This document shows positions 1-64,000 of a stretch of 64,000 nucleotides of DNA, piece after piece. A program made the position numbers and the translations under genes. The notes under the pieces are model-generated. The model was not told the DNA's origin and made no database searches. It saw nothing but the letters and a program-made list of their open reading frames with translations. Each line of letters begins with the position of its first letter. Positions within the stretch are counted from its first letter, which is position 1. Source of the stretch: Flavobacterium sp. JAD_PAG50586_2 (lineage in GTDB: Bacteria > Bacteroidota > Bacteroidia > Flavobacteriales > Flavobacteriaceae); the NCBI GenBank assembly GCA_023213215.1, contig CP096136.1, forward strand, positions 558,001 to 622,000. Direction: 5' to 3'.

Positions 1-63
1 GCAAGTGGAACTTATTTCCTCCGATTGGAAAATCTGCAAATCGGTAAGATTATCAAATTGTAG
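1..63 (+). CDS. C-terminal end of a T9SS type A sorting-domain protein (partial)
   Basis: Frame 1 is open from the left edge and ends at TAG 61-63. It gives 20 residues that start ASGTYFLRLEN and end KIIKL. This is the last strand pair of the type A sorting domain (Por_Secre_tail family), in which a 'SGxYFLxL' strand precedes a short basic tail. The protein is therefore probably exported by the type IX system and anchored at the cell surface or released. Its body lies outside the window and its function cannot be told. Its stop directly abuts the stop of the converging type B gene, with no base between them. Confidence 0.72.
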   Translation, partial: ASGTYFLRLENLQIGKIIKL

Positions 64-2973
64 CTATCGAAGCATCGAAAAATGGGATTTAAATGTCTGC
101 CAAACCAGCTCTCCGTTTTCATCATAGTCTAGGAACTCAACCATAAACCAATAATCTGTAGAAGGCATTAATTTTCCGTTATAGCTTCCATCCCATCCCG
201 GGCTTTGCGGACTTAACTGCGTGATTAACTTTCCGAATCTGTCATAAATGTATATTTTGGCATTGGGCTGTGCATCAAAATAATGAATATTCCAAAAATC
301 ATTTTTCCCATCACCGTTGGGCGTAAAATAATTCGGGAAGCCCAATACCGTTACCCGTTTGGTAACATCCGTACAATTATTCACGTCAGTGATGCTAACC
401 GTATGTACTCCAGGTGTCAACTGCGTAAATACATTGGAAGTCTGGAAAGGAAGGCTATCAATGCTGAAAAGATAAGGCCCTGTACCACCACTGACTAAGA
501 CTGTTAATGTATTATTATCTGAAAAAGTATTGGTAACAAAGGTTTGGAAATCTTCCACTATTACGGCATTACTTACTATAGAAACTACGGTAGGAGACAC
601 GCAACCTGTTGCCAGATTGGTAACCAACACCGAGTAATTCCCTTCCACATTTGCAGTATATCGATTAATGGTAATGCCTGGAATTAAAGCGCCATTAAAG
701 AACCATTGACAGCTATAAAATAAATCGCTCAGTCCTGTATCAAGTAAAGCAGGCCTGAAAATAGTCCCGTTTGGGTCTTTACAGATAGCAAAATTAGTTA
801 AGAGGGGTTCAGGCAATGGTAAAATAGTAACGTTGGTAGTAACCGGACTTGGTGTACATCCTAAAGTTGCCGGAATAGAATATACAATTTGATGTGTTCC
901 TGCAATGCTTCCGCTGGGGGTAATCTCACCCGTGCTACTGTTAACTGCAACACCCGAAGGCGCAGTATAAACACCTCCTGTAAACGCAGCAGTACCTGTG
1001 AGTGCAACAGCTTGCGGTGTGTTAACAGACCGACAGAAAGGGCCGCCATAACTAATTGCAGCAGTTGGCAAAACTGTAATGACTACATTCGCATTTACGG
1101 TAAACGCAGGACATCCTCCACCGGCAGGAACAAAATATTCTACCGTATAATTACCCGGTGTAGATGAAGATGGGGTAATTGCTCCCGTCACTGTATTGAG
1201 GGATAATCCGGTTGGAAAGGAACTAAAAGTAGCTGTACCTATAATTCCTGTGCCCGTTAGTGTAGCTGCTTGTGGGCTGGTTTGTGAAGTACAAAAAGGA
1301 GAAGCATATTGTAACACGGCAGTTGACGCAGTAATAATAGTTACCGTTGCGGTTCCATTTATAGAATTGCAGAGTCCTCCATTTTGAGGAACATTGTAAG
1401 TTATTGTGTAAACTCCTCCCTGACTTAGGCTTGGGTTTATTTGTCCAGTAGCAGCATCAATTGACAAACCAGAAGGTGTGGCAGTATAATTTCCTCCGGT
1501 TATTCCAATACCGGTTAAGTTAGGATTCTGAACGGTATTTATATAACTGCAATAAGAAGAAGCACTGTAATTTAGGAATGCCTGTGGCGTTAGATAAACA
1601 GCTACATCAGTCTCTACCGCAGCAGGTGTACAACCATTTGGGACAGGAATGTTGTAACTTACCACATAGCTTCCTGGCGTGCTGGTACTTGGATTAAATT
1701 CACCTGTAAGTGCATTAAGGCTTAATCCGGGAACATTTGCAGTAAAGGTTCCTCCCGTATAATTACCTGTACCGATAAGTGTTACCGCCTTTACTGACGT
1801 TTCTGACGTACAGTAATAATCACTGTCGTAGTTAATCTGAGCGGTAGGTTCCAAATAAACGGTTATACTTTTAGTAATGCTTGTGGAACATCCTAAAGTA
1901 TTGAAAGCCGTAAACTTAACAGTGTAAGTTCCAGGAGCGGGAAAAGAATGTACCGGATTTTGTTCGTTTGAAATGGTTCCGTCACCAAAATCCCAAAGAT
2001 AATTATCCAATAAGGAAGGGTTAGCCAATACGGTTGTGTCTTCAAAAACAGCATTGTCAAAACAGGTATTGGTTAAAATAAAATCGGCATTGGGATCTTC
2101 TAACTGTAAGGTTGTTGAAATAACGACGGAGCAACCTGTAACCGAAGTTAAGGTACAAGAATAATTAGCATTTGCGGTCGGATTATTGATTACTATCGTC
2201 TGGGTATCTTCGCCGGTGCTCCACAAATACTCGAATCCGATAGGAGCTGTCAGCTCAGCAGCAGATGAACTCGTACAAAAGGCTGCATCAATAACAAGTT
2301 GCGAACAATAGGCATCAACATAGGCATAGCCAAAATGCCCTCCTGGCGTACAATCCCCGGTTTCAAATTCAATAGTAAGCGTCTGACCAATGTAATCAGT
2401 TAAATTCAGTCCCACTGTAGTCCAGTCTCTATATCTAATATCCCCATTCAAGGTAGAAGTGCAGGTTTCAAATCCAACCATTCCGGCACCGGCAACTACG
2501 GTATATTCCCCACAAACAGGATCAATCAGTAATCCATTTTCATCCAAAACCTTTACCTGAAAACGGGGCTGTTCCTCCTCAAGGTGTCCTGGATCCTGCA
2601 AGACGACGGCATATTTATAAATGAAAAGTGGCGATGTAGGTGTAACTGTAATGGTATAAGAAAGTGTTTCCGCCTGGCTCCCACCCATTGCATTACCAAC
2701 CCGGGCAGAATAAAGACCTCCGGGAGCTACGACAGTAACATTATTACAAGTGTTTGGGTCTGTATCCGTTCCTGTCATTAAGGTGTGCCTCCCATCAACT
2801 ATTCCAGATGGAAGTGGACCACTCGTAGCGGTAAATATAGGACAGCAGCTTCCGGTTCTGCCCGACCATCCATCTAAGGTACCCGATTCGAAATCAGAAT
2901 TAGGACAGGAGCTTTGTGAATTTGCCCTTGCAGTCATTAGTAGTAAAAAAAAGAGGAATATTTTTAATTTCAT
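64..2973 (-). CDS. Secreted PKD-domain protein with T9SS type B (gliding motility-associated) C-terminal domain
   Basis: A 969-residue exported surface protein. Residues 1-19 form a signal peptide (lysines, then a Leu/Phe core, ending near ANSQ). A PKD-like domain (YLWDFGDGT...HSFPAPGTYTVKFTA) lies at about 325-375. It is followed by at least four Ig-like repeats of about 85 residues with the pattern 'Y...YC...N..TGTG...G.Y......GLS.....G.I.PS.S..G.Y.V.Y..P'. The C-terminus (YFTPNGDGKNDFW... IYDRFGKLI ... WDGSYNGKLMPSTDYWF) is the type B sorting domain found on SprB-like adhesins. Such proteins cross the outer membrane through T9SS and usually bind surfaces or sugars; the ligand is unknown. 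The gene stands alone, converging on the neighbour at 1-63 and divergent from 3179. Confidence 0.9.
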   Translation of the reverse strand: MKLKIFLFFLLLMTARANSQSSCPNSDFESGTLDGWSGRTGSCCPIFTATSGPLPSGIVDGRHTLMTGTDTDPNTCNNVTVVAPGGLYSARVGNAMGGSQAETLSYTITVTPTSPLFIYKYAVVLQDPGHLEEEQPRFQVKVLDENGLLIDPVCGEYTVVAGAGMVGFETCTSTLNGDIRYRDWTTVGLNLTDYIGQTLTIEFETGDCTPGGHFGYAYVDAYCSQLVIDAAFCTSSSAAELTAPIGFEYLWSTGEDTQTIVINNPTANANYSCTLTSVTGCSVVISTTLQLEDPNADFILTNTCFDNAVFEDTTVLANPSLLDNYLWDFGDGTISNEQNPVHSFPAPGTYTVKFTAFNTLGCSTSITKSITVYLEPTAQINYDSDYYCTSETSVKAVTLIGTGNYTGGTFTANVPGLSLNALTGEFNPSTSTPGSYVVSYNIPVPNGCTPAAVETDVAVYLTPQAFLNYSASSYCSYINTVQNPNLTGIGITGGNYTATPSGLSIDAATGQINPSLSQGGVYTITYNVPQNGGLCNSINGTATVTIITASTAVLQYASPFCTSQTSPQAATLTGTGIIGTATFSSFPTGLSLNTVTGAITPSSSTPGNYTVEYFVPAGGGCPAFTVNANVVITVLPTAAISYGGPFCRSVNTPQAVALTGTAAFTGGVYTAPSGVAVNSSTGEITPSGSIAGTHQIVYSIPATLGCTPSPVTTNVTILPLPEPLLTNFAICKDPNGTIFRPALLDTGLSDLFYSCQWFFNGALIPGITINRYTANVEGNYSVLVTNLATGCVSPTVVSIVSNAVIVEDFQTFVTNTFSDNNTLTVLVSGGTGPYLFSIDSLPFQTSNVFTQLTPGVHTVSITDVNNCTDVTKRVTVLGFPNYFTPNGDGKNDFWNIHYFDAQPNAKIYIYDRFGKLITQLSPQSPGWDGSYNGKLMPSTDYWFMVEFLDYDENGELVWQTFKSHFSMLR

Positions 2974-3178
2974 CTCTGAAGTTTGGGACTACAACTGATA
3001 AATTTTAGTCTTTTATAAAGCGTAAAGCTAAAAATTAATTACCTAAAAGAAGAAATAACCGAGTTATTTAACGTTTGAAAGGAAGCGTTAGGCAAAAAAA
3101 CATCTCAGAAAAGCAGTTTACCAAAAAGATAATTCGGATTCAGAATTTGTTATATTTGAATAACAAATCCTAAGGATA
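2974..3178. promoter_or_regulatory. Divergent intergenic region with a TAnnTTTG box for the hydroxylase gene
   Basis: About 205 bases separate the divergent genes. TATATTTG at 3151-3158 matches the Bacteroidetes -7 consensus TAnnTTTG and lies about 20 bases before the start codon at 3179. I find no good -33 TTTG at the expected spacing. No clear element for the minus-strand gene and no structured RNA were seen. Confidence 0.4.
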
Positions 3179-4453
3179 ATGGAAGAATATGGGAAAATAT
3201 TATTGATTGCGATGCCCTTTTTCCTTTTGTTGATTTTCATCGAAAGGACTTATGGATATTTCAAAGGCATAAATCATACTCCGGTAATGGACAGTGTTTC
3301 CAGTATAAGCTCCGGAATGACCAATGCAGTAAAGGATGCCTTAGGTTTGAGCATTGCTATTATTTCCTATGAATGGATGGTTTCCCATTTGGCAATTCTG
3401 CATATCGAAGCAACGGTTTTGACTTACATCATTGCCTTTTTCGCCATCGATTTTTATGGGTATTGGGGCCACCGATGGGCACATCAGATCAATTTTTTAT
3501 GGAACAAACATGCCATTCACCATAGCAGCGAAGAGTTCAATCTTGCCTGTGCATTGCGTCAGCCGGTTTCAAGTTTTATCAGCCTGTTTACTTTTCTGTT
3601 ATTGCCTGCTGCTCTTTTGGGAGTTCCTGCTTCGGTAATTGCAATCCTGCTTCCGATACATTTATTTTTACAGTTTTGGTACCATACGAGGTATATCGGC
3701 AAAATGGGCTTTTTAGAAAAGTTCCTCGTAACGCCTTCACATCACAGAGTCCATCACGCTATCAATCCTGAATACATGGATAAAAACCACGGCCAAATAT
3801 TTATTTTCTGGGACAAATGGTTTGGCACTTTTCAGGAAGAATTGGATACTGTTCCGCCTGTTTTTGGAATCACACGTCCGGTCCAAACCTGGAATCCGAT
3901 TCGAATTAATTTCCAACACTTATGGCTTTTGGCCAAAGATGCTTATCGTGCTGAAAATTGGAAAGATAAGGCAACAATCTGGTTTAAACCAACAGGCTGG
4001 CGACCTGCAGCTTTTGACGAAAAATATCCAGTTCATAAAATCAGTGATGTGTATCGCTTTGAGAAATACGGACATCAGCATTCCGATTTATTGAAATATT
4101 GGTCGGTAATTCAACTCTTCGTTACATTAGGACTGATTAGCTACCTATTTGGAAATATCGCAGCAATTGGCCTGCCAAATATTTTCCTCTACGGATTATT
4201 TGTTTTCCTAACCGTTTACAGCTATACCGAATTAATGGATACAAGACGCTTTTCGATTTTTTGGGAAGGTTTGCGGTTTATACTCGCCATCGGAATCCTT
4301 TATTGGTATGGCGATTGGTTCGGAATGTCTTCGCTGCTTCCTTATTCTAATTGGATATTCATTTCCTATTTCCTACTATCTCTATTGATGAATTCGTACT
4401 TCGTTTTTGTCGAGTTTAAAAAAAGCCAAAACACACTTTCTTATGATAACTAG
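3179..4453 (+). CDS. Alkylglycerol monooxygenase-like membrane di-iron hydroxylase (sterol desaturase/fatty acid hydroxylase family)
   Basis: A 424-residue multi-pass membrane protein. The histidine clusters of the fatty-acid hydroxylase superfamily are all visible: HRWAH, HAIHHSSEEFN followed by LACALRQ, and TPSHHRVHH followed by DKNHGQ and WDKWFGTF. These strings resemble animal alkylglycerol monooxygenase (AGMO/TMEM195) more than sterol desaturases, because AGMO has the same HHSSE-x-[FY]-N-L...ALRQ and DKN...WDK-x-FGTF signatures. AGMO hydroxylates the ether carbon of alkylglycerols using a pterin cofactor; the bacterial substrate is inferred only. About 150 further C-terminal residues hold several more hydrophobic segments. 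The next gene, a lysoplasmalogenase homologue, overlaps by 11 bases, suggesting a joint role in ether-lipid turnover. Confidence 0.82.
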   Translation: MEEYGKILLIAMPFFLLLIFIERTYGYFKGINHTPVMDSVSSISSGMTNAVKDALGLSIAIISYEWMVSHLAILHIEATVLTYIIAFFAIDFYGYWGHRWAHQINFLWNKHAIHHSSEEFNLACALRQPVSSFISLFTFLLLPAALLGVPASVIAILLPIHLFLQFWYHTRYIGKMGFLEKFLVTPSHHRVHHAINPEYMDKNHGQIFIFWDKWFGTFQEELDTVPPVFGITRPVQTWNPIRINFQHLWLLAKDAYRAENWKDKATIWFKPTGWRPAAFDEKYPVHKISDVYRFEKYGHQHSDLLKYWSVIQLFVTLGLISYLFGNIAAIGLPNIFLYGLFVFLTVYSYTELMDTRRFSIFWEGLRFILAIGILYWYGDWFGMSSLLPYSNWIFISYFLLSLLMNSYFVFVEFKKSQNTLSYDN

Positions 4454-5111
4454 CCAAAAGGTACTTCAGGCTTTCATCATTATTTCAATAGTATACATCC
4501 TTTTATTACTAGCCGGACTGGATGCAATAATCTGGTTTTTAAAACCATTTTTACTGCCGTTCTTATTTTATGCCGTAGTAAAAAGCGAATCCTTTCCAAC
4601 CAAAAAATGGCTGTTAATAGCGCTATTGTTTTCCTGGATTGGCGACTGCATTTTATTATTTTCAAACAAAGGGGAATTATATTTTATCAGTGGATTAGCC
4701 GCCTTTTTGATAGCCCACATTGTACTCATAGTGCTTTTTACCAAACAAAAATCGGCGCATCTGAGTTTTAAAAAACCGTTATTTTGGATGGGGTTTGTTT
4801 GTGCTACTATCTATCTTGCCGGAATGCTTTCGCTTTTATTGCCAGGCTTAGGCGATTTGAGATTTCCAGTAATTTTATATGCGCTGACTATTACGATTAT
4901 GCTAAAAACAGCTTTAAAAGGAAGTTTTGACTGGAAAGACAACTCGAAATATTGGGTACTTACAGGTGCAGTCTTCTTTGTGATTTCCGATAGTATTCTG
5001 GCAATTGATAAATTTCATTCGCCTATAACATCAGCTTCCTTTTCGATAATGGCAACCTACCTGATTGCCCAGTTTTGCATTACATATGGAATTTTGAAAC
5101 TTAATAAATAA
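4443..5111 (+). CDS. Lysoplasmalogenase family protein (YhhN/TMEM86)
   Basis: Starting at the ATG at 4443 (MITSQKVLQAF) gives 222 residues. That start overlaps the upstream stop by 11 bases, as expected for translational coupling; an upstream in-frame ATG at 4407 would overlap the previous gene by 47 bases and is less likely. There are about eight transmembrane helices. The acidic family motifs are visible as WIGDCILLF and ISDSILAIDKF, in which the aspartates are the presumed catalytic residues of YhhN/TMEM86 proteins. Family members hydrolyse the vinyl-ether bond of lysoplasmalogen, releasing a fatty aldehyde and a glycerophospho-head group. Substrate specificity here is inferred from the family and the AGMO-like neighbour. 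Confidence 0.85.
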   Translation: MITSQKVLQAFIIISIVYILLLLAGLDAIIWFLKPFLLPFLFYAVVKSESFPTKKWLLIALLFSWIGDCILLFSNKGELYFISGLAAFLIAHIVLIVLFTKQKSAHLSFKKPLFWMGFVCATIYLAGMLSLLLPGLGDLRFPVILYALTITIMLKTALKGSFDWKDNSKYWVLTGAVFFVISDSILAIDKFHSPITSASFSIMATYLIAQFCITYGILKLNK

Positions 5112-5147
5112 TCAGTAGCACAGCCACAGTTATCTTAAGGACATTCC

Positions 5148-5243
5148 GTCCCGCTGTCCATTCTATCTTTTATCCTGAACTTGTTTCAGGATCCTGAAAC
5201 AAGTTCAGGATAAAAGGATGCCATTCCCATCGGGGCTAACGAC
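5148..5243. repeat. REP-like nested palindromic element, copy 1
   Basis: Bases 5167-5216 form a perfect 50-base palindrome centred on GGATCC at 5189-5194. It is flanked by GTCCCGCT at 5148-5155 on the left and ATCGGGGCTAACGAC ending at 5243 on the right. The same flanks occur around a different hairpin at 34321-34419, so this is a repeated intergenic element and not a gene-specific terminator. It lies between the convergent genes ending at 5111 and 5263 and may still stop transcription in both directions. Confidence 0.75.
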
Positions 5244-5262
5244 ACCATCAGTTATTTTAGGT

Positions 5263-5658
5263 TTATTTTATAAATTCAAGAATATCTCCCTGAGCATTTT
5301 GTACTTTAAGTAAGGTTGATGTCAATTGTAAAATAGTGAATGTAAAAGAATTGCCATTAAATGTAGTCACAATAGTGTTCCCCGATTTTGTATAAGTTCC
5401 GGAATGATCAACAGCTTCACACAAAGAAGTAAAATAGGTTTCTGTTACAACTCCGTCATTAGTAAACTGCGATTTGTCTTTGTCACAACCCGCTTCATTT
5501 CCGCTATAAGGAGTAAGGACTTCCTCTCCACCAACAACAGAACCCTGTCGGTTGTATTTCCAAACTCCAACAATAGAAGGAGAACCGGAATCATCACTAC
5601 TACAGGAATTAAATAATAATACAGTGATGACAGCTAAAAGAAAAAGTTTTGTTTTCAT
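5263..5658 (-). CDS. Lipocalin-like lipoprotein
   Basis: A 131-residue protein with a lipoprotein signal: MKTKLF, a hydrophobic core and the lipobox LFNSC, followed by SSDDS. The mature part (VGVWKYNRQGSVVGG ... FTNDGVVTETYF ... YTKSGNTIVTTFNG) has the strand pattern of the small lipocalin-like domains common in Bacteroidetes lipoproteins, with a GxW motif at the start of the barrel. The ligand is unknown. The Ser/Asp-rich stretch after the cysteine resembles the Bacteroidetes lipoprotein export signal for surface display, but this is inference. The gene stands alone between the REP-like element and the YeeE/YedE pair. Confidence 0.7.
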   Translation of the reverse strand: MKTKLFLLAVITVLLFNSCSSDDSGSPSIVGVWKYNRQGSVVGGEEVLTPYSGNEAGCDKDKSQFTNDGVVTETYFTSLCEAVDHSGTYTKSGNTIVTTFNGNSFTFTILQLTSTLLKVQNAQGDILEFIK

Positions 5659-5708
5659 AAGGTTTGATTTTTGTTTGGTGCCGAAAGTAGCAATAAAAAT
5701 GTAAATAA

Positions 5709-6122
5709 TTAATGAGGTAGTTTATCCTTTAATACTCCGTAAAGAAAAGTTCCGAGAAGTGCACCTATTAATATCAGTCCTACACTCATAAAACCTGCAC
5801 CGAGCAGGATGAAAATTGGTCCAGGGCAGGCACCTACCATAGCCCATCCTAATCCGAAAAGAAGTCCGCCGACCCAGTAACGTACACTGCCCTTTTCCTT
5901 ATCCTGGATAACAATCAGATTGCCATCGATGTCTTTTAATTGCCTTCTCTTCATGAACTGAACACCAATCAAACCAACCGCAATCGCCGTCATAATGATG
6001 CCATACATGTGAAACGACTGAAACTGGAACATTTCATAAATTCGGTACCAGGAAACCGCTTCGGCTTTGGTCAAGACAATCCCGAATACAAAACCAACGA
6101 GTAAATATTTTAGATATTTCAT
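5709..6122 (-). CDS. YeeE/YedE-family transporter half (DUF6691-type)
   Basis: A 137-residue membrane protein with about four helices. The sequence FGLGWAMVGACPGPIF carries the conserved cysteine of the YeeE/YedE (TsuA-like) fold, in which cysteines in the channel pass thiosulfate or other sulfur compounds. It covers only half of a full transporter, and the other half is encoded 3 bases upstream at 6126-6683. The helices 1-2 linker KRRQLKDIDGNLIVIQDKEKG is cytoplasmic-like. The sulfur-compound substrate is inferred from the family; there is no adjacent rhodanese or sulfur dioxygenase in this window to narrow it. Confidence 0.8.
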   Translation of the reverse strand: MKYLKYLLVGFVFGIVLTKAEAVSWYRIYEMFQFQSFHMYGIIMTAIAVGLIGVQFMKRRQLKDIDGNLIVIQDKEKGSVRYWVGGLLFGLGWAMVGACPGPIFILLGAGFMSVGLILIGALLGTFLYGVLKDKLPH

Positions 6123-6125
6123 AAC

Positions 6126-6683
6126 TTAGAATAATAAAGGTAAAATAAAATGAGCCATAAGCAGTCCGCCAACAAAAAAGCCAATCACCGCTTTTAGTGA
6201 AGGTATTTGCAGGTTACTCATTCCGGCAATAGCATGGCCTGAGGTACAACCGCCAGCATAACGTGAACCAAAACCAATCAACAATCCTCCAACAAGAAGA
6301 ATAATAATCATCTTTGGAGATTCGAATATTTGATTGCCAAATAAGGTCTCAGGCAGTAATTTTCCGTTTGGGGCATCAATTCCCATCGCTGCTAATTGTT
6401 CAATGGTTTTCGGATTGATAGCCACATTCGAAGCATCGCTCAAAAAATGAACGGCAACATAACCGCCAAGCATCGCTCCAACAACAACCGCTAAATTCCA
6501 TCGTTGGGCTTTCCAATCCCAATCGAAAAAAGAAACCTTATTACCAACACCGGTCATCGAACAAAGTGTCCGTAAATTGGAAGACATCCCGAAAACTTTT
6601 CCAAAATAATTAAGAAGAAGCATTATTGCCGCAATCAGAAATCCGGCAACCGACCAATGCCAAGTATGAGTTATAAATTCCAT
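6126..6683 (-). CDS. YeeE/YedE-family transporter half
   Basis: A 185-residue protein from the ATG at 6683 (MEFITHTWHWSVAGFL). An in-frame ATG at 6746 would add 21 non-hydrophobic residues and run into the TATTTTTG promoter-like box, so the shorter form is preferred. Two cysteine motifs of the family are visible: TLCSMTGVGN and GGCTSGHAIAGM. The downstream half-gene begins 3 bases later, so the two are co-transcribed and probably assemble into one sulfur-compound channel. Divergent from the DUF4199 gene at 6762. Confidence 0.82.
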   Translation of the reverse strand: MEFITHTWHWSVAGFLIAAIMLLLNYFGKVFGMSSNLRTLCSMTGVGNKVSFFDWDWKAQRWNLAVVVGAMLGGYVAVHFLSDASNVAINPKTIEQLAAMGIDAPNGKLLPETLFGNQIFESPKMIIILLVGGLLIGFGSRYAGGCTSGHAIAGMSNLQIPSLKAVIGFFVGGLLMAHFILPLLF

Positions 6684-6761
6684 TGAATGATTTTTTACAA
6701 AAATAGCAATATAATATTTATCGAAATGAAGTATTTTTGAACTCAAATTATAAGCAGGAAA

Positions 6762-7238
6762 ATGAAAAATTATTCGATAGAGATCAAATGGGCAATTCGC
6801 TTTACCTTACTAACATTAGCCTGGGCAATCGGAGAAAAAGTAATCGGACTCCACGACGTTCATATTGCTTATTACGGAATGTGCAGCATGCTCTTTGTGT
6901 TTCCCGCATTTTTGTTTTACTATCTGGCTTTAGCCGAAAAGAAAAAATATTTCTATGACAATGCTATTACCTGGAAACAGGGATTTGTCAGCGGAATTGT
7001 CTTATCGTTTATAATCACTTTGTTCATTCCGGCCACGCAGTATATTATTTATAAAAGCATCACACCTCATTTCTTCGACAACATCATTGCCTATAAAGTA
7101 CAACACAAAATGACTTTGGAAAATGCCAAATTATACTTTAATCTAAAAACCTACATTATCGAGGGCACCTTTACGGGATTATCAAAAGGAATAATTACCG
7201 GAGCTATAGTTTCGTTACTCATCCGAAACAAAAAATAA
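6762..7238 (+). CDS. DUF4199-family membrane protein
   Basis: A 158-residue protein with about four hydrophobic helices, a conserved WAIRFTLLTLAW start and an amphipathic stretch AYKVQHKMTLENAKLYFNLKTY between helices 3 and 4. The layout fits the DUF4199 family found across Bacteroidetes. No function is known for the family and none can be read here. It is followed 44 bases later by a small lipoprotein gene on the same strand. Confidence 0.65.
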   Translation: MKNYSIEIKWAIRFTLLTLAWAIGEKVIGLHDVHIAYYGMCSMLFVFPAFLFYYLALAEKKKYFYDNAITWKQGFVSGIVLSFIITLFIPATQYIIYKSITPHFFDNIIAYKVQHKMTLENAKLYFNLKTYIIEGTFTGLSKGIITGAIVSLLIRNKK

Positions 7239-7282
7239 CCGTTAGCATGATTATTGCTTAACTAGAAAAAACTATTTAACTC

Positions 7283-7741
7283 ATGAGAAATTTAGCCAAA
7301 CTTACCACATTTGTTGTACTGCTTTCATTATTTACATCCTGCGTCAGTACAAAATCTACTTTAAAAAATGTCGACGATAATGCTCCTATTCCAGGACTAA
7401 AGGATAATAGTACTTTTTATTTATCAGAATATGCCAAAGACAGGAAATATGGTTATGATGCTGATTATCCCGTTAATGTATTCTATCAGAATGCCAAAGA
7501 TGAAAACCTGAATGCGCAGCGTTTCCTAAATGCTCTGGCTGGGCCAAATGGTGAAAAGATCAGCTATTCCAAAGTAGAAAGCTGTTGCCCATTTCCAACC
7601 AAAAGAACTGAAATCGGTGCCGGATTCCTGGACATCTACGAAATAAAATGGGAAGGACAGTCCAAGCCCGTCAAGTTATACCTAAACATTTATGAACGAG
7701 GTTATTTACTTGTTCCTGTTGGCCTTTCGATAAAAAAATAA
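7283..7741 (+). CDS. Small lipoprotein of unknown function upstream of kdsA
   Basis: 152 residues with a lipoprotein signal peptide (MRNLAKLTTFVVLLSLFTSC). The mature region contains FLNALAGPNGEKI, a double cysteine in KVESCCPFPTKR and a strand-rich tail, KWEGQSKPVKLYLNIYERG. I recognise no catalytic motif. It sits 66 bases before kdsA; homologues that I recall carry a misleading KDO-aldolase name, apparently from that neighbourhood and not from similarity, since nothing of the KdsA barrel is present. kdsA has its own TATCTTTG box, so co-transcription is possible but not required. Confidence 0.7.
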   Translation: MRNLAKLTTFVVLLSLFTSCVSTKSTLKNVDDNAPIPGLKDNSTFYLSEYAKDRKYGYDADYPVNVFYQNAKDENLNAQRFLNALAGPNGEKISYSKVESCCPFPTKRTEIGAGFLDIYEIKWEGQSKPVKLYLNIYERGYLLVPVGLSIKK

Positions 7742-7778
7742 CGTGACATCTATCACTTTTAAATAACCAAATTAGTAG

Positions 7779-7786
7779 TATCTTTG
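7779..7786 (+). promoter_or_regulatory. Promoter -7 element TATCTTTG for kdsA
   Basis: TATCTTTG exactly fits the Bacteroidetes TAnnTTTG element. It lies 21 bases before the kdsA ATG, giving a short leader. The -33 region at about 7755-7760 is only T-rich. Confidence 0.6.
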
Positions 7787-7807
7787 CACCGATAAAAAAC
7801 ACACACT

Positions 7808-8626
7808 ATGAATATTAATGCTATTCCACAAATCAAGAATACCGATAGTGGGAATTTCTTTGTACTTGCAGGCCCATGTGCCATTGAAGGGGAAGAAATG
7901 GCAATGCGAATTGCCGAAAAACTTGTTACTGTTACAGACAAATTACAAATACCATACGTTTTTAAAGGCTCTTTCAAAAAAGCAAATCGTTCAAGAATCG
8001 ATAGCTTTTGTGGAATTGGCGATGAAAAAGCGCTAAAGATACTTCGGAAGGTTTCTGAAACTTTCCATATTCCAACAGTTACCGATATCCATACCAATGA
8101 GGACGCTGACAAAGCCGCTCAGTATGTTGATGTATTGCAGATTCCGGCTTTTTTGGTACGCCAGACTGACTTAGTTGTGGCTGCAGCCAATACTGGGAAA
8201 GTGGTTAATCTGAAAAAAGGACAATTCATGAGTCCGGAAAGCATGAAACACGCGGTTCAGAAAGTTTTGGATTGCAATAACGAAAACGTAATGGTTACCG
8301 ACAGGGGAACTATGTTTGGCTACCAGGATATGATAGTGGATTTCCGTGGCATTCCAACCATGCAGCAGTATGCAACTACAGTTTTAGACGTTACGCATTC
8401 ATTGCAACAACCTAATCAGACTGCCGGTGTTACAGGCGGAAGACCCGATATGATTGAAACTATCGCCAAAGCTGGAATTGTAGTGGGTGTTGATGGGATT
8501 TTCATAGAAACGCATTTCGATCCCGCAAATGCCAAAAGTGATGGTGCTAACATGCTGCATTTAGATTACTTTGAAGGCTTGATGACCCGTTTGGTAGCCA
8601 TCAGAAAAACAATAAATCAATTTTAA
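7808..8626 (+). CDS. kdsA: 3-deoxy-8-phosphooctulonate synthase
   Basis: 272 residues, the normal length for KdsA, which condenses arabinose 5-phosphate with phosphoenolpyruvate to give KDO 8-phosphate for lipid A and lipopolysaccharide assembly. Visible signatures are FVLAGPCAIEG near residue 16, YVFKGSFKKANRS, PAFLVRQTDLV, KKGQFMSPESM, DRGTMFGY, DVTHSLQQP and TGGRPDMIE. The GPC motif has cysteine where the metal-independent E. coli enzyme has asparagine, so this should be the metal-dependent class. A conserved barrel gene starts 9 bases downstream and is probably co-transcribed. Cytoplasmic. Confidence 0.97.
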   Translation: MNINAIPQIKNTDSGNFFVLAGPCAIEGEEMAMRIAEKLVTVTDKLQIPYVFKGSFKKANRSRIDSFCGIGDEKALKILRKVSETFHIPTVTDIHTNEDADKAAQYVDVLQIPAFLVRQTDLVVAAANTGKVVNLKKGQFMSPESMKHAVQKVLDCNNENVMVTDRGTMFGYQDMIVDFRGIPTMQQYATTVLDVTHSLQQPNQTAGVTGGRPDMIETIAKAGIVVGVDGIFIETHFDPANAKSDGANMLHLDYFEGLMTRLVAIRKTINQF

Positions 8627-8635
8627 TTTTAAACG

Positions 8636-9493
8636 GTGAAAAAAGTATTTTTATTCTCGTTCTTGGCGTTATGTACTATAACGCAAACTGTTTCTGCACA
8701 GGACAAAGCAAATCCAGCTAAATATACGGCTCATAACAAAGGTAAAATGTTTATTTATTGGGGTGGAAACCGTGAAAGTTTCTCAAAATCGGATATCCAT
8801 TTTAAAGGACCTGATTATGACTTTACTTTGTATGATGTACAGGCAAGTGATAAACCAAAAGGCTGGAGCATTGATTATGTAAATCCGGCGCGAATGACCA
8901 TTCCACAGACCAATCTGAGAATCGGTTATTTTATCAATGACCATTACAATATTGCTATTGGAGTGGACCACATGAAATATGTAATGAATCAAAATCAGAT
9001 TGCTACAATTGGCGGCGTTGTAGGAAGTTCTTATCCTGAACATGCCGGTGTTTACCTGCCATCAGGAAATGACACAGTCGATTTGAGTGACGGTAGTTTC
9101 CTAAGGTTTGAACATACAGATGGTTTGAATTATGTGCACACCGAATTTTCACGCGTAGACGATATCTCAAAGCTTTTTGGCATTCGGAATACCGATAAAT
9201 TTCAGTTGAACATCACCGAAGGTGTTGGAACCGGAATTCTATATCCAAAAACAAACGCCACTTTATTAGGTAAGGAAAGGCATGATGATTTTCACATTTC
9301 GGGTTTTGGCGTTTCTGCTAAGGTTGGATTGAATTTTACCTTCTTTAAACATTATTTCATCCAAACCGAATTAAAAGGCGGTTATATCAACCTAAATGAT
9401 ATTCGTACCACGAGCAGCTCGGCAGATAAAGCCTCACAGCAGTTCTTATTTTTACAGAGAATCGTTGCTTTTGGTGGAATTTTCAATATTTAA
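8636..9493 (+). CDS. Predicted outer-membrane beta-barrel protein
   Basis: 285 residues starting with GTG at 8636, 9 bases after the kdsA stop. A signal peptide ends at VSAQ near residue 21. The rest is rich in alternating aromatic/hydrophobic strands (TNLRIGYFINDHYNIAIGVDHM, GFGVSAKVGLNFTFFKHYFIQTELKGGYI) typical of an 8-12-strand outer-membrane barrel, and the C-terminus ends in a strand, IVAFGGIFNI. No transported substrate can be read. Its position in the kdsA transcript suggests an envelope role. A hairpin terminator follows at 9520. Confidence 0.7.
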   Translation: MKKVFLFSFLALCTITQTVSAQDKANPAKYTAHNKGKMFIYWGGNRESFSKSDIHFKGPDYDFTLYDVQASDKPKGWSIDYVNPARMTIPQTNLRIGYFINDHYNIAIGVDHMKYVMNQNQIATIGGVVGSSYPEHAGVYLPSGNDTVDLSDGSFLRFEHTDGLNYVHTEFSRVDDISKLFGIRNTDKFQLNITEGVGTGILYPKTNATLLGKERHDDFHISGFGVSAKVGLNFTFFKHYFIQTELKGGYINLNDIRTTSSSADKASQQFLFLQRIVAFGGIFNI

Positions 9494-9519
9494 TTTACCT
9501 AAAGGAAATTTATAAAAAT

Positions 9520-9547
9520 GCCGTTTCAATTGAAGCGGCTTTTTTTA
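9520..9547. terminator. Hairpin terminator after the kdsA-barrel operon
   Basis: GCCGTTTCAA pairs with TTGAAGCGGC (9520-9539, one G-U) and is followed directly by a T run at 9540-9546. The convergent DUF1801 gene stops at 9545, inside the T run. Confidence 0.8.
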
Positions 9548-9892
9548 TGACAAGGATTTGGCTTCTTCTATTACAGAAATTAAAACCTTATTGTCAATTT
9601 CCTCCAACGTTGTATATCGAAGTGATTTATAGGTATTCCTGCCATCGCCAATAAGAAAATCAAGATTGTTCCTTAATTGAAAACCTTTACTGAATACAAT
9701 ATCCACATAATTTCTTTTGTGACTCACGTTCAAAAAGCAGAATGGTTTCTTTTTGTAATAGAAAAAAGGAATCTTCCACTTGAACTCCAAAGTAGCTTCT
9801 GGAATTGTACTTTCAACTACAGCTATAATATGGAATAACATATTTCGGTAATTTTCCGGTTGATTGAGAATATACAAATCGGCGGGTTTCAT
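9545..9892 (-). CDS. DUF1801 domain protein
   Basis: 115 residues. The pattern 'PEATLEFKWKIPFFYYKKKPFCFLNVSHKRNYVDIVFSKG' matches the DUF1801 (YdhG-like) fold, a small cytoplasmic domain sometimes linked to iron or stress responses but without established activity. Its ATG overlaps the TAA of the upstream M28 peptidase gene by one base (TAATG), so the two are translationally coupled. Confidence 0.75.
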   Translation of the reverse strand: MKPADLYILNQPENYRNMLFHIIAVVESTIPEATLEFKWKIPFFYYKKKPFCFLNVSHKRNYVDIVFSKGFQLRNNLDFLIGDGRNTYKSLRYTTLEEIDNKVLISVIEEAKSLS

Positions 9893-11262
9893 TAGTCGAT
9901 TCCGTATTTGTCAAACAGGTACATTAAGGAAGCCATTGTTGCTGCTCCGAGTTCCAATTCCCTTTTATTCACTGCGTCGAATTTATCATTTGCCGCATGG
10001 TGGTAATCAAAATAACGTTGGGAATCCGGAGATAGTCCGGCTTTAACAATTTTTGTAGAGGTTAGATGGCTAATATCCACACCCGTTCCTCCATTTGTAA
10101 AATTATGAATCAGATAAGGCTCAAACAAATATTTCCATTTGATTGCTTTTTCAAAATTCGCGGCATTGCATTCAAAATTAAAGCCTCTCGGTGTAAATCC
10201 TCCTGAATCACTTTCGAGTGCAAAAATGTGATTTTCCTTATTCTGTTTTGATAACTCCTCGTATTTCTTTCCGCCTCTTCCGCCAGATTCCTCATTCATA
10301 AAAAGCACAGCACGGATAGTGTTTTTGGGCTTGTAATTTAATTTTTTAAATAGCTCCAAAACCTCCATGCTTTGCACTACACCTGCACCATCATCGTGAG
10401 AACCGTCACCTAAATCCCAGGAATCAAGATGGCCGCCAACAATCATTATCTTTTCAGGATGTTCAGAACCCGTGATTTCACCAATTACGTTATAGGAAAG
10501 CACATCATCCAACGTTTCGCATGACATTTTGAAATAGAATTTCAATTTGCTGTTTTCCTTTAGCTTTTTGCTTAGTAATTCCGCTCCATTAGTACTGATT
10601 GCTGCGGTTGGAATGTATTTCTCTTTTGGCAAATCCCCGTAGCTCTGCATTCCGGTATGTGGAAAATCATCCAGCCTGAAACCCATTGAACGGACAATTG
10701 TACCCACTGCTCCCATTTTAGCTGCATCTCTCGCTCCGTAAAACCTTTGGTCCACACAATGCCCATAGGATTGGAAGGCATCGACATTTTCGGCTTCAAA
10801 TGGTCGGTTGTAAAAAACTATTTTACCTTTTATCTTTTCCGCTCCAAGCGTTTCGAGTTCTTTGAGGCTGTGGACTTCGATAACCTCAGCAGTTAACCCA
10901 CTTTTTGCAGTAGCGATTGAGCCGCCAAGTGCACATATCGGAATATTGATTTTAGCTTTATTGTCTAAAATATACGCCGTTTCCTTTTCGCCCCTGACCC
11001 ATTTGGGCACCATAACTTCCTGAAGGTAGACTCTATCCAAACCAAGTGTTTCCAATTGCTGTTTGGTATAAGCTACTCCTTTTTCGGCACCAACAGAACC
11101 CGAGATCCGCTGGCCAATTGTATTAGACAGATAATCTAACCAGGAATAGCATTTAGACTCGGTTAATGAAAATTTGTAGATGTCTTTAAGCATCTTTTCA
11201 TCGTTGTTTTGGGAGTATATTATGGATGTGAATAGCAAAGACAGTAAAGCAATTTTTCTCAT
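9892..11262 (-). CDS. Secreted M28-family zinc metallopeptidase
   Basis: 456 residues with a signal peptide (MRKIALLSLLFTSIIYSQ). A protease-associated-type insert (AEVIEVHSLKELETLGAEKIKGKIVFYNRPF) precedes the M28 catalytic domain. Zinc and catalytic motifs are visible: GGHLDSWD (His/Asp ligand pair), DGAGV (bridging Asp), MNEESGGRGG (general base Glu-Glu), ALESDSGG (Asp ligand) and YHHAANDKFD (C-terminal His ligand). M28 enzymes of this layout are amino- or carboxypeptidases acting in the periplasm or outside the cell; the peptide preference is not readable. The downstream DUF1801 gene overlaps its stop by one base. Confidence 0.92.
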   Translation of the reverse strand: MRKIALLSLLFTSIIYSQNNDEKMLKDIYKFSLTESKCYSWLDYLSNTIGQRISGSVGAEKGVAYTKQQLETLGLDRVYLQEVMVPKWVRGEKETAYILDNKAKINIPICALGGSIATAKSGLTAEVIEVHSLKELETLGAEKIKGKIVFYNRPFEAENVDAFQSYGHCVDQRFYGARDAAKMGAVGTIVRSMGFRLDDFPHTGMQSYGDLPKEKYIPTAAISTNGAELLSKKLKENSKLKFYFKMSCETLDDVLSYNVIGEITGSEHPEKIMIVGGHLDSWDLGDGSHDDGAGVVQSMEVLELFKKLNYKPKNTIRAVLFMNEESGGRGGKKYEELSKQNKENHIFALESDSGGFTPRGFNFECNAANFEKAIKWKYLFEPYLIHNFTNGGTGVDISHLTSTKIVKAGLSPDSQRYFDYHHAANDKFDAVNKRELELGAATMASLMYLFDKYGID

Positions 11263-11296
11263 TTGGTATTTTTTATCAAAAATAATGGAAAAAACA

Positions 11297-11345
11297 TTTG
11301 GTTACAGAAATATTATTTATTTACTTTGCAATTCAAAGCACTTTA
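11297..11345 (+). promoter_or_regulatory. Promoter with overlapping palindromic operator, copy 1
   Basis: TTTG at 11297-11300 and TTACTTTG at 11321-11328 are 20 bases apart, a near-consensus Bacteroidetes promoter. The -7 box overlaps an inverted repeat, CTTTG (11324-11328) N5 CAAAG (11334-11338), and a third half-site CACTTT follows at 11339-11344. The same arrangement occurs in front of the DUF1361-CreD genes at 12368-12390. It is probably the binding site of the winged-helix regulator encoded at 12051; that link is inferred. Confidence 0.6.
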
Positions 11346-11348
11346 ATC

Positions 11349-11681
11349 ATGGAAAACGAAAAATACCTTCAGGACATTTCAGAAATCAGAAACATCATGG
11401 ATAAATCATCACGTTTTATCTCGTTAAGCGGTTTTTCAGGAATTTTAGCCGGAATATATTCTTTGATTGGCGCATGGCTTGCCTACAATACTATCTACTT
11501 TGACACGACAAGTTTAGGAGAATACCGAAATCTCATAATTACGCAACCCATGATTGAAAAGCTGTTCCAAATTGCATTTGGCGTTTTAGCCTTCTCCATA
11601 GTAACTGCTGTAATCTTAAGCGCCAGAAAGGCTAAAAAAGAAATGAAAGCCTTTGGAATCCTACCTCAAAACGACTCTTGA
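11349..11681 (+). CDS. Small two-helix membrane protein of the winged-helix/CreD cluster
   Basis: 110 residues from the ATG at 11349 (MENEKYLQDISEIRNIMDKSSRF). An in-frame ATG at 11298 lies upstream of the promoter -7 box and is therefore rejected. A soluble helical N-terminus of about 22 residues is followed by two transmembrane helices (FSGILAGIYSLIGAWLAYN and IAFGVLAFSIVTAVILSA) and a basic tail. It is the first gene of the cluster and overlaps the next by four bases. No function known; possibly part of a membrane sensor that works with the regulator at 12051. Confidence 0.7.
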   Translation: MENEKYLQDISEIRNIMDKSSRFISLSGFSGILAGIYSLIGAWLAYNTIYFDTTSLGEYRNLIITQPMIEKLFQIAFGVLAFSIVTAVILSARKAKKEMKAFGILPQNDS

Positions 11682-11968
11682 TAAATTTTTTGATTCCTTT
11701 GGTTTCCGGTGGATTTTTCATACTGCTTTTGATAGAAAAAGAAATATTGGGACTTGTAGCTCCACTTACCCTTTTATTTTACGGTTTGGCCTGCATAAAT
11801 GCCAGTAAATATACACTTGGCGATGTTCGTTATTTAGGAATTACTCTTATCTTGTTAGCCTTACTTTCAACCTGGTTTTTGGGATACGGATTACTATTCT
11901 GGGCATTGGGATTTGGCGTATGCCACATTATTTATGGAAGTATGATGTATTTTAAATACGGAGAATAA
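11678..11968 (+). CDS. Small membrane protein, TTG start, coupled to 11349
   Basis: 96 residues starting at TTG 11678, which overlaps the previous TGA stop (TTGA), a typical coupling arrangement. Three or four hydrophobic helices fill the protein (IPLVSGGFFILLLIEKEILG, LTLLFYGLACINASKYTLG, YLGITLILLALLSTWFLGYGLL). The coding start is supported by the overlap and the unbroken hydrophobic pattern. I do not recognise a functional family. Likely partner of the protein encoded just before it. Confidence 0.65.
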   Translation: MINFLIPLVSGGFFILLLIEKEILGLVAPLTLLFYGLACINASKYTLGDVRYLGITLILLALLSTWFLGYGLLFWALGFGVCHIIYGSMMYFKYGE

Positions 11969-12050
11969 TTAAAGTATTTTTATTTAAACCTATTCAACCG
12001 CTGTAAAAACCTGTCCGTTATCAGAAACAATTAGATACCAGTAAATAAAT

Positions 12051-12347
12051 TTGAAAACCATCATCCAAAATATCAACAAAGCTTTTGATCACAGGATCCG
12101 TCTTGGAATCATGTCTGTATTGATGGTGAATGAAAGTGCCGATTTTAATATGCTGAAAGAATTATTGGGCGTTACCGATGGTAATCTTGCGAGCCATACC
12201 AAGGCATTGGAAGCAGAAAGTTATATCATGATTGAAAAGCAGTTCATAGGCAAGAAGCCAAATACAAAATACATTGCAACAACCGCAGGAAAGAAAGCAT
12301 TCCTAGATCATATTGAAGCACTTGAAAAACTAATATCTAAACGTTAA
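12051..12347 (+). CDS. Winged-helix transcriptional regulator (HTH_34-like)
   Basis: 98 residues from a TTG start at 12051, 82 bases after the preceding gene. The whole protein is one winged helix-turn-helix: HRIRLGIMSVLMVNESADF (helix 1), MLKELLGVTDGNLASHTKALEAES (helices 2-3, recognition helix), then the wing EKQFIGKKPNTKYIATTAG. It fits the small PF13601-type regulators of Bacteroidetes, which have no ligand domain of their own. It lies between two membrane-protein genes and the DUF1361-CreD genes and probably controls both through the palindromes at 11324 and 12368. Cytoplasmic. Confidence 0.85.
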   Translation: MKTIIQNINKAFDHRIRLGIMSVLMVNESADFNMLKELLGVTDGNLASHTKALEAESYIMIEKQFIGKKPNTKYIATTAGKKAFLDHIEALEKLISKR

Positions 12348-12367
12348 CCTATTTTTTTATTCATTTG

Positions 12368-12390
12368 CTTTGAAAAACAAAGTACTTTTA
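12368..12390 (+). promoter_or_regulatory. Palindromic operator-like motif, copy 2, before DUF1361-CreD
   Basis: CTTTG (12368-12372) A5 CAAAG (12378-12382) T ACTTTTA (12384-12390). Half-sites, spacing and the third ACTTT half-site match copy 1 at 11324-11344. A TTTG at 12364-12367 could be a -33 element. The motif lies 12 bases before the ATG at 12402, so a bound protein would block transcription of the second half of the cluster. Confidence 0.55.
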
Positions 12391-12401
12391 AATTTAATTT
12401 T

Positions 12402-13058
12402 ATGAACAAAATCCTAACCATCTATTTATTCAACAGGAAACAAAATCCAAATTTGATAATCCTAAGTGTTATCTCAATCCTCTTAATGTTGTTAAGGGTA
12501 AAACTTACCTACAACATGTATTTACTCTTTCTGATATGGAATTTGTTTTTGGGTTATGTTCCCTATTTTATGTCCTCACAACTAAAATCAACTGTTCCCG
12601 GAACTTATAAATTTTATCTCCTTTTGATAGGCTGGTTGCTTTTTATACCCAATTCATTCTATTTGCTGACTGATTTTGTGCACCTGCATCACCATAGCGA
12701 TTTGCAATACATATTCGATGCGTTACTGTTAACTTTCTTTTCCATCGCTGGATTTTATGCCGGAATCTCTTCAATGCTCCATATCCATGGATTATTGGAA
12801 ATGAAATATTCAAGTCAAAAAAGCAAATATGTGATGATTACCCTTTGTTATCTCTCGAGCTTTGGAGTTTATCTGGGTCGGATTCTTCGATTTAACAGTT
12901 GGGATATTGTAAGTAACCCAATAAAGCTTTTTTCTAATATCCTCAGCAGTTTACAACACTTTCAAACTTATGAGTTTGTGACTCTTTTTGGGACTTTTAT
13001 TTTAATAGTCTACTCTATTTCACATCTATTATCTGATAATAAAACAATCAAATCATGA
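12402..13058 (+). CDS. DUF1361 membrane protein
   Basis: 218 residues with about six transmembrane helices. The DUF1361 signature is visible as LLIGWLLFIPNSFYLLTDFVHLHH, with a following glycine-rich helix and a second conserved region, YLSSFGVYLGRILRFNSWDI. The family has no assigned biochemical role. The final ATGA overlaps the next gene's start, and CreD follows, so the three are co-expressed. Confidence 0.85.
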   Translation: MNKILTIYLFNRKQNPNLIILSVISILLMLLRVKLTYNMYLLFLIWNLFLGYVPYFMSSQLKSTVPGTYKFYLLLIGWLLFIPNSFYLLTDFVHLHHHSDLQYIFDALLLTFFSIAGFYAGISSMLHIHGLLEMKYSSQKSKYVMITLCYLSSFGVYLGRILRFNSWDIVSNPIKLFSNILSSLQHFQTYEFVTLFGTFILIVYSISHLLSDNKTIKS

Positions 13059-13360
13059 CAAAACTTGCACTAACGGGTAAATTCTCCACTTATTTAGCCA
13101 TTGCCTCATTTGGAATTGGAACAGCATTCTTATTCCTTCATTTAGTATTTCCTAAGTCAGGCTACATCCTATTTGCAGGCTATTGTTATGTTCTTTTAGC
13201 AATCCTGTTCAATGCCATCACACTGTTGTATTTAAGTTATCAATTCGCAATCCATCGGTTTAACAGAGAAACGATAGCCATACGAATCCTTATCCTTCTA
13301 TCTAATATTCCGGTTGCATTACTGTACTTAAACATCGTATTAAACAATAATTTATTCTAA
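13055..13360 (+). CDS. Small three- or four-helix membrane protein
   Basis: 101 residues; its ATG at 13055 overlaps the DUF1361 TGA stop (ATGA). Hydrophobic segments include IASFGIGTAFLFLHLVF, GYILFAGYCYVLLAILFN and ILILLSNIPVALLYLNIVL. No recognised family motif. It sits between DUF1361 and creD (15-base gap), which implies co-translation and perhaps a shared complex. Confidence 0.7.
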   Translation: MTKLALTGKFSTYLAIASFGIGTAFLFLHLVFPKSGYILFAGYCYVLLAILFNAITLLYLSYQFAIHRFNRETIAIRILILLSNIPVALLYLNIVLNNNLF

Positions 13361-13375
13361 CTAAAAACAATTAAA

Positions 13376-14731
13376 ATGGAAAATTCAGAAAATTCAATTC
13401 CCGAAGTTAAATCATTCCTTCAGTCGAATACCGCCAAAATGATTATGGTGGGATTTCTAACTTTAGTCTTGCTAATACCGTTGTTCTTTGTCCAAGATTT
13501 AATCCGGGAACGCTCTCAGCGAAAGATTCAAATGGTGGATGAAGTAACCGATTTATGGGGAAAGGATATCTTATTTTACGGTCCGGTTCTCAGAATTCCG
13601 TATACAAATTACGAAGCTTATAATGTTACGGATCCAAAAAATGGAGCCACTACCATTCAAAGAAAGGCAATCACAAATTACGCCTATTTCTTTCCAAACG
13701 AACTGAAAAACACGTCCAATATAAAGAAAAACGAATCGCTTAAGCGTGGCATTTTCAATCATGTTGTCTTTACGGCAGACATGAATTTCAAAGGAAATTT
13801 CACCAGTCCGGATTTCGCAAAATTAGGAATTGATGCCGAAAACATCCAATGGGACAAAGCTTCCATCATCGTAAAGACTACTAATCTAAAAAGCATCAAA
13901 AGCGAACTGAAAATTCAATTAAATAATAATAAATTTGCTTTCGAACCACAAAGCAGTGATAAAAGCCAGTACAGCGTTTTGGCCACAGGTAATTTTGATT
14001 ACAAAGCTTTAGTCAGTAATGAGAAGATTAATTTTGATTTTGCAATAACCTATAATGGCAGTAACAGTGTGAAATTCATCCCAATCGGAAAAGTAACCAG
14101 TATTAGTGTAGATTCGGACTGGAAGTCGCCAAGTTTTGAAGGATCATTTGCAGCCAGCGATACCACAAAAACCATTAGCCAAAAAGGTTTTCATGCCGAT
14201 TGGAAAGTATTGGACATTAACAGGACGTTTTCGCAGCAATACGCGATTGTTTTACCTAATCTGGACGATTACCTGTTCGGAGTGAAATTAATTCAAACAG
14301 TGGACGAATATCAACAAAACGAAAGAGCTTCAAAATATGGTTTCCTGGTAATTGGATTAACATTCCTCATTTTCTTCCTGATACAGTCCGTTAGTAAAAT
14401 CAACATTCATATTTTTCAATATTCGATGATTGGCCTGGCTTTGATAATGTTCTACACGCTTTTAATTTCAATTACGGAGCATAGCACTTTCAGTTTTGCG
14501 TACACCATTGCCGGAGCTTCTGTAGTTGCGATGATAACGCTCTACTCTATTTCCATTTTAAAGAATCGAAAGTTTCCTATGTTTATTGGAATCTCGCTAT
14601 CGGCATTGTATACTTTCATTTATATCATCATCCAGATGGAAGATTATGCATTGCTGGTGGGAAGCATTGGCTTGTTTTTAATCTTGGGAGCGGTGATGTA
14701 TTTCTCCAGGAAAATTGATTGGAGCAGATAA
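13376..14731 (+). CDS. creD: CreD-family inner membrane protein
   Basis: 451 residues. One N-terminal helix (MIMVGFLTLVLLIPLFFVQDLI) is followed by the family signature RERSQRKIQMVDEVTDLWG, a large periplasmic domain of about 250 residues (YFFPNELKNTSNI, RGIFNHVVFTADMNFKGNF) and five or six C-terminal helices. This matches E. coli CreD, an envelope-stress protein governed there by the CreBC two-component system. No CreBC homologue is nearby; the winged-helix protein at 12051 is the obvious candidate regulator. A hairpin terminator follows. Confidence 0.93.
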   Translation: MENSENSIPEVKSFLQSNTAKMIMVGFLTLVLLIPLFFVQDLIRERSQRKIQMVDEVTDLWGKDILFYGPVLRIPYTNYEAYNVTDPKNGATTIQRKAITNYAYFFPNELKNTSNIKKNESLKRGIFNHVVFTADMNFKGNFTSPDFAKLGIDAENIQWDKASIIVKTTNLKSIKSELKIQLNNNKFAFEPQSSDKSQYSVLATGNFDYKALVSNEKINFDFAITYNGSNSVKFIPIGKVTSISVDSDWKSPSFEGSFAASDTTKTISQKGFHADWKVLDINRTFSQQYAIVLPNLDDYLFGVKLIQTVDEYQQNERASKYGFLVIGLTFLIFFLIQSVSKINIHIFQYSMIGLALIMFYTLLISITEHSTFSFAYTIAGASVVAMITLYSISILKNRKFPMFIGISLSALYTFIYIIIQMEDYALLVGSIGLFLILGAVMYFSRKIDWSR

Positions 14732-14758
14732 AAATAATTAAGCAAATCACAAACAAAA

Positions 14759-14786
14759 ACCTGTTCGTTATGGACAGGTTTTTTTA
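14759..14786. terminator. Hairpin terminator after creD
   Basis: AACCTGTTC pairs with GGACAGGTT around a short loop (14759-14780) and a T run follows at 14781-14786, overlapping the stop of the convergent menC gene at 14784. Confidence 0.8.
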
Positions 14787-15830
14787 TTGAAAATCGTCAA
14801 GTTCAATTTTCCAATCCTTGTTTTTATCGTACCAAAGTTGCCCTTTAGAAACAGTCAGTGGAGAGTCAAAATTATTGGTAAATAAACTTCCGGTTCCTAA
14901 ACCCTGAGGCATCAGATTATTTTGCAGGAATGTAAATTGAGCAATCGCATTCAAACCGATGTTACTTTCCAAAGCCGATGTAATCCACCAGCCAATATTT
15001 AATTTCTCTGCTAGCGAAATCCACTCTAGACTTCCCCGAAATCCTCCAATAAAACTTGGCTTCAAAACGATGTATTGCGGCCTGATTTTTTGCAGCAATG
15101 CTTCCTTTTCATTCAATGAAAACACACCAATCAGCTCTTCATCCAAAACTATAGGAATTTCGCTCTTTTTACACAGGACTGCCATCGTGTCAGTATTATT
15201 TTTTTTGATAGGTTGCTCAATACTATGAAGTTTAAAACCAGTAATTTGATGTATTTTATTTAAAGCTTCATTTTCACTAAAAGCACCATTTGCATCAACG
15301 CGGATTTCGATAGTTCTCTCATCGAAATTTTCACGGATAAAGCGCAATAAATCCATTTCCTTATCAAAATCTATGGCTCCGATCTTCAATTTTATACAGC
15401 TAAAACCTTGAGCAATTTTCTCTTGGATTTGAGCTTTCATAAAGTCCTTTTTACCCATCCAGATCAATCCGTTTATCGGAATGCTTTTGTTGCTTTTTGT
15501 AAAATCGGAAGGAAATAAAATAAACGGATTTTCACTTTGCAGGGACAAAAAAGCCATCTCAATTCCGAATTGGATGGACGGAAATTCGATCAATTCCTCC
15601 CAAAGTTTTTGTTCTCCAAGATGAATATTTTGACAAACCCATTTTAATTTTTCTTCATAATCCGGCCTGTCGTCTGCAGATAATCCTCGAAGAATTCCGC
15701 ACTCACCTATTCCTTTTTTACCGTCTTTTTCCAAGATGATAAACCAGGTTTCCTTATCGGTTAAAATGCCTCTGGAAGTTCCGGAAGCTTGTTTGAAATG
15801 AAGTGTATATTTGAAGTAAGAAGCTTTCAT
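14784..15830 (-). CDS. menC: o-Succinylbenzoate synthase (enolase superfamily)
   Basis: 348 residues with the muconate-lactonizing/OSBS subgroup layout: an N-terminal capping domain, then the barrel with the catalytic lysine pair (CIKLKIG), metal ligands DANGAF, EQPI and DEEL, and a late LKPSFIGG strand. Enolase-superfamily enzymes of this subgroup can be OSBS, epimerases or racemases; the menA and menB genes upstream on the same strand settle it as MenC, which dehydrates SHCHC to o-succinylbenzoate in menaquinone synthesis. It is separated from the preceding hydrolase gene by 143 bases. Cytoplasmic. Confidence 0.9.
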   Translation of the reverse strand: MKASYFKYTLHFKQASGTSRGILTDKETWFIILEKDGKKGIGECGILRGLSADDRPDYEEKLKWVCQNIHLGEQKLWEELIEFPSIQFGIEMAFLSLQSENPFILFPSDFTKSNKSIPINGLIWMGKKDFMKAQIQEKIAQGFSCIKLKIGAIDFDKEMDLLRFIRENFDERTIEIRVDANGAFSENEALNKIHQITGFKLHSIEQPIKKNNTDTMAVLCKKSEIPIVLDEELIGVFSLNEKEALLQKIRPQYIVLKPSFIGGFRGSLEWISLAEKLNIGWWITSALESNIGLNAIAQFTFLQNNLMPQGLGTGSLFTNNFDSPLTVSKGQLWYDKNKDWKIELDDFQ

Positions 15831-15973
15831 TTTTTGAATCAGAATTGAATTAATTACATTTTTTTACCAAATAGAATCATAGATTTTTAATCCTTATAAA
15901 TAAAGCTTCTCTTTATTTTAGAAGAAAAATAAATGTCCTAAAATTAATTTCTATGAATCTATGTGGTAGAAAA
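15831..15973. other. AT-rich spacer in the menaquinone cluster
   Basis: 143 bases with no gene. An 8-base perfect hairpin, AAATAAAG (15898-15905) and CTTTATTT (15911-15918), has a 5-base loop; it lacks a clean T run and is a weak terminator candidate at best. No TAnnTTTG element was certain. Confidence 0.3.
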
Positions 15974-16651
15974 TTAAAGCGAAATGCTTTTTCCGATATC
16001 AAGAAGCATTAAGTCCTTTCCGGCATCGAAAAATTTTTTTATAGCGGCTTCGTGATTGATTACTATAAAGCCAAAAGTATCGTAATGACAACCCAAAATT
16101 TTATCGCAATCGACAAAATCTGCGGCCATTATAGCATCTTCAACATCCATGGTAAAACAATTACCAATGGGTAAAATTGCCAAATCTAATTTCGTCCGCA
16201 TTGGAATAAGCTTCATATCCATGGTCAATGCTGTATCACCGGAAATGTAGATGTTTTTGTGCTCTCCTTCTATTACAAATCCGCCCGGATTACCACCGTA
16301 AGTCCCATCGGGAAACGAACTTGAATGCACAGCGGAAACAAATTTCAACATCCCGAAATCAAACTTCCAGCTACCACCGTAATTCATCGGATGATATTGA
16401 AAGCCTTTGTTTCCATAATAGGTCGCTATTTCCCAATTCGAAACGATAACCGAATTGTTGTTCTTCGCAATAACCTCAACGTCTCCAATATGGTCAAAAT
16501 GCGCATGCGTTATGAGGATATAATCCGCTTTTAACGCATTGATATCAATATGGGAAGCTTTTTCATTTTCGGAAATATAGGGATCAACCAAAAGGTGTTT
16601 CCCGCTTATTTCAATCCCAATGCAGGCATGTCCGTAGAATGTAATTTTCAT
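15974..16651 (-). CDS. Metallo-beta-lactamase-fold metal-dependent hydrolase (UPF0173-like)
   Basis: 225 residues, the normal size for this family. Metal ligands are visible in HAHFDHIGD (HxHxDH), a later histidine in VSAVHSSSFPDG, the aspartate in ISGDTALTMD, and a C-terminal histidine in GCHYDTFGF. The substrate is unknown. It lies between menA (54 bases upstream) and menC (143 bases downstream) and is therefore likely co-expressed with menaquinone genes. A thioesterase acting on DHNA-CoA would fill the only chemical step between MenB and MenA, but that is a hypothesis. Confidence 0.85.
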   Translation of the reverse strand: MKITFYGHACIGIEISGKHLLVDPYISENEKASHIDINALKADYILITHAHFDHIGDVEVIAKNNNSVIVSNWEIATYYGNKGFQYHPMNYGGSWKFDFGMLKFVSAVHSSSFPDGTYGGNPGGFVIEGEHKNIYISGDTALTMDMKLIPMRTKLDLAILPIGNCFTMDVEDAIMAADFVDCDKILGCHYDTFGFIVINHEAAIKKFFDAGKDLMLLDIGKSISL

Positions 16652-16705
16652 TTTTTATATTTTTAAGTGATTTGAATTAAGTCAAAGCAATTTTAAAAAC
16701 GCCTT

Positions 16706-17668
16706 CTATCTTCCGCCTAAAAAAACATTTGCTATAACATCAGAAATAAAAAATATTACGCTCATAGCTAATAATATGGAAAGGAAAAAAGTACTCAAAG
16801 CTAATTTTTTCAACTCCGGATCCAAAAGTTTAGGATTTCTATTCCTCTTAACGGTCATTAAATGGGAGATCAATGGAAAATAGGCTGCCAAAAACAAATA
16901 TTGATCGAAATGAAAGTTATTTAAAATCGCAAAAACAACAGCCAAAATCATTGCCGTAATAATCAAGAAATAATGGTATTTCTTAGCCCACTCACCGCCT
17001 TTCTGTACAACAAGCGTATTCTTTCCGGCTTTTCTGTCACTTTCCTCGTCGCGCATATTGTTGAGATTTAATACGCCAACACTCAGAAAACCAATGGTAA
17101 TCGAAGGCAGGAAAAGCAACCAATTCAGTTCTTTTGCAAACATAAAGTACGATCCAAACGTGCTTACCAATCCGAAAAAAACAAATACAAACACATCACC
17201 ATACCCTTTATAACCATAAGCATTTTTTCCAACTGTATAACGGATAGCCGATGAAATTGCCATAATTCCAAGTATCAGGAAAACTAAAGAATAGTAAAAA
17301 TACTTAAATTGAAATGCATTGTAAATCAGCGCCACAGCGGATAAAAAAGTTAAGAATGTAGTAATTACAATTCCTCTTTTCATGGCTGGTGGCGAAATTA
17401 CACCGCTTTGTATTGCGCGTTTTGGTCCAACCCTGTCCTGATTATCCGTGCCTTTTATGCCGTCTCCATAATCATTGGCAAAATTAGAAAGTATCTGCAA
17501 ACCAATAGTCGTCAAAAGTAGCAGACCAAAAGTCGTCCAGTTGAAAACGGCTGTAGGCGTTAGAACTTCATCTGTAGGACGCGAAAGGGCATAAAAACTT
17601 CCGACAATAATTCCGGATACCGAAAGTGGTAAGGTGCGAACTCGTGCGGCTTCAATCCAGTGTTTCAT
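16706..17668 (-). CDS. menA: 1,4-Dihydroxy-2-naphthoate polyprenyltransferase
   Basis: 320 residues and about nine transmembrane helices. The UbiA-superfamily aspartate motifs are visible as NFANDYGDGIKGTDNQDR (first) and NNMRDEESDRKAGKNT (second), both specific to the MenA branch. It transfers the polyprenyl chain to DHNA at the inner membrane, giving demethylmenaquinone. It starts 40 bases after menB ends and continues into the hydrolase and menC genes. Confidence 0.96.
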   Translation of the reverse strand: MKHWIEAARVRTLPLSVSGIIVGSFYALSRPTDEVLTPTAVFNWTTFGLLLLTTIGLQILSNFANDYGDGIKGTDNQDRVGPKRAIQSGVISPPAMKRGIVITTFLTFLSAVALIYNAFQFKYFYYSLVFLILGIMAISSAIRYTVGKNAYGYKGYGDVFVFVFFGLVSTFGSYFMFAKELNWLLFLPSITIGFLSVGVLNLNNMRDEESDRKAGKNTLVVQKGGEWAKKYHYFLIITAMILAVVFAILNNFHFDQYLFLAAYFPLISHLMTVKRNRNPKLLDPELKKLALSTFFLSILLAMSVIFFISDVIANVFLGGR

Positions 17669-17708
17669 TTTTAAGTTTATTGGGTTATGTGTTTATTCGG
17701 TTATGTGA

Positions 17709-18572
17709 TTAATTGAATAACCAAATCCACAAATTATGGTAACCATTTTTTTCAAAGTTAGGCTTTCTTTTTTCCAGGAAAGCGTCCCTTCCTTCTTTGG
17801 CTTCATCAGTCATGTAGGCTAATCTTGTAGCTTCACCAGCAAAAACCTGCTGTCCAACCATACCATCATCGGTTAGATTCATGGCAAATTTCAGCATTTT
17901 TATGGAGGTTGGTGACTTAGCCAATATCTCTTGCGCCCATTCATAGGCTGTGTCTTCAAGTTCAGCGTGAGGAACAACTGCATTTACCATACCCATTTCC
18001 ATAGCTTCCTGAGCGGAGTAATTTCTGCCAAGAAAAAATATTTCCCTTGCCTTTTTTTGTCCAACCATTTTGGCTAAATAAGCCGAACCATAGCCGCCGT
18101 CAAAACTCGTTACATCAGCATCAGTCTGTTTAAAGATAGCATGTTCCTTACTGGCTAGAGTCAAATCACATACAACGTGCAGGCTATGACCTCCGCCAAC
18201 TGCCCATCCTGGCACCACACAGATTACTGCCTTTGGCATAAAGCGTATCAAACGTTGTACATCCAAAATATTCAAACGGTGATATCCGTCATCACCAACA
18301 TATCCCTGATGCCCACGAGCCTTTTGATCTCCGCCAGAGCAAAATGACCAAATTCCGTCTTTGGAACTCGGACCTTCTGCCGAAAGCAAAACTACGCCAA
18401 TTGATGTATCTTCCTGTGCATCGTGAAAAGCCTGTAGTAATTCGGCTGTTGTTTTGGGGCGGAATGCATTGCGAACATCGGGACGGTTAAAAGCTATTCG
18501 CGCAACACCATTGCATTTTTTATAAGTAATGTCTTCAAAATCCTTAACGGTCTTCCAATCAATTGAATTCAT
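17709..18572 (-). CDS. menB: 1,4-Dihydroxy-2-naphthoyl-CoA synthase
   Basis: 287 residues from the ATG at 18572 (MNSIDWKTVKDFEDITYKK), which matches the usual MenB N-terminus; an in-frame start at 18644 would add 24 AT-encoded residues and is unlikely. Crotonase-fold motifs are visible: RPDVRNAFRPKT, GIWSFCSGGDQKARG (oxyanion hole), VPGWAVGGGHSLHVVCDLT and DADVTSFDGGYGSAYLA. The enzyme closes the second ring of the naphthoquinone, converting succinylbenzoyl-CoA to DHNA-CoA. First gene of the menB-menA-hydrolase-menC series. Cytoplasmic. Confidence 0.96.
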   Translation of the reverse strand: MNSIDWKTVKDFEDITYKKCNGVARIAFNRPDVRNAFRPKTTAELLQAFHDAQEDTSIGVVLLSAEGPSSKDGIWSFCSGGDQKARGHQGYVGDDGYHRLNILDVQRLIRFMPKAVICVVPGWAVGGGHSLHVVCDLTLASKEHAIFKQTDADVTSFDGGYGSAYLAKMVGQKKAREIFFLGRNYSAQEAMEMGMVNAVVPHAELEDTAYEWAQEILAKSPTSIKMLKFAMNLTDDGMVGQQVFAGEATRLAYMTDEAKEGRDAFLEKRKPNFEKNGYHNLWIWLFN

Positions 18573-18682
18573 GTAAATGCTAAAATTTGTTAAAATAAAA
18601 TTTGAAAAAATAATAAGCTCTATTTTAGCGTAAAAATAAAGCATTTTTTACTCTTAACTACAAAAAACAAATAGTTATCCTT

Positions 18683-19827
18683 ATGAATAAATCGATTTTT
18701 AGTATTGCTTTCCTGTTATTAGGCTATGTGGGTTTTTCTCAAACCTATGAATTCCACACAGTTAAAGAGATTGAAGCGATGCCCGTAATCTCTCAGGGTA
18801 ATACCGAACCTGCTGGAGTTTTGCTACCACCTCTTTCCTGGAAGCTGAAATCATCCGCATAACCGGAAAAAAAGTGGATCTTTCCGAAATGTATACTGCC
18901 CGCAACACCTATCTGGACAAAGCTGAAAATTACGTCTCACGCCAGGGCAAAGCTCAGTTTGGAGAAGGTGGATTAAGCCATGATGTTATCAATAGTGCCC
19001 GAAAATACGGAATCGTTCCTCAAAGCAATTATATCGGAAAAACAAGTCCTGATTCAAAATATGATCACGAGAAAATGGCGGCCGAATTAGAAGCAATCGT
19101 TAAAAAAGCGGTAGCTCAGACGCCTAAAAAATACCCAAACTGGAAATCTGATTATGTTGCTGTTTTAGATACTTACATGGGAACATTTAAAGAAGAAGAT
19201 AAAATGATTTCACCAAATCTTACTATCGACGGAAAAGGCAGCAATGAAGGAAAAGCACTTACGCCAAAACAATTCCTGACGGCTAACAAACTGAACTTAG
19301 ATGATTATGTAACCCTCACTTCCTTTACCAACGAGCCATTTTATTCAAAGTTTATTTTGAACATTCCCGATAATTTTGCCAACGGAAGCATGTTCAACCT
19401 TCCTTTGGATGAATTTATCCAAAACATTGACAACGCATTAGATAAAGGATACACACTCGCATTAGACTCTGATGTTAGCGAAGTTACTTTCACAAAAGAA
19501 TATGGCATGGCAGTTCTTCCTGAAAATGAAAATGACACCAAAGCTATCTTAAAAGAAATCAAGCCCGAAAAAAATGTTTCTCCCGAATACCGTCAGGCAG
19601 AATTTGAAAATTATGATACTCAGGATGATCATTTGATGCACATAATAGGAAAGGTGGCTGATCAAAAAGGAAACCAATACTACAAAGTAAAAAACTCTTG
19701 GGGAACAAAAGCCGGAAAGGACGGTTACTTTTACATGAGCGTTCCTTACATCCGATTGAAAGCTATTTCGGTTATGCTGAATAAAAATGGCTTAACCAAA
19801 AAAACAAAAATAGCTATAGGAGTATAA
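18683..19827 (+). CDS. Papain-like C1 peptidase (bleomycin hydrolase/aminopeptidase C type), frameshifted
   Basis: The ATG at 18683 gives a signal peptide (MNKSIFSIAFLLLGYVGFSQ), but the frame stops at 18858-18860. The second frame carries the rest (DLSEMYTARNTYLDKAENY to the end at 19827). Adding one G at 18806 restores QGNTGTCWSFATTSFLEAE, the catalytic cysteine motif, and gives about 381 residues. The catalytic histidine (DDHLMHIIG) and asparagine (KNSWG) are intact downstream. The family cleaves N-terminal residues from peptides; here it would work outside the cytoplasm. The lost base is more likely a sequence error than decay (see findings), because the rest is undamaged. A hairpin terminator follows. 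Confidence 0.85.
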
Positions 19828-19854
19828 TTTTAAAGTACTTATAGATTTTAGTAG

Positions 19855-19885
19855 CCTGCCGGAATCAGATTCCTGCAGGTTTTTT
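19855..19885 (+). terminator. Hairpin terminator after the C1 peptidase gene
   Basis: CCTGCCGGAATC and GATTCCTGCAGG (19855-19879) pair with one mismatch and are followed by T6 at 19880-19885. Confidence 0.8.
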
Positions 19886-19921
19886 GTTTTTATTTCTATA
19901 TTTAACCCATAAATCTATAGA

Positions 19922-21166
19922 ATGAGACATTTTACCAGCAAAGAAAAACTCAAAATTTTATTCAGTTTCCCTGTAATCATTGCTTCCCTTGGCTATTTTG
20001 TTGACATCTACGATTTATTGCTTTTCGGAATTGTACGGATTCAAAGCTTAACCGATTTAGGCTTGGATGCCGATAAAGTTGGAACCATGATCATCAATTA
20101 TCAAATGGTCGGAATGCTTTTGGGCGGAATCCTTTGGGGAATTTACGGCGACAAAAAAGGAAGGCTTTCGGTTTTATTTGGTTCTATCATCGTTTATTCC
20201 TTAGCCAATATCGCCTGCGGGCTTTTACCTCAGCTACCTTTTGGAGATAAAGCATTTGCATATGCTGTACTGCGATTCATTGCGGGAGTTGGATTGGCGG
20301 GCGAATTAGGTGCCGGAATAACATTGGTTTCCGAAACTTTACCAAAAGAACTACGCGCAATCGGGACTTCTATCGTGGCCGGATTTGGGGTTTTAGGAGC
20401 TGTGGTTGCACAATTTACTGTAGAGCTGGCAGGAAGTTGGACAACCGCCTATATCATCGGTGGACTATTAGGTTTGGCCCTATTGGTTTTGCGAATCAGT
20501 GTAGCCGAAAGTGGCATGTTCAAATCCATACAAGAAAACGCAAATGTCAAAAGAGGCGATTTTCTATCCTTTTTTACCAACAAAACGATTTTCATCAAAT
20601 ACCTGAAATGCATTTTAATTGGCGTTCCGATTTGGTATTGCATCGGAATATTGGTTTTCATGGCCAATCAGTTTGCACCCGAAATGGGGATAAAATCCAT
20701 CAATCCCGGAAAGGCGATTATGTGGACGTACATTTGCACTTCCGTTGGAGATTTCTCCTGTGGATTCATTTCACAGGCTTTTCGTTCCAGAAAGAAAACG
20801 ATTTTGGCAATGCTGGCTTTTACCATTATCGGTGTTGCGCTTCTGCTTTTCAGTGGACATAAAACCGAAAACATGTACTATTTTTATTGTGGCTGGATTG
20901 GTTTAGGCTGTGGTTTCTGGGCAATGTTTGTAACCGTTTCCGCAGAGCAATTCGGCACGAACATGAGAAGCACCGCCACTACCAGCGTTCCAAATATGGT
21001 TCGTGGTACCGTTCCAATCATGCTTATTGCCTTTGATTATTTGAAACTCAGCCAAACAGTAATTGTCTCTGCAGCAATCATCGGACTTATTGCCTTCGCC
21101 CTGAGCATTTATTCTACGCTTACCATTAGTGAAACCCACGAAAAAGATTTGGATTATGTGGAGTAA
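19922..21166 (+). CDS. MFS transporter
   Basis: 414 residues with about twelve transmembrane helices. The loop 2-3 motif A is visible as GDKKGRLSVLFG, and the acidic/arginine motif in helix 4 as FIAGVGLAGELGAGITL, which places it near the metabolite:H+ symporter branch. The helix-1 sequence GYFVDIYDLLLFGIVR also fits that branch. The transported compound cannot be read. The next gene overlaps its 3' end by 11 bases. Confidence 0.88.
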   Translation: MRHFTSKEKLKILFSFPVIIASLGYFVDIYDLLLFGIVRIQSLTDLGLDADKVGTMIINYQMVGMLLGGILWGIYGDKKGRLSVLFGSIIVYSLANIACGLLPQLPFGDKAFAYAVLRFIAGVGLAGELGAGITLVSETLPKELRAIGTSIVAGFGVLGAVVAQFTVELAGSWTTAYIIGGLLGLALLVLRISVAESGMFKSIQENANVKRGDFLSFFTNKTIFIKYLKCILIGVPIWYCIGILVFMANQFAPEMGIKSINPGKAIMWTYICTSVGDFSCGFISQAFRSRKKTILAMLAFTIIGVALLLFSGHKTENMYYFYCGWIGLGCGFWAMFVTVSAEQFGTNMRSTATTSVPNMVRGTVPIMLIAFDYLKLSQTVIVSAAIIGLIAFALSIYSTLTISETHEKDLDYVE

Positions 21167-22706
21167 AAAAACGATCATTCTACTGGGATTCATCCTGTTA
21201 AAATTCCTGATACAATACAATTTGGTCAGCTCCGAATACGACCTTCATAGGGACGAATATTTACACCTTGACCAGGGCGATCATTTAGCGTGGGGATTTC
21301 AATCGGTTCCGCCTTTCACATCTTGGATTTCCTACATTATAAAACTTCTTGGGAATTCTGTATTCTGGGTTATATTTTTTCCGGCATTGTTTGGCGCACT
21401 GACCCTTTTAGTGGTTTGGAAAACAATTGAAGCCTTAAAGGGAAATTTATTTGCTCTAATTTTGGCTTCGACCGGAATTTTATTTTCAGCGATGCTTAGG
21501 ATAAACATGCTTTATCAGCCGAATTCATTCGATGTTTTATCCTGGACAACCTTTTACCTTATCCTTATCAAATACTTCAACTCTGAAGATAGAAAATGGC
21601 TTTTTCTCGGCGCTTTTGTATTTGCGATTGCCTTTCTCAATAAGTATAACTTCGCTTTTTTATTGATAGGTGCATTTCCAGCGATTATATTATCTGAACA
21701 TCGTAAAGTTTTTGCCAAAAAGGAATTCTATATGGCAGTCATTTTCGGACTTTTACTGATTCTACCCAATCTACTCTGGCAATACAACAATTCCTTTCCT
21801 GTTATCCATCATTTGAAGGAATTAGAGGAAACACAATTAGTCAATGTTAACCGACTTGATTTTTTCAAAGGGCAGTTGCTTTTCTTTATAGGATCATTGC
21901 CTGTTATCTTTTTTGCTCTTTACGGATTGCTATTTTATGCCCCATTCAGGAAATACAGACTGTTTTTTTGGATGATGGTATTTACGTTAACTGTTTTTAC
22001 CTATTTCAAAGCGAAGGATTATTATGCCATCGGGATTTACCCAATTTACATTGCTTTCGGAGCTGTTTATCTGGAGAACGTTTTAAAATCGGGCTGGAAG
22101 AACTATTTCAAGCCGATATTGATTGCTTTACCAATTCTACTTTTTATACCAATTTCGAAAGTTGCCTTTCCAAATAAAAGTCCACTATACATCAAAGAAC
22201 ATTCGCAACCCTATAAAAAATTCGGACTGCTGCATTGGGAAGATGGTAAAGATCATGAAATGCCTCAGGATTTTGCAGATATGTTAGGTTGGAAGGAACT
22301 GGCAACGAAGGTTGAAAATATTTACGAAAAACTTCCAAACCAAGAGCAAACGATCATCCTTTGTGACAACTATGGGCAGGCAGGCGCTATAAATTATTAT
22401 TCAAAAAATAAGAAAATCAAAGCCGTTTCCTTCAATGCTGATTATATTAACTGGTTTCATCTGGAAAACAAAACTGAAAACTTTATAAGAGTAAAAGAGT
22501 TCAAAGCAAGCCAAAATGAATTAGCGGAAACTAAACCTTTCTTCGAAACCGCTATGTTAGCCGATTCTGTTACAAATGCTTTGGCAAGGGAATACAAAAC
22601 AAGGATTTTCGTTTTCAGTAAGCCAAAAATCGACATCAATAAAAGGCTTAAATCTGAAGTCGATGACTTGCAAAACTTCAAAAGTCATAACGAATATCAG
22701 AAATAA
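21156..22706 (+). CDS. Glycosyltransferase family 39-like membrane protein
   Basis: 516 residues from the ATG at 21156, which overlaps the MFS stop by 11 bases; an earlier in-frame ATG at 21129 would overlap by 38. About ten transmembrane helices form the N-terminal two thirds. The catalytic-type motif HRDEYLHLDQG after helix 1 and RINMLYQPNSFDVLSW fit the PMT/ArnT-like family (PF13231), which transfers sugars from polyprenyl-phosphate carriers outside the inner membrane. The C-terminal 170 residues are soluble and periplasmic. Acceptor and sugar are unknown. Confidence 0.85.
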   Translation: MWSKKTIILLGFILLKFLIQYNLVSSEYDLHRDEYLHLDQGDHLAWGFQSVPPFTSWISYIIKLLGNSVFWVIFFPALFGALTLLVVWKTIEALKGNLFALILASTGILFSAMLRINMLYQPNSFDVLSWTTFYLILIKYFNSEDRKWLFLGAFVFAIAFLNKYNFAFLLIGAFPAIILSEHRKVFAKKEFYMAVIFGLLLILPNLLWQYNNSFPVIHHLKELEETQLVNVNRLDFFKGQLLFFIGSLPVIFFALYGLLFYAPFRKYRLFFWMMVFTLTVFTYFKAKDYYAIGIYPIYIAFGAVYLENVLKSGWKNYFKPILIALPILLFIPISKVAFPNKSPLYIKEHSQPYKKFGLLHWEDGKDHEMPQDFADMLGWKELATKVENIYEKLPNQEQTIILCDNYGQAGAINYYSKNKKIKAVSFNADYINWFHLENKTENFIRVKEFKASQNELAETKPFFETAMLADSVTNALAREYKTRIFVFSKPKIDINKRLKSEVDDLQNFKSHNEYQK

Positions 22707-22761
22707 TGTAACAATTTTGGAGTTTAGATTAAGGAATTTTGCGGCGAACAAATCTATCGTT

Positions 22762-23602
22762 ATGAAAAAGTCTTTTTTATTCTAAGCCTCCTCTTGCTAA
22801 TCGCTTCCTGTAAGGAAGAATCTAAAACCATTAAACATAAAAAAATCCGGCTCCAACACGGGTAAAACCAAAAGACATCAGCTATAGTTTCCAAAAAACC
22901 AAAGCCTGGCTCGAAACGACTAAAGACAGCTCAAAAATCTGGATTGTCCTGGCCGCAAACCGAACTGACCGAGCCAACATCGTCAAAATGGATTCTATCA
23001 TCGTTCCGAAGGACTTAAGTGGAGATATGGCTTACTACCTGCCGTTTCCGTTGGAAGTTCCTGCCTTGGAAGAGGTCAGCAAAATAATCCTGTTTTCATA
23101 CGCTACACAAACCTTTGCTACCTACGAATATGGGACTTTAATACGTACCGGCCCAACCAATATGGGGCGAAAAGCCGATAGAACACCAACCGGATTGTTC
23201 TTTTCTAACTGGAAAGCCGAAAAAACTACCAGTACTTTTAACGACGAATGGGATTTGAAATGGAATTTCAATATCGAAAACAAACTGGGCGTTGGCTGGC
23301 ATCAATATGAATTGCCTGGTTATCCTGCTTCGCATTCGTGTTTACGACTATCCGAGCGCGATGCTAAATACCTTTACGATTGGGCGGACCAATGGATATT
23401 GGTCGATGACCAAACGGTTAAGTTAAAAGGAACTCCAACTATTGTTTTCGGAAGCTATGATTTCGATGCCGCAAAACCTTGGTATAATCTGGTTACAGAT
23501 CCAAAAGCACTTACTTTCTCCGTTTCAGACATTGAAAAAGAAATGAAGCCATTCCTGACAAAGATTATGGAAGAACAGGCGAAGAGAGAGACATCTGAAT
23601 AA
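22762..23602 (+). CDS. L,D-transpeptidase (YkuD) lipoprotein, frameshifted twice
   Basis: Only the catalytic part is open from 22988. Upstream, two added bases restore one reading frame from the ATG at 22762: one T in the T6 run 22773-22778, then one A in the A7 run 22839-22845. The result is about 280 residues with a lipoprotein signal (MKKSFFILSLLLLIASC). The YkuD core is visible: GTLIRTGPTNMGRKADRTPTG, and WHQYELPGYPASHSCLRL with the catalytic histidine and cysteine. The family usually has SHGC; here it is SHSC. L,D-transpeptidases make 3-3 peptidoglycan crosslinks or attach proteins to the wall. The frameshifts look like sequence errors. Confidence 0.82.
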
Positions 23603-23625
23603 ACCTAATCCCATAAATAAAGCTA

Positions 23626-23694
23626 TTTTGTTCGGGGTTTGTTCGGGGTTTGTTCGGGGTTGTACTACTATAACAGAGCTGTTCCCGAACAAAA
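23626..23694. repeat. Triple 11-base direct repeat with inverted partner
   Basis: TTTGTTCGGGG occurs three times head to tail at 23627-23659, preceded by one more T. CCCGAACAAAA at 23684-23694 is the inverted complement of TTTTGTTCGGG, so a hairpin can form with any of the three copies. It lies between the L,D-transpeptidase and histidine-kinase genes in a 198-base spacer that holds no convincing gene. Confidence 0.7.
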
Positions 23695-23800
23695 TCCGAA
23701 CCAATACAAAACAAACCTACAAGTTGGACAAAGCATCTTTTCTTAAAAAATCATGCACCATTGAGGAACAAAATACTATCTTTAGGCAATTGTCATTGCT

Positions 23801-24901
23801 ATGTATAAAAAAATAGTCCAGGATTTTATCAAATCATCGCATAAAGCGGAGACTCCAAACAGTGCCGCTTTAGTTCTTGCCTATGAAAATCTGGCATTAC
23901 AAATTGAAGATAATGAAAGACGCGCTGCTGATTTAATTGTGGCTAATAAGGAACTTGCATTCCAAAATACCGAAAAAGAGAATCGCGCTGCCGAATTGGC
24001 TATTGCAAATGCTGAACTGGCGTTTCAAAATTCTGAGAAGGAAGACCGCGCTGCCGAATTGATTGTTGCTAATACTGAGCTGATCTATCAAAACAAGGAG
24101 AAGGAAAACCGCGCTGCTGAATTGGTTATTGCCAATGCTGAACTGGCGTTTCAGAATTTGGAAAAAGAAAACCGTGCAATTGAATTATCAAACGTAAATA
24201 AAGAACTTGAAGCTTTTGCATTTATCTCCAGTCACGATTTACAGGAACCTTTACGAAAGATACAAACCTTTTCAAGTCGTATTTTAGACGAAGAGTATGA
24301 AAATCTTTCCGAGAAAGGAAAATATCATTTTAACCGGATTCAATATTCGGCACTACGCATGCAAACCCTTATTCAGGATTTACTCGCCTATTCACGGACT
24401 ACTGCAAGCGAACGGGTATTTGAAAAAAGTGACCTTACCATTATAATTCAGGAAGTGATGGAAACGATGCAGGAAGAATTAAATGAAAAGCAGACCATTG
24501 TCGAATTATCTAACTTAGGCGAAGTCAACATTATACCATTTCAATTTAGACAACTGCTCCAAAATCTTATAACGAATTCCATAAAGTTCGGAAAACCAGG
24601 CGAACCTCCACATATATCAATAAAAGGGGATTACATTAAATATGAAAAATCCACCATAACCTTTCAAATTCCCGTAGATCACTACCACATCGAATTTAGT
24701 GATAAAGGCATCGGGTTTGATTTAGAGTATAAGGAAAGGATTTTTGAACTCTTTCAACGTTTGCACAAAAAAGAAGAATTTGATGGTACAGGAATTGGTC
24801 TTACAATAGTTAAAAAGATAGTACACAACCATAATGGGGTTATATTCGCCAACGGAGAACTCGGACAAGGCGCGCAATTTAACATCTATATTCCCGTTTA
24901 A
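23801..24901 (+). CDS. Cytoplasmic histidine kinase with 21-residue coiled-coil repeats
   Basis: 366 residues, no signal peptide and no membrane helix. Residues 32-136 hold five tandem 21-residue repeats (consensus AFQNxEKENRAAELxIANxEL), exactly three heptads each, so a long coiled coil. The HisKA helix follows directly, with the phospho-accepting His145 in SSHDLQEPLRKIQTF. ATP-binding boxes are N (LLQNLITNSIKFG), G1 (DKGIGFD), F (IFELFQRLHKK) and G2 (GTGIGLTIVKKIV). There is no sensor domain; the coiled coil itself or a partner protein must supply the signal. No response regulator is adjacent. Confidence 0.92.
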   Translation: MYKKIVQDFIKSSHKAETPNSAALVLAYENLALQIEDNERRAADLIVANKELAFQNTEKENRAAELAIANAELAFQNSEKEDRAAELIVANTELIYQNKEKENRAAELVIANAELAFQNLEKENRAIELSNVNKELEAFAFISSHDLQEPLRKIQTFSSRILDEEYENLSEKGKYHFNRIQYSALRMQTLIQDLLAYSRTTASERVFEKSDLTIIIQEVMETMQEELNEKQTIVELSNLGEVNIIPFQFRQLLQNLITNSIKFGKPGEPPHISIKGDYIKYEKSTITFQIPVDHYHIEFSDKGIGFDLEYKERIFELFQRLHKKEEFDGTGIGLTIVKKIVHNHNGVIFANGELGQGAQFNIYIPV

Positions 24902-24977
24902 ATAATTACCATTCGCTTTCTCTATCTGCTAATAAGAAAACTGGATTCCAAAGCAACCATCTTCAATATACATTCTT

Positions 24978-24985
24978 TATCTTTG
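24978..24985 (+). promoter_or_regulatory. Promoter -7 element TATCTTTG for lipA
   Basis: TATCTTTG fits the TAnnTTTG consensus exactly. Transcription would begin near 24992, which excludes the in-frame ATG at 24983 and supports the lipA start at 25004. Confidence 0.6.
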
Positions 24986-25003
24986 CAGTGCAAAATTGCA
25001 ATT

Positions 25004-25873
25004 ATGGAACCAATTATTGATAACAATTTACCGATTGGCAAGCCGAAATGGCTTAAGGTAAAATTACCTATCGGACAAAAATACACCGAACTTCGCGGGC
25101 TTGTAGATAAATACAAGCTGAACACCATCTGCACTTCAGGAAGCTGCCCTAATATGGGTGAATGCTGGGGTGAAGGAACTGCGACATTCATGATACTTGG
25201 AAATATCTGTACGCGTTCGTGTGGTTTTTGTGGTGTAAAGACCGGTCGTCCGGAAACGGTAGATTGGGATGAACCCGAAAAAGTAGCGCGTTCCATCAAA
25301 ATCATGAAAATCAAACATGCCGTAATTACAAGCGTTGACCGCGATGATTTAAAAGACATGGGTTCTATAATCTGGCTGGAAACTGTTCAGGCTATCCGCC
25401 GAATGAATCCGGAAACAACTTTAGAAACCCTTATTCCTGATTTTCAGGGCGTAGAAAGAATCATAGACAGAATTGTAGAAGCGAATCCGGAAGTGGTATC
25501 ACACAATGTGGAAACCGTTCGCCGTTTAACTCGTGAAGTCCGTATTCAGGCAAAGTATGACCGAAGCCTTGCTGTTTTGAAATACCTTAAAGACCAAGGA
25601 ATCCGAAGAACTAAATCGGGAATCATGCTTGGACTTGGAGAAACCGAAGAAGAGGTTATCCAAACCATTAAAGACCTACGCGAGCAAAATGTTGATATTG
25701 TAACCATTGGCCAATACCTGCAGCCGAGCAAAAAGCATTTGCCTGTAAAAGAATTCATCACACCGGAACAGTTCGAAAAATACGAAAGACTGGGCAAGGA
25801 AATGGGATTCCGCCATGTAGAAAGTGGCGCTTTGGTAAGATCGAGTTATCATGCTGAAAAACATATTCTTTAG
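25004..25873 (+). CDS. lipA: Lipoyl synthase
   Basis: 289 residues from the ATG at 25004 (MEPIIDNNLPIGKPKWL). The auxiliary iron-sulfur cluster cysteines are C43, C48 and C54 (CTSGSCPNMGEC); the radical-SAM cluster cysteines are C69, C73 and C76 (CTRSCGFC). GIMLGLGETEEE and the C-terminal RSSYHAE serine motif are also present. It inserts two sulfur atoms into protein-bound octanoate to form lipoyl groups for 2-oxoacid dehydrogenases. Complete and cytoplasmic; no lipB beside it. Confidence 0.97.
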   Translation: MEPIIDNNLPIGKPKWLKVKLPIGQKYTELRGLVDKYKLNTICTSGSCPNMGECWGEGTATFMILGNICTRSCGFCGVKTGRPETVDWDEPEKVARSIKIMKIKHAVITSVDRDDLKDMGSIIWLETVQAIRRMNPETTLETLIPDFQGVERIIDRIVEANPEVVSHNVETVRRLTREVRIQAKYDRSLAVLKYLKDQGIRRTKSGIMLGLGETEEEVIQTIKDLREQNVDIVTIGQYLQPSKKHLPVKEFITPEQFEKYERLGKEMGFRHVESGALVRSSYHAEKHIL

Positions 25874-25904
25874 AATTACGAATTAAAAATTACGACTTAC
25901 GAAT

Positions 25905-26894
25905 TTGAAAACACGTATTGCTATCAATGGTTTTGGGAGAATTGGACGTAATTTATTTCGTCTATTGTTAAACCATCCTTCAATTGAGGTTGTTGCCATC
26001 AATGACATTGCTGACAATAAAACGATGGCACATCTGATAAAATACGACAGCATTCATGGAGTTTTACCTTCTGCTGTTTCTTTTGATGATAAATCGATAA
26101 TTGTTGGCGGGAAACATTATTCGTTTTTCCATGAAAAAGAAATCAATAACCTGAATTGGAATGACGTGGATATTGTAATTGAAAGTACTGGAAAATACAG
26201 CTCATTTGCAGACATCAACAAACACATTCTGGCCGGAGCCAAAAAAGTAATCCTCTCCGCTCCTTCTGAAGTTCCCGAAATCAAAACGGTTGTCCTTGGC
26301 GTTAACGAAAATATTTTAGACGGAAGCGAAAAAATAGTTTCCAACGCCAGCTGTACTACCAACAATGCTGCACCAATGATAAAAGTTATTAACGAACTTT
26401 GCGGCATCGAACAGGCTTATATTACAACTGTACACTCGTACACCACCGATCAAAGCCTGCATGACCAACCTCATAAGGATTTACGCCGTGCCCGTGGAGC
26501 CAGCCAAAGTATTGTTCCAACGACAACCGGTGCAGCAAAAGCACTGACCAAAATATTTCCGGATATGGAAGGAAAAATTGGCGGAAGCGGCATTCGTGTT
26601 CCTGTTCCGGATGGTTCTTTAACAGATATTACCTGCTACGTAAAGAAAGAAGTAACAATTACTGAAATCAATGAAGCCTTTAAGAAAGCTTCGATTACAA
26701 ACCTTAAAGGAATACTAGATTATACGGAAGACCCAATAGTTTCTGTAGACATTATCGGAAATACCAATTCGTGCCTTTTTGATGCGCAACTGACTTCGGT
26801 TATAGGAAAAATGGTAAAAGTTGTAGGCTGGTATGATAACGAAATTGGGTATTCATCCCGAATTATTGACCTAATTCTTTTGTTAAAAAAATAA
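25905..26894 (+). CDS. gap: Type I glyceraldehyde-3-phosphate dehydrogenase
   Basis: 329 residues. The start is TTG at 25905, giving MKTRIAINGFGRIGRN, the expected Rossmann N-terminus. The catalytic cysteine is in SNASCTTNNAAPM, with the histidine in TTVHSYTTDQ. Substrate-binding GSGIRVPVPDGS and the C-terminal GWYDNEIGYS are intact. It oxidises glyceraldehyde 3-phosphate with NAD in glycolysis or, in reverse, gluconeogenesis. The 31-base gap after lipA consists of near-repeats of ATTACGAATT, a low-complexity linker often seen between flavobacterial genes. Confidence 0.95.
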   Translation: MKTRIAINGFGRIGRNLFRLLLNHPSIEVVAINDIADNKTMAHLIKYDSIHGVLPSAVSFDDKSIIVGGKHYSFFHEKEINNLNWNDVDIVIESTGKYSSFADINKHILAGAKKVILSAPSEVPEIKTVVLGVNENILDGSEKIVSNASCTTNNAAPMIKVINELCGIEQAYITTVHSYTTDQSLHDQPHKDLRRARGASQSIVPTTTGAAKALTKIFPDMEGKIGGSGIRVPVPDGSLTDITCYVKKEVTITEINEAFKKASITNLKGILDYTEDPIVSVDIIGNTNSCLFDAQLTSVIGKMVKVVGWYDNEIGYSSRIIDLILLLKK

Positions 26895-26939
26895 TTTAAC
26901 TACATTTAGCATCCCTATTTTTCTATTTGGGATACAAAA

Positions 26940-29106
26940 ATGAAGTGGATTTGGATTTTAATATTTATTCCTATTGTCCTGTTTGGGCAAAAAAATCAAC
27001 TAAAGAGGTTGACAGTACAGCCTATTTCATTCAGTTGGCCAACTTCAACAAAAAAACCAACAACTATAAATCTTCGCTGGCATTTTCTCAAAAAGCCTAC
27101 AATTTTGCCAAACTCAATAATGATACTAAGGGAAAAGGCGACGCATTATTTTCGTTAGGCACGAGTTATTTTGAGTTAAAGAAAATGAATGACGCTATTG
27201 AAACTTTTCAAAAAAGTGCCGATTCGTATAGCCAACTCGCCCCTTCAACTGACTATGCGCTTTGTTATTATAATATCGGACTCTGTTATATGAGTTTGGA
27301 AGAATTTGCAAAAGCGGAAGTCAATTTTGATAAAGCACAATCTATTTATGACATTCTTAAAATTGACACTTCCCAGTTTTTGAATTTGCAGAAAGGGATT
27401 TTATATCAAAACAATGGGAAGACGGATTTGGCTTATAAATTGTTCAATGAAATCATTTCTAAGGATGATTCGAAAGATATCTTTAAAACCAAGGCTCAGG
27501 CATTGTATCAATTAGGAACAATAGAGGAAAGACAGAATCACAATAATCTGGCTGTAAACTATCTAACCAGAGCGCTAACATTAAGTACTAAAGACAAAAA
27601 TTTAGACCAAAAAGCAAAAATACTACTCGATTTGAGCGTAGTTTATGAAAAACTCCTCGACTTAAAAAAATCGCATAATTACCTAAAAGCACATTTGGCC
27701 CTAAAAGACAGCATTCTGCATCTGAACAATATAAAACTGGATGTTAATGACTACGTTGATTTTAAGGAAAGTGAGAGATTGAAAGAGATCGACCGAATGA
27801 CAAAGGAAAACGATGCCCAACAGAAAACCAACAAATTTGCTAAGCTTATCAGTATTTTGGCGATTGCCCTGATAACTATTTTGTCGCTTTTGAGTTTGTC
27901 CCTTTATAAAAACAACATCATCCGAACGCAATCCAATAACACTTTAAAGGAGAAAAATTTTGAATTGCAGATTGCTAAAGACAATGCAGAAAAAGCCTCA
28001 AAAGCCAGGGCAGAATTCCTTTCAACCGTAAGCCACGAGCTTCGAACACCGCTGAATGCCATCAATGGGATTACGCATTTATTGATAGAGGACAATCCAA
28101 AAGAGAATCAGCTGCATTATTTAAATTCATTGAAGTTCTCAGGAAATTACCTTTTGACATTCATCAATGAAATTTTGGAAATCAACCGTATCGAATCCAA
28201 TAATATCGAAATTGAATATATTGATTTCAACATCAAGCAATTGTTATTGGATATCAAAAATTCGATGACAGAAATTGCGTCGAACAACAACAATAGGTTT
28301 GTCTTGGAAATCGACGAAAATGTCCCTGAAATGCTACTTGGCGATCCAACAAAATTATCACAGATATTCATTAACCTAATCAATAACGCCTTGAAATTTA
28401 CTCAAAATGGCGAAGTAAAGGTTATCGCGAGGTTAGTGGAAAGCGGAGAGGATTATTCTAGGATTAACTTTGCGATCAGCGACACGGGAATTGGAATTCC
28501 AGAAGACAAGCAGGAAACTATTTTTGAAAGTTTTTCGCAAGGTTCGATTGAAATCAACCGTAAATATGGCGGAACCGGATTAGGATTGACCATCGTTAAG
28601 AAAATAGTCGACTTATTGGGTGGTGAAATCAACTTAGAAAGTGAAGTTGGCGTTGGAACTACTTTTGATTTTGAATTGAATCTCTTTAACGGAACTAAAG
28701 AAATCGTAATCGAGAAAAATAAATTATATTCAGATGATACCTTAAAAGAGAAAAGTATTTTGGTGGTTGAGGACAATAAGATCAACCAGATGATAACCAA
28801 AAAATGCTGGAGAAAAAAGACATCAAATGCTTTATCATCGACAACGGAGAAGAAGCCGTTGAAATGCTGAGCAAGGAAAATCAGTTTGATTTGGTGCTGA
28901 TGGATGTGCATTTACCCGGAATAAACGGTACAATTGCAACGCAGAAAATACGTGAATTTGACGCCAAAAAACCAATCATAGCACTAACCGCCATTTCATT
29001 GAATGAAAACCGCGAAATGCTGTTGTCGTTTGGTATGACTGACGTAATCACCAAACCATTTGAACCGGAAAATTTCTATAGGGTTATTGCTAATAACCTG
29101 GTTTAA
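26940..29106 (+). CDS. TPR-containing hybrid histidine kinase with receiver domain, frameshifted twice
   Basis: The ATG at 26940 encodes a signal peptide (MKWIWILIFIPIVLFGQ) that is out of frame with the rest; one more A in the A7 run 26989-26995 joins it. One more A in the A6 run 28799-28804 joins the kinase to its receiver. The restored protein has about 722 residues: periplasmic TPR repeats (about 35-230), a coiled linker, one transmembrane helix (about 300-323), HisKA with SHELRTPLNAI (His about 366), the HATPase with G1 DTGIGIP and G2 GGTGLGLTIVKKIV, and a C-terminal receiver with VEDN and the phospho-aspartate in LVLMDVHLP. TPR-type sensors of this kind are common in Bacteroidetes; the signal is unknown. 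It converges on punA with a 4-base overlap. Confidence 0.88.
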
Positions 29107-29918
29107 AACTGCTTAATCAATTCCCTGATTAATTCCCTTACTTGCGGTTCTGCTTTGGCTGCAGCTTTTAAAACTTCATCATGGCTTACATCTTCCATAG
29201 CCGTTTCAGCATCGCCCATATCGGTAATAACAGACAATCCAAAACATTCAATTCCCATATGACGCGCAACGATTACTTCAGGAACGGTTGACATTCCAAC
29301 GCAGTCGGCACCGAGTATTTTCACCATTTTATATTCGGCAAACGTTTCGAATGTTGGACCTTGTAAACCAAGATAAACTCCATCATGCACAGTAATATTA
29401 TTCTCCGCCGCAATTGATTTTACTTTCTCAATCATCGCTTTATTATAAGCTTCATTCATATTTAAAAATCGCGGACCAAAACGTTCGTCATTTTTTCCCC
29501 TTAACGGATGCTCCGGAAACATATTGACATGGTCCTTAATAATCACAACGGAACCCACTTCATAATTTGGATTAACGCCGCCGGAAGCATTGGAAACAAC
29601 CAATTTGGTTACACCAAGGTACTTCATCACGCGAACCGGAAACGTTACCTGTTTCATGTCGTAACCTTCATAGAAATGAAAACGACCCTGCATGGCCATT
29701 ACTTTCTTCCCGCCAATGGTTCCAAAAACCAAAGCACCTTTATGGCCCTGAACCGTTGAAACCGGAAAATTTGGGATTTCATTATAAGGTAATGTAAATT
29801 CAATATTGATATCATCAGTAAAACTTCCTAATCCAGAACCAAGGATAACTCCGTACTCTGGCGTAAAATTGGTTTTCTCTTTAATATAATTAACGGTTTC
29901 CTGTACGAGTTCCCACAT
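29103..29918 (-). CDS. punA: Purine nucleoside phosphorylase
   Basis: 271 residues of the trimeric, high-molecular-weight-purine class. Visible motifs are GVILGSGLGSF (phosphate loop), GHKGALVFGT, MQGRFHFYEGY, VVSNASGGVNP and VGMSTVPEVIVARHMG. It splits inosine and guanosine with phosphate into base and ribose 1-phosphate for purine salvage. Its start lies inside the end of lpxK (29-base overlap), so the two genes are co-transcribed despite unrelated roles. Confidence 0.94.
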   Translation of the reverse strand: MWELVQETVNYIKEKTNFTPEYGVILGSGLGSFTDDINIEFTLPYNEIPNFPVSTVQGHKGALVFGTIGGKKVMAMQGRFHFYEGYDMKQVTFPVRVMKYLGVTKLVVSNASGGVNPNYEVGSVVIIKDHVNMFPEHPLRGKNDERFGPRFLNMNEAYNKAMIEKVKSIAAENNITVHDGVYLGLQGPTFETFAEYKMVKILGADCVGMSTVPEVIVARHMGIECFGLSVITDMGDAETAMEDVSHDEVLKAAAKAEPQVRELIRELIKQF

Positions 29919-30909
29919 AGTTTAATATAATTTGGTCAAAAGCTTTTTGGTTTGCCACCAATTGGCTCTTTATTGGTAAATAAAATAATTGCTTTTTTAA
30001 AATTTGAGCATCCAAACGTACAAAATCTTTTTCAGATGTAATGATGATTTTATCATTGGCTGTATTTTTAATGCCTGTAATTTCGCTTTGGGTGAATTCA
30101 TGATGGTCGTCAAAAGACATAATTTCATCACTTCCTGACTGCAAATAATCGAAAAAGGGCTTGGGCTTCGCAATTCCCGCCAGCAGTATTTTTGAAGTTG
30201 ATTTTATTTCGCTTACCGCTATGCTTTCAGATTCACTATACACTTTATCATCATAGGCAACGGTACTAAAAAAAATAGGTAAATCCAGTCCTATTTTATC
30301 CTTAATCGCTTCCTGTTCCTGTAAACTTATATTTGACGGGCATTTAGTTACTATAATTACGTTCGCCCTTTTGGCTCCATTGCTGCTTTCGCGAAGATTT
30401 CCTGTTGGCAGAATGAAATCATCACAGAACAAATCTCCGTAAGAAGTAAGTAAAATATAAAAACCAGCTTTTACTTTTCGGTGTTGAAAAGCATCGTCTA
30501 ATAATATAATTTCAGGCTTTTGCGTTTGACTCAGTAATTTTTCTATTCCGTTTTTTCTGTCAGCATCAACAGCAACCTGAATATTGGGGAACTTTTTAAA
30601 ATACTGGAAAGGTTCGTCGCCTAAAATTTCAGCATTCGAATCGGTATTAGCCAAAACAAAACCTTCTGATTTCCTTTTATAGCCACGACTTAGGGTTGCC
30701 ACCTTATAATTAGGGGAAAGCAATCGGATTAAATACTCAACCTGAGGTGTTTTTCCCGTTCCGCCAACACTCAAATTTCCTACAGCGATCACTGGAATGG
30801 GAAAGGAATACGATTTTAATATACCTTTATCATAAAGATAATTTCTTAAAGAAGTGATAAAACCATACAATATGGCAAATGGAAAGAGTAATTTTCGCAA
30901 CAAATTCAT
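29890..30909 (-). CDS. lpxK: Tetraacyldisaccharide 4'-kinase
   Basis: 339 residues. An N-terminal hydrophobic segment (LLFPFAILYGFITSLRNYLY) attaches it to the inner membrane. The Walker A loop is GNLSVGGTGKTP, followed by ATLSRGYKRKS, GDEPFQYF and LLDDAFQHRKV, all LpxK hallmarks. It adds the 4'-phosphate to the lipid A disaccharide. With kdsA and a conserved LptF/G permease in the same window this confirms a lipopolysaccharide- or lipooligosaccharide-bearing outer membrane. Confidence 0.95.
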   Translation of the reverse strand: MNLLRKLLFPFAILYGFITSLRNYLYDKGILKSYSFPIPVIAVGNLSVGGTGKTPQVEYLIRLLSPNYKVATLSRGYKRKSEGFVLANTDSNAEILGDEPFQYFKKFPNIQVAVDADRKNGIEKLLSQTQKPEIILLDDAFQHRKVKAGFYILLTSYGDLFCDDFILPTGNLRESSNGAKRANVIIVTKCPSNISLQEQEAIKDKIGLDLPIFFSTVAYDDKVYSESESIAVSEIKSTSKILLAGIAKPKPFFDYLQSGSDEIMSFDDHHEFTQSEITGIKNTANDKIIITSEKDFVRLDAQILKKQLFYLPIKSQLVANQKAFDQIILNYVGTRTGNR

Positions 30910-30930
30910 AAAACGAAAGTAACGATTTTT

Positions 30931-30938
30931 TATCTTTG
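30931..30938 (+). promoter_or_regulatory. Promoter -7 element TATCTTTG for the 30968 operon
   Basis: TATCTTTG exactly matches TAnnTTTG and is 29 bases before the ATG at 30968, within the short divergent gap to lpxK. Confidence 0.55.
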
Positions 30939-30967
30939 ATTGAAAATATTCTATTCCAACTAAACAA

Positions 30968-31537
30968 ATGAGACAATCTTATTTTAAAATACTGCTGGCA
31001 TTTTTGCTTATTTCGCCCGTAGCTTTCGCACAGGATGCCGACAATGCTGCTATTTTGAAAATAATCTTTAGCAAATATTACAAAAATGAAAAAGTCATCG
31101 CAAAAGGCAGACTTCAGCTGCTGAGTTTTTACTGCAAAAAAGCACCCAATAATGAAGAAGTGCTCGAAGTAATATCCAAAAACGAATTACTTAAAAAGAA
31201 TGCAGCCGAAATCAAAAAACAAATCGTCATCACTATCGACGAAGATTGGTCTGCCGCTTATAACATCTTATTCGACAACCAAAATCAATACCTGAAAAGC
31301 AAGGTTAATGCCTGTTTGTCTTTTGAAGAATACAAGGTAGTTTCCGATCGCTATGGTGAAAACAACCAGCGGTTAATGATTGTCAACAAACCGATTTATT
31401 TTGCCAATGATAATTTTGCTTTGGTAAAAATTGCCTTTTACCGAAACATCGAACACAACAGCGGAAGCTTTATGTTATTAGAAAAAATTAATGGCGTGTG
31501 GACAGTAAAGGAATATTTAAACGAGTGGGCAACATAA
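30968..31537 (+). CDS. Exported protein of unknown function
   Basis: 189 residues with a signal peptide (MRQSYFKILLAFLLISPVAFAQD). The mature part is mixed helix and strand (IFSKYYKNEKVIAKGRLQLLSFYCKKAP, DEDWSAAYNILFD, ALVKIAFYRNIEHNSGSFMLLEKING) with the end WTVKEYLNEWAT. I know no motif in it. It is the first gene of a three-gene operon; the Nif3-like gene begins 2 bases after its stop. Such a tight link between a periplasmic protein and a cytoplasmic metal protein is not explained. Confidence 0.75.
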   Translation: MRQSYFKILLAFLLISPVAFAQDADNAAILKIIFSKYYKNEKVIAKGRLQLLSFYCKKAPNNEEVLEVISKNELLKKNAAEIKKQIVITIDEDWSAAYNILFDNQNQYLKSKVNACLSFEEYKVVSDRYGENNQRLMIVNKPIYFANDNFALVKIAFYRNIEHNSGSFMLLEKINGVWTVKEYLNEWAT

Positions 31538-31539
31538 AT

Positions 31540-32634
31540 ATGAAGATAAAAGAAATACTCTCAATCCTTGAAGAAATGGTACCTTTGGCTTACGCCGAAG
31601 ATTTTGATAATGTTGGCCTACTTATCGGAAATCAGGAAAATGACGCCACCGGAATTTTGGTCTGCCACGACGCTTTGGAATCTGTAATAGATGAAGCGTT
31701 AGCCAAAAAGTGTAATCTTGTAGTGTGCTTCCATCCCATTATTTTTTCAGGTCTTAAAAAGATCACAGGCAAAAATTATGTAGAGCGTTCTGTACTGAAA
31801 GCCATCAAAAATGACATTGCTATTTACGCCGTACACACCGCATTAGACAATCATAAAGAAGGCGTGAATAAGATCTTTTCTGATGCTTTGGGTTTGATAA
31901 ATGCTAAGATTTTGGTTCCGAAACAAAACTTCATCCAAAAACTAATTACCTATACTATTCCCGAAAATACAGAAACATTGCGTAACGCCTTATTTGAAGC
32001 AGGCGCAGGTAAAATTGGCAATTATGAAGATTGCAGTTTCAACTCCAAAGGCATCGGAACATACATGGGCAATGAAGACAGCAATCCTGAAATTGGCAAT
32101 CGCTTTGAATTTGTAGAGAATGAGGAAATAAAGATTGAAGTTACATTTGAGAAACATTTGCAAAGTAAAATCCTGAAAGCTTTGTTTACCAATCACGTTT
32201 ATGAAGAAGTGGCTTATGAAATTTACGATCTGCAAAATTCACATCAAAATATTGGCCTTGGAATGATTGGCGAACTGCAACATGCAATGAATGAAATCGA
32301 GTTTTTAAATTTCTTAAAAGATAAAATGCAGTGTGGTGGAATCCGTCACAGCACGTTATTGGGAAAACCCATTAAAAAAGTCGCCGTCCTTGGCGGATCG
32401 GGAAGCTTTGCTATTAAGAACGCTATTCACGCAAAAGCTGACATATATTTAACCTCAGATTTAAAGTACCATAACTTCTACGAAGCTGAAAACCAGATTA
32501 TTTTAGCTGACATTGGGCACTTTGAAAGTGAAAGATTTACAAAAAATTATATTGTTGATTTTCTTAAGAAAAAAATCCCTAATTTTGCAGTCAATTTTTC
32601 GGAAGAAAATACAAATCCTGTTAAGTACTTATAA
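31540..32634 (+). CDS. Nif3-like dinuclear metal centre protein (YbgI/YqfO family)
   Basis: 364 residues from the ATG at 31540 (MKIKEILSILEEMVPL); an in-frame ATG at 31498 lies inside the upstream gene. The long form has a PII-like insert (LITYTIPENTETLRNALFEAGAG ... HPVYE-like HVYEEVAYEIYDL). Metal ligands are visible in VCFHPIIFSGLKK, YAVHTALDN, and the C-terminal LADIGHFESERF. The family forms toroidal hexamers with two metals; no reaction is firmly established, although the name GTP cyclohydrolase I type 2 is used. The next gene follows 3 bases later. Confidence 0.9.
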   Translation: MKIKEILSILEEMVPLAYAEDFDNVGLLIGNQENDATGILVCHDALESVIDEALAKKCNLVVCFHPIIFSGLKKITGKNYVERSVLKAIKNDIAIYAVHTALDNHKEGVNKIFSDALGLINAKILVPKQNFIQKLITYTIPENTETLRNALFEAGAGKIGNYEDCSFNSKGIGTYMGNEDSNPEIGNRFEFVENEEIKIEVTFEKHLQSKILKALFTNHVYEEVAYEIYDLQNSHQNIGLGMIGELQHAMNEIEFLNFLKDKMQCGGIRHSTLLGKPIKKVAVLGGSGSFAIKNAIHAKADIYLTSDLKYHNFYEAENQIILADIGHFESERFTKNYIVDFLKKKIPNFAVNFSEENTNPVKYL

Positions 32635-32637
32635 AAT

Positions 32638-33417
32638 ATGGCGACTACAAAAGAACTAAATGTTGAAGACAAATTAAGAGCTATCTACGACCTTCAGATC
32701 ATAGATACAAGAATTGATGAAATCAGAAATGTAAGAGGCGAACTGCCTTTAGAAGTGGAAGATTTAGAGGATGAAGTTACTGGTTTGAGCACTCGTTTAG
32801 ACAAATTAAAATCTGATTTGGTTTCTATTGAAGAACAAATCAAAACCAAAAAAAATGCTATTGATGAACATCAGGTAGCAATAAAAAAATACACAACGCA
32901 ACAAAAAGACGTTCGTAACAACAGAGAATTTAACTCCCTGACAAAGGAAGTAGAATTCCAGGAATTGGAAATTCAATTGGCTGAAAAACAAATCAAGGAA
33001 CTAAAAGCTTCTATCGACCACAAAAAAGAGGTTATCGCAAGTTCTAAGGAAAAATTAGACCAAAAAACATCTCACCTAAAACATAAAAAAGCGGAACTAA
33101 GCGATATCATGTCTGAAACCCAAAAGGAAGAAAGCTTCCTAATGGAAAAATCAGCAGAGTTTGAAGCACTAATCGAAGAAAGATTATTAGCTGCTTACAA
33201 AAGAATCCGTTCCAGCGTTCGTAATGGTTTAGCAGTGGTATCTATTGAGCGTGGCGCTTCTGCCGGTTCGTTCTTTACTATTCCACCACAAACACAGGTA
33301 GAGATTGCTGCCAGAAAGAAAATCATCACCGATGAGCATTCAGGAAGGATCTTAGTGGATGCTTCACTAGCAGAAGAAGAAAGAGAGAAAATGCAGGCAT
33401 TATTTGCTAACCTATAA
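32638..33417 (+). CDS. Coiled-coil C4 zinc-ribbon family protein lacking the zinc cysteines
   Basis: 259 residues. Residues 10-180 form a long antiparallel coiled coil with the conserved QQKDVRNNREFNSLTKEVE turn, as in CT398/HP0958-type proteins. The C-terminal ribbon is recognisable (RGASAGSFFTIPPQTQVEI ... DEHSGRILVD), but all four cysteines are replaced (Ala/Ser in the first knuckle; Asp/Ser in the second). The fold is probably kept without metal. Related proteins bind RNA or sigma-54; the role here is unknown. Last gene of the operon with the Nif3-like protein; a terminator follows. Confidence 0.85.
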   Translation: MATTKELNVEDKLRAIYDLQIIDTRIDEIRNVRGELPLEVEDLEDEVTGLSTRLDKLKSDLVSIEEQIKTKKNAIDEHQVAIKKYTTQQKDVRNNREFNSLTKEVEFQELEIQLAEKQIKELKASIDHKKEVIASSKEKLDQKTSHLKHKKAELSDIMSETQKEESFLMEKSAEFEALIEERLLAAYKRIRSSVRNGLAVVSIERGASAGSFFTIPPQTQVEIAARKKIITDEHSGRILVDASLAEEEREKMQALFANL

Positions 33418-33424
33418 TATACTA

Positions 33425-33449
33425 ATCCCGATATTCTCGGGATTTTTTT
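33425..33449 (+). terminator. Hairpin terminator of the Nif3-like operon
   Basis: ATCCCGA (33425-33431), loop TATTC, TCGGGAT (33437-33443), then a T7 run ending at 33449. Confidence 0.85.
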
Positions 33450-34289
33450 ATGCAGAAAATTCAATTCTTTATCATCACAAAATCAATTGGGGCTTACCTC
33501 AACCTGCTTAGCTTCTCCAATCTCGAAAAGGCTAAAATGAAAGCCTACAGGCTCTTTAGCAATCCTAGAAAAGGCAGGCTGAGAAAAGAACAGTTACCCA
33601 AAACACTTCAAAGTGCTACGTTGGAAACTTTTCAATATGATGGCGAAAATTTCCAGACATACATTTGGCAAGGCAACGAAGAAATCATTCTTCTCGTTCA
33701 CGGTTGGGAAAGCAACGCCTCACGCTGGAAAAAACTACTCCACTACCTAAAACCCTTAGGCAAAACCATAATAGCCATTGATGCTCCGGCACACGGACTC
33801 AGCGATGGAAGGGAATTTAATGCCCCAAAATATGCCGAGTGCATTAACGTCTTAACTCAAAAATACCAACCCAAAATTGTAATCGGGCATTCAGTCGGCG
33901 GAGCAGCAATTTCTTTCTATCTCAACAAATACAAAAATCCGGCAATCGAAAAAGTAATCCTGCTCGGAGCACCTTCCGATTTTAAGATCCTGAGTGATAA
34001 TTTCGTAAAACTGCTGAGTTTAAACAAAAAAATAAAAGCCGAACTCGAAGCCTATTATTTCAAGAAATTCAACATCCATATCGATGATTTTGCCGGACAT
34101 AAATTTGCCGAAAACTTTCCACAAAAAGCATTCATCTCACACGATACCGAAGACAACGTCGTCCTCATCGACGAAGGCCGCAAGTACGCCAGCACTTGGA
34201 AAGACGCAACTTATGTCGAAACAAACGGCTTAGGACACAGTATGCACGATGCTGATTTGTATCAAAAGATTGTTGATTTTATTAAATAG
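33450..34289 (+). CDS. Alpha/beta hydrolase
   Basis: 279 residues from the ATG at 33450, which touches the T run of the upstream terminator; a start at 33537 (MKAYRLFSNPRKGR) would remove a short hydrophobic N-terminus and is an alternative. The fold is clear: oxyanion loop LLVHGWESNASRW, DAPAHGLSDG, nucleophile elbow VIGHSVGGAAI with the catalytic serine, a lid region, and the late histidine in NGLGHSMHD. The acid is probably in AFISHDTEDNVV. An esterase- or lipase-like reaction is likely; the substrate is not readable. Confidence 0.87.
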   Translation: MQKIQFFIITKSIGAYLNLLSFSNLEKAKMKAYRLFSNPRKGRLRKEQLPKTLQSATLETFQYDGENFQTYIWQGNEEIILLVHGWESNASRWKKLLHYLKPLGKTIIAIDAPAHGLSDGREFNAPKYAECINVLTQKYQPKIVIGHSVGGAAISFYLNKYKNPAIEKVILLGAPSDFKILSDNFVKLLSLNKKIKAELEAYYFKKFNIHIDDFAGHKFAENFPQKAFISHDTEDNVVLIDEGRKYASTWKDATYVETNGLGHSMHDADLYQKIVDFIK

Positions 34290-34320
34290 AAGCAGAACAT
34301 TTTTCCATTTTAGAACAGTC

Positions 34321-34425
34321 GTCCCGCTATCTGTTCCAATCTGTCATTGCGAGGGGACGAAGCAATCTCATCACGCCTACCTTCGCAATGACAGGATTTC
34401 CACTCCTATCGGGGCTAGCGAGCTC
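34321..34425. repeat. REP-like nested palindromic element, copy 2
   Basis: Flanks match copy 1 (GTCCCGCTATC at 34321-34331; ATCGGGGCTAGCGA at 34408-34421), but the centre is a different hairpin: CTGTCATTGCGAGG (34341-34354) pairs with CCTTCGCAATGACAG (34380-34394). The flanks are themselves loosely complementary, so one hairpin is nested in another. It lies in the 320-base gap before cphA; the rest of that gap holds AT-rich sequence without a gene. Confidence 0.7.
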
Positions 34426-34609
34426 GTTATTATCCGTTTCGGCTTTCCTCAATCTTCCTTCCTCCTATCTTAAAAATCTGAAAATCAAGACTACTTCCAA
34501 TACAGCCTTACTTTTTTGTCATTTCTGTAAAAAAATTTCATTCCGACAATAAAAATTTCCTATTTTTAACAAAATCATTACTAATTACTTTTACCAATTA
34601 TTCCTAATC

Positions 34610-37225
34610 ATGAAAATAGATAAAATACAAGCACTTCGCGGACCTAATATTTGGAGTGTTCAACGTAAAAAATTAATCCAAATGCGTCTTGATTTGGAGG
34701 AAATGGAACAATTTCCAACCAACAAAATCGACGGTTTTCGTGAAAGGATAGAAGCTATGTTCCCCACTATGATCGAGCATCGTTGCTCCGAAGGCACACG
34801 TGGTGGTTTCTTTTCCCGCATCGAACGCGGAACATGGATGGGACACGTAATTGAACATATTGCCTTGGAAATACAAACCTTGGCCGGAATGGAAACTGGC
34901 TTCGGAAGAACCCGTGAAACCAAAACACCCGGAATATACAATGTAGTTTTCAGCTACACCGAAGAAAATGTCGGAATGTTCGCTGCCGAAAGTGCCGTAA
35001 ATATTGCAAGAGCCTTAATAGACGGAACTGATTATGACCTTGAAGGTGATATCCAGAAAATGCGAGAAATCAGAGAACGTGTTCGTCTTGGCCCTTCAAC
35101 CGGAAGTATTGTTGAGGAGGCCGTAGCCAGAGATATTCCATGGATTAGATTAGGAACTAATTCGTTGGTACAATTAGGTTACGGAATCAACCAAATGCGT
35201 TTTCAGGCCACAATTACCTGCAAAACCAGCAGTATCGCAGTAGATATTGCCTGCAATAAGGAACAAACAAAAAAAATGCTGGATGCCAATTCGATTCCCG
35301 TTGCCAATGGTGGAATCGTTGTAGATGAAGACGATTTAGATGAAGTAATCAGAAAGATCGGTTTTCCAATTGTGCTAAAACCATTAGACGGAAACCACGG
35401 AAAAGGCGCTTCCATCAACGTAAAAACAAGGGAAGATGCCGTCGAAGGTTTAGCTTACGCCAAAAAATACAGCCACCGTGTCATTGTTGAAAAATTCATT
35501 ACCGGTTATGACTTCAGGGTTTTAGTTATCGATAACAAATTGGTTGCGGCTGCCAAACGGGAACCTGCGCATGTGAAAGGTGACGGAAAACAAACCATTC
35601 AGCAATTGATTGATGAAACCAATACAGACCCGCGTCGTGGTTACGGACACGAAAATGTCCTGACTCAAATCGACGTCGACCGCGATACAACGGATTTACT
35701 GGAAAAACTAAACTATACTTTAGAAACAGTTCCGAAGAAAGATGAAGTAGTTTACTTAAAATCTACAGCAAATCTAAGTACAGGAGGAACTTCCATAGAT
35801 GTAACTGATATGATGCACCCTGAAAACATCTTCCTTTGCGAAAGAATTTCAAGGGTAATTGGATTGGATGTTTGTGGTGTTGACATCATGGCAGAAAACC
35901 TAACTCAGCCACTTAAAGAAAACGGAGGTTGTATTTTGGAAGTTAACGCTGCGCCTGGTTTCAGGATGCACTTAGCGCCATCAGAAGGATTGCCAAGAAA
36001 TGTTGCCGCTCCGGTTATCGATATGCTTTATCCTCCGGGAAAACCAAGCCGTATCCCAATCATTGCCGTTACCGGAACCAATGGTAAGACCACCACTACC
36101 AGACTTATGGCGCACATTGTAAAAAACAATGGCTACAAAGTTGGTTTCACAACCTCGGACGGAATTTATGTCCAAAACCACATGATGGAAAAAGGAGACA
36201 CTACCGGCCCAATTTCAGCAGAATACATATTAAAAGACCCAACTGTGGAATTTGCCGTGTTGGAAACAGCCCGGGGTGGAATCCTACGTTCCGGACTTGG
36301 ATTCAGCCGATGCGACATTGCAATCATAACTAATATTCAGGAAGACCATTTAGGGTTGAGCGACATTCACACGCTGGATGATTTGGCCAGAGTGAAAAGC
36401 ACCGTTGTGAAAAGTGTCAAAAAAGATGGCTGGGCAATCTTAAATGCGGAAGACGATCAATGTTTGAGAATTGCAAACGAACTTAGCTGCAACGTGGCTT
36501 ACTTTGCAATGGACGAAAACAATCCAAAAGTCAAGCAGTTCTCCAAAGAAGGAAAAATTGTTGCCGTATGTGAAAACGGATTCATTACCATCAAAAAAGG
36601 CGAATGGAAAATGAGGGTTGAAAGAGCCACTCACGTTCCGTTGACAATGGGCGGAAAAGCCAAATTTATGATTGCCAATGTACTGGCTGCAACTTTAGCG
36701 GCTTATTTACAAGGCTTTAAAACAGAAGACATCAGCCTTTCATTACAGACATTCATTCCAAGTGCCGCTCAGACTCCGGGACGTATGAATATTTTTGAAT
36801 TCAAGAGATTCAAGGTTCTGATAGACTTTGCACACAATGCATCAGGATACAGAGGTGTTGAAGAATTCCTGACTTCTGTTGAGGCTACCAAAAAAATCGG
36901 AATCATTGCCGGTGTCGGTGACCGTCGTGATGAGGACATTAAAGAATGTGCTTCTATTGCCGCACGTATGTTCGATCATATTATCATCCGTCAGGAAAAA
37001 CACTTAAGAGGAAGAACCGAAGAGGAAATCATTGGTTTGATTATGGAAGGAATTGCTGAAAGCGGAAGAAATGTCACCCATGAAATCATCAAGAAAGAAG
37101 TGGAAGCCATAAAACATGCTATCGACAATGCGGAAGATGGAAGTTTCATTACCGCGTTAAGTGATGTCGTAACTAACGCCATAGAGATTGTTCAGGAATA
37201 TCTGGACAAGGAAAGCGAAGAATAA
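34610..37225 (+). CDS. cphA: Cyanophycin synthetase
   Basis: 871 residues, the normal CphA length. An N-terminal domain (1-160) is followed by an ATP-grasp domain (about 215-480; KKMLDANSIPVANGG, FPIVLKPLDGNHGKG, EVNAAPGFRMH) and a Mur-ligase domain with P-loop VTGTNGKTTTTRLM near residue 486, LETARGGILRSGLGF, NIQEDHLG and the glutamate ligase domain (TPGRMNIFEFKRFKVLIDFAHN). It polymerises aspartate and arginine into the cyanophycin storage peptide. No cyanophycinase (cphB) or isoaspartyl dipeptidase lies beside it in this window. A hairpin terminator follows. Confidence 0.96.
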   Translation: MKIDKIQALRGPNIWSVQRKKLIQMRLDLEEMEQFPTNKIDGFRERIEAMFPTMIEHRCSEGTRGGFFSRIERGTWMGHVIEHIALEIQTLAGMETGFGRTRETKTPGIYNVVFSYTEENVGMFAAESAVNIARALIDGTDYDLEGDIQKMREIRERVRLGPSTGSIVEEAVARDIPWIRLGTNSLVQLGYGINQMRFQATITCKTSSIAVDIACNKEQTKKMLDANSIPVANGGIVVDEDDLDEVIRKIGFPIVLKPLDGNHGKGASINVKTREDAVEGLAYAKKYSHRVIVEKFITGYDFRVLVIDNKLVAAAKREPAHVKGDGKQTIQQLIDETNTDPRRGYGHENVLTQIDVDRDTTDLLEKLNYTLETVPKKDEVVYLKSTANLSTGGTSIDVTDMMHPENIFLCERISRVIGLDVCGVDIMAENLTQPLKENGGCILEVNAAPGFRMHLAPSEGLPRNVAAPVIDMLYPPGKPSRIPIIAVTGTNGKTTTTRLMAHIVKNNGYKVGFTTSDGIYVQNHMMEKGDTTGPISAEYILKDPTVEFAVLETARGGILRSGLGFSRCDIAIITNIQEDHLGLSDIHTLDDLARVKSTVVKSVKKDGWAILNAEDDQCLRIANELSCNVAYFAMDENNPKVKQFSKEGKIVAVCENGFITIKKGEWKMRVERATHVPLTMGGKAKFMIANVLAATLAAYLQGFKTEDISLSLQTFIPSAAQTPGRMNIFEFKRFKVLIDFAHNASGYRGVEEFLTSVEATKKIGIIAGVGDRRDEDIKECASIAARMFDHIIIRQEKHLRGRTEEEIIGLIMEGIAESGRNVTHEIIKKEVEAIKHAIDNAEDGSFITALSDVVTNAIEIVQEYLDKESEE

Positions 37226-37237
37226 ACCAATAATACT

Positions 37238-37268
37238 AAAATCCCAGACCATAAAAGTTTGGGATTTT
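37238..37268 (+). terminator. Hairpin terminator after cphA
   Basis: AAAATCCCA (37238-37246) pairs with TGGGATTTT (37260-37268); the T run is short but the stem is perfect. Confidence 0.65.
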
Positions 37269-37282
37269 AAATTTTTAACCCA

Positions 37283-37756
37283 ATGAAAAAACTTCAATCC
37301 ATTTTAGACCAATTAGAATCGTACATTCCTAATTATGAAAAAACAAATCCTGCTGTATCTAACTCAACAATTGGCTGGCAGATTGACCACAGTTTATTAG
37401 TAATCAATAGTGTAATCGAACAACTCAAAATTTCCAATCCCGAAAATTATAAATGGAGATTCAATAAATATAGGGTCTTAATTAAAATCACAAATAAAAT
37501 TCCACGCGGAAAAGTACGGGTCCCAAAATCGGTAACGCCCATTGATATTGCAACGCTTGAAGTATTGAAATCCAAATTAGAAGTGGCAAAAAAGAATCTC
37601 ATCGATATGGAAAGCCTTCCTTCAAAAAGCTATTTTACACATCCATTTTTTGGAGATTTAAAATTAAAAACGACTATTTGGTTTTTGAAACTGCACACCA
37701 CACATCATCTTAAAATCATCACAGACATCCTTAAAATCAAAAACCCCGAAACATAA
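37283..37756 (+). CDS. DinB-superfamily (DUF1569-like) protein
   Basis: 157 residues. The helical-bundle pattern with three histidines is visible: GWQIDHSLLVINS (His in helix 2), SYFTHPFFGDL and KLHTTHHLKIITDIL (His pair in helix 4). This corresponds to the metal site of DinB/YfiT-like proteins, and the FTHPFFGDL motif is typical of DUF1569. Members are probable thiol transferases, but no activity is established. Its stop codon lies in the loop of the hairpin terminator at 37741. Confidence 0.75.
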   Translation: MKKLQSILDQLESYIPNYEKTNPAVSNSTIGWQIDHSLLVINSVIEQLKISNPENYKWRFNKYRVLIKITNKIPRGKVRVPKSVTPIDIATLEVLKSKLEVAKKNLIDMESLPSKSYFTHPFFGDLKLKTTIWFLKLHTTHHLKIITDILKIKNPET

Positions 37757-37768
37757 TTTCGGGGTTTT
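37741..37768. terminator. Bidirectional hairpin terminator
   Basis: An 11-base perfect stem, AAACCCCGAAA (37741-37751) and TTTCGGGGTTT (37757-37767), with the loop containing the stop codon of the 37283 gene. It separates that gene from the convergent adhesin gene ending at 37791. Confidence 0.8.
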
Positions 37769-37790
37769 CCTTTATCTGAAAAAACTAAAG

Positions 37791-40700
37791 TTATTCCTTA
37801 ATAACCTTAAAGCTCTTCATCACATTTTCTGAGCTTACCTTTACCAGATAAGTTGCCGATGGAAGTCGGGACATATCAATTTGTGTACTATTTGCATTAA
37901 CATTGCTGCTCAATACCTTTTGCCCAATCATATTGAAAACCGAAACTTCACTCATTTCATTTGTATACTCAACAATCAGCATATTAGTTACCGGATTTGG
38001 ATACAATCTAAAATTCCTTATATCAAAATCTTTCGTTCCTAATTCGGTTACGGTAATACAATCTGAAGTCGCAGTACAGGTTCCAAGAGTTACTACTACT
38101 TCGTAATCCCCAACGACTAATGGCGTGTAGGTTTGAGATGTTGCTCCGTCTATTAATGTATTTGGGCAGATAAACCATTGGTAAGTGGCACCCGCCTGCG
38201 TTGCTGTAATAATTCCCTGATTTTGTGTAATCTCGTTGTTTGGAGCAGGATTGACAGATACAGTAGTTACTGTTGAGTCAGAAGAGGAACAACCATTAGT
38301 AGTTACTGCTACTGAATAATTTCCGGCTGATGAAACGGTAATAGACTGCGTTGTTGCTCCCGTAGACCAAACATTACCTGTTGCTGATGAAGATGTCAAA
38401 ATAACGCTTCCTCCTGAACAGAAGGTTGTTGCACTTTCCTCAGTAATTGTCGGTGTTGCCGGAATGTCATTAACCGTTACGATTGTATCTGCTGATGCCG
38501 ATGAAGAACATCCTGAGTTGGTTACTGTAACCGAATAATTTCCACCAGCCGAAACGGTGATAGCTTGCGTAGTCGCTCCATTAGACCAAACATTTCCTGT
38601 TGCAGATGATGAATTCAATGTAACACTTCCGCCTGTACAGAAAGTTGTCGCTCCCGATACCGAAATTGTGGGCGATGATGGAATCGGATTTACGGTAACC
38701 ACAGTATCAGTTGATGCTCCGGAAGTACATCCCGATGCAGTCACAGCAACAGAATAATTTCCAGATGAGGAAACTGTTATGGATTCAGTAGTTGCTCCCG
38801 TTGACCAAACATTTCCTGTTGCAGATGATGATGTCAATATAACGCTTCCACCCGTACAGAATGTTGTCGCTCCCGATACCGAAATTGTGGGCGATGATGG
38901 AATCGGATTTACGGTAACCACAGTATCATCCGATGATGCCGATGAACAACCGTTTGTTGTAACGGCCACCGAATAATTTCCGGCAGACGAAACGGTAATA
39001 GCTTGCGTCGTTGCACCACTTGACCAGATGTTTCCGGTCGCAGCCGATGACGTTAAAACAACACTTCCACCTGTACAGAAAGTTGTTAAACCATTGGCAT
39101 TTATAGTTGGTGTGGTCGGAGCTGCATTTATTGTTACTATTACTGGTTCGATATCAGAACAAGTTCCTACAGAACTCTTAATATAATAAGTTCCACTAAC
39201 AATAATAGCATTCGGGTTAAGTAATGCGGCTGTTGCTGAAGCATTTGTCCAATAGGTAAGCGTGCCTCCGCCTGTACTACCTGCGGTAACTTGCGGCAAG
39301 GTAATATCAACTGCAACTGGCGCGCAAACTGGTGCCGGATTAGTAACTAACAATACTGGTGTTGGGTTTACATTAATTAGTCTTCCTGCAGAAGTTGTCG
39401 AAGTACATCCATTTACAGTAGATGTTACTGTATAAATTCCTGAAGTTGTAACTGTTATAGCCTGAGTCGTTTCGCCGTTAGACCAAAGATTTCCTGTAGT
39501 TGCGCTTGAAGTTAGGATTGTACTTCCGCCTTCACAAAAAGACGTTGCGCCTGTTACGGTAATTGTTGGCCTGGCCGGAATTGTATTAACTGTAACAGTA
39601 GTAACTTCCGATACAGCGGATGTACACGTGCCATTATTTACTCTAACAGTATAATTTCCGGTAGCAGAAACTGTGATTGATTGCGTAGTAGCTCCTGTTG
39701 ACCAGGTATTTCCTGTCGCCGACGATGATGTCAAAACAACATTTCCACCCGTACATAAAGTAGTTGAACCCGAAGCCGAAATTGTAGGCGTAACAGGCAA
39801 TGGATTGACAGTTACAGTAGTAATTGCCGATGGAGCGGAATTGCAACCTCCGTTATTGTATAGTACGGAATAGCTTCCTGATGTCGAAACTGTAATAGCT
39901 CTTGTAGTGGCTCCATTAGACCAAAGGTTTCCTGTTAGTGCTGATGAAGTAAGCGTCACGCTTCCTCCTTGGCAAAAGGTCAGAGACCCGCTTGTGATGG
40001 TTGGAGCTGTAGGTGGCGCCGTGATAGTGATTGTTATTGGTGCCGATATAGGCGAATTACAAGTTCCATTATTAACGGAAACCCAATAATTGCCAGAGGC
40101 CTGGGCCGTAATAGACTGTGTAGTTTCTCCTGTCGACCATACGTTACCTGTCGCAGCCGATGATGTAAGCACAACACTTCCACCTACGCAGAACGAAGTT
40201 GGTCCTGCCGCGGTAATTGTAGCGGTTTGTGCTGTGAAAATTGCAGTAATGGTATGGCTGGCTGTTACACCTGTAAAAGTATAAGTCGTAATGGTACCTT
40301 GCGAAACACCATCAACTAGAACATCTGAAACTACAAAACCACAATTGGCCGTAATGTTGTAAGATTGATTTCCTCCAACGGCTACCGAAGTAGTACCAGC
40401 CGGAGTAATAGTTCCTCCTGTTCCGGCAGCTGCCGATATCGAATAACCACTCACATTGATTTCTTGTGCACCTATTGCTGGATTTGTTGTGCTTCTTGGA
40501 TTGCAATCGATATCTGTTGTTACAGAAGCAATTGGTATACCCGGCGTTGCTTCGATGATTGGATTGCTACCCACCAGGAGATGCAAATCGTTTGGAGCAA
40601 CGAACACTGGAGCCACTTCGATCGAATTGCTGTCGCGTGAGGTTGCAGCCGTCCAATCGGCCAAAGTTGCATAGCTCGTTCCTGCATTGTTCGAAAGGCT

Positions 40701-43001
40701 GCCCGAACGGAATCCGCCGTCTTGAGCACCCGCGCTGTAGAATACGTTGTTGTCTGAAACTAAATTAGCGAACGTCATGCTCAGCGTTCCGAATGCGTAC
40801 GTTTTCACAAAGCCGCCGCCCGTAGCGATCTGGGTAGTCGAAATGATGTTGTTTCTCATTTCAACAGAAGGATCTAGACCCGAAATTGCGATGCCATAGC
40901 TTGGCGATTGGTTGGTGCGCGATCCTCGGTCGCCGTACAGCGAAATCGTGTTGTGGTAAAGTTTGGTCTCAGAGGCAACAGCCCCAACAACCCAAATCCC
41001 TGCCACGTGGTAGGTGAATTGAGACAGACCAGATACATTACTGATCATGTTGTTCTTCACGATATTTGGCGTACCAAATGCTGTTCCCGAAATCGCAATT
41101 CCTGCTGTAGAACCTCCAAGATCGACGGTGCTCACTACGCCCGTAATCCAGTTGTTGGCGACCAAAGCGCCACTGATTCCACCACTCGTTACAGAAGTCG
41201 CGTAAGCCTGCGAAGCACCTATTGCCAAGCCAACGGTCTCACTCAAATCAGAAGTCGTGTTCTGGATGTTGACTTTATTGAATGTGACCTGCGGATTCGT
41301 CTCATTGAAGATGATAATCGCACTTCTAGATACACGGTCTGCTCCAGTAGTCGAAATATCATTACCCGTCACAACTAAGTTGGTGTTCGGATTGGATGTG
41401 GTGGAACCCGAAGAATAAATCCCGATACTGGCTTTTTTGACCGAACAGTTCACAACACGGCTATTTTGGTTGTTGACCAAAGACGGAATAGAATTGCTGT
41501 GCGGAAACACACGGAACATCGCCCCATATCCGACGCTAGGACTGGCCCCTACGAGATTTACATTTTTGATTGTATTATTATAAGCTCCTGTGGTTGATGA
41601 TGTGAACAATACCGCAGCAGTCGTTCCGATCGAGTTGTTCACAATGGTAAGCTGACGCAAAGTAGCGTCTCCACCGATCTGGCAACTTGCCACTTCCGCG
41701 CCTACAAGCGATCCGTTTATCGTCACGTTATCGGTTCCGTCGAATCGAATCAGACCCAGATTGGAAGTTGTACCAAGCGCGCCTGTTATTGTTCTGGCTC
41801 CGCCAAAAGGTTGGATCAGCACTGCATGCCCGCCTGCGATTTCATTAAGCCCATTACTTCCGGTTTCGCCTGTCAAATCAGAAATAATATTGATCGTAAT
41901 CGGACCTGAAACACCGTCAACACGGTTGTTGATGGCTTGAAAAATACCGCCAGTGTTGGTCAACGATGGGTAATTTCCGCCAGTTCCAACGGTATAGGTT
42001 CCGTTCATCGGAGGCAGCACATCGGTCACGGTCACTACGCTTGCAGTCGGCCCTACAAAGGTGGTTCCGACCGGATTGGAAAGCGTGATGTTGATCGTCT
42101 CGGCATTATCCTGAATGAAATCGGCCAATGTCGTAATGGAAATCATCTTTGGCGTCATATCGCCATCTGCCCAAGTGAGCGTTCCAGACGTGGCGTTATA
42201 ATCGGTACCTGCGATTGCAGTTCCATTGCTTGTTGCGTAATCGACAGACACGGTTCCTGTTGATCCTCCGCTGCGATTGACGGCAAAGGTTTTTGTCCGG
42301 TTTTCAAGCATTGTATCCGTTGTATAGTCGAGCGATATTGTTCCCACATCGCCTGGCGTGTTGTATAAAATTTGGATGTTGGGTTTGGATGCGATTACCG
42401 TTCCGTTACTTGGGAATGTCGCGGCAATGTTGCTATTCCAGTATTGTGTTTGATTCTGTGAAGTATCTGACCAACGGAAGGCTTTGGTTGCGGGACCGTC
42501 AGCATTACTTTCTTCATAATTGGTCCCGACCAAAATCTGCAGGTTGGTTCCTGTATATTCGAACGGAGTGGTAAATGGAATGGTGACCCATTTCCCCGCC
42601 TGAAAATCAGCTGCAGGAAGCGTGCCGGAATAAACTAAAGTGGAGCCTAGGACTGCTGTGGCGTTGTAGAATCCTGCACTGTACGAACTTAAACTGACAT
42701 TTTTCAGGTATACAAACACCGGAAGGTTAACCGTAGTAGATGCAATCTGACAATAATAGCGAATGCCCGTGATCATCGTTCCTGAAGTGATATTCATTTG
42801 GGAACTATTATAGACAGACAGCGTACGATCATAGCCATAAAAAGCCCCTAATGGTCTGTTACTGGTTGACGTATAAGTATTCCCCGCAGGAATGGTCAGC
42901 TGCGCCAAAATGTTTTGGCAACCCAATAGGAGCGCCATAATGAATAATGATTTCCATACAGAAACCTGATTCATTTTACTGGAATTGTAATAGTGTTTCA
43001 A
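37791..43001 (-). CDS. Large mosaic T9SS type A surface adhesin with Calx-beta, beta-helix and 73-residue repeats
   Basis: 1736 residues. The signal peptide ends near ILAQ (residue 34). The order is: a jelly-roll-like N-terminal domain; a Calx-beta domain (VSVDYATSNGTAIAGTDY..., ETINITLSNPVGT) at about 220-330; a parallel beta-helix-like region with many Asn and short strands (about 340-860); an InlB-type repeat (GGTITPAGTTSVAVGG...); eight cysteine-containing repeats of about 73 residues (TTFCTGGSVxLTSSSATGNxWSxGATTQxITV), interrupted once; and a type A sorting domain (FRLYPNPVTNMLIVEY ... VSVFNMIGQKV ... LPSATYLVKVSS). Exported by T9SS and displayed on the surface; it probably binds a polymer or another cell. 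The first half has a clearly higher GC content than the repeats. Confidence 0.9.
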   Translation of the reverse strand: MKHYYNSSKMNQVSVWKSLFIMALLLGCQNILAQLTIPAGNTYTSTSNRPLGAFYGYDRTLSVYNSSQMNITSGTMITGIRYYCQIASTTVNLPVFVYLKNVSLSSYSAGFYNATAVLGSTLVYSGTLPAADFQAGKWVTIPFTTPFEYTGTNLQILVGTNYEESNADGPATKAFRWSDTSQNQTQYWNSNIAATFPSNGTVIASKPNIQILYNTPGDVGTISLDYTTDTMLENRTKTFAVNRSGGSTGTVSVDYATSNGTAIAGTDYNATSGTLTWADGDMTPKMISITTLADFIQDNAETINITLSNPVGTTFVGPTASVVTVTDVLPPMNGTYTVGTGGNYPSLTNTGGIFQAINNRVDGVSGPITINIISDLTGETGSNGLNEIAGGHAVLIQPFGGARTITGALGTTSNLGLIRFDGTDNVTINGSLVGAEVASCQIGGDATLRQLTIVNNSIGTTAAVLFTSSTTGAYNNTIKNVNLVGASPSVGYGAMFRVFPHSNSIPSLVNNQNSRVVNCSVKKASIGIYSSGSTTSNPNTNLVVTGNDISTTGADRVSRSAIIIFNETNPQVTFNKVNIQNTTSDLSETVGLAIGASQAYATSVTSGGISGALVANNWITGVVSTVDLGGSTAGIAISGTAFGTPNIVKNNMISNVSGLSQFTYHVAGIWVVGAVASETKLYHNTISLYGDRGSRTNQSPSYGIAISGLDPSVEMRNNIISTTQIATGGGFVKTYAFGTLSMTFANLVSDNNVFYSAGAQDGGFRSGSLSNNAGTSYATLADWTAATSRDSNSIEVAPVFVAPNDLHLLVGSNPIIEATPGIPIASVTTDIDCNPRSTTNPAIGAQEINVSGYSISAAAGTGGTITPAGTTSVAVGGNQSYNITANCGFVVSDVLVDGVSQGTITTYTFTGVTASHTITAIFTAQTATITAAGPTSFCVGGSVVLTSSAATGNVWSTGETTQSITAQASGNYWVSVNNGTCNSPISAPITITITAPPTAPTITSGSLTFCQGGSVTLTSSALTGNLWSNGATTRAITVSTSGSYSVLYNNGGCNSAPSAITTVTVNPLPVTPTISASGSTTLCTGGNVVLTSSSATGNTWSTGATTQSITVSATGNYTVRVNNGTCTSAVSEVTTVTVNTIPARPTITVTGATSFCEGGSTILTSSATTGNLWSNGETTQAITVTTSGIYTVTSTVNGCTSTTSAGRLINVNPTPVLLVTNPAPVCAPVAVDITLPQVTAGSTGGGTLTYWTNASATAALLNPNAIIVSGTYYIKSSVGTCSDIEPVIVTINAAPTTPTINANGLTTFCTGGSVVLTSSAATGNIWSSGATTQAITVSSAGNYSVAVTTNGCSSASSDDTVVTVNPIPSSPTISVSGATTFCTGGSVILTSSSATGNVWSTGATTESITVSSSGNYSVAVTASGCTSGASTDTVVTVNPIPSSPTISVSGATTFCTGGSVTLNSSSATGNVWSNGATTQAITVSAGGNYSVTVTNSGCSSSASADTIVTVNDIPATPTITEESATTFCSGGSVILTSSSATGNVWSTGATTQSITVSSAGNYSVAVTTNGCSSSDSTVTTVSVNPAPNNEITQNQGIITATQAGATYQWFICPNTLIDGATSQTYTPLVVGDYEVVVTLGTCTATSDCITVTELGTKDFDIRNFRLYPNPVTNMLIVEYTNEMSEVSVFNMIGQKVLSSNVNANSTQIDMSRLPSATYLVKVSSENVMKSFKVIKE
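38230..40230 (-). repeat. Tandem 219-base coding repeats in the adhesin gene
   Basis: Eight copies of a 73-codon unit. The copies nearest the 3' end are the most alike: one stretch of about 60 bases beginning at 38650 recurs at 38870 with hardly a change, 220 bases away. Recent unit duplication or gene conversion is likely, and collapse in short-read assembly is a risk. Confidence 0.8.
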
Positions 43002-43225
43002 GGTAATAAATTTGTTAAAATTGTTTTTCTAGGGTATTTTCTACGGGCTAATTTTTTCGAGTGCCAAACATAAGGAATTTATCTTTAGATAATCACCTTA
43101 AAATTTTTATACTATTCAAAATTATCAACAACAAAAGCGCAGAAAGTGAATCGAAAATACAATAAAAAATTACCATCAGATTTTTAATGTACATTCGATG
43201 GGGATTTTAACAAATTCGTAGAAAG
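43002..43225. other. 224-base intergenic region upstream of the adhesin gene
   Basis: AT-rich spacer between the adhesin start and the end of the gene at 43226. I see no open frame of note, no strong hairpin and no certain promoter box. Confidence 0.3.
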
Positions 43226-44518
43226 TTAATGGATATTCGTTGCGGACAATATACCTAAGTTAAGTTTTCTGAGGTTTTTTCTGGCTGCCGGAAACAGCAC
43301 ATTATTCAATATCAACCGAAATCCCGGGGAATTTGGATGCAGGTCTAAAACAGTTGGTTCGTCACCTACCCTATGTTGATAATCTTCCGGGTCGTGCCCG
43401 CCATAAAAAGTGAAAAATCCTTTTCCTTTTTGCCCATGGATATAACGTGCCTCATCATTGAGTTCATTTTTCGCAAGAACCAATACATTTGATTTGATCA
43501 ACTCACTGTCAAATGCTGTGGTTTGTCCCATAAAGCCTTTTATAAGCTGGGTGTGGTTTTGGCAAAGCATAGTCGGAATAACATCCCATTTTGCTGAAAA
43601 TTCCATCAAAGTGAAATAATCTTTCTCAAAAGGAATACGGCGTTTTTCAGTCATATCAATATCCGAAAACTCATAATGCTCCGGCTTTCTGTTTAAAATA
43701 AAATTCTTGAAAGCAAAGGTTTTGTTATAATCAATTTTGGATTGATAATTAGCTTCACTATCATCACCGTCAAACATGGGTTCACAGATATCAACACCTT
43801 CAGCAGACAAAGCAATATCAAAACTATCTGTTGCCGAACACATTGCAAACATAAATCCGCCACCGATAACGAAATCCCGTATCTTTTTAGCCACAGCCAA
43901 TTTATCCTGGGAAACTTTTGCAAACCCTAATTTGGCTGCTAAAGCTTCGGCTTCTTTCTTTTGATCGATATACCACGGTGCGTTTCTATATGCACCATAA
44001 AATTTACCATATTGTCCTGTAAAATCTTCATGATGCAAATGCAGCCAATCGTATAACAGCAATTGATCACTCATAACCTCTTCGTCATATACCACTTTAA
44101 ACGGAATTTCGGCATAAGTCAAAACCATAGTAACCGCATCGTCCCATGGCTGTTTTCCTGGTGGCGAATAGACCGCAACCTTCGGAGCCTTTTCCAATAC
44201 TACGGTTTCCATATTTTGTGACGGACTGGAAATATCGGCAAGTATCGATTGCATTTCGCCATCTGATAAGACTTCAAAACTTACACCTCTGATTTGGCAT
44301 TCCTTTCTGATTTCCGGAACATCTGGCAACAAAAAGGAACCGCCTCGATAGTTTAACAGCCAACTGGCTTTGTATTGCTTATCCAATGCCCAATAGGTTA
44401 TTCCGTATGCCTTTAAATGATTCTTTTGCGTAGTATCATCCATTGGCAGCAAAATGAAATTTGCCTTAACGGAAAAGGAAATCAGGATTAGAAATAGGTA
44501 TAGTGACTTTTTGAACAT
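43226..44518 (-). CDS. Exported protein with class I amidotransferase-like features, function unknown
   Basis: 430 residues from the ATG at 44518 (MFKKSLYLFLILISFSVKA, a signal peptide); an earlier in-frame start at 44539 only adds seven residues. Conserved-looking blocks are VAVYSPPGKQPWDDAVTMVL, HLHHEDFTGQYGKFYG, GGGFMFAMCSATDSFDIAL, GDDSEANYQ and FFTFYGGHDPEDYQH. The GGGFMFAMC cysteine after a strand, with later histidines, resembles glutamine-amidotransferase-like folds such as ThuA-type proteins. Homologues I recall are often labelled asparagine synthetase B, but no ATP-pyrophosphatase motif is present, so that name is not supported. Exported, probably periplasmic. Confidence 0.7.
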   Translation of the reverse strand: MFKKSLYLFLILISFSVKANFILLPMDDTTQKNHLKAYGITYWALDKQYKASWLLNYRGGSFLLPDVPEIRKECQIRGVSFEVLSDGEMQSILADISSPSQNMETVVLEKAPKVAVYSPPGKQPWDDAVTMVLTYAEIPFKVVYDEEVMSDQLLLYDWLHLHHEDFTGQYGKFYGAYRNAPWYIDQKKEAEALAAKLGFAKVSQDKLAVAKKIRDFVIGGGFMFAMCSATDSFDIALSAEGVDICEPMFDGDDSEANYQSKIDYNKTFAFKNFILNRKPEHYEFSDIDMTEKRRIPFEKDYFTLMEFSAKWDVIPTMLCQNHTQLIKGFMGQTTAFDSELIKSNVLVLAKNELNDEARYIHGQKGKGFFTFYGGHDPEDYQHRVGDEPTVLDLHPNSPGFRLILNNVLFPAARKNLRKLNLGILSATNIH

Positions 44519-44569
44519 TTTGTAAAATAATAAAACCAAAGATAATAGTTTTACTGTGAACTAAATCAT

Positions 44570-44594
44570 AAAAAATCCCGAGCTTAATCGGGAT
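44570..44594 (-). terminator. Hairpin terminator after dnaB
   Basis: On the minus strand ATCCCGA, a 6-base loop and TCGGGAT (44594-44575) are followed by T5 (44574-44570). Confidence 0.75.
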
Positions 44595-44601
44595 AATATT
44601 T

Positions 44602-46148
44602 TTAGAACGGCACATCGCTGTCGTCGTCATTGGAATTTATATTGCTGCCAAAAGCTTCATTTGCCGACGGAAGGTTTTTTGTCATAAACGGATTGTCGTC
44701 GTGGTTCATTTTCGAAGGCAGATCGTCAAAGGAACTTCCGTATTCCTCAAGGTTGTCGAACTTACCAAGATTCCCGATAAATTTCAAACGGATATTTTCT
44801 AAAGAACCATTCCTGTGCTTTGCAATGATAAACTCCGCTTGACCTGCAGTTGGTGATTGTTCATCGTCATCCCATTCGTCAATTTTATAATATTCGGGAC
44901 GATAGATAAACGATACGATATCGGCATCCTGCTCAATCGCACCCGATTCACGAAGATCTGATAGCAAAGGCCTTTTGCTGGATCCACGGGTTTCAACGGC
45001 TCGCGATAATTGGGAAAGTGCAATTACTGGAACTTCCAATTCTTTTGCTAAAGCTTTAAGATTTCGCGAAATAGTGGAGATTTCCTGCTCCCGGTTTCCG
45101 CCTCCTTTTCCGTTGCTTCCTCCGGCAGTCATCAATTGAAGGTAATCGACAATGATTAATTTTATTCCGTGCTGAGAAGACAAACGGCGGGCTTTAGCTC
45201 TTAAATCAAAGATAGAAAGTGATGGTGAATCGTCAATATATAAGGGTGCTTTTTCTAAGTCTTTCACTTTCGTGGATAGCTGTTCCCACTCGTGTTTTTC
45301 TAGTTTTCCTGTTCTTAATTTTTCTGATGACAAACCCGTTTCAGAAGAAATTAAACGGGTAATTAACTGTACTGATGACATCTCTAATGAAAACAGCGCC
45401 ACGGGATGACCAAAATCAATAGCGATATTTCGCGCCATCGAAAGTACGAACGCCGTTTTACCCATACCGGGACGGGCTGCGATAATAATCAAATCAGAAG
45501 GCTGCCAACCCGAAGTTATTTTATCCAACTTCTCAAATCCTGTCGCGATTCCGCTTAATCCTTCCTTATTGGCAATTTCTTCAATCCTTTTTTCGCCTGG
45601 ATTACCAAACTTTGCGCTGTTTCAGAGCTACGTTTGATGTTTCCCTGTGTTACTTCATATAATTTTGATTCCGCTTTATCCAATAAATCAAAGACATCGG
45701 TAGATTCATCATAGGATTCTTCGATGATTTCAGATGAAATTTTGATTAGGCTTCGCTGTATGTACTTCTGTAAAATGATTCTCGAGTGGAATTCAATGTG
45801 AGCAGATGAAGAAATCTTCTGCGTAAGCTGAATCAGGTAAAAATCACCTCCGGCCAAATCTAACTTAGCGCTCTTTTTAAGTTGAGCAGAAACTGTTAAT
45901 AAGTCAATAGGCTGAGAATCTGTGAATAACTGGAAAATGGCTTCGAAAATGTGCTTGTGTGCTTCTTTGTAAAATGCATCCGGTTGTAGGATATCAATAA
46001 CCTCATCTACCCCCTTTTTATCAATCATCATTGCACCTAACACGGCTTCCTCTAAGTCTAAAACCTGTGGTGGCAGCTTTCCTTTTTCTAAATTTATAAT
46101 AGTAGTTTTATCTACTTTTATAGGGTTCATATTTCTGAGATTTTCCAT
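44602..46148 (-). CDS. dnaB: Replicative DNA helicase DnaB, split by a frameshift
   Basis: The N-terminal part (from 46148, MENLRNMNPIKVDKTTIIN ... LEEAVLGAMMIDKKGVDEV) and the RecA-like motor (to 44602) lie in different frames. One more T in the T6 run 45588-45593 (A on the coding strand) joins them as QAKKRIEEIANKEGLSGIATGFEKLDKITSGW and gives about 515 residues, the normal DnaB size. Walker A is AARPGMGKTAF; Walker B is KLIIVDYLQLM; LRESGAIEQDAD is also present. DnaB unwinds DNA ahead of the replisome and is essential, so the gene must be intact in the cell and the frameshift is almost certainly a sequence error. Confidence 0.93.
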
Positions 46149-46240
46149 ATAGCGAAAGTAACTATTTTGATAAATTTATTAGGATTAAGTTATCTTATAT
46201 AGATGTTTATAAGTTTACTTTTTTTGTTGATAACCAAAAA

Positions 46241-46271
46241 AAAACCGTCTCGTTCGGGACGAGACGGTTTT
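46241..46271 (-). terminator. Strong hairpin terminator after accA
   Basis: A perfect 13-base stem: AAAACCGTCTCGT (46241-46253) pairs with ACGAGACGGTTTT (46259-46271). On the minus strand a long T run follows, matching the A run at 46236-46244. Confidence 0.9.
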
Positions 46272-46288
46272 AAATATTTTATAGGAAT

Positions 46289-47242
46289 TTACTCCTTGTA
46301 TTCGCCCATCTTGCTGTATTTGTCCATTCTTTGAGATACTAATTCTTCTGTTGATAAATCTTTCAGCTCATTGAATGCTTTCATAATATATTGCTCGACT
46401 GTTTTAAAAGCTGTAGCTTTATCGTAATGAGCTCCACCAAGTGGCTCCGGTATAACATCATCAACGAGTTTCATCTTTTTCATATCGGTTGAAGTTAGTT
46501 TTAAAGCTTCGGCCGCTTGCTCTTTATACTCCCAACTTTTCCATAAAATCGACGAACAAGATTCTGGAGAAATTACTGAATACCAGGTATTTTCCATCAT
46601 TAAAACCCTATCTCCCACACCAATTCCCAAAGCTCCGCCTGATGCTCCTTCACCAATAATAACACAGATAATTGGTACTTTTAAACGAACCATTTCTAAA
46701 ATATTCCTTGCTATCGCCTCTCCTTGTCCGCGTTCTTCAGCTTCTAATCCAGGAAATGCTCCCGGAGTATCGATTAGGGTTACTACAGGAATATTGAATT
46801 TTTCGGCCATTCGCATTAAGCGTAAAGCTTTACGATACCCTTCTGGACTTGCCATTCCGAAATTACGTAGTTGGCGCATTTTGGTATTGATCCCTTTTTG
46901 TTGTCCGATAAGCATGAACGACTGACCATCTATTTGGCCCAGACCACCTACCATTGCTTTGTCATCCTTGAAATTCCGGTCTCCGAAAAGTTCTAAAAAC
47001 GTTCCTTTAGTCAGGTTGGTAATATGCTCTAAAGTATAAGGTCTGTTGGGATGTCTTGACAATTGAACACGCTGCCAGGCAGTTAGGTTCTTGTAAATCT
47101 GTCTTTTGGTTTCCTCTAATTTTTTCTCTATTTGCTTGCAGGTTGCAGTAACATCGACATTAGATTCGGCACCAATTATTTGGCATTTATCGAGTTGATC
47201 TTCTAATTCCTTGATTGGAAGTTCAAAATCTAAATATTCCAT
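46289..47242 (-). CDS. accA: Acetyl-CoA carboxylase carboxyltransferase subunit alpha
   Basis: 317 residues, full length. Family strings are [77 protein letters not shown] and [14 protein letters not shown]. With AccD it transfers the carboxyl group from biotin to acetyl-CoA, the first step of fatty acid synthesis. The cytoplasmic enzyme's other subunits are not in this window. Transcribed alone between the EamA gene and a strong terminator. Confidence 0.96.
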
Positions 47243-47331
47243 AGGGTTGTTAATTTTGTGTAAACGAATAGCAAATATAAAATTTTATATTGTGATAAAA
47301 TGTGCTTTTTACAGATAATTTGTAAACAACT

Positions 47332-48213
47332 TTAGCTCAATTTTTTACGCGATTTTATTATTCCGTTTAGGATGACAGTAAGTAAAATGATGACTGCGCC
47401 AATGTAGAATTCGAAACTCATTTTCTCTTTTTCCTTAAATACTAAGAGGGCCAAAACGATTCCGTAAATGGGCTCCAAATTTATAGTAAGCATTACTGTG
47501 TAAGGACTTAGAAACTTCATTACTGAGGTAGATGCGATAAATGCATACGCAGTACAAATCGAGCTCAAAATCATCAGATACATAAAATCTGTTGCGGAAA
47601 GCATGAAGAAATCGGAAGAAAAACTGTTAGTAGCCAATAGTAAAAAAGTAAAGAAAATTACACCGCCACTCAATTCGTAAAATGAGATTACTGTCGCATC
47701 ATGTTTTTGAACCAATTTGCTATTAATGACTGCGAATAAAGCGGAAAGGAATGCGGAAGTCAAGGCAGTCAACATTCCCCAAAAATAGTTTCCTTCTACA
47801 TTAAATATGATATACAAACCAACAACAACCAGCAATCCGAAGAAAACTTCATAGTAGACTATTTTCTTTCCGTATAGTATTGGCTCTAACAGCGAAGCAA
47901 AAAGTGCTCCTGTAGAAAGACAGGCAAGCGTAATCGAAATATTGGAAATCTTGATGGCGTGAAAGAAAGTAAACCAATGCAGTGCAATGATTAAGCCCGA
48001 GAAAATAAATTGGAGAAGGGCTTTTCTCGAAATCTTTATAGACAGCTTTTTGAAGTAGATATAAATGCCGATAAATCCAACAGCGAAAAGCATTCGGAAC
48101 CAAACCAACGGCAAAGCGTCAAGTGAAATCAGCGCGCCTAAAATTGCCGTAAATCCCCAAATAAAAACTATAAAATGGAGATGAAGATAACTTTTAAGAT
48201 TATCGCTTGGCAT
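47332..48213 (-). CDS. EamA/DMT-family transporter
   Basis: 293 residues with ten transmembrane helices in two EamA repeats of five. Helix 1 FIVFIWGFTAILGALISLDA and the repeat-end motif in the second half (LEPIYGIVLALLVFKEKEKMS) are typical. Drug/metabolite transporters of this kind export small amphipathic molecules or amino acids; the substrate is unknown. Its start overlaps the end of the LptF/G-like gene by 14 bases, so it belongs to the tgt transcript. Confidence 0.88.
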   Translation of the reverse strand: MPSDNLKSYLHLHFIVFIWGFTAILGALISLDALPLVWFRMLFAVGFIGIYIYFKKLSIKISRKALLQFIFSGLIIALHWFTFFHAIKISNISITLACLSTGALFASLLEPILYGKKIVYYEVFFGLLVVVGLYIIFNVEGNYFWGMLTALTSAFLSALFAVINSKLVQKHDATVISFYELSGGVIFFTFLLLATNSFSSDFFMLSATDFMYLMILSSICTAYAFIASTSVMKFLSPYTVMLTINLEPIYGIVLALLVFKEKEKMSFEFYIGAVIILLTVILNGIIKSRKKLS

Positions 48214-49285
48214 TGCGAAGCAGATAAATGGCTAAAATCCCGAAGAGAATGTTAGGCGTCCAAACGGCAAGCATTGGTGGCGCACTAGATTTTTCGGCCA
48301 AAACCCCAAAAACCTTATCTAGGAATACGAAGGCAAATGCAAGGATAATTCCAATAGCCAGGTTCATTCCCATTCCGCCACGGCGTTTCATTGACGAAAC
48401 AGCAACCGCAATAATGGTTAAAATAAATGCCGAAACCGGTATGCTGTATTTTTTGTAAAGTACCACCTGATACACATTTATATTAGACGAACCACGTGCT
48501 TTTTCCTTGTCAATGAATTTATTGAGTTCGTTTAGAGGCAGGGTTTCCGCAATGTAAACGACAGGCGTTAAATCTTCCAAATCAAATTTAAATACGGTGT
48601 CTTTTGCTTCACCAGATTCGATGATATCACCAAATTCGCCGACTTTTCTTTTCGTGTAATTGTATAATGTATAGGTACTGTCTTTTGGATTCCATTTGAT
48701 TCTGCTGGCTATCAGTTTGTATTTCAATTTATCTCCGTCGAATTTCTCCATCGAAAAATTGAATGCCATTTTGGAGACCTGCTGATAGTTACTCACGAAT
48801 ATGTATTCATCCTTACTAATCTGACGGAAGACATCGGAATTCTCACGCATGTCATCACGTCCGCCTGCGGATAGATATGTATATCTGAAATTCTTGAATC
48901 CGGCACTGGCTTTAGGCACTAAAACAATTGTCATGACTAAAGCAAAAAGCGATACGATTGTAGCACCAATAATATAAGGTCTCAAGAATCTTGAAAACGA
49001 AATCCCGGAACTTAAAATCGCAATGATTTCGGTATTATTTGCCAATTTGGATGTAAACCATATTACCGAAAGAAAGAGGAAAATCGGAAATAAAAGATTG
49101 GCAAAATAAATGGTAAAATCGAGGTAATATTGCGCAATAGCTGAAAAAGCAACCTTATTCTCAATCATTTTATTGACTTTTTCCGATACATCAATCACTA
49201 TCCCAATCGGGATAAACATCAGGATCATTACTGTGAATGTTCCTAAATAGCGTTTGAGTATGTATCTGTCAATTATTTTTAGCAT
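48200..49285 (-). CDS. LptF/LptG-family lipopolysaccharide export permease
   Basis: 361 residues: three N-terminal helices (LKRYLGTFTVMILMFIPIGIVIDV...), a periplasmic beta-jellyroll of about 150 residues and three C-terminal helices. LDRYILKR-like start (IIDRYILKRYL) and the coupling helix ELAALLSSGISFSR-like region (TEIIAILSSGISFSRFL) identify the YjgP/YjgQ family, the membrane part of the LptBFG transporter that lifts lipopolysaccharide off the inner membrane. Bacteroidetes often carry separate LptF and LptG; I cannot decide which one this is. The gene starts 3 bases after tgt. Confidence 0.9.
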   Translation of the reverse strand: MLKIIDRYILKRYLGTFTVMILMFIPIGIVIDVSEKVNKMIENKVAFSAIAQYYLDFTIYFANLLFPIFLFLSVIWFTSKLANNTEIIAILSSGISFSRFLRPYIIGATIVSLFALVMTIVLVPKASAGFKNFRYTYLSAGGRDDMRENSDVFRQISKDEYIFVSNYQQVSKMAFNFSMEKFDGDKLKYKLIASRIKWNPKDSTYTLYNYTKRKVGEFGDIIESGEAKDTVFKFDLEDLTPVVYIAETLPLNELNKFIDKEKARGSSNINVYQVVLYKKYSIPVSAFILTIIAVAVSSMKRRGGMGMNLAIGIILAFAFVFLDKVFGVLAEKSSAPPMLAVWTPNILFGILAIYLLRNAKR

Positions 49286-49288
49286 AAA

Positions 49289-50419
49289 TTATAATCGTTG
49301 GCTCATATTTTTTACCATCATCTCTTTCCATGTTCTGAAATCTCCGGCTAAGATATGTTTTCTTGCTTCACGAACCAACCACATATAAAAACCTAAATTA
49401 TGAATCGTTGCAATCTGTTTTCCGAGGTATTCGTTTGCTGCAAACAAGTGACGCAGGTAAGCTTTAGTATATTCAGTATCCACGAAAGTGTAACCCATTT
49501 CATCTATTGGAGAAAAATCGGCTTCCCATTTCTTGTTTTTGATATTGATAGTTCCGTTAGCCGTGAAAAGCATTCCATTACGGGCATTTCTGGTTGGCAT
49601 AACACAGTCAAACATATCAATTCCAAGGGCGATATTTTCCAGAATGTTAATTGGTGTACCAACTCCCATTAAATAACGGGGTTTATCTTCCGGAAGGATT
49701 TCACAGACCACTTCAGTCATAGCATACATTTCCTCTGCTGGTTCACCTACCGAAAGCCCTCCGATAGCATTACCCTGCTGACCTGAATTGGCTATGTATT
49801 CTGCTGATTGCTGGCGTAAATCTTTATAAGTACTTCCCTGAACGATTGGGAAAAATGTTTGCTCGTAGCCATATTTAAACGGAAGTTTATCCAAATGATT
49901 TATACATCTGTCTAACCAACGATGCGTCATGTGCATCGAACGTTGTGCATAGCGATAATCACAGGGATAAGGCGTACATTCATCAAACGCCATAATGATA
50001 TCGGCACCAATGGTTCTTTGGATTTCCATTACATTTTCGGGAGTAAAAAAGTGTAGCGAACCATCGATATGTGATTTGAATTTCACACCTTCCTCCTTAA
50101 TTTTCCTGTTGGCCGAAAGTGAATATACCTGATATCCACCGCTATCCGTCAAGATATTCCTGTCCCAATTCATAAACTTGTGCAAACCTCCGGCTTTTTC
50201 AAGGATTTCCGTTTGTGGACGCAGGTATAAGTGATACGTGTTTCCGAGAATAATATCAGGATTGATTTCTTCTTTCAATTCGCGTTGGTGTACGCCTTTT
50301 ACAGACGCAACCGTTCCAACAGGCATGAATATTGGGGTTTCAATCACACCGTGGTCAGTAGTAATACTTCCCGCCCGTGCTTTTGAATTAGGATCCTTTT
50401 GTAATAATTCAAATTTCAT
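49289..50419 (-). CDS. tgt: tRNA-guanine transglycosylase
   Basis: 376 residues. It exchanges the wobble guanine of tRNAs with GUN anticodons for preQ1, on the way to queuosine. Active-site strings are GTVASVKGV, LTDSGGYQVYSL, IMAFDECTPYPCDYR, GGLSVGEPAEEM and GIDMFDCVMPTRNARNG. In E. coli a zinc ion is held by three cysteines and one histidine near the C-terminus; here the corresponding segment (DEMGYTFVDTEYTKAYLRHL) has no cysteine while the histidine context (ATIHNLGFYMWL) remains. It leads a tgt-LptF/G-EamA transcript. Cytoplasmic. Confidence 0.95.
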   Translation of the reverse strand: MKFELLQKDPNSKARAGSITTDHGVIETPIFMPVGTVASVKGVHQRELKEEINPDIILGNTYHLYLRPQTEILEKAGGLHKFMNWDRNILTDSGGYQVYSLSANRKIKEEGVKFKSHIDGSLHFFTPENVMEIQRTIGADIIMAFDECTPYPCDYRYAQRSMHMTHRWLDRCINHLDKLPFKYGYEQTFFPIVQGSTYKDLRQQSAEYIANSGQQGNAIGGLSVGEPAEEMYAMTEVVCEILPEDKPRYLMGVGTPINILENIALGIDMFDCVMPTRNARNGMLFTANGTINIKNKKWEADFSPIDEMGYTFVDTEYTKAYLRHLFAANEYLGKQIATIHNLGFYMWLVREARKHILAGDFRTWKEMMVKNMSQRL

Positions 50420-50431
50420 TTATCTAATTTA

Positions 50432-50459
50432 GTCCCAAAACTTAGGGACGGCAAAGATA
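50432..50459 (-). promoter_or_regulatory. Promoter -7 element and leader hairpin of tgt
   Basis: On the minus strand TATCTTTG (50459-50452) fits TAnnTTTG. Just downstream GTCCC (50449-50445) and GGGAC (50436-50432) can form a 5-base hairpin with an 8-base loop at the very start of the predicted transcript. Nothing resembles a preQ1 riboswitch. Confidence 0.5.
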
Positions 50460-50562
50460 AAAGATTTGTCAATTGAGGATTATGAATTATGAATTTATTT
50501 AACATAAAGATTTACCTGAAAGATTTCAGAATTTAAAATAAACTTCAAAGGTTAAAATTATT

Positions 50563-50954
50563 TTATTTGACCTTTTCAAATGTTTTAAGCACTTCGGCGA
50601 TATTTTGTTTGAACTCCTGAAAATTATGTCTTTTTACCAGGCACGAAACTCCCATATCTGCACAATATTGCAACAGTTTTTTAGGATAAGCTCCTGATAC
50701 CATAACAACAGGTATGTCTTTCATGTCATCGGATTTTTTTATAATTTCCAAAATTTCCTCACCGTTAAGAACGGGCATGTGAATATCCAAAAAATAACAT
50801 CGGGTTTTTCTGCCTGAATCTCTAAAACCAATAGCATTTTTCGTCCATCGGAAAACACCTTTACATTGTGTCCCAACTCTTCTGTGATCTCCTTGAAGAA
50901 GCCTAAGTCCTCATGGTCATCGTCTAGGTAATAAATGGTCTTCTTCTTTTTCAT
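50563..50954 (-). CDS. Stand-alone response regulator receiver, frameshifted
   Basis: Starts at 50954 (MKKKKTIYYLDDDHEDLGFF). Two frames meet at the A6 run 50789-50794; one more base (T on the coding strand) restores PDVIFLDIHMPVLNG, which contains the phospho-acceptor aspartate. The full protein is about 130 residues: acidic pocket DDD, phospho-Asp, the conserved Ser in VMVSGAYP and the Lys in CLVKRHN. It has no output domain, like single-domain regulators that work as phosphorelay shuttles. No kinase lies next to it. The frameshift is probably a sequence error. Confidence 0.85.
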
Positions 50955-51142
50955 AGGTAGTAGATTTGATTTTGCAATTTAATAGAATTACTTTTTAGGT
51001 ATCTTACAGAATACCACGCTTATCTTATATAATTATCATCCTATCTATTATTGATAACACCTTAATAACTAATTTATAAAACTTTTGTGGCTTGCAAAAA
51101 ATAGAATTACTTTTGGGGACATTTAATTTTTAACTACAAAAA
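50955..51142 (+). promoter_or_regulatory. Intergenic region with a full Bacteroidetes promoter for the transketolase genes
   Basis: TTTG at 51084-51087 and TACTTTTG at 51108-51115 are separated by 20 bases, close to the ideal -33/-7 arrangement. The -7 box is 27 bases before the ATG at 51143. No other structure was seen in this 188-base gap. Confidence 0.65.
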
Positions 51143-51994
51143 ATGTCTAACACACAACATTTACAAAATTTTTCTACACAAGTACGAAGAGACATTCTAC
51201 GAATGGTACATGCTGTAAACTCTGGCCACCCAGGTGGTTCATTAGGATGTACAGAATTTTTCACGGTGCTCTACCAACATGTAATGGATAGAAAACCAGG
51301 ATTCGATATGAATGGCATTGGTGAGGATTTATTTTTCCTTTCCAATGGTCACATTTCACCCGTTTTCTACAGCGTGTTGGCTCGCAGCGGATATTTCCCG
51401 GTAGCGGAATTAGCCACTTTTCGAAAACTGAATTCCCGTTTGCAGGGACACCCAACAACGCACGAAGGATTGCCGGGCATAAGAATGGCTTCGGGTTCTT
51501 TAGGACAAGGAATGTCTGTTGCTATTGGGGCAGCTCAAGCCAAAAAACTAAACAAATGCAATCATTTGATTTATTCCCTTCATGGGGATGGAGAATTACA
51601 GGAAGGTCAAAACTGGGAGGCAATTATGTATGCTTCTGCTAAAAAAGTCGACAATTTAATTGCTACTATTGACTTGAATGGCCAACAGATTGACGGTTCA
51701 ACGGATGACGTTTTAAATATGGGTAGTTTAAAAGCCAAGTTTGAAGCTTTTGACTGGGATGTATTGGAAATCAAAGAAGGAAATGATATCGATGCCATTA
51801 TCAAAGGGATGGAAGAAGCAAAAACCAGAACAGGAAAAGGAAAACCAGTTTGTGTATTATTGCATACCGTAATGGGCAACGGAGTAGATTTTATGATGCA
51901 TACCCACGCATGGCATGGAAAAGCACCAAATGATGAGCAATTGGCTATCGGATTGGCGCAGAATTACAACACTGGAGGCGAAGCTGACTATTAA
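51143..51994 (+). CDS. Transketolase, N-terminal subunit
   Basis: 283 residues, covering the thiamine diphosphate-binding half of transketolase. GHPGGSLGCTEFFTVLY, FFLSNGHISPVFYS, GHPTTHEGLPGIRMASGSLGQGMS and HGDGELQEGQNWEA (metal and cofactor site) are visible. It is split from the pyrimidine-binding half, which is the next gene; the two proteins must combine to exchange two-carbon units in the pentose phosphate pathway. Split transketolases are usual in Bacteroidetes. Cytoplasmic. Confidence 0.95.
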   Translation: MSNTQHLQNFSTQVRRDILRMVHAVNSGHPGGSLGCTEFFTVLYQHVMDRKPGFDMNGIGEDLFFLSNGHISPVFYSVLARSGYFPVAELATFRKLNSRLQGHPTTHEGLPGIRMASGSLGQGMSVAIGAAQAKKLNKCNHLIYSLHGDGELQEGQNWEAIMYASAKKVDNLIATIDLNGQQIDGSTDDVLNMGSLKAKFEAFDWDVLEIKEGNDIDAIIKGMEEAKTRTGKGKPVCVLLHTVMGNGVDFMMHTHAWHGKAPNDEQLAIGLAQNYNTGGEADY

Positions 51995-52008
51995 TTTTGA
52001 AATCTACT

Positions 52009-52962
52009 ATGAAAAAATATACAAATACAGGAAGTAAAGATACCCGTTCAGGATTTGGGGCTGGAATGACAGAATTGGGACAAAAAAACGAAAATGTTGT
52101 GGCACTTTGTGCTGACTTAATCGGCTCATTGAAGTTTGATGATTTCAAGAAAAACCATCCGGAACGTTTTTTCCAGATTGGAATTGCTGAAGCCAACATG
52201 ATTGGAATTGCTGCAGGTTTAACTATTGGTGGTAAGATTCCTTTCACGGGAACATTTGCAAACTTTTCTACAGGAAGAGTCTATGATCAGATCCGTCAAT
52301 CGGTAGCTTATTCTGATAAAAATGTTAAGATTTGTGCTTCACATGCCGGATTGACTTTAGGGGAAGATGGTGCCACGCATCAAATTTTAGAAGATATAGG
52401 ATTAATGAAGATGTTACCTGGAATGACCGTAATCAATACCTGTGATTACAATCAGACCAAAGCGGCAACTTTAGCTTTAGCCGATCATCATGGTCCGGCC
52501 TATTTGCGTTTTGGACGTCCGGTTGTACCTAACTTCACTCCCGCTGACGAACCATTCGTAATTGGAAAAGCAATTATGCTAAGCGAAGGTACTGATGTGA
52601 CAATTATTGCTACGGGGCATTTAGTCTGGGAAGCCTTGATTGCAGCTGAAGCCTTAGAAGCAAAAGGGATTTCGGCTGAAGTAATCAATATCCATACGAT
52701 AAAACCGTTGGATGAGGAAGCTATTTTAAAATCAGTAGCAAAAACTGGGTGTGTAGTCACAGCTGAGGAACATAATTTCCTTGGAGGTTTAGGCGAAAGC
52801 GTTTCCAGGGTTTTAGCATTAAACAATCCGAAACCACAAGAGTTTGTAGCGGTTAACGATAGCTTTGGCGAAAGTGGAACTCCAGAACAACTAATGGAAA
52901 AATACAAGCTGAATAATCAGGCTATTGTAGAAGCTGTACAAAAAGTAATTAAGCGAAAGTAA
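52009..52962 (+). CDS. Transketolase, C-terminal subunit
   Basis: 317 residues from the ATG at 52009 (MKKYTNTGSKDTRSGFG), 14 bases after the first subunit; a TTG at 51997 is a weaker alternative. The pyrimidine-binding domain holds the catalytic glutamate in FFQIGIAEANMIGIAAG, then THQILEDIGLMKMLPGM, and the C-terminal domain continues with VVTAEEHNFLGGLGESV. It completes the enzyme encoded upstream. A strong hairpin terminator follows. Confidence 0.95.
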   Translation: MKKYTNTGSKDTRSGFGAGMTELGQKNENVVALCADLIGSLKFDDFKKNHPERFFQIGIAEANMIGIAAGLTIGGKIPFTGTFANFSTGRVYDQIRQSVAYSDKNVKICASHAGLTLGEDGATHQILEDIGLMKMLPGMTVINTCDYNQTKAATLALADHHGPAYLRFGRPVVPNFTPADEPFVIGKAIMLSEGTDVTIIATGHLVWEALIAAEALEAKGISAEVINIHTIKPLDEEAILKSVAKTGCVVTAEEHNFLGGLGESVSRVLALNNPKPQEFVAVNDSFGESGTPEQLMEKYKLNNQAIVEAVQKVIKRK

Positions 52963-52989
52963 ACTTCCAAAGATACAATGGATCAAAAA

Positions 52990-53018
52990 AAAATCCCGTT
53001 CATTCAGAACGGGATTTT
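52990..53018. terminator. Hairpin terminator after the transketolase genes
   Basis: AAAATCCCGTTC (52990-53001) and GAACGGGATTTT (53007-53018) form a perfect 12-base stem with A and T runs on both sides, so it can act in both directions; the convergent FKBP gene ends at 53035. Confidence 0.85.
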
Positions 53019-53034
53019 ATTTTAAGAGGTATAG

Positions 53035-54063
53035 TTATCTACACAATGGGTCTAAATGTTTTTTCTTTGTTGAAGTCCCTCCACAGGTCGGTATGTTTAT
53101 AAACGGAAGAGGATCTCCGTTTACGTCCCTAATTTCACTTTCTGTTGTATAATAATCCCCATCATCATCAATATCTAAAAAGTTCGGAACTTCATCCTCT
53201 AAAGAATATTTATTTGGGCCTATTAAAACAGAGGTTCCGGGAGCATTTGTATTATCTGGGTTAGAAATTCCTTCTGCAAATGCATATACATATCCGTCGC
53301 CGTTGAGATCTTCCAAATAAGAATCAATTCCGTCAGAATCATGGTCTACTCTCTCAATTTCGTATAATTTGAATGAAAATATCAATGGCGAATAGGTAGG
53401 AATTCCACCAGATCCACCGCTGTAGTACGCCAAACCGGAAGGAATAAACATTACACCAGCTCCAAAGTTTTGATAAGAAACCGTTCCATCGGGATTCCCA
53501 ATGTAACTACCGGTCTTGAATTGTGGAAATATTTCGCTCCATCCTCTAATAACGCTCGTTAAATTAAAATAACTCTGTGGATTAATCAATTCTTCAAATT
53601 GAGTTGATTTTATAGTGGTAACGTCAACTCCATCTACCTGTTCTGTACTGCTAAAGATATATTCTCCTCTATAAGAAGTCAAAACACGGTCAACATTGCA
53701 TGGCGACTTACTCTCGGAACCAGAACCTTCCCTTAGTTTCAGGTAGTATATTTTATAATTAATATCAACATCATTTTGCTTAACAGTAATTAAACGGGTC
53801 TGAATAGGATAATCGGTTTGTGCCCAAATAGAAGTCTGGCCTGCGTCAATTAAATGAAACTCCACGTCCATATCATCCGTTGCTCCGCTATTATTTGTAA
53901 CTGTCATATAATGTGTCTGCATGTAAGTTTCAATACTTGCCAGGTCTTTATTGTATTGGTCAGTATAATCTCGCAAAGGTTCAGTATTACTATCGCTTTT
54001 TGAACAGGAAACAATAGTTAAGCCTATTGTAAAAAGCAATATAATTTTGAAAAAATTGTTCAT
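53035..54063 (-). CDS. FKBP-type peptidyl-prolyl isomerase lipoprotein with Asp-rich calcium-type repeats
   Basis: 342 residues. Lipoprotein signal peptide (MNNFFKIILLFTIGLTIVSC). The FKBP-like region is seen in the second half: VIRGWSEIFPQFKTGSYIG, GAGVMFIPSGLAYYSGG, SPLIFSFKLYEIERVD. It runs into an acidic tail (DHDSDGIDSYLEDLNGDG, FLDIDDDGDYYTTESE) that looks like thrombospondin type 3 or EF-hand-like calcium loops. Bacteroidetes carry several such lipoproteins related to GldI. Isomerase activity is plausible but the N-terminal half is divergent. Located on the outer or inner membrane face. Confidence 0.8.
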   Translation of the reverse strand: MNNFFKIILLFTIGLTIVSCSKSDSNTEPLRDYTDQYNKDLASIETYMQTHYMTVTNNSGATDDMDVEFHLIDAGQTSIWAQTDYPIQTRLITVKQNDVDINYKIYYLKLREGSGSESKSPCNVDRVLTSYRGEYIFSSTEQVDGVDVTTIKSTQFEELINPQSYFNLTSVIRGWSEIFPQFKTGSYIGNPDGTVSYQNFGAGVMFIPSGLAYYSGGSGGIPTYSPLIFSFKLYEIERVDHDSDGIDSYLEDLNGDGYVYAFAEGISNPDNTNAPGTSVLIGPNKYSLEDEVPNFLDIDDDGDYYTTESEIRDVNGDPLPFINIPTCGGTSTKKKHLDPLCR

Positions 54064-54142
54064 TTTTGTTTGAATTTTAAGCCCGCAAGATACAATATTG
54101 ATTTATTTTTGTAAACAATTTAACGTTGATTTTGGAAAAAAA

Positions 54143-54523
54143 ATGAGAGTAGATAAATATCTGTGGTGTGTTCGATATTATAAAACCAGAAACATGGTAA
54201 CGGAAGCCTGTAAAAAAAATCACATTACTGTAAATGGACAGGTTGCAAAGGCATCTAAGGAGGTTTTTCCAATGGATAAAATTACTTTTAGAAAAGACCA
54301 GATTATATACCAAATTACAGTTTTGGATATTCCGCAGAATCGCGTTGGAGCTAAATTGGTAGACATTTATCGAACTGATGAAACACCGCCCGAAACTTTT
54401 GCTCATTTGGAGTTATTGAAACTTTCTAAAGAGCACTACCGCAAAACGGGAACGGGAAGGCCAACCAAAAAAGACAGAAGGGATTTGGATGATCTTGAAT
54501 TTGGAAGAGATGATAGTGAATAG
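54143..54523 (+). CDS. S4-domain RNA-binding protein (Hsp15-like)
   Basis: 126 residues from the ATG at 54143 (MRVDKYLWCVRYYKTRNM), the standard start of the family. The S4 fold is visible as MRVDKYLWCVRYYKTRNMV...KNHITVNGQVAKASKEV. A basic/acidic tail (TGRPTKKDRRDLDDLEF) follows. E. coli Hsp15 recycles stalled 50S subunits carrying nascent chains; the same role is likely. TATTTTTG at 54104-54111 is a plausible -7 element and rules out the earlier in-frame ATG at 54098. Confidence 0.9.
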   Translation: MRVDKYLWCVRYYKTRNMVTEACKKNHITVNGQVAKASKEVFPMDKITFRKDQIIYQITVLDIPQNRVGAKLVDIYRTDETPPETFAHLELLKLSKEHYRKTGTGRPTKKDRRDLDDLEFGRDDSE

Positions 54524-54542
54524 CCGCTATTAATTACATTAT

Positions 54543-54577
54543 AAAAAAAAACCCTCGATTACTCGAAGGTCTTTTTT
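54543..54577. terminator. Bidirectional terminator between the S4 gene and the first giant adhesin
   Basis: ACC-C-TCGA and TCGA-A-GGT (54551-54570) form a hairpin flanked by A8 on the left and T6 on the right, serving both convergent genes. A near-copy ends the next adhesin gene at 60752. Confidence 0.75.
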
Positions 54578-54598
54578 ATTTTAAGTTCTTAAGATTAC

Positions 54599-55800
54599 TT
54601 ATCTCTTAACAACCCTAACAGTCTGAATGGTGTTCTCCTGTGACACAACTACGTTGTAAACGCCACTTGGATAACGGTCTCCTAATGTTGTTGTTTCCAA
54701 ATCAGATACCCTTACCTCTTTCTGCTCAATTAGTCTTCCAATCATATCGTAAACTTTTAGGTTTATTGATGACTCGCTCGATGATTTAACATCAATCATA
54801 AAGTTATTGGCAAATGGGTTTGGATAAGCCATTGCTTTAAATTCAGTAATCAGGTTGTCTTCCTGTTTCAAAGCTGTCGGAGTCCTAACCACACAATCGT
54901 GGTCAAATTCTCCAGCTCCGTAATAGTTGATGGCAACATATACATGATAACTTGTGTTTGGCAATAAGGCATCATCACCTGTAAACATATTACAATCAAA
55001 ATAGTTTATTGGAGAAGTAGCATAATTAGTATCAATTAAGGTAGCTCCACTATATTGCTCTAACCTGAAGGTATAAGTAGCTCCTGAAACATAATCAGTT
55101 GCATATACCTTAGTACTCTTAGTTGGAATCTGGTATGGCGTTTCATCATCTCCACATTGTGATGCTTGGATTGTTGTCATAGGACCTCCAGGTGTAGTGA
55201 TTTCACATTCTCCATTAAAGTTTGAAGCTCCATTTGCCGTAGTTACACTTACTGCTACCAAATAGACAGTATTGTGCTCAATGGTAACCGATCCGCTTGT
55301 TAATGGTGCCGTTAAACGGAAGTTTGAATACGGTGTTTCGATATATCCATACTGAGTCGGTGCAGATTGTTTCGCTATTCTATAAGTATACATTGTTGCT
55401 CCCTGTACTCCATTTATATAGATCTTAGAGTTGACTGCTGCTAATGTCTGACTACACTGGTTAGTAGCCACGGTTATATTAGCAACTGCCTGAGTTGTAA
55501 CGCTGCACAAAGTACCATAAGCTGAAGTAACAGTGTTTCCACTAATCAAAAACTCATTCTGAATCTCAACGTTATAAGTCGTTCCATAAGCTGGGGTCAA
55601 TCCTACAACATCAGTCAGTCTAAAGCTTGGATACGTAGTCTCAGCATAGAAATAACTTGACGGAGCACTAGATACTGCAACCCTGTAGCGATAAAGTGTA
55701 GCCTGTGTAACGGTATTAGCCGCAAAGATTCTCGAGTTTACTGAGGTCAATACCGAAGTACTTCCACAGTTGGAAAGCTGAGTGGCCTGGCAGGAAACCG
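54599..55800 (-). repeat. Duplicated C-terminal module, copy A (copy B at 60806-62010)
   Basis: From VSCQATQLSNCGS to the final VRVVKR the two proteins agree in most residues over about 400 positions, and long stretches of DNA are identical. Upstream of this point they are unrelated. The similarity continues past the stop codon into the terminators, so the unit that was copied includes the 3' untranslated end. Confidence 0.85.
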
Positions 55801-58800
55801 CACTTACCACTACCACTGAAGTATCAGGTGTAGTACAAGGTGATGTAGCATTTACTGTGTAAGTATACGTTCCTGTTCCACCTAAAGCCGGTGACCAGCT
55901 TCCGCCAGCATCCTCGCCTGTAATAGCAGCCTGTAACTGCGCTAAAGTAATATTGGTTCCTGAACAGATGGTGTAAACTCCGTCGTTTCCTGCGTTTGGT
56001 GCAGGCTGAGTGATTACAGTTACTGTTGCTGTTGCTACTTCTGTACAAGGTGCCGTAGAATTTACAGTATAAGTATAAACTCCCGAAACCGGATCTGACC
56101 ATGTTCCGCCAGGCTGAGGTGAACCGCCTAGCTGTGCAAACAACTCTTCAGTGGTTGGTGATGTTCCCGCACAAATAGTCAAAGTTCCGTTTATACCAGC
56201 GTTTGGTGTCTGACAAGGTGTAATATTAAAATTATCTACCGCAAGTCCGTCATCTGCACCGGAAGCATCAAAACTAGAATATCTGATATAGAAAGTCGCC
56301 CCATTAGGGATTGTTAATCCAGAAATTGTTCCAGTTACAGTTGTTCTGTTAGCTGTTGCATTCCCATCTAAAGGTCCAGTAGGTGTAGTTGTAAATGGTC
56401 CCGCAAAATCTAATGCATCGGCGTTTGTCCAAGTTCCTGTTGTAAGGCTGGTGGCGTCAGTACTATATTGAAAGTCTAATTTATCAGCTATAGCTCTATT
56501 TGCAGTTCCCAATCTCCATTGTTCACCGAGATAATTAACTGTTAATGAATTTATTGAACCACCAGTTGTGTTTTTAAATTTTGCACCTATAGTTGGTGTA
56601 ACACTTCCTGATTGCAGACCTCCGAAAGCCCTATCAGAAGGTAATGCAGCAGAACCAAAACTATACGTATCACCAGCTGTACCACTTCCTGTACCAGCCG
56701 TGTATACTGTATTTCCACCAGCTTCAAAGAACAACCATCCTGTTGGAGTTGCCGAAGAAGTACCCGTAGTTGCTAAAGTATCAAAGTTTTCACTAACTGT
56801 AGTTCCGAAAGCGGCCAATGAAATAAAATCAGGAGCAATAATAGTAAATGTTGCTGAGTTTACTGATGTAGAACCTGAAACATTTGGCAGGCTAAATACA
56901 AGTTGTGCATTGTTTACCAAAGCACCACTTGTTGCTGTTAAATCGGTAAATGTAACCGAACCAGTTGCAGCACCGGGAGTAATACTGGTTGTACCTCCTA
57001 GAGTCCACGAACCTCCGTCAAATTTAGATGCTGTTATGGTTTCACTACTTGTAGTTGGATTGTCATATTTATCTCTATATAAAACTGTTGGCTGTGTAGC
57101 AAATGTACTTCCATTTGTAGCTGGTGGTGCCAAAGCAGGCAATCCCAACGCTAATTTTGCCGTAGCACCTACAGTCAATGTTTGTGTAACCTGAGCAGCA
57201 GTGTAATTAGCAGCAGCAATATCGATAATCTTATTCCCAGGCGTGCGTAATAATGTGTTAGCCGGGTCAGCCGGATCTAAAGTAATATTTCCTGTGGAAG
57301 TTGTAAATACTAAACTAGTTGCTCCTATTTTAACGCTGTTAATGGCAGCGCGGTAATTTGCATTATCTGGCGATAAAGTAATTGAGAAAGGAGCATCAAC
57401 ACTAGCCGATGTAGTTCCCAAACTAGGTGCACTATCAATGATAGTTTGATTTCCTGTCGTAGCTATACTTCCTGTTAAGAAAACACCAACTGTGTTAGTA
57501 GCTACACTAGATGTAGTCAATCCGTTAACAATAATAACATGACCAAGAGTTGCAGCAGCGCTTACATCAGCAGTTAGCCAAAAATAGTAAGTAGTACCTA
57601 CTGTTAAAGTTTGATTGGCTGAAAACGATATTGTTTCACCATTACCCGTAGCTGAGGATTGACCGCTTCCAAATGGAGTGGTAGCTGCAAATGTATTTGA
57701 AGTAGTTACATAAAGCTTAAAACCATTAGCAGCAATGTCAGCATTGGTGTATGTACCTGCCGTAACAAAATTAACTCCGGTAACATCCACATTCGAAACT
57801 GAAGGAGTAATCTGTGCTTTCGAAATTACATTAGCAAGAGAACCTGTAAACAAATCCTGAGTAGTGATTTGTGTATTGTTTGCAATAGTTAAGGTTGGAG
57901 AAATAATGGTTTGCGCTCCTGAAGTACTTGTACTACCTAAAATAGTTGTTCCAGCAGCTGTAAGAGAAGTATTTGTCAATCCGTTTACCGTAATGGTATG
58001 TGATGGTGTAGCAGTACTTAACACATCAACAGTCAACCAATAGTAATAATCACCTACTGCTAAACTTTCGGAAGTAACAAAAGATAAAGCGTCAGAATTA
58101 GAAGCAGTTTCTCCTTTAGTTGAAGATACTGAACCTATAAGTAAATCTGTATTAGTATCTAAAATACTTGATGAAGTAGTTCTCCATAGTTTAAATCCGT
58201 TGGTTGCAATATCCGACTGAACATAAGCACCAGCTGAACCAGCAGTTACAAAATCTATTTGCGTAATACTTGCCGTTTGGCCACCTATGGTTAACTTGGC
58301 TTTGCTCACAATCGTATTATTTGTTCCTCTCAATATATTCCCAGCTGCAACCTGAGCATTATCAGCAATTAAAATTGAAGTCGATGTTATGGTTTGTGTA
58401 TTTCCTAAAGCCACACCTGTTACTGTACCAGCATCAACATCTGTATTAGTTAAGGAAGCTGTAAAAGTTCTACCATTATCTGCTGCCGAATTAACATCTG
58501 CAATTAACAAATAATGTGTTGCTACACCACCAGTCAAATTTTGCGCTAATGAAGTAAATGTTAGTGGATTTCCGTTAGTGAATGTAGCAGAACCAATCGG
58601 CGTTGCTATTTCACCTGCATCGGCAACGCCAAAATTAGCTGAATCGACAACTAACCTGAAATTAGATAAATCTGTGGAAGCTGCAGCACCACTCGTAGCA
58701 ATATTTGCACCAGTAAAAACAAAGGAAGTGTTACAAGCACTTGGACTTAAGGTAAAACCAAACAATACAATGTTGTTAGTTCCCGCTGCAATATTACCTG

Positions 58801-60472
58801 TAGCTGGTGTACCAGTATTCGCTAAAGCTATTGATGGAGTTACTGCTGTTGAAACAGTTAAATCAAATAATGAAGAATTACCACCCGCATCAAGAACCCT
58901 AATATAGTAAGTTGTGCCAACAGTTGCCTCAAAGTCTCCAGATTCAAAGTCAAAGCCACCATTAATAGTTGTAAATGTCAACCTTTCGCTAATTGAAGTA
59001 GGACAAGCAGAAGCATAAAGTTCAAAATCAAGATCTTCGCCTTCAATAAAATTAACCAATACAGTATGCGTTCCTGAACAGTCAGGTACAAAAGTATACC
59101 AAACATCATTTCTGTCATCAAAATCCGGAGTGGCTTCCACTAATGTTTGGCCTGTGCTTGGAATTCCAATGGTTAAAGAATTAGGATTTGCACACACATC
59201 ATTAACTGGAGGAGTTGTCGTTGTGAAAGTCTGTATATCTCCATAAGTATAAGTCGTTCCATCATATATATAAGCTCTATAAGAGTATTCTGTGCCGTTT
59301 GGCAATCCTGTTAAAGGCAAGGTAAAGTTACCTGTAGCAGCAACTACTGAAGAAACTGTTACATTGGCATCCCCAACATTTGGATCATTATCATCGAATG
59401 TTTTTGAATAGGCAAAACCTCTTAGTGTTGAACTTGGACAAACTCCAAGTGTTCCAATAGTTCCATTAAGGGTTGCTGCTGTTCCTCCAACATTTGTAGC
59501 ATCATTCGTTGTTGCCTGTTGGGTAACTGATTCAATACCAGTTGCTGCTAGACTACTACTTGGAGAACCCGCACCTGATGTGGTGCTGGTTGCATCAACT
59601 GACGCTGTTCTTAGACCAGATAAAGAAGGATCAAAAGTTACTGTAAAAGTTGCATCAGCACCCGCAGCAATGGAAGACCCATTGGTAAAACCTGTTATCA
59701 AATAATCAGATGAATGAGTTCCTGATAAAGCTAATTGAACACCATCTGCAGCAACTGTGCCTGTATTGCTAACTTTATAGACTACTGAGCTTGTGCCGGA
59801 ATTAACACATGTTGAAGTGAAGGTACTTGGCGTACCATTTACAGCAATAGAAAGACTTGGTGTTGAAGAGCTTACTAAAGTCCCTCCAAAAGTCAAATCT
59901 CCTTGTAATCCGCCTGTACCTGATGCACTTTCTGAACCATAAGCATAAAACCTAAATGTAATAGAAGTTTGTCCGCTTGTTGTTAAACTAACCGTATTTC
60001 CTGTGTAACCGGCATTTGCATCCGGGGTTTGTAATACCCCTGAAGTATTGGTAATAGATGCGTTAACAGTTGTAACCGGTATTAATGAACTATAACTATC
60101 CACACTTGACCTCCATTGAAACCTACGTGTACCAGTGCCACTTCTGCCTACTCCAAATGTTATGGTAGGGTTCGTAATTGTTTTTCCCCCAGTCGCGGTA
60201 ATTGTAAATTCAAAGTATTTTCCTAAACCCACAGTACCTCCCGCTGCACCACCATCAGTTGAACCTGTATCCCAACCTGAAGCTCTGGAGTTTCCATTAC
60301 TACTTGAAGTAGTTACACCAACTTTTATAATTGGACTGGGAGTTAAATTTGTGATTGCAGTACCATTATAATTCATACTGGCAACATTTCCTATGGTACC
60401 CGCAAAACTATAAGTACCATTATATGACTGACCTGAACTTATGTTCCATCCCATCAAAATGAATAGGATCAA
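54599..60472 (-). CDS. Giant T9SS type A surface protein with choice-of-anchor-type, pre-peptidase-like and Ig-like domains
   Basis: 1957 residues counted from TTG 60472. The start MILFILMGWNISSGQ is only a hydrophobic core; the frame is open upstream through FREKELKKEERFFQCLL, and an ATG at 60560 lies in another frame, so the true N-terminus may be longer and disturbed by an indel. Order: a domain near 50-200; an ASH-like domain (SVVYKVSNTGTVAADG); an FN3-like domain (TLRGFAYSKTF); a pre-peptidase-type domain (DVWYTFVPDCSGTHTV); three related repeats of about 150 residues beginning near IADNAQV; a nuclease-associated domain (WRLGTANRAIADKLDFQY); two Ig-like units (GNDGVYTICSGTN); and a 400-residue C-terminal module ending in a type A sorting domain (AYPNPFANNFMIDV). 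Exported by T9SS; ligand unknown. Confidence 0.88.
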   Translation of the reverse strand: MILFILMGWNISSGQSYNGTYSFAGTIGNVASMNYNGTAITNLTPSPIIKVGVTTSSSNGNSRASGWDTGSTDGGAAGGTVGLGKYFEFTITATGGKTITNPTITFGVGRSGTGTRRFQWRSSVDSYSSLIPVTTVNASITNTSGVLQTPDANAGYTGNTVSLTTSGQTSITFRFYAYGSESASGTGGLQGDLTFGGTLVSSSTPSLSIAVNGTPSTFTSTCVNSGTSSVVYKVSNTGTVAADGVQLALSGTHSSDYLITGFTNGSSIAAGADATFTVTFDPSLSGLRTASVDATSTTSGAGSPSSSLAATGIESVTQQATTNDATNVGGTAATLNGTIGTLGVCPSSTLRGFAYSKTFDDNDPNVGDANVTVSSVVAATGNFTLPLTGLPNGTEYSYRAYIYDGTTYTYGDIQTFTTTTPPVNDVCANPNSLTIGIPSTGQTLVEATPDFDDRNDVWYTFVPDCSGTHTVLVNFIEGEDLDFELYASACPTSISERLTFTTINGGFDFESGDFEATVGTTYYIRVLDAGGNSSLFDLTVSTAVTPSIALANTGTPATGNIAAGTNNIVLFGFTLSPSACNTSFVFTGANIATSGAAASTDLSNFRLVVDSANFGVADAGEIATPIGSATFTNGNPLTFTSLAQNLTGGVATHYLLIADVNSAADNGRTFTASLTNTDVDAGTVTGVALGNTQTITSTSILIADNAQVAAGNILRGTNNTIVSKAKLTIGGQTASITQIDFVTAGSAGAYVQSDIATNGFKLWRTTSSSILDTNTDLLIGSVSSTKGETASNSDALSFVTSESLAVGDYYYWLTVDVLSTATPSHTITVNGLTNTSLTAAGTTILGSTSTSGAQTIISPTLTIANNTQITTQDLFTGSLANVISKAQITPSVSNVDVTGVNFVTAGTYTNADIAANGFKLYVTTSNTFAATTPFGSGQSSATGNGETISFSANQTLTVGTTYYFWLTADVSAAATLGHVIIVNGLTTSSVATNTVGVFLTGSIATTGNQTIIDSAPSLGTTSASVDAPFSITLSPDNANYRAAINSVKIGATSLVFTTSTGNITLDPADPANTLLRTPGNKIIDIAAANYTAAQVTQTLTVGATAKLALGLPALAPPATNGSTFATQPTVLYRDKYDNPTTSSETITASKFDGGSWTLGGTTSITPGAATGSVTFTDLTATSGALVNNAQLVFSLPNVSGSTSVNSATFTIIAPDFISLAAFGTTVSENFDTLATTGTSSATPTGWLFFEAGGNTVYTAGTGSGTAGDTYSFGSAALPSDRAFGGLQSGSVTPTIGAKFKNTTGGSINSLTVNYLGEQWRLGTANRAIADKLDFQYSTDATSLTTGTWTNADALDFAGPFTTTPTGPLDGNATANRTTVTGTISGLTIPNGATFYIRYSSFDASGADDGLAVDNFNITPCQTPNAGINGTLTICAGTSPTTEELFAQLGGSPQPGGTWSDPVSGVYTYTVNSTAPCTEVATATVTVITQPAPNAGNDGVYTICSGTNITLAQLQAAITGEDAGGSWSPALGGTGTYTYTVNATSPCTTPDTSVVVVSAVSCQATQLSNCGSTSVLTSVNSRIFAANTVTQATLYRYRVAVSSAPSSYFYAETTYPSFRLTDVVGLTPAYGTTYNVEIQNEFLISGNTVTSAYGTLCSVTTQAVANITVATNQCSQTLAAVNSKIYINGVQGATMYTYRIAKQSAPTQYGYIETPYSNFRLTAPLTSGSVTIEHNTVYLVAVSVTTANGASNFNGECEITTPGGPMTTIQASQCGDDETPYQIPTKSTKVYATDYVSGATYTFRLEQYSGATLIDTNYATSPINYFDCNMFTGDDALLPNTSYHVYVAINYYGAGEFDHDCVVRTPTALKQEDNLITEFKAMAYPNPFANNFMIDVKSSSESSINLKVYDMIGRLIEQKEVRVSDLETTTLGDRYPSGVYNVVVSQENTIQTVRVVKR

Positions 60473-60805
60473 AAGACACTGGAAGAATCTCTCTTCCTTT
60501 TTTAACTCCTTTTCGCGAAATAGAGGATAGCGATTGAAGCTTCATGTACTGTTTTACCATGATAATAAAGTTTTATTTGATTATTTGACAGACACAAAAA
60601 TATAGATAAATATAGTAACATATTCAAAATTGCATTAAGTAATTGTTAACGAATTCGTTGTGGGCACTTAACCGATTTTATATGTATTTAATCGATTAAT
60701 CAACACAACTAAGACGCTACCATTTATAGTATTTAATCTTCTATTTATTACAAAAAAAGACCCTCGATTTCTCGAAGGTCTTTTCTATTGTAGTCTTAAG
60801 ATTAC
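60473..60805. other. Region between the two giant adhesin genes
   Basis: Contains, from right to left on the minus strand, a terminator of the 60806 gene (hairpin 60759-60780 preceded on the plus strand by A7 at 60752-60758), an AT-rich stretch of about 190 bases, and the possible out-of-frame N-terminus of the 54599 gene with ATG at 60560. No other gene was seen. Confidence 0.5.
60752..60784 (-). terminator. Hairpin terminator of the second giant adhesin
   Basis: GACC-C-TCGA and TCGA-A-GGTC (60759-60780), followed on the minus strand by T7. The sequence nearly repeats the terminator at 54551-54570. Confidence 0.75.
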
Positions 60806-63800
60806 TTATCTTTTAACAACCCTAACAGTCTTAACACTGTTCTCCTGTGATACAACTACGTTGTAAACACCACTTGGATAACGGTCTCCTATTGTTGTTG
60901 TTTGCAAATCAGATACTCTTACCTCTCTCTGCTCAATCAGTCTTCCGATCATGTCGTATACTTTTAAGTCTACTGAGGACTGGCTTGCTGATTTAACATC
61001 AATCATGAAGTTATTGGCAAATGGGTTGGGATAAGCCAATGCTGTAAAGTCACCAATCATAGTATCCTCCTGTTTCAACGCCCCCGGAGTCCTAACCACA
61101 CAATCGTGGTCGAATTCTCCTTCGCCGTAATAATTCACTGCAACATAAACATGATAGTTCGTGTTTGGCAACAAAGCATTTTCGCCTGTAAACATATTAC
61201 AGTTGAAATAGTTGATTGGAGAAGTAGCATAATTAGTGTCTACCAATTCTGATCCGTCATATTGCTCTAACTTGAATGTATAAGTAGCTCCGGATACAAG
61301 ACCCTCAGCATATACCTTAGTACTCTTAGTGGCAATCTGGTATGGCGTTTCATCATCTCCACATTGTGATCCCTGAATAACGGTCATAGGACCTCCAGGC
61401 GTAGTGATAAGACACTCTCCATTATAGTTTGAAGCTCCGTTTGCCGTAGTTACACTTACTGCTACCAGGTAGATAGTATTGTGTTCAATAGCAACCGACC
61501 CACTTGTAAATGGTGCCGTCAGACGGAAGTTAGAATATGGAGTATCGATGTAAGCGTAAGTCGTTGGAGCGGATTGCTTAGCTATTCTGTAGCTGTAGCT
61601 TGTAGCACCTGCCACTCCATTAACATAGATCTTAGAATTGATTGCTGCCAAGGTCTGACCACACTGATTCGTAGGTACAGTAACAGCAGCAACTGCCTGA
61701 GTAGTGACTGTACATAAAGTACCATAAGCTGAAGTAACGGTGTTTCCACTAATCAAAAACTCATTCTGGATCTCAACATTATAAGTCGTTCCGTAAGTTG
61801 GAGTCAATCCTACAACATCTGTCAGTCTGAAGCTTGGATATGTAGTCTCAGCGTAAAAATAATTTGACGGTGCACTAGATACTGCAACCCTGTAACGGTA
61901 AAGTGTAGCCTGTGAAACGGTATTAGCTGCAAAGATTCTCGAGTTTACTGAGGTCAATACCGGAGTACTTCCACAGTTGGAAAGCTGTGTAGCCTGGCAG
62001 GAAACGCCGGTTACAACAACCTGTAACGATACCGGAGTACCACAATCACCTGTAGCATAAGCATAATAAGTACCTGGTCCTACCGGATTAGATGGTGTTC
62101 CGGTTCCATAAGTAGCACCAGTTCCATCCGCATTCTGAGTCCATGTTACTGAAGCGTTGGTACCAGCTAAACCAGTATACGTTAAAGTGGTGGTGGTAGC
62201 GTTACATACCGTACCTGCAGTTGCAGTTGCAGAAGCAAGAGTTACATTGTCGCAGGCAGTTTCAAAAGTCGCGCTAATTGTATGATTAGAAGTCACATTA
62301 CTGAAAGTGTAAGTTCCTATCGCACCTTGTGAAACACCATCAACTAAAACATCCAAAATTAGGTAACCTGCATCAGGAGTAATAGTGTAAGCTGCACCAG
62401 CACCTGAACAAACAGTTGATGCTCCACTTGGCGTAACGCTTCCATTAGCACCTGATGTAGCCGTAATAGTATAGTTCGGGCTAACAGTAACGGTTATATC
62501 ATTTTGAGATGAACATCCGTTAAGGGATGAAGTAGCAGTATAAGTTGTTGTTACTGCTGGTGTGGCAGTAACCGTTGCACCTGAGTAAGTATTTAATCCT
62601 GAAGAAGCTGGTGTCCACACGAATGTTGTTGGATTTGTCACACCAAATTGTAAATTATTACGTTGTGAATAACTATAAGTAGCTGTTGTAGAATTATTTA
62701 CGCCGGAAGCTGTAGTATTATCAACTCTATAATATAATGTAGACACAAATGATGTAGCCTCATAGACCGCAGTACTTGTTCCTGAACCACCATCGTCGTT
62801 ATTAGAGAAATTAGTCTCTATCAATATATTGCTGGCACCATCCCAAGTAAAGTTATTGTTGTTGAAGGCAATAGTATTCCATCCTAATACTGGTGTATAA
62901 TCACCTGAACTACGAACGTTTGTAAAACCTGAAGTTACAAAATTCAAATCTGCAAAGCCATTCAATGCAGTATGTTGCATTTTAATCCTGAAGCCTTGTA
63001 AGGTTCTCGATGTTTCAGCAGCACTTAAATTAACTGCAAGGGATGATATAACACTTCCGTTTGTTAATCCCATAGCTGTCAACTCTGAAGCCAATATGAT
63101 CATTTGCTGTTTAGCTCCTCCATAGTAACTTTGTAAAGGGTTTGGCCCAAGTAATGAACTTGCTACACTCGCAGTTGTAGATGTGGTTCCCGATCCTAAT
63201 GCTGTAGTACCGCTTACAAGACCTCCGCTGGCTACAAGGTCAATCGAAGTTCCAGAACAGATTGTAGTAGCACCAGATGGTGTAATCGTTACCGCTGTGG
63301 GAGTTGTATTAACCACTACGATAGTTGTTGCTGTAGGAGATGTACATCCCAAAGCAGCTGCAGTAAATGAGTACGTTCCTGCTGCCAAAGAAGTTACACC
63401 AGTAATAGACGGACTTAGTAATGAAGAAGTGAAGCCATTTGGCCCAGTCCATGAGTAAGAAGTCCCTATATCTGTTGTACCCGTTAAGTTTAATGAAGTA
63501 CCTGTACAGACAGGAGCATTACTTCCTGCAGTTGCCGTTGGTACTGCTTTAACTGTTAATACAGCACCTGCACTTGTTACCGGGCTTCCGCATGTTGAAG
63601 TAACCACTACATCATAAGTGTCAGATTCAGAAAGAGATACGTTAGTTAAAGTTAATGTAGCTGTTCCTGCGCTTGCGTTTCCGGCAATCACAATATCAAC
63701 TCCTCCTTTACGCCATTGGTATGTAAGACCAGCTCCTGTAGCGGCAACTGTAAAAGTAGCCGTTTCACCAGCACATTTTACAGCAGCAGTAGGATCTGAA

Positions 63801-64000
63801 GTGATTGCAGCTCCTGAAGAAACGGTTACGGTTACCGTACCCGTAGCACTACATCCTCCTTGAGAGGCTGTTACATTATAAGTTGTAGTATCTGTTACAC
63901 CAGTAGCAATCGGATTAGCTAAACCTTCCTGTCCTGCAATAAATGTCGATGGTGTCCATGCAAATGTTGAAGGAGTAGGTTTTGCAAATGTATATCGCTG
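60806..64000 (-). CDS. Giant T9SS type A surface protein with Ig-like domains (5' end beyond window)
   Basis: The frame is open from base 64000 to the stop at 60806, at least 1064 residues; a GTG at 63691 is only an internal valine, because the Ig-like domain around it (CAGETATFTVAATGAG ... SESDTYDVVV) continues upstream. Further Ig-like units (VPTATAGSNAPVCTGTSLNLTG) and an adhesin domain with FRIKMQHTALNGF follow, then an InlB-type unit (GSVTPSGASTVCSGAG), and finally a 400-residue C-terminal module almost identical to that of the 54599 gene, ending in the type A sorting domain. The two genes are tandem relatives. Surface-exposed; ligand unknown. Confidence 0.88.
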   Translation of the reverse strand, partial: QRYTFAKPTPSTFAWTPSTFIAGQEGLANPIATGVTDTTTYNVTASQGGCSATGTVTVTVSSGAAITSDPTAAVKCAGETATFTVAATGAGLTYQWRKGGVDIVIAGNASAGTATLTLTNVSLSESDTYDVVVTSTCGSPVTSAGAVLTVKAVPTATAGSNAPVCTGTSLNLTGTTDIGTSYSWTGPNGFTSSLLSPSITGVTSLAAGTYSFTAAALGCTSPTATTIVVVNTTPTAVTITPSGATTICSGTSIDLVASGGLVSGTTALGSGTTSTTASVASSLLGPNPLQSYYGGAKQQMIILASELTAMGLTNGSVISSLAVNLSAAETSRTLQGFRIKMQHTALNGFADLNFVTSGFTNVRSSGDYTPVLGWNTIAFNNNNFTWDGASNILIETNFSNNDDGGSGTSTAVYEATSFVSTLYYRVDNTTASGVNNSTTATYSYSQRNNLQFGVTNPTTFVWTPASSGLNTYSGATVTATPAVTTTYTATSSLNGCSSQNDITVTVSPNYTITATSGANGSVTPSGASTVCSGAGAAYTITPDAGYLILDVLVDGVSQGAIGTYTFSNVTSNHTISATFETACDNVTLASATATAGTVCNATTTTLTYTGLAGTNASVTWTQNADGTGATYGTGTPSNPVGPGTYYAYATGDCGTPVSLQVVVTGVSCQATQLSNCGSTPVLTSVNSRIFAANTVSQATLYRYRVAVSSAPSNYFYAETTYPSFRLTDVVGLTPTYGTTYNVEIQNEFLISGNTVTSAYGTLCTVTTQAVAAVTVPTNQCGQTLAAINSKIYVNGVAGATSYSYRIAKQSAPTTYAYIDTPYSNFRLTAPFTSGSVAIEHNTIYLVAVSVTTANGASNYNGECLITTPGGPMTVIQGSQCGDDETPYQIATKSTKVYAEGLVSGATYTFKLEQYDGSELVDTNYATSPINYFNCNMFTGENALLPNTNYHVYVAVNYYGEGEFDHDCVVRTPGALKQEDTMIGDFTALAYPNPFANNFMIDVKSASQSSVDLKVYDMIGRLIEQREVRVSDLQTTTIGDRYPSGVYNVVVSQENSVKTVRVVKR

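Follow-up and report, generated by a model that had tools for sequence, protein, structure and literature searches.

Two copies of a three-arm DNA site, CTTTG-N5-CAAAG-N-ACTTT, lie on either side of the gene for a small winged-helix protein of the HTH_34 family in Flavobacterium sp. JAD_PAG50586_2, and the paired sites together with this protein very probably form a real control circuit. The best explanation of the findings as a whole, and on balance a likely one, is that the HTH_34 protein binds the sites and represses two operons, and that a membrane protein encoded with it relieves the repression. Winged-helix repressors that regulate their own genes are familiar. New here are the three arms of the site, an A-tract kept in fixed register at one of the two copies, and the two-operon layout that extends across the phylum. 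It is unusual for a regulator-operator pair to be kept across a phylum with about two sites in each genome, and the pairing gives the uncharacterised HTH_34 proteins a concrete candidate DNA target. A search of the open-access literature returned no description of the circuit among the matches listed and no matching paper on HTH_34 or PF13601, and text matches to the string CAAAGTACTTT were unrelated by title.

A three-arm motif with two copies in the genome

The window, that is, the whole stretch of 64,000 nucleotides that was analysed, contains two exact copies of the motif, both on the plus strand. Copy 1 (11324-11344; CTTTG CAATT CAAAG C ACTTT) and copy 2 (12368-12388; CTTTG AAAAA CAAAG T ACTTT) are predicted operators on the basis of the scans and of their conservation, before the membrane-protein gene and downstream of the HTH_34 gene, respectively. 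The preliminary description of this DNA had placed copy 2 correctly and had ended copy 1 at 11343, one base short of its true end. It had also noticed the motif nowhere else in the window, and the two copies are indeed the sole exact matches there. When up to three mismatches are allowed, the window has 6 matches (4.6 expected): each of the two sites is counted once per strand, and the other two matches lie at positions with no relation to them. Across the whole genome, a single contig of 3,808,583 bases, the motif is not abundant at unrelated genes: there are 2 matches with at most one mismatch, and both are at the cluster, as copies 1 and 2. The reversed-pattern control likewise has 2 matches at this threshold. 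The number of exact matches expected per genome is 0.015 from base composition and 0.028 from dinucleotides, and about 4e-7 are expected in both intergenic gaps combined.

The site was originally called palindromic, which is accurate for two of its arms and inaccurate for the whole. ACTTTG and CAAAGT are inverted relative to each other, with 10 bases from the start of CTTTG to the start of CAAAG, as first reported; the third arm, ACTTT, is oriented like the first. The two-arm palindrome was ruled out as the full signature, since its core ACTTTG-N5-CAAAGT occurs (at most one mismatch) at 24 places in the genome versus 27 for the control. Because this core is neither rarer nor commoner than its control, specificity resides in the three-arm motif.

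The genes around the two copies are arranged as follows. An M28 peptidase gene lies upstream of copy 1 on the opposite strand. Downstream of copy 1 the membrane-protein gene appears in two parts on the plus strand, orfA (11349-11681; no Pfam match) and, in a different frame, orfB (11678-11968). In seven aligned relatives it is a single open reading frame of 202-209 codons, and the gene in the window is thus frame-shifted or mis-assembled. The regulator gene (12051-12347, plus strand; 98 aa, TTG start) comes next, and the profile match to PF13601 (98.4 bits versus a cut-off of 27) bears out the earlier suggestion that an HTH_34-like protein is encoded between the two copies. Copy 2 begins 20 bases past the HTH_34 stop and is followed on the plus strand by genes for a DUF1361 membrane protein (12402-13058; PF07099, 135 bits) and for the small protein orfC (13055-13360; no Pfam or NCBIfam match), and by creD (13376-14731), which encodes an inner membrane protein (PF06123, 468 bits; NF008712, 452 bits). 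The site therefore does stand in front of both halves of the cluster, with the amendment that copy 1 precedes the membrane-protein gene as well as the HTH_34 gene.

Conservation of the paired sites with the HTH_34 gene

The motif and the regulator gene are found in the same genomes. Among 60 relatives (a count that includes the genome of the window), the exact motif occurs in 26, against 2 matches for the reversed control, and in 20 of these 26 the motif is paired, with the copies about 0.75 to 1.7 kb apart (pairs were tallied by eye). An HTH_34 orthologue (E below 1e-29) is present in 28 of the same 60 genomes, including all 26 with the motif. With at most one mismatch, these 28 loci (the window counted) have site 2 in 28 cases and site 1 in 25; the remaining three first sites keep CTTTG-N5-CAAAGT and have lost the third arm. 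More remote HTH_34 proteins (32-38% identical) have the site at none of the four loci that were read, two other remote matches being left out of the comparison. At these four loci (L095-L098) the HTH_34 gene is also downstream of a gene that encodes a membrane protein about 195 aa long.

The association is also seen at the level of the family. The exact motif occurs in 188 of 397 family genomes (10 matches for the reversed control, totalled by eye) and an HTH_34 orthologue (E below 1e-39) in 189. Both are present in 185 genomes, the HTH_34 orthologue only in 4, the motif only in 3, and neither in 205 (Fisher p 1e-104, in a test that ignores shared ancestry). Twelve genomes with weaker HTH_34 matches (1e-15 to 1e-20) were scored as orthologue-negative, and one of the three motif-only genomes has such a weaker match. 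This near one-to-one co-occurrence supports the central proposal of the preliminary description, an operator common to both halves of the cluster and tied to HTH_34.

The layout was read in the best 80 of 586 stretches that were confirmed; we refer to these as the named loci, and they come from Flavobacterium, Winogradskyella, Maribacter, Aquimarina, Kordia, Tenacibaculum, and others. One site lies before the operon of the membrane-protein and HTH_34 genes, and the other lies downstream of HTH_34, before creD or a DUF4153 gene and their neighbours. Among these best 80 of 586, each of the two sites is present in 79 loci and the pair in 78; the exceptions are L108, without site 1, and L141, without site 2. 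Site 2 is no more than 400 bases from the HTH_34 stop in 72 of the 80, and a wider search gives the figure of 79.

The two-site layout extends to other classes of the phylum. An HTH_34 match (E up to 1e-20) was found in 80 of 198 phylum genomes. Of the 30 best-scoring loci, 29 have site 1 (at most one mismatch) and 25 have site 2 within 400 bases. Fifteen of these best 30 are outside the window's order, ten of them outside its class, and at this threshold site 1 is present in 14 of the 15 and site 2 in 10. At four more of the 15, site 2 retains CTTTG-N5-CAAAGT and its third arm is damaged, and L205 has no recognisable site 2. In other classes (L194, L195, L203, L205, L207, L208 and L209), the first site often has AAAAG for CAAAG, with the rest intact.

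The HTH_34 protein and its membrane-protein partner

The regulator matches the HTH_34 profile (PF13601) over positions 1-80 of 80, above the curated cut-off of 27. Its structure model is a winged helix (pLDDT 92.1), and the modelled fold is that of PadR/MarR-like regulators. The nearest folds, with the C-terminal helix included, are 5h20 (Z 14.3, 1.4 Å over 93 residues), Rv3488 (7wh4; Z 14.1, 2.7 Å over 95) and PH1061/1ub9 (Z 12.9, 1.4 Å over 85); many other chains score above Z 12, and Z differences within 1 count as ties. The top sequence match is also 1ub9 (E 1.2e-6). The protein thus appears to share with these repressors the fold with its C-terminal helix. It differs from them in that its only Pfam match (E up to 0.05) is HTH_34, with no match to a PadR or MarR sequence profile, and in having an operator and partner genes of its own. 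Across the HTH_34 proteins the recognition segment TDGNLASH hardly varies, as would be expected given that the operator hardly varies either.

A membrane-protein gene lies upstream of HTH_34 in all 80 named loci (best 80 of 586). In the model of the protein (pLDDT 81.8), six long helices follow an N-terminal helix, and among the chains compared it has no clear relative (top, TMEM45A; Z 8.1, 4.9 Å over 172 residues).

The pairing resembles that of SdpR and SdpI of Bacillus subtilis, in which a small winged-helix-type regulator is likewise co-encoded with a polytopic membrane protein and SdpR is an autorepressor. SdpR belongs to the ArsR family, which is distinct from HTH_34. The likeness is one of gene pairing: here, unlike there, a second, separate operon has the same operator, and no Pfam family matches the membrane protein. 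SdpI, on ligand, holds SdpR at the membrane, according to an excerpt of PMC1626106. By analogy with SdpR and SdpI, the co-encoded six-helix membrane protein could be the sensor of the circuit, an idea that we hold tentatively and give slightly less than even chances. In the genome studied here the sensor may be broken, because the membrane-protein gene is split.

The putative promoter at copy 1 and the predicted mode of repression

Copy 1 overlaps the -7 box of a putative promoter, as had been proposed. The box, TTACTTTG (11321-11328, plus strand), was matched to the flavobacterial-type consensus TAnnTTTG at -12 to -5, in the form given in a portion of PMC9723704, and a -33-type TTTG element lies upstream (11297-11300, plus strand). 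With CTTTG at the -7 box, the site would cover about -9 to +12. In the loci compared, TTTG is invariant at both sites, and the TA at the consensus offset varies. The conservation of CTTTG is partly the promoter's, because this arm coincides with the -7 box. In the named loci (best 80 of 586), 75 of 79 first sites are followed by an ATG, the first one, that starts 1-5 bases further on.

The HTH_34 protein very probably binds both predicted operators. We suggest that the inverted arms CTTTG-N5-CAAAG are recognised by a dimer, and that the third arm, ACTTT, provides extra contacts or accommodates another dimer. Bound at copy 1, the regulator would cover the start point and the -7 box of the operon that encodes it (the membrane-protein and HTH_34 genes), and at copy 2 the corresponding place before the DUF1361-orfC-creD operon. 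From these positions it would block polymerase at both operators, and would be autoregulatory at its own operon. Repression is the most likely outcome since the bound protein would cover the -7 box and start positions, and we regard it as quite probable that HTH_34 represses both its own operon and the envelope operon. The membrane protein might then sense the state of the envelope and free the operons, for example by retaining the regulator at the membrane.

An A-tract at copy 2

The two sites differ in what lies upstream of them. An A-tract, defined as an A-then-T run of 7 or more with no TpA step, ends 9 bases before copy 2 (ATTTTTTT, 12351-12358, plus strand), and between the two copies in the window only copy 2 has one. 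In the named loci (best 80 of 586), a run of at least 7 that ends at the 10th base before CTTTG is present at 78 of 79 second sites versus 6 of 79 first sites; counting T only, the figures are 73 of 79 and 2 of 79. The same register-locked run is at 28 of 28 second versus 1 of 25 first sites in a further set of loci. Its letters seem less important than the shape of the DNA, because the tract reads TTTTTTT, AAAATTTTTT or AAAAAAATTT in the same register. It belongs to the site and not to the end of the gene, because it is kept at far-downstream second sites: nine named loci (best 80 of 586) have site 2 at 122 to 841 bases beyond the HTH_34 stop, and all have the tract at the same offset (7 T-rich, 2 A-then-T).

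Two ordinary roles for the tract were rejected. It is not an ordinary terminator, since there is no terminator-like hairpin in 11200-12500. Nor is it a common promoter element of the genome: TTTTTTT-N6..14-ACTTTG occurs at 9 places versus 14 for the control, in a scan that covers T7 only and not A-then-T runs, and copy 2 (GCTTTG) is outside the 9.

In the same named loci (best 80 of 586), TTG is found at -33 in 65 of 79 first sites versus 3 of 72 second sites. Because second sites are mostly without it, copy 2 may be something other than an ordinary promoter. Conceivably, copy 2 represents an undescribed Bacteroidota class of promoter-operator, in which the A-tract replaces the -33 element and HTH_34, bound immediately downstream, flips this DNA, bent or with a narrow groove, from silent to active and back. 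If so, one small regulator would serve two differently built promoters, the same two across the phylum. We think this doubtful. L204, among the best 30 phylum loci, has site 2 or its core and no tract, and the extra sites associated with MPAB-like genes in L092 and L093 are also without one.

The same differences raise the question of the sign of regulation. HTH_34 might bind both sites and activate, or act with opposite signs, repressing at copy 1, where the promoter seems to be whole, and activating at copy 2. In favour are the scarcity of the -33 TTG at second sites and the A-tract in its stead, and the first spacer base, mostly T at site 1 and A at site 2, also sets the sites apart. However, CTTTG is at the -7 position in both, where a bound protein is expected to exclude polymerase, and we consider activation at either site unlikely.

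Binding by HTH_34 or by something else

Repression by HTH_34 presupposes that HTH_34 is what binds. A different regulator in the same genomes could bind the motif, with the HTH_34 gene merely one of its targets, and co-occurrence alone can't separate a target from a binder. The HTH_34 gene, however, is the constant partner between the sites, and extra sites with no adjacent HTH_34 gene occur in genomes that carry an orthologue. Known Bacteroidota LexA-like motifs, GGA-N5-TCC and CTAA-N5-TTAG in the part of PMC8565304 that lists them, differ from the motif and are absent from both 21-base sites. We find a different regulator very improbable.

Even less is to be said for a motif that functions with no bound regulator, as a core promoter plus leader or as a leader RNA element. 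CTTTG is the -7 box, and the two other arms would presumably be in the transcribed leader; however, a general promoter element would be common, whereas this motif has two copies per genome, at one gene family, across the phylum. The reading as core promoter only was ruled out on these grounds, namely a frequency of about two per genome and the tie to a single gene. A roadblock at copy 2, in which polymerase stalled by bound HTH_34 releases its RNA at a U-tract, is just as improbable, because the A7T3 forms of the tract would give no U-rich RNA.

Candidate target genes and additional sites

On the same strand downstream of HTH_34, the named loci (best 80 of 586) have genes for DUF1361 (54), Coq4-like (52), CreD (51), relatives of orfC (50), DUF4153 (21), MPAB-like (6) and XrtN-system VIT (3) proteins; these counts are from our own cluster profiles and are of neighbours, not established operon members, and some loci are incomplete at an edge. 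creD alone is present in 51, DUF4153 alone in 21, both in 0 and neither in 8. That each replaces the other at the locus suggests that creD and DUF4153 share a function. CreD is needed for envelope integrity in Stenotrophomonas maltophilia (as reported in the abstract of PMC4689548), in keeping with an envelope theme. The predicted switch would link creD with DUF1361, DUF4153 and Coq4-like genes, and in a few loci with exosortase-N genes.

creD is known from control by CreBC, and the present circuit would place it under a different switch in Bacteroidota. As in the CreBC system of Proteobacteria, the predicted targets include the gene for this inner membrane protein. Unlike in that system, the regulator encoded nearby has a single domain, HTH_34, and is not a two-component pair. 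The cre/blr tag TTCAC-N6-TTCAC has 0 matches in the window with at most one mismatch, where 5.1 are expected by chance; by this sequence test, the predicted circuit is not CreBC control.

Some relatives have extra sites elsewhere, before a cluster of C92-peptidase and Coq4-like genes, before XrtN-system genes or before MPAB-like genes, and the genomes with such sites also carry an HTH_34 orthologue. In L092 and L093, single extra sites (at 3564 and 3587, respectively) precede genes for MPAB-like oxygenases (PF09995). L094 has an extra copy at 3374 (locus reversed), away from HTH_34 and before genes for an XrtN-system VIT protein and exosortase N, families named through relatives in L072. L089, L090 and L091 have second two-site clusters without HTH_34, in which a C92 peptidase gene lies between the sites and Coq4-like and orfC-like genes follow; the second site of these clusters is CAAAGAACTTT.
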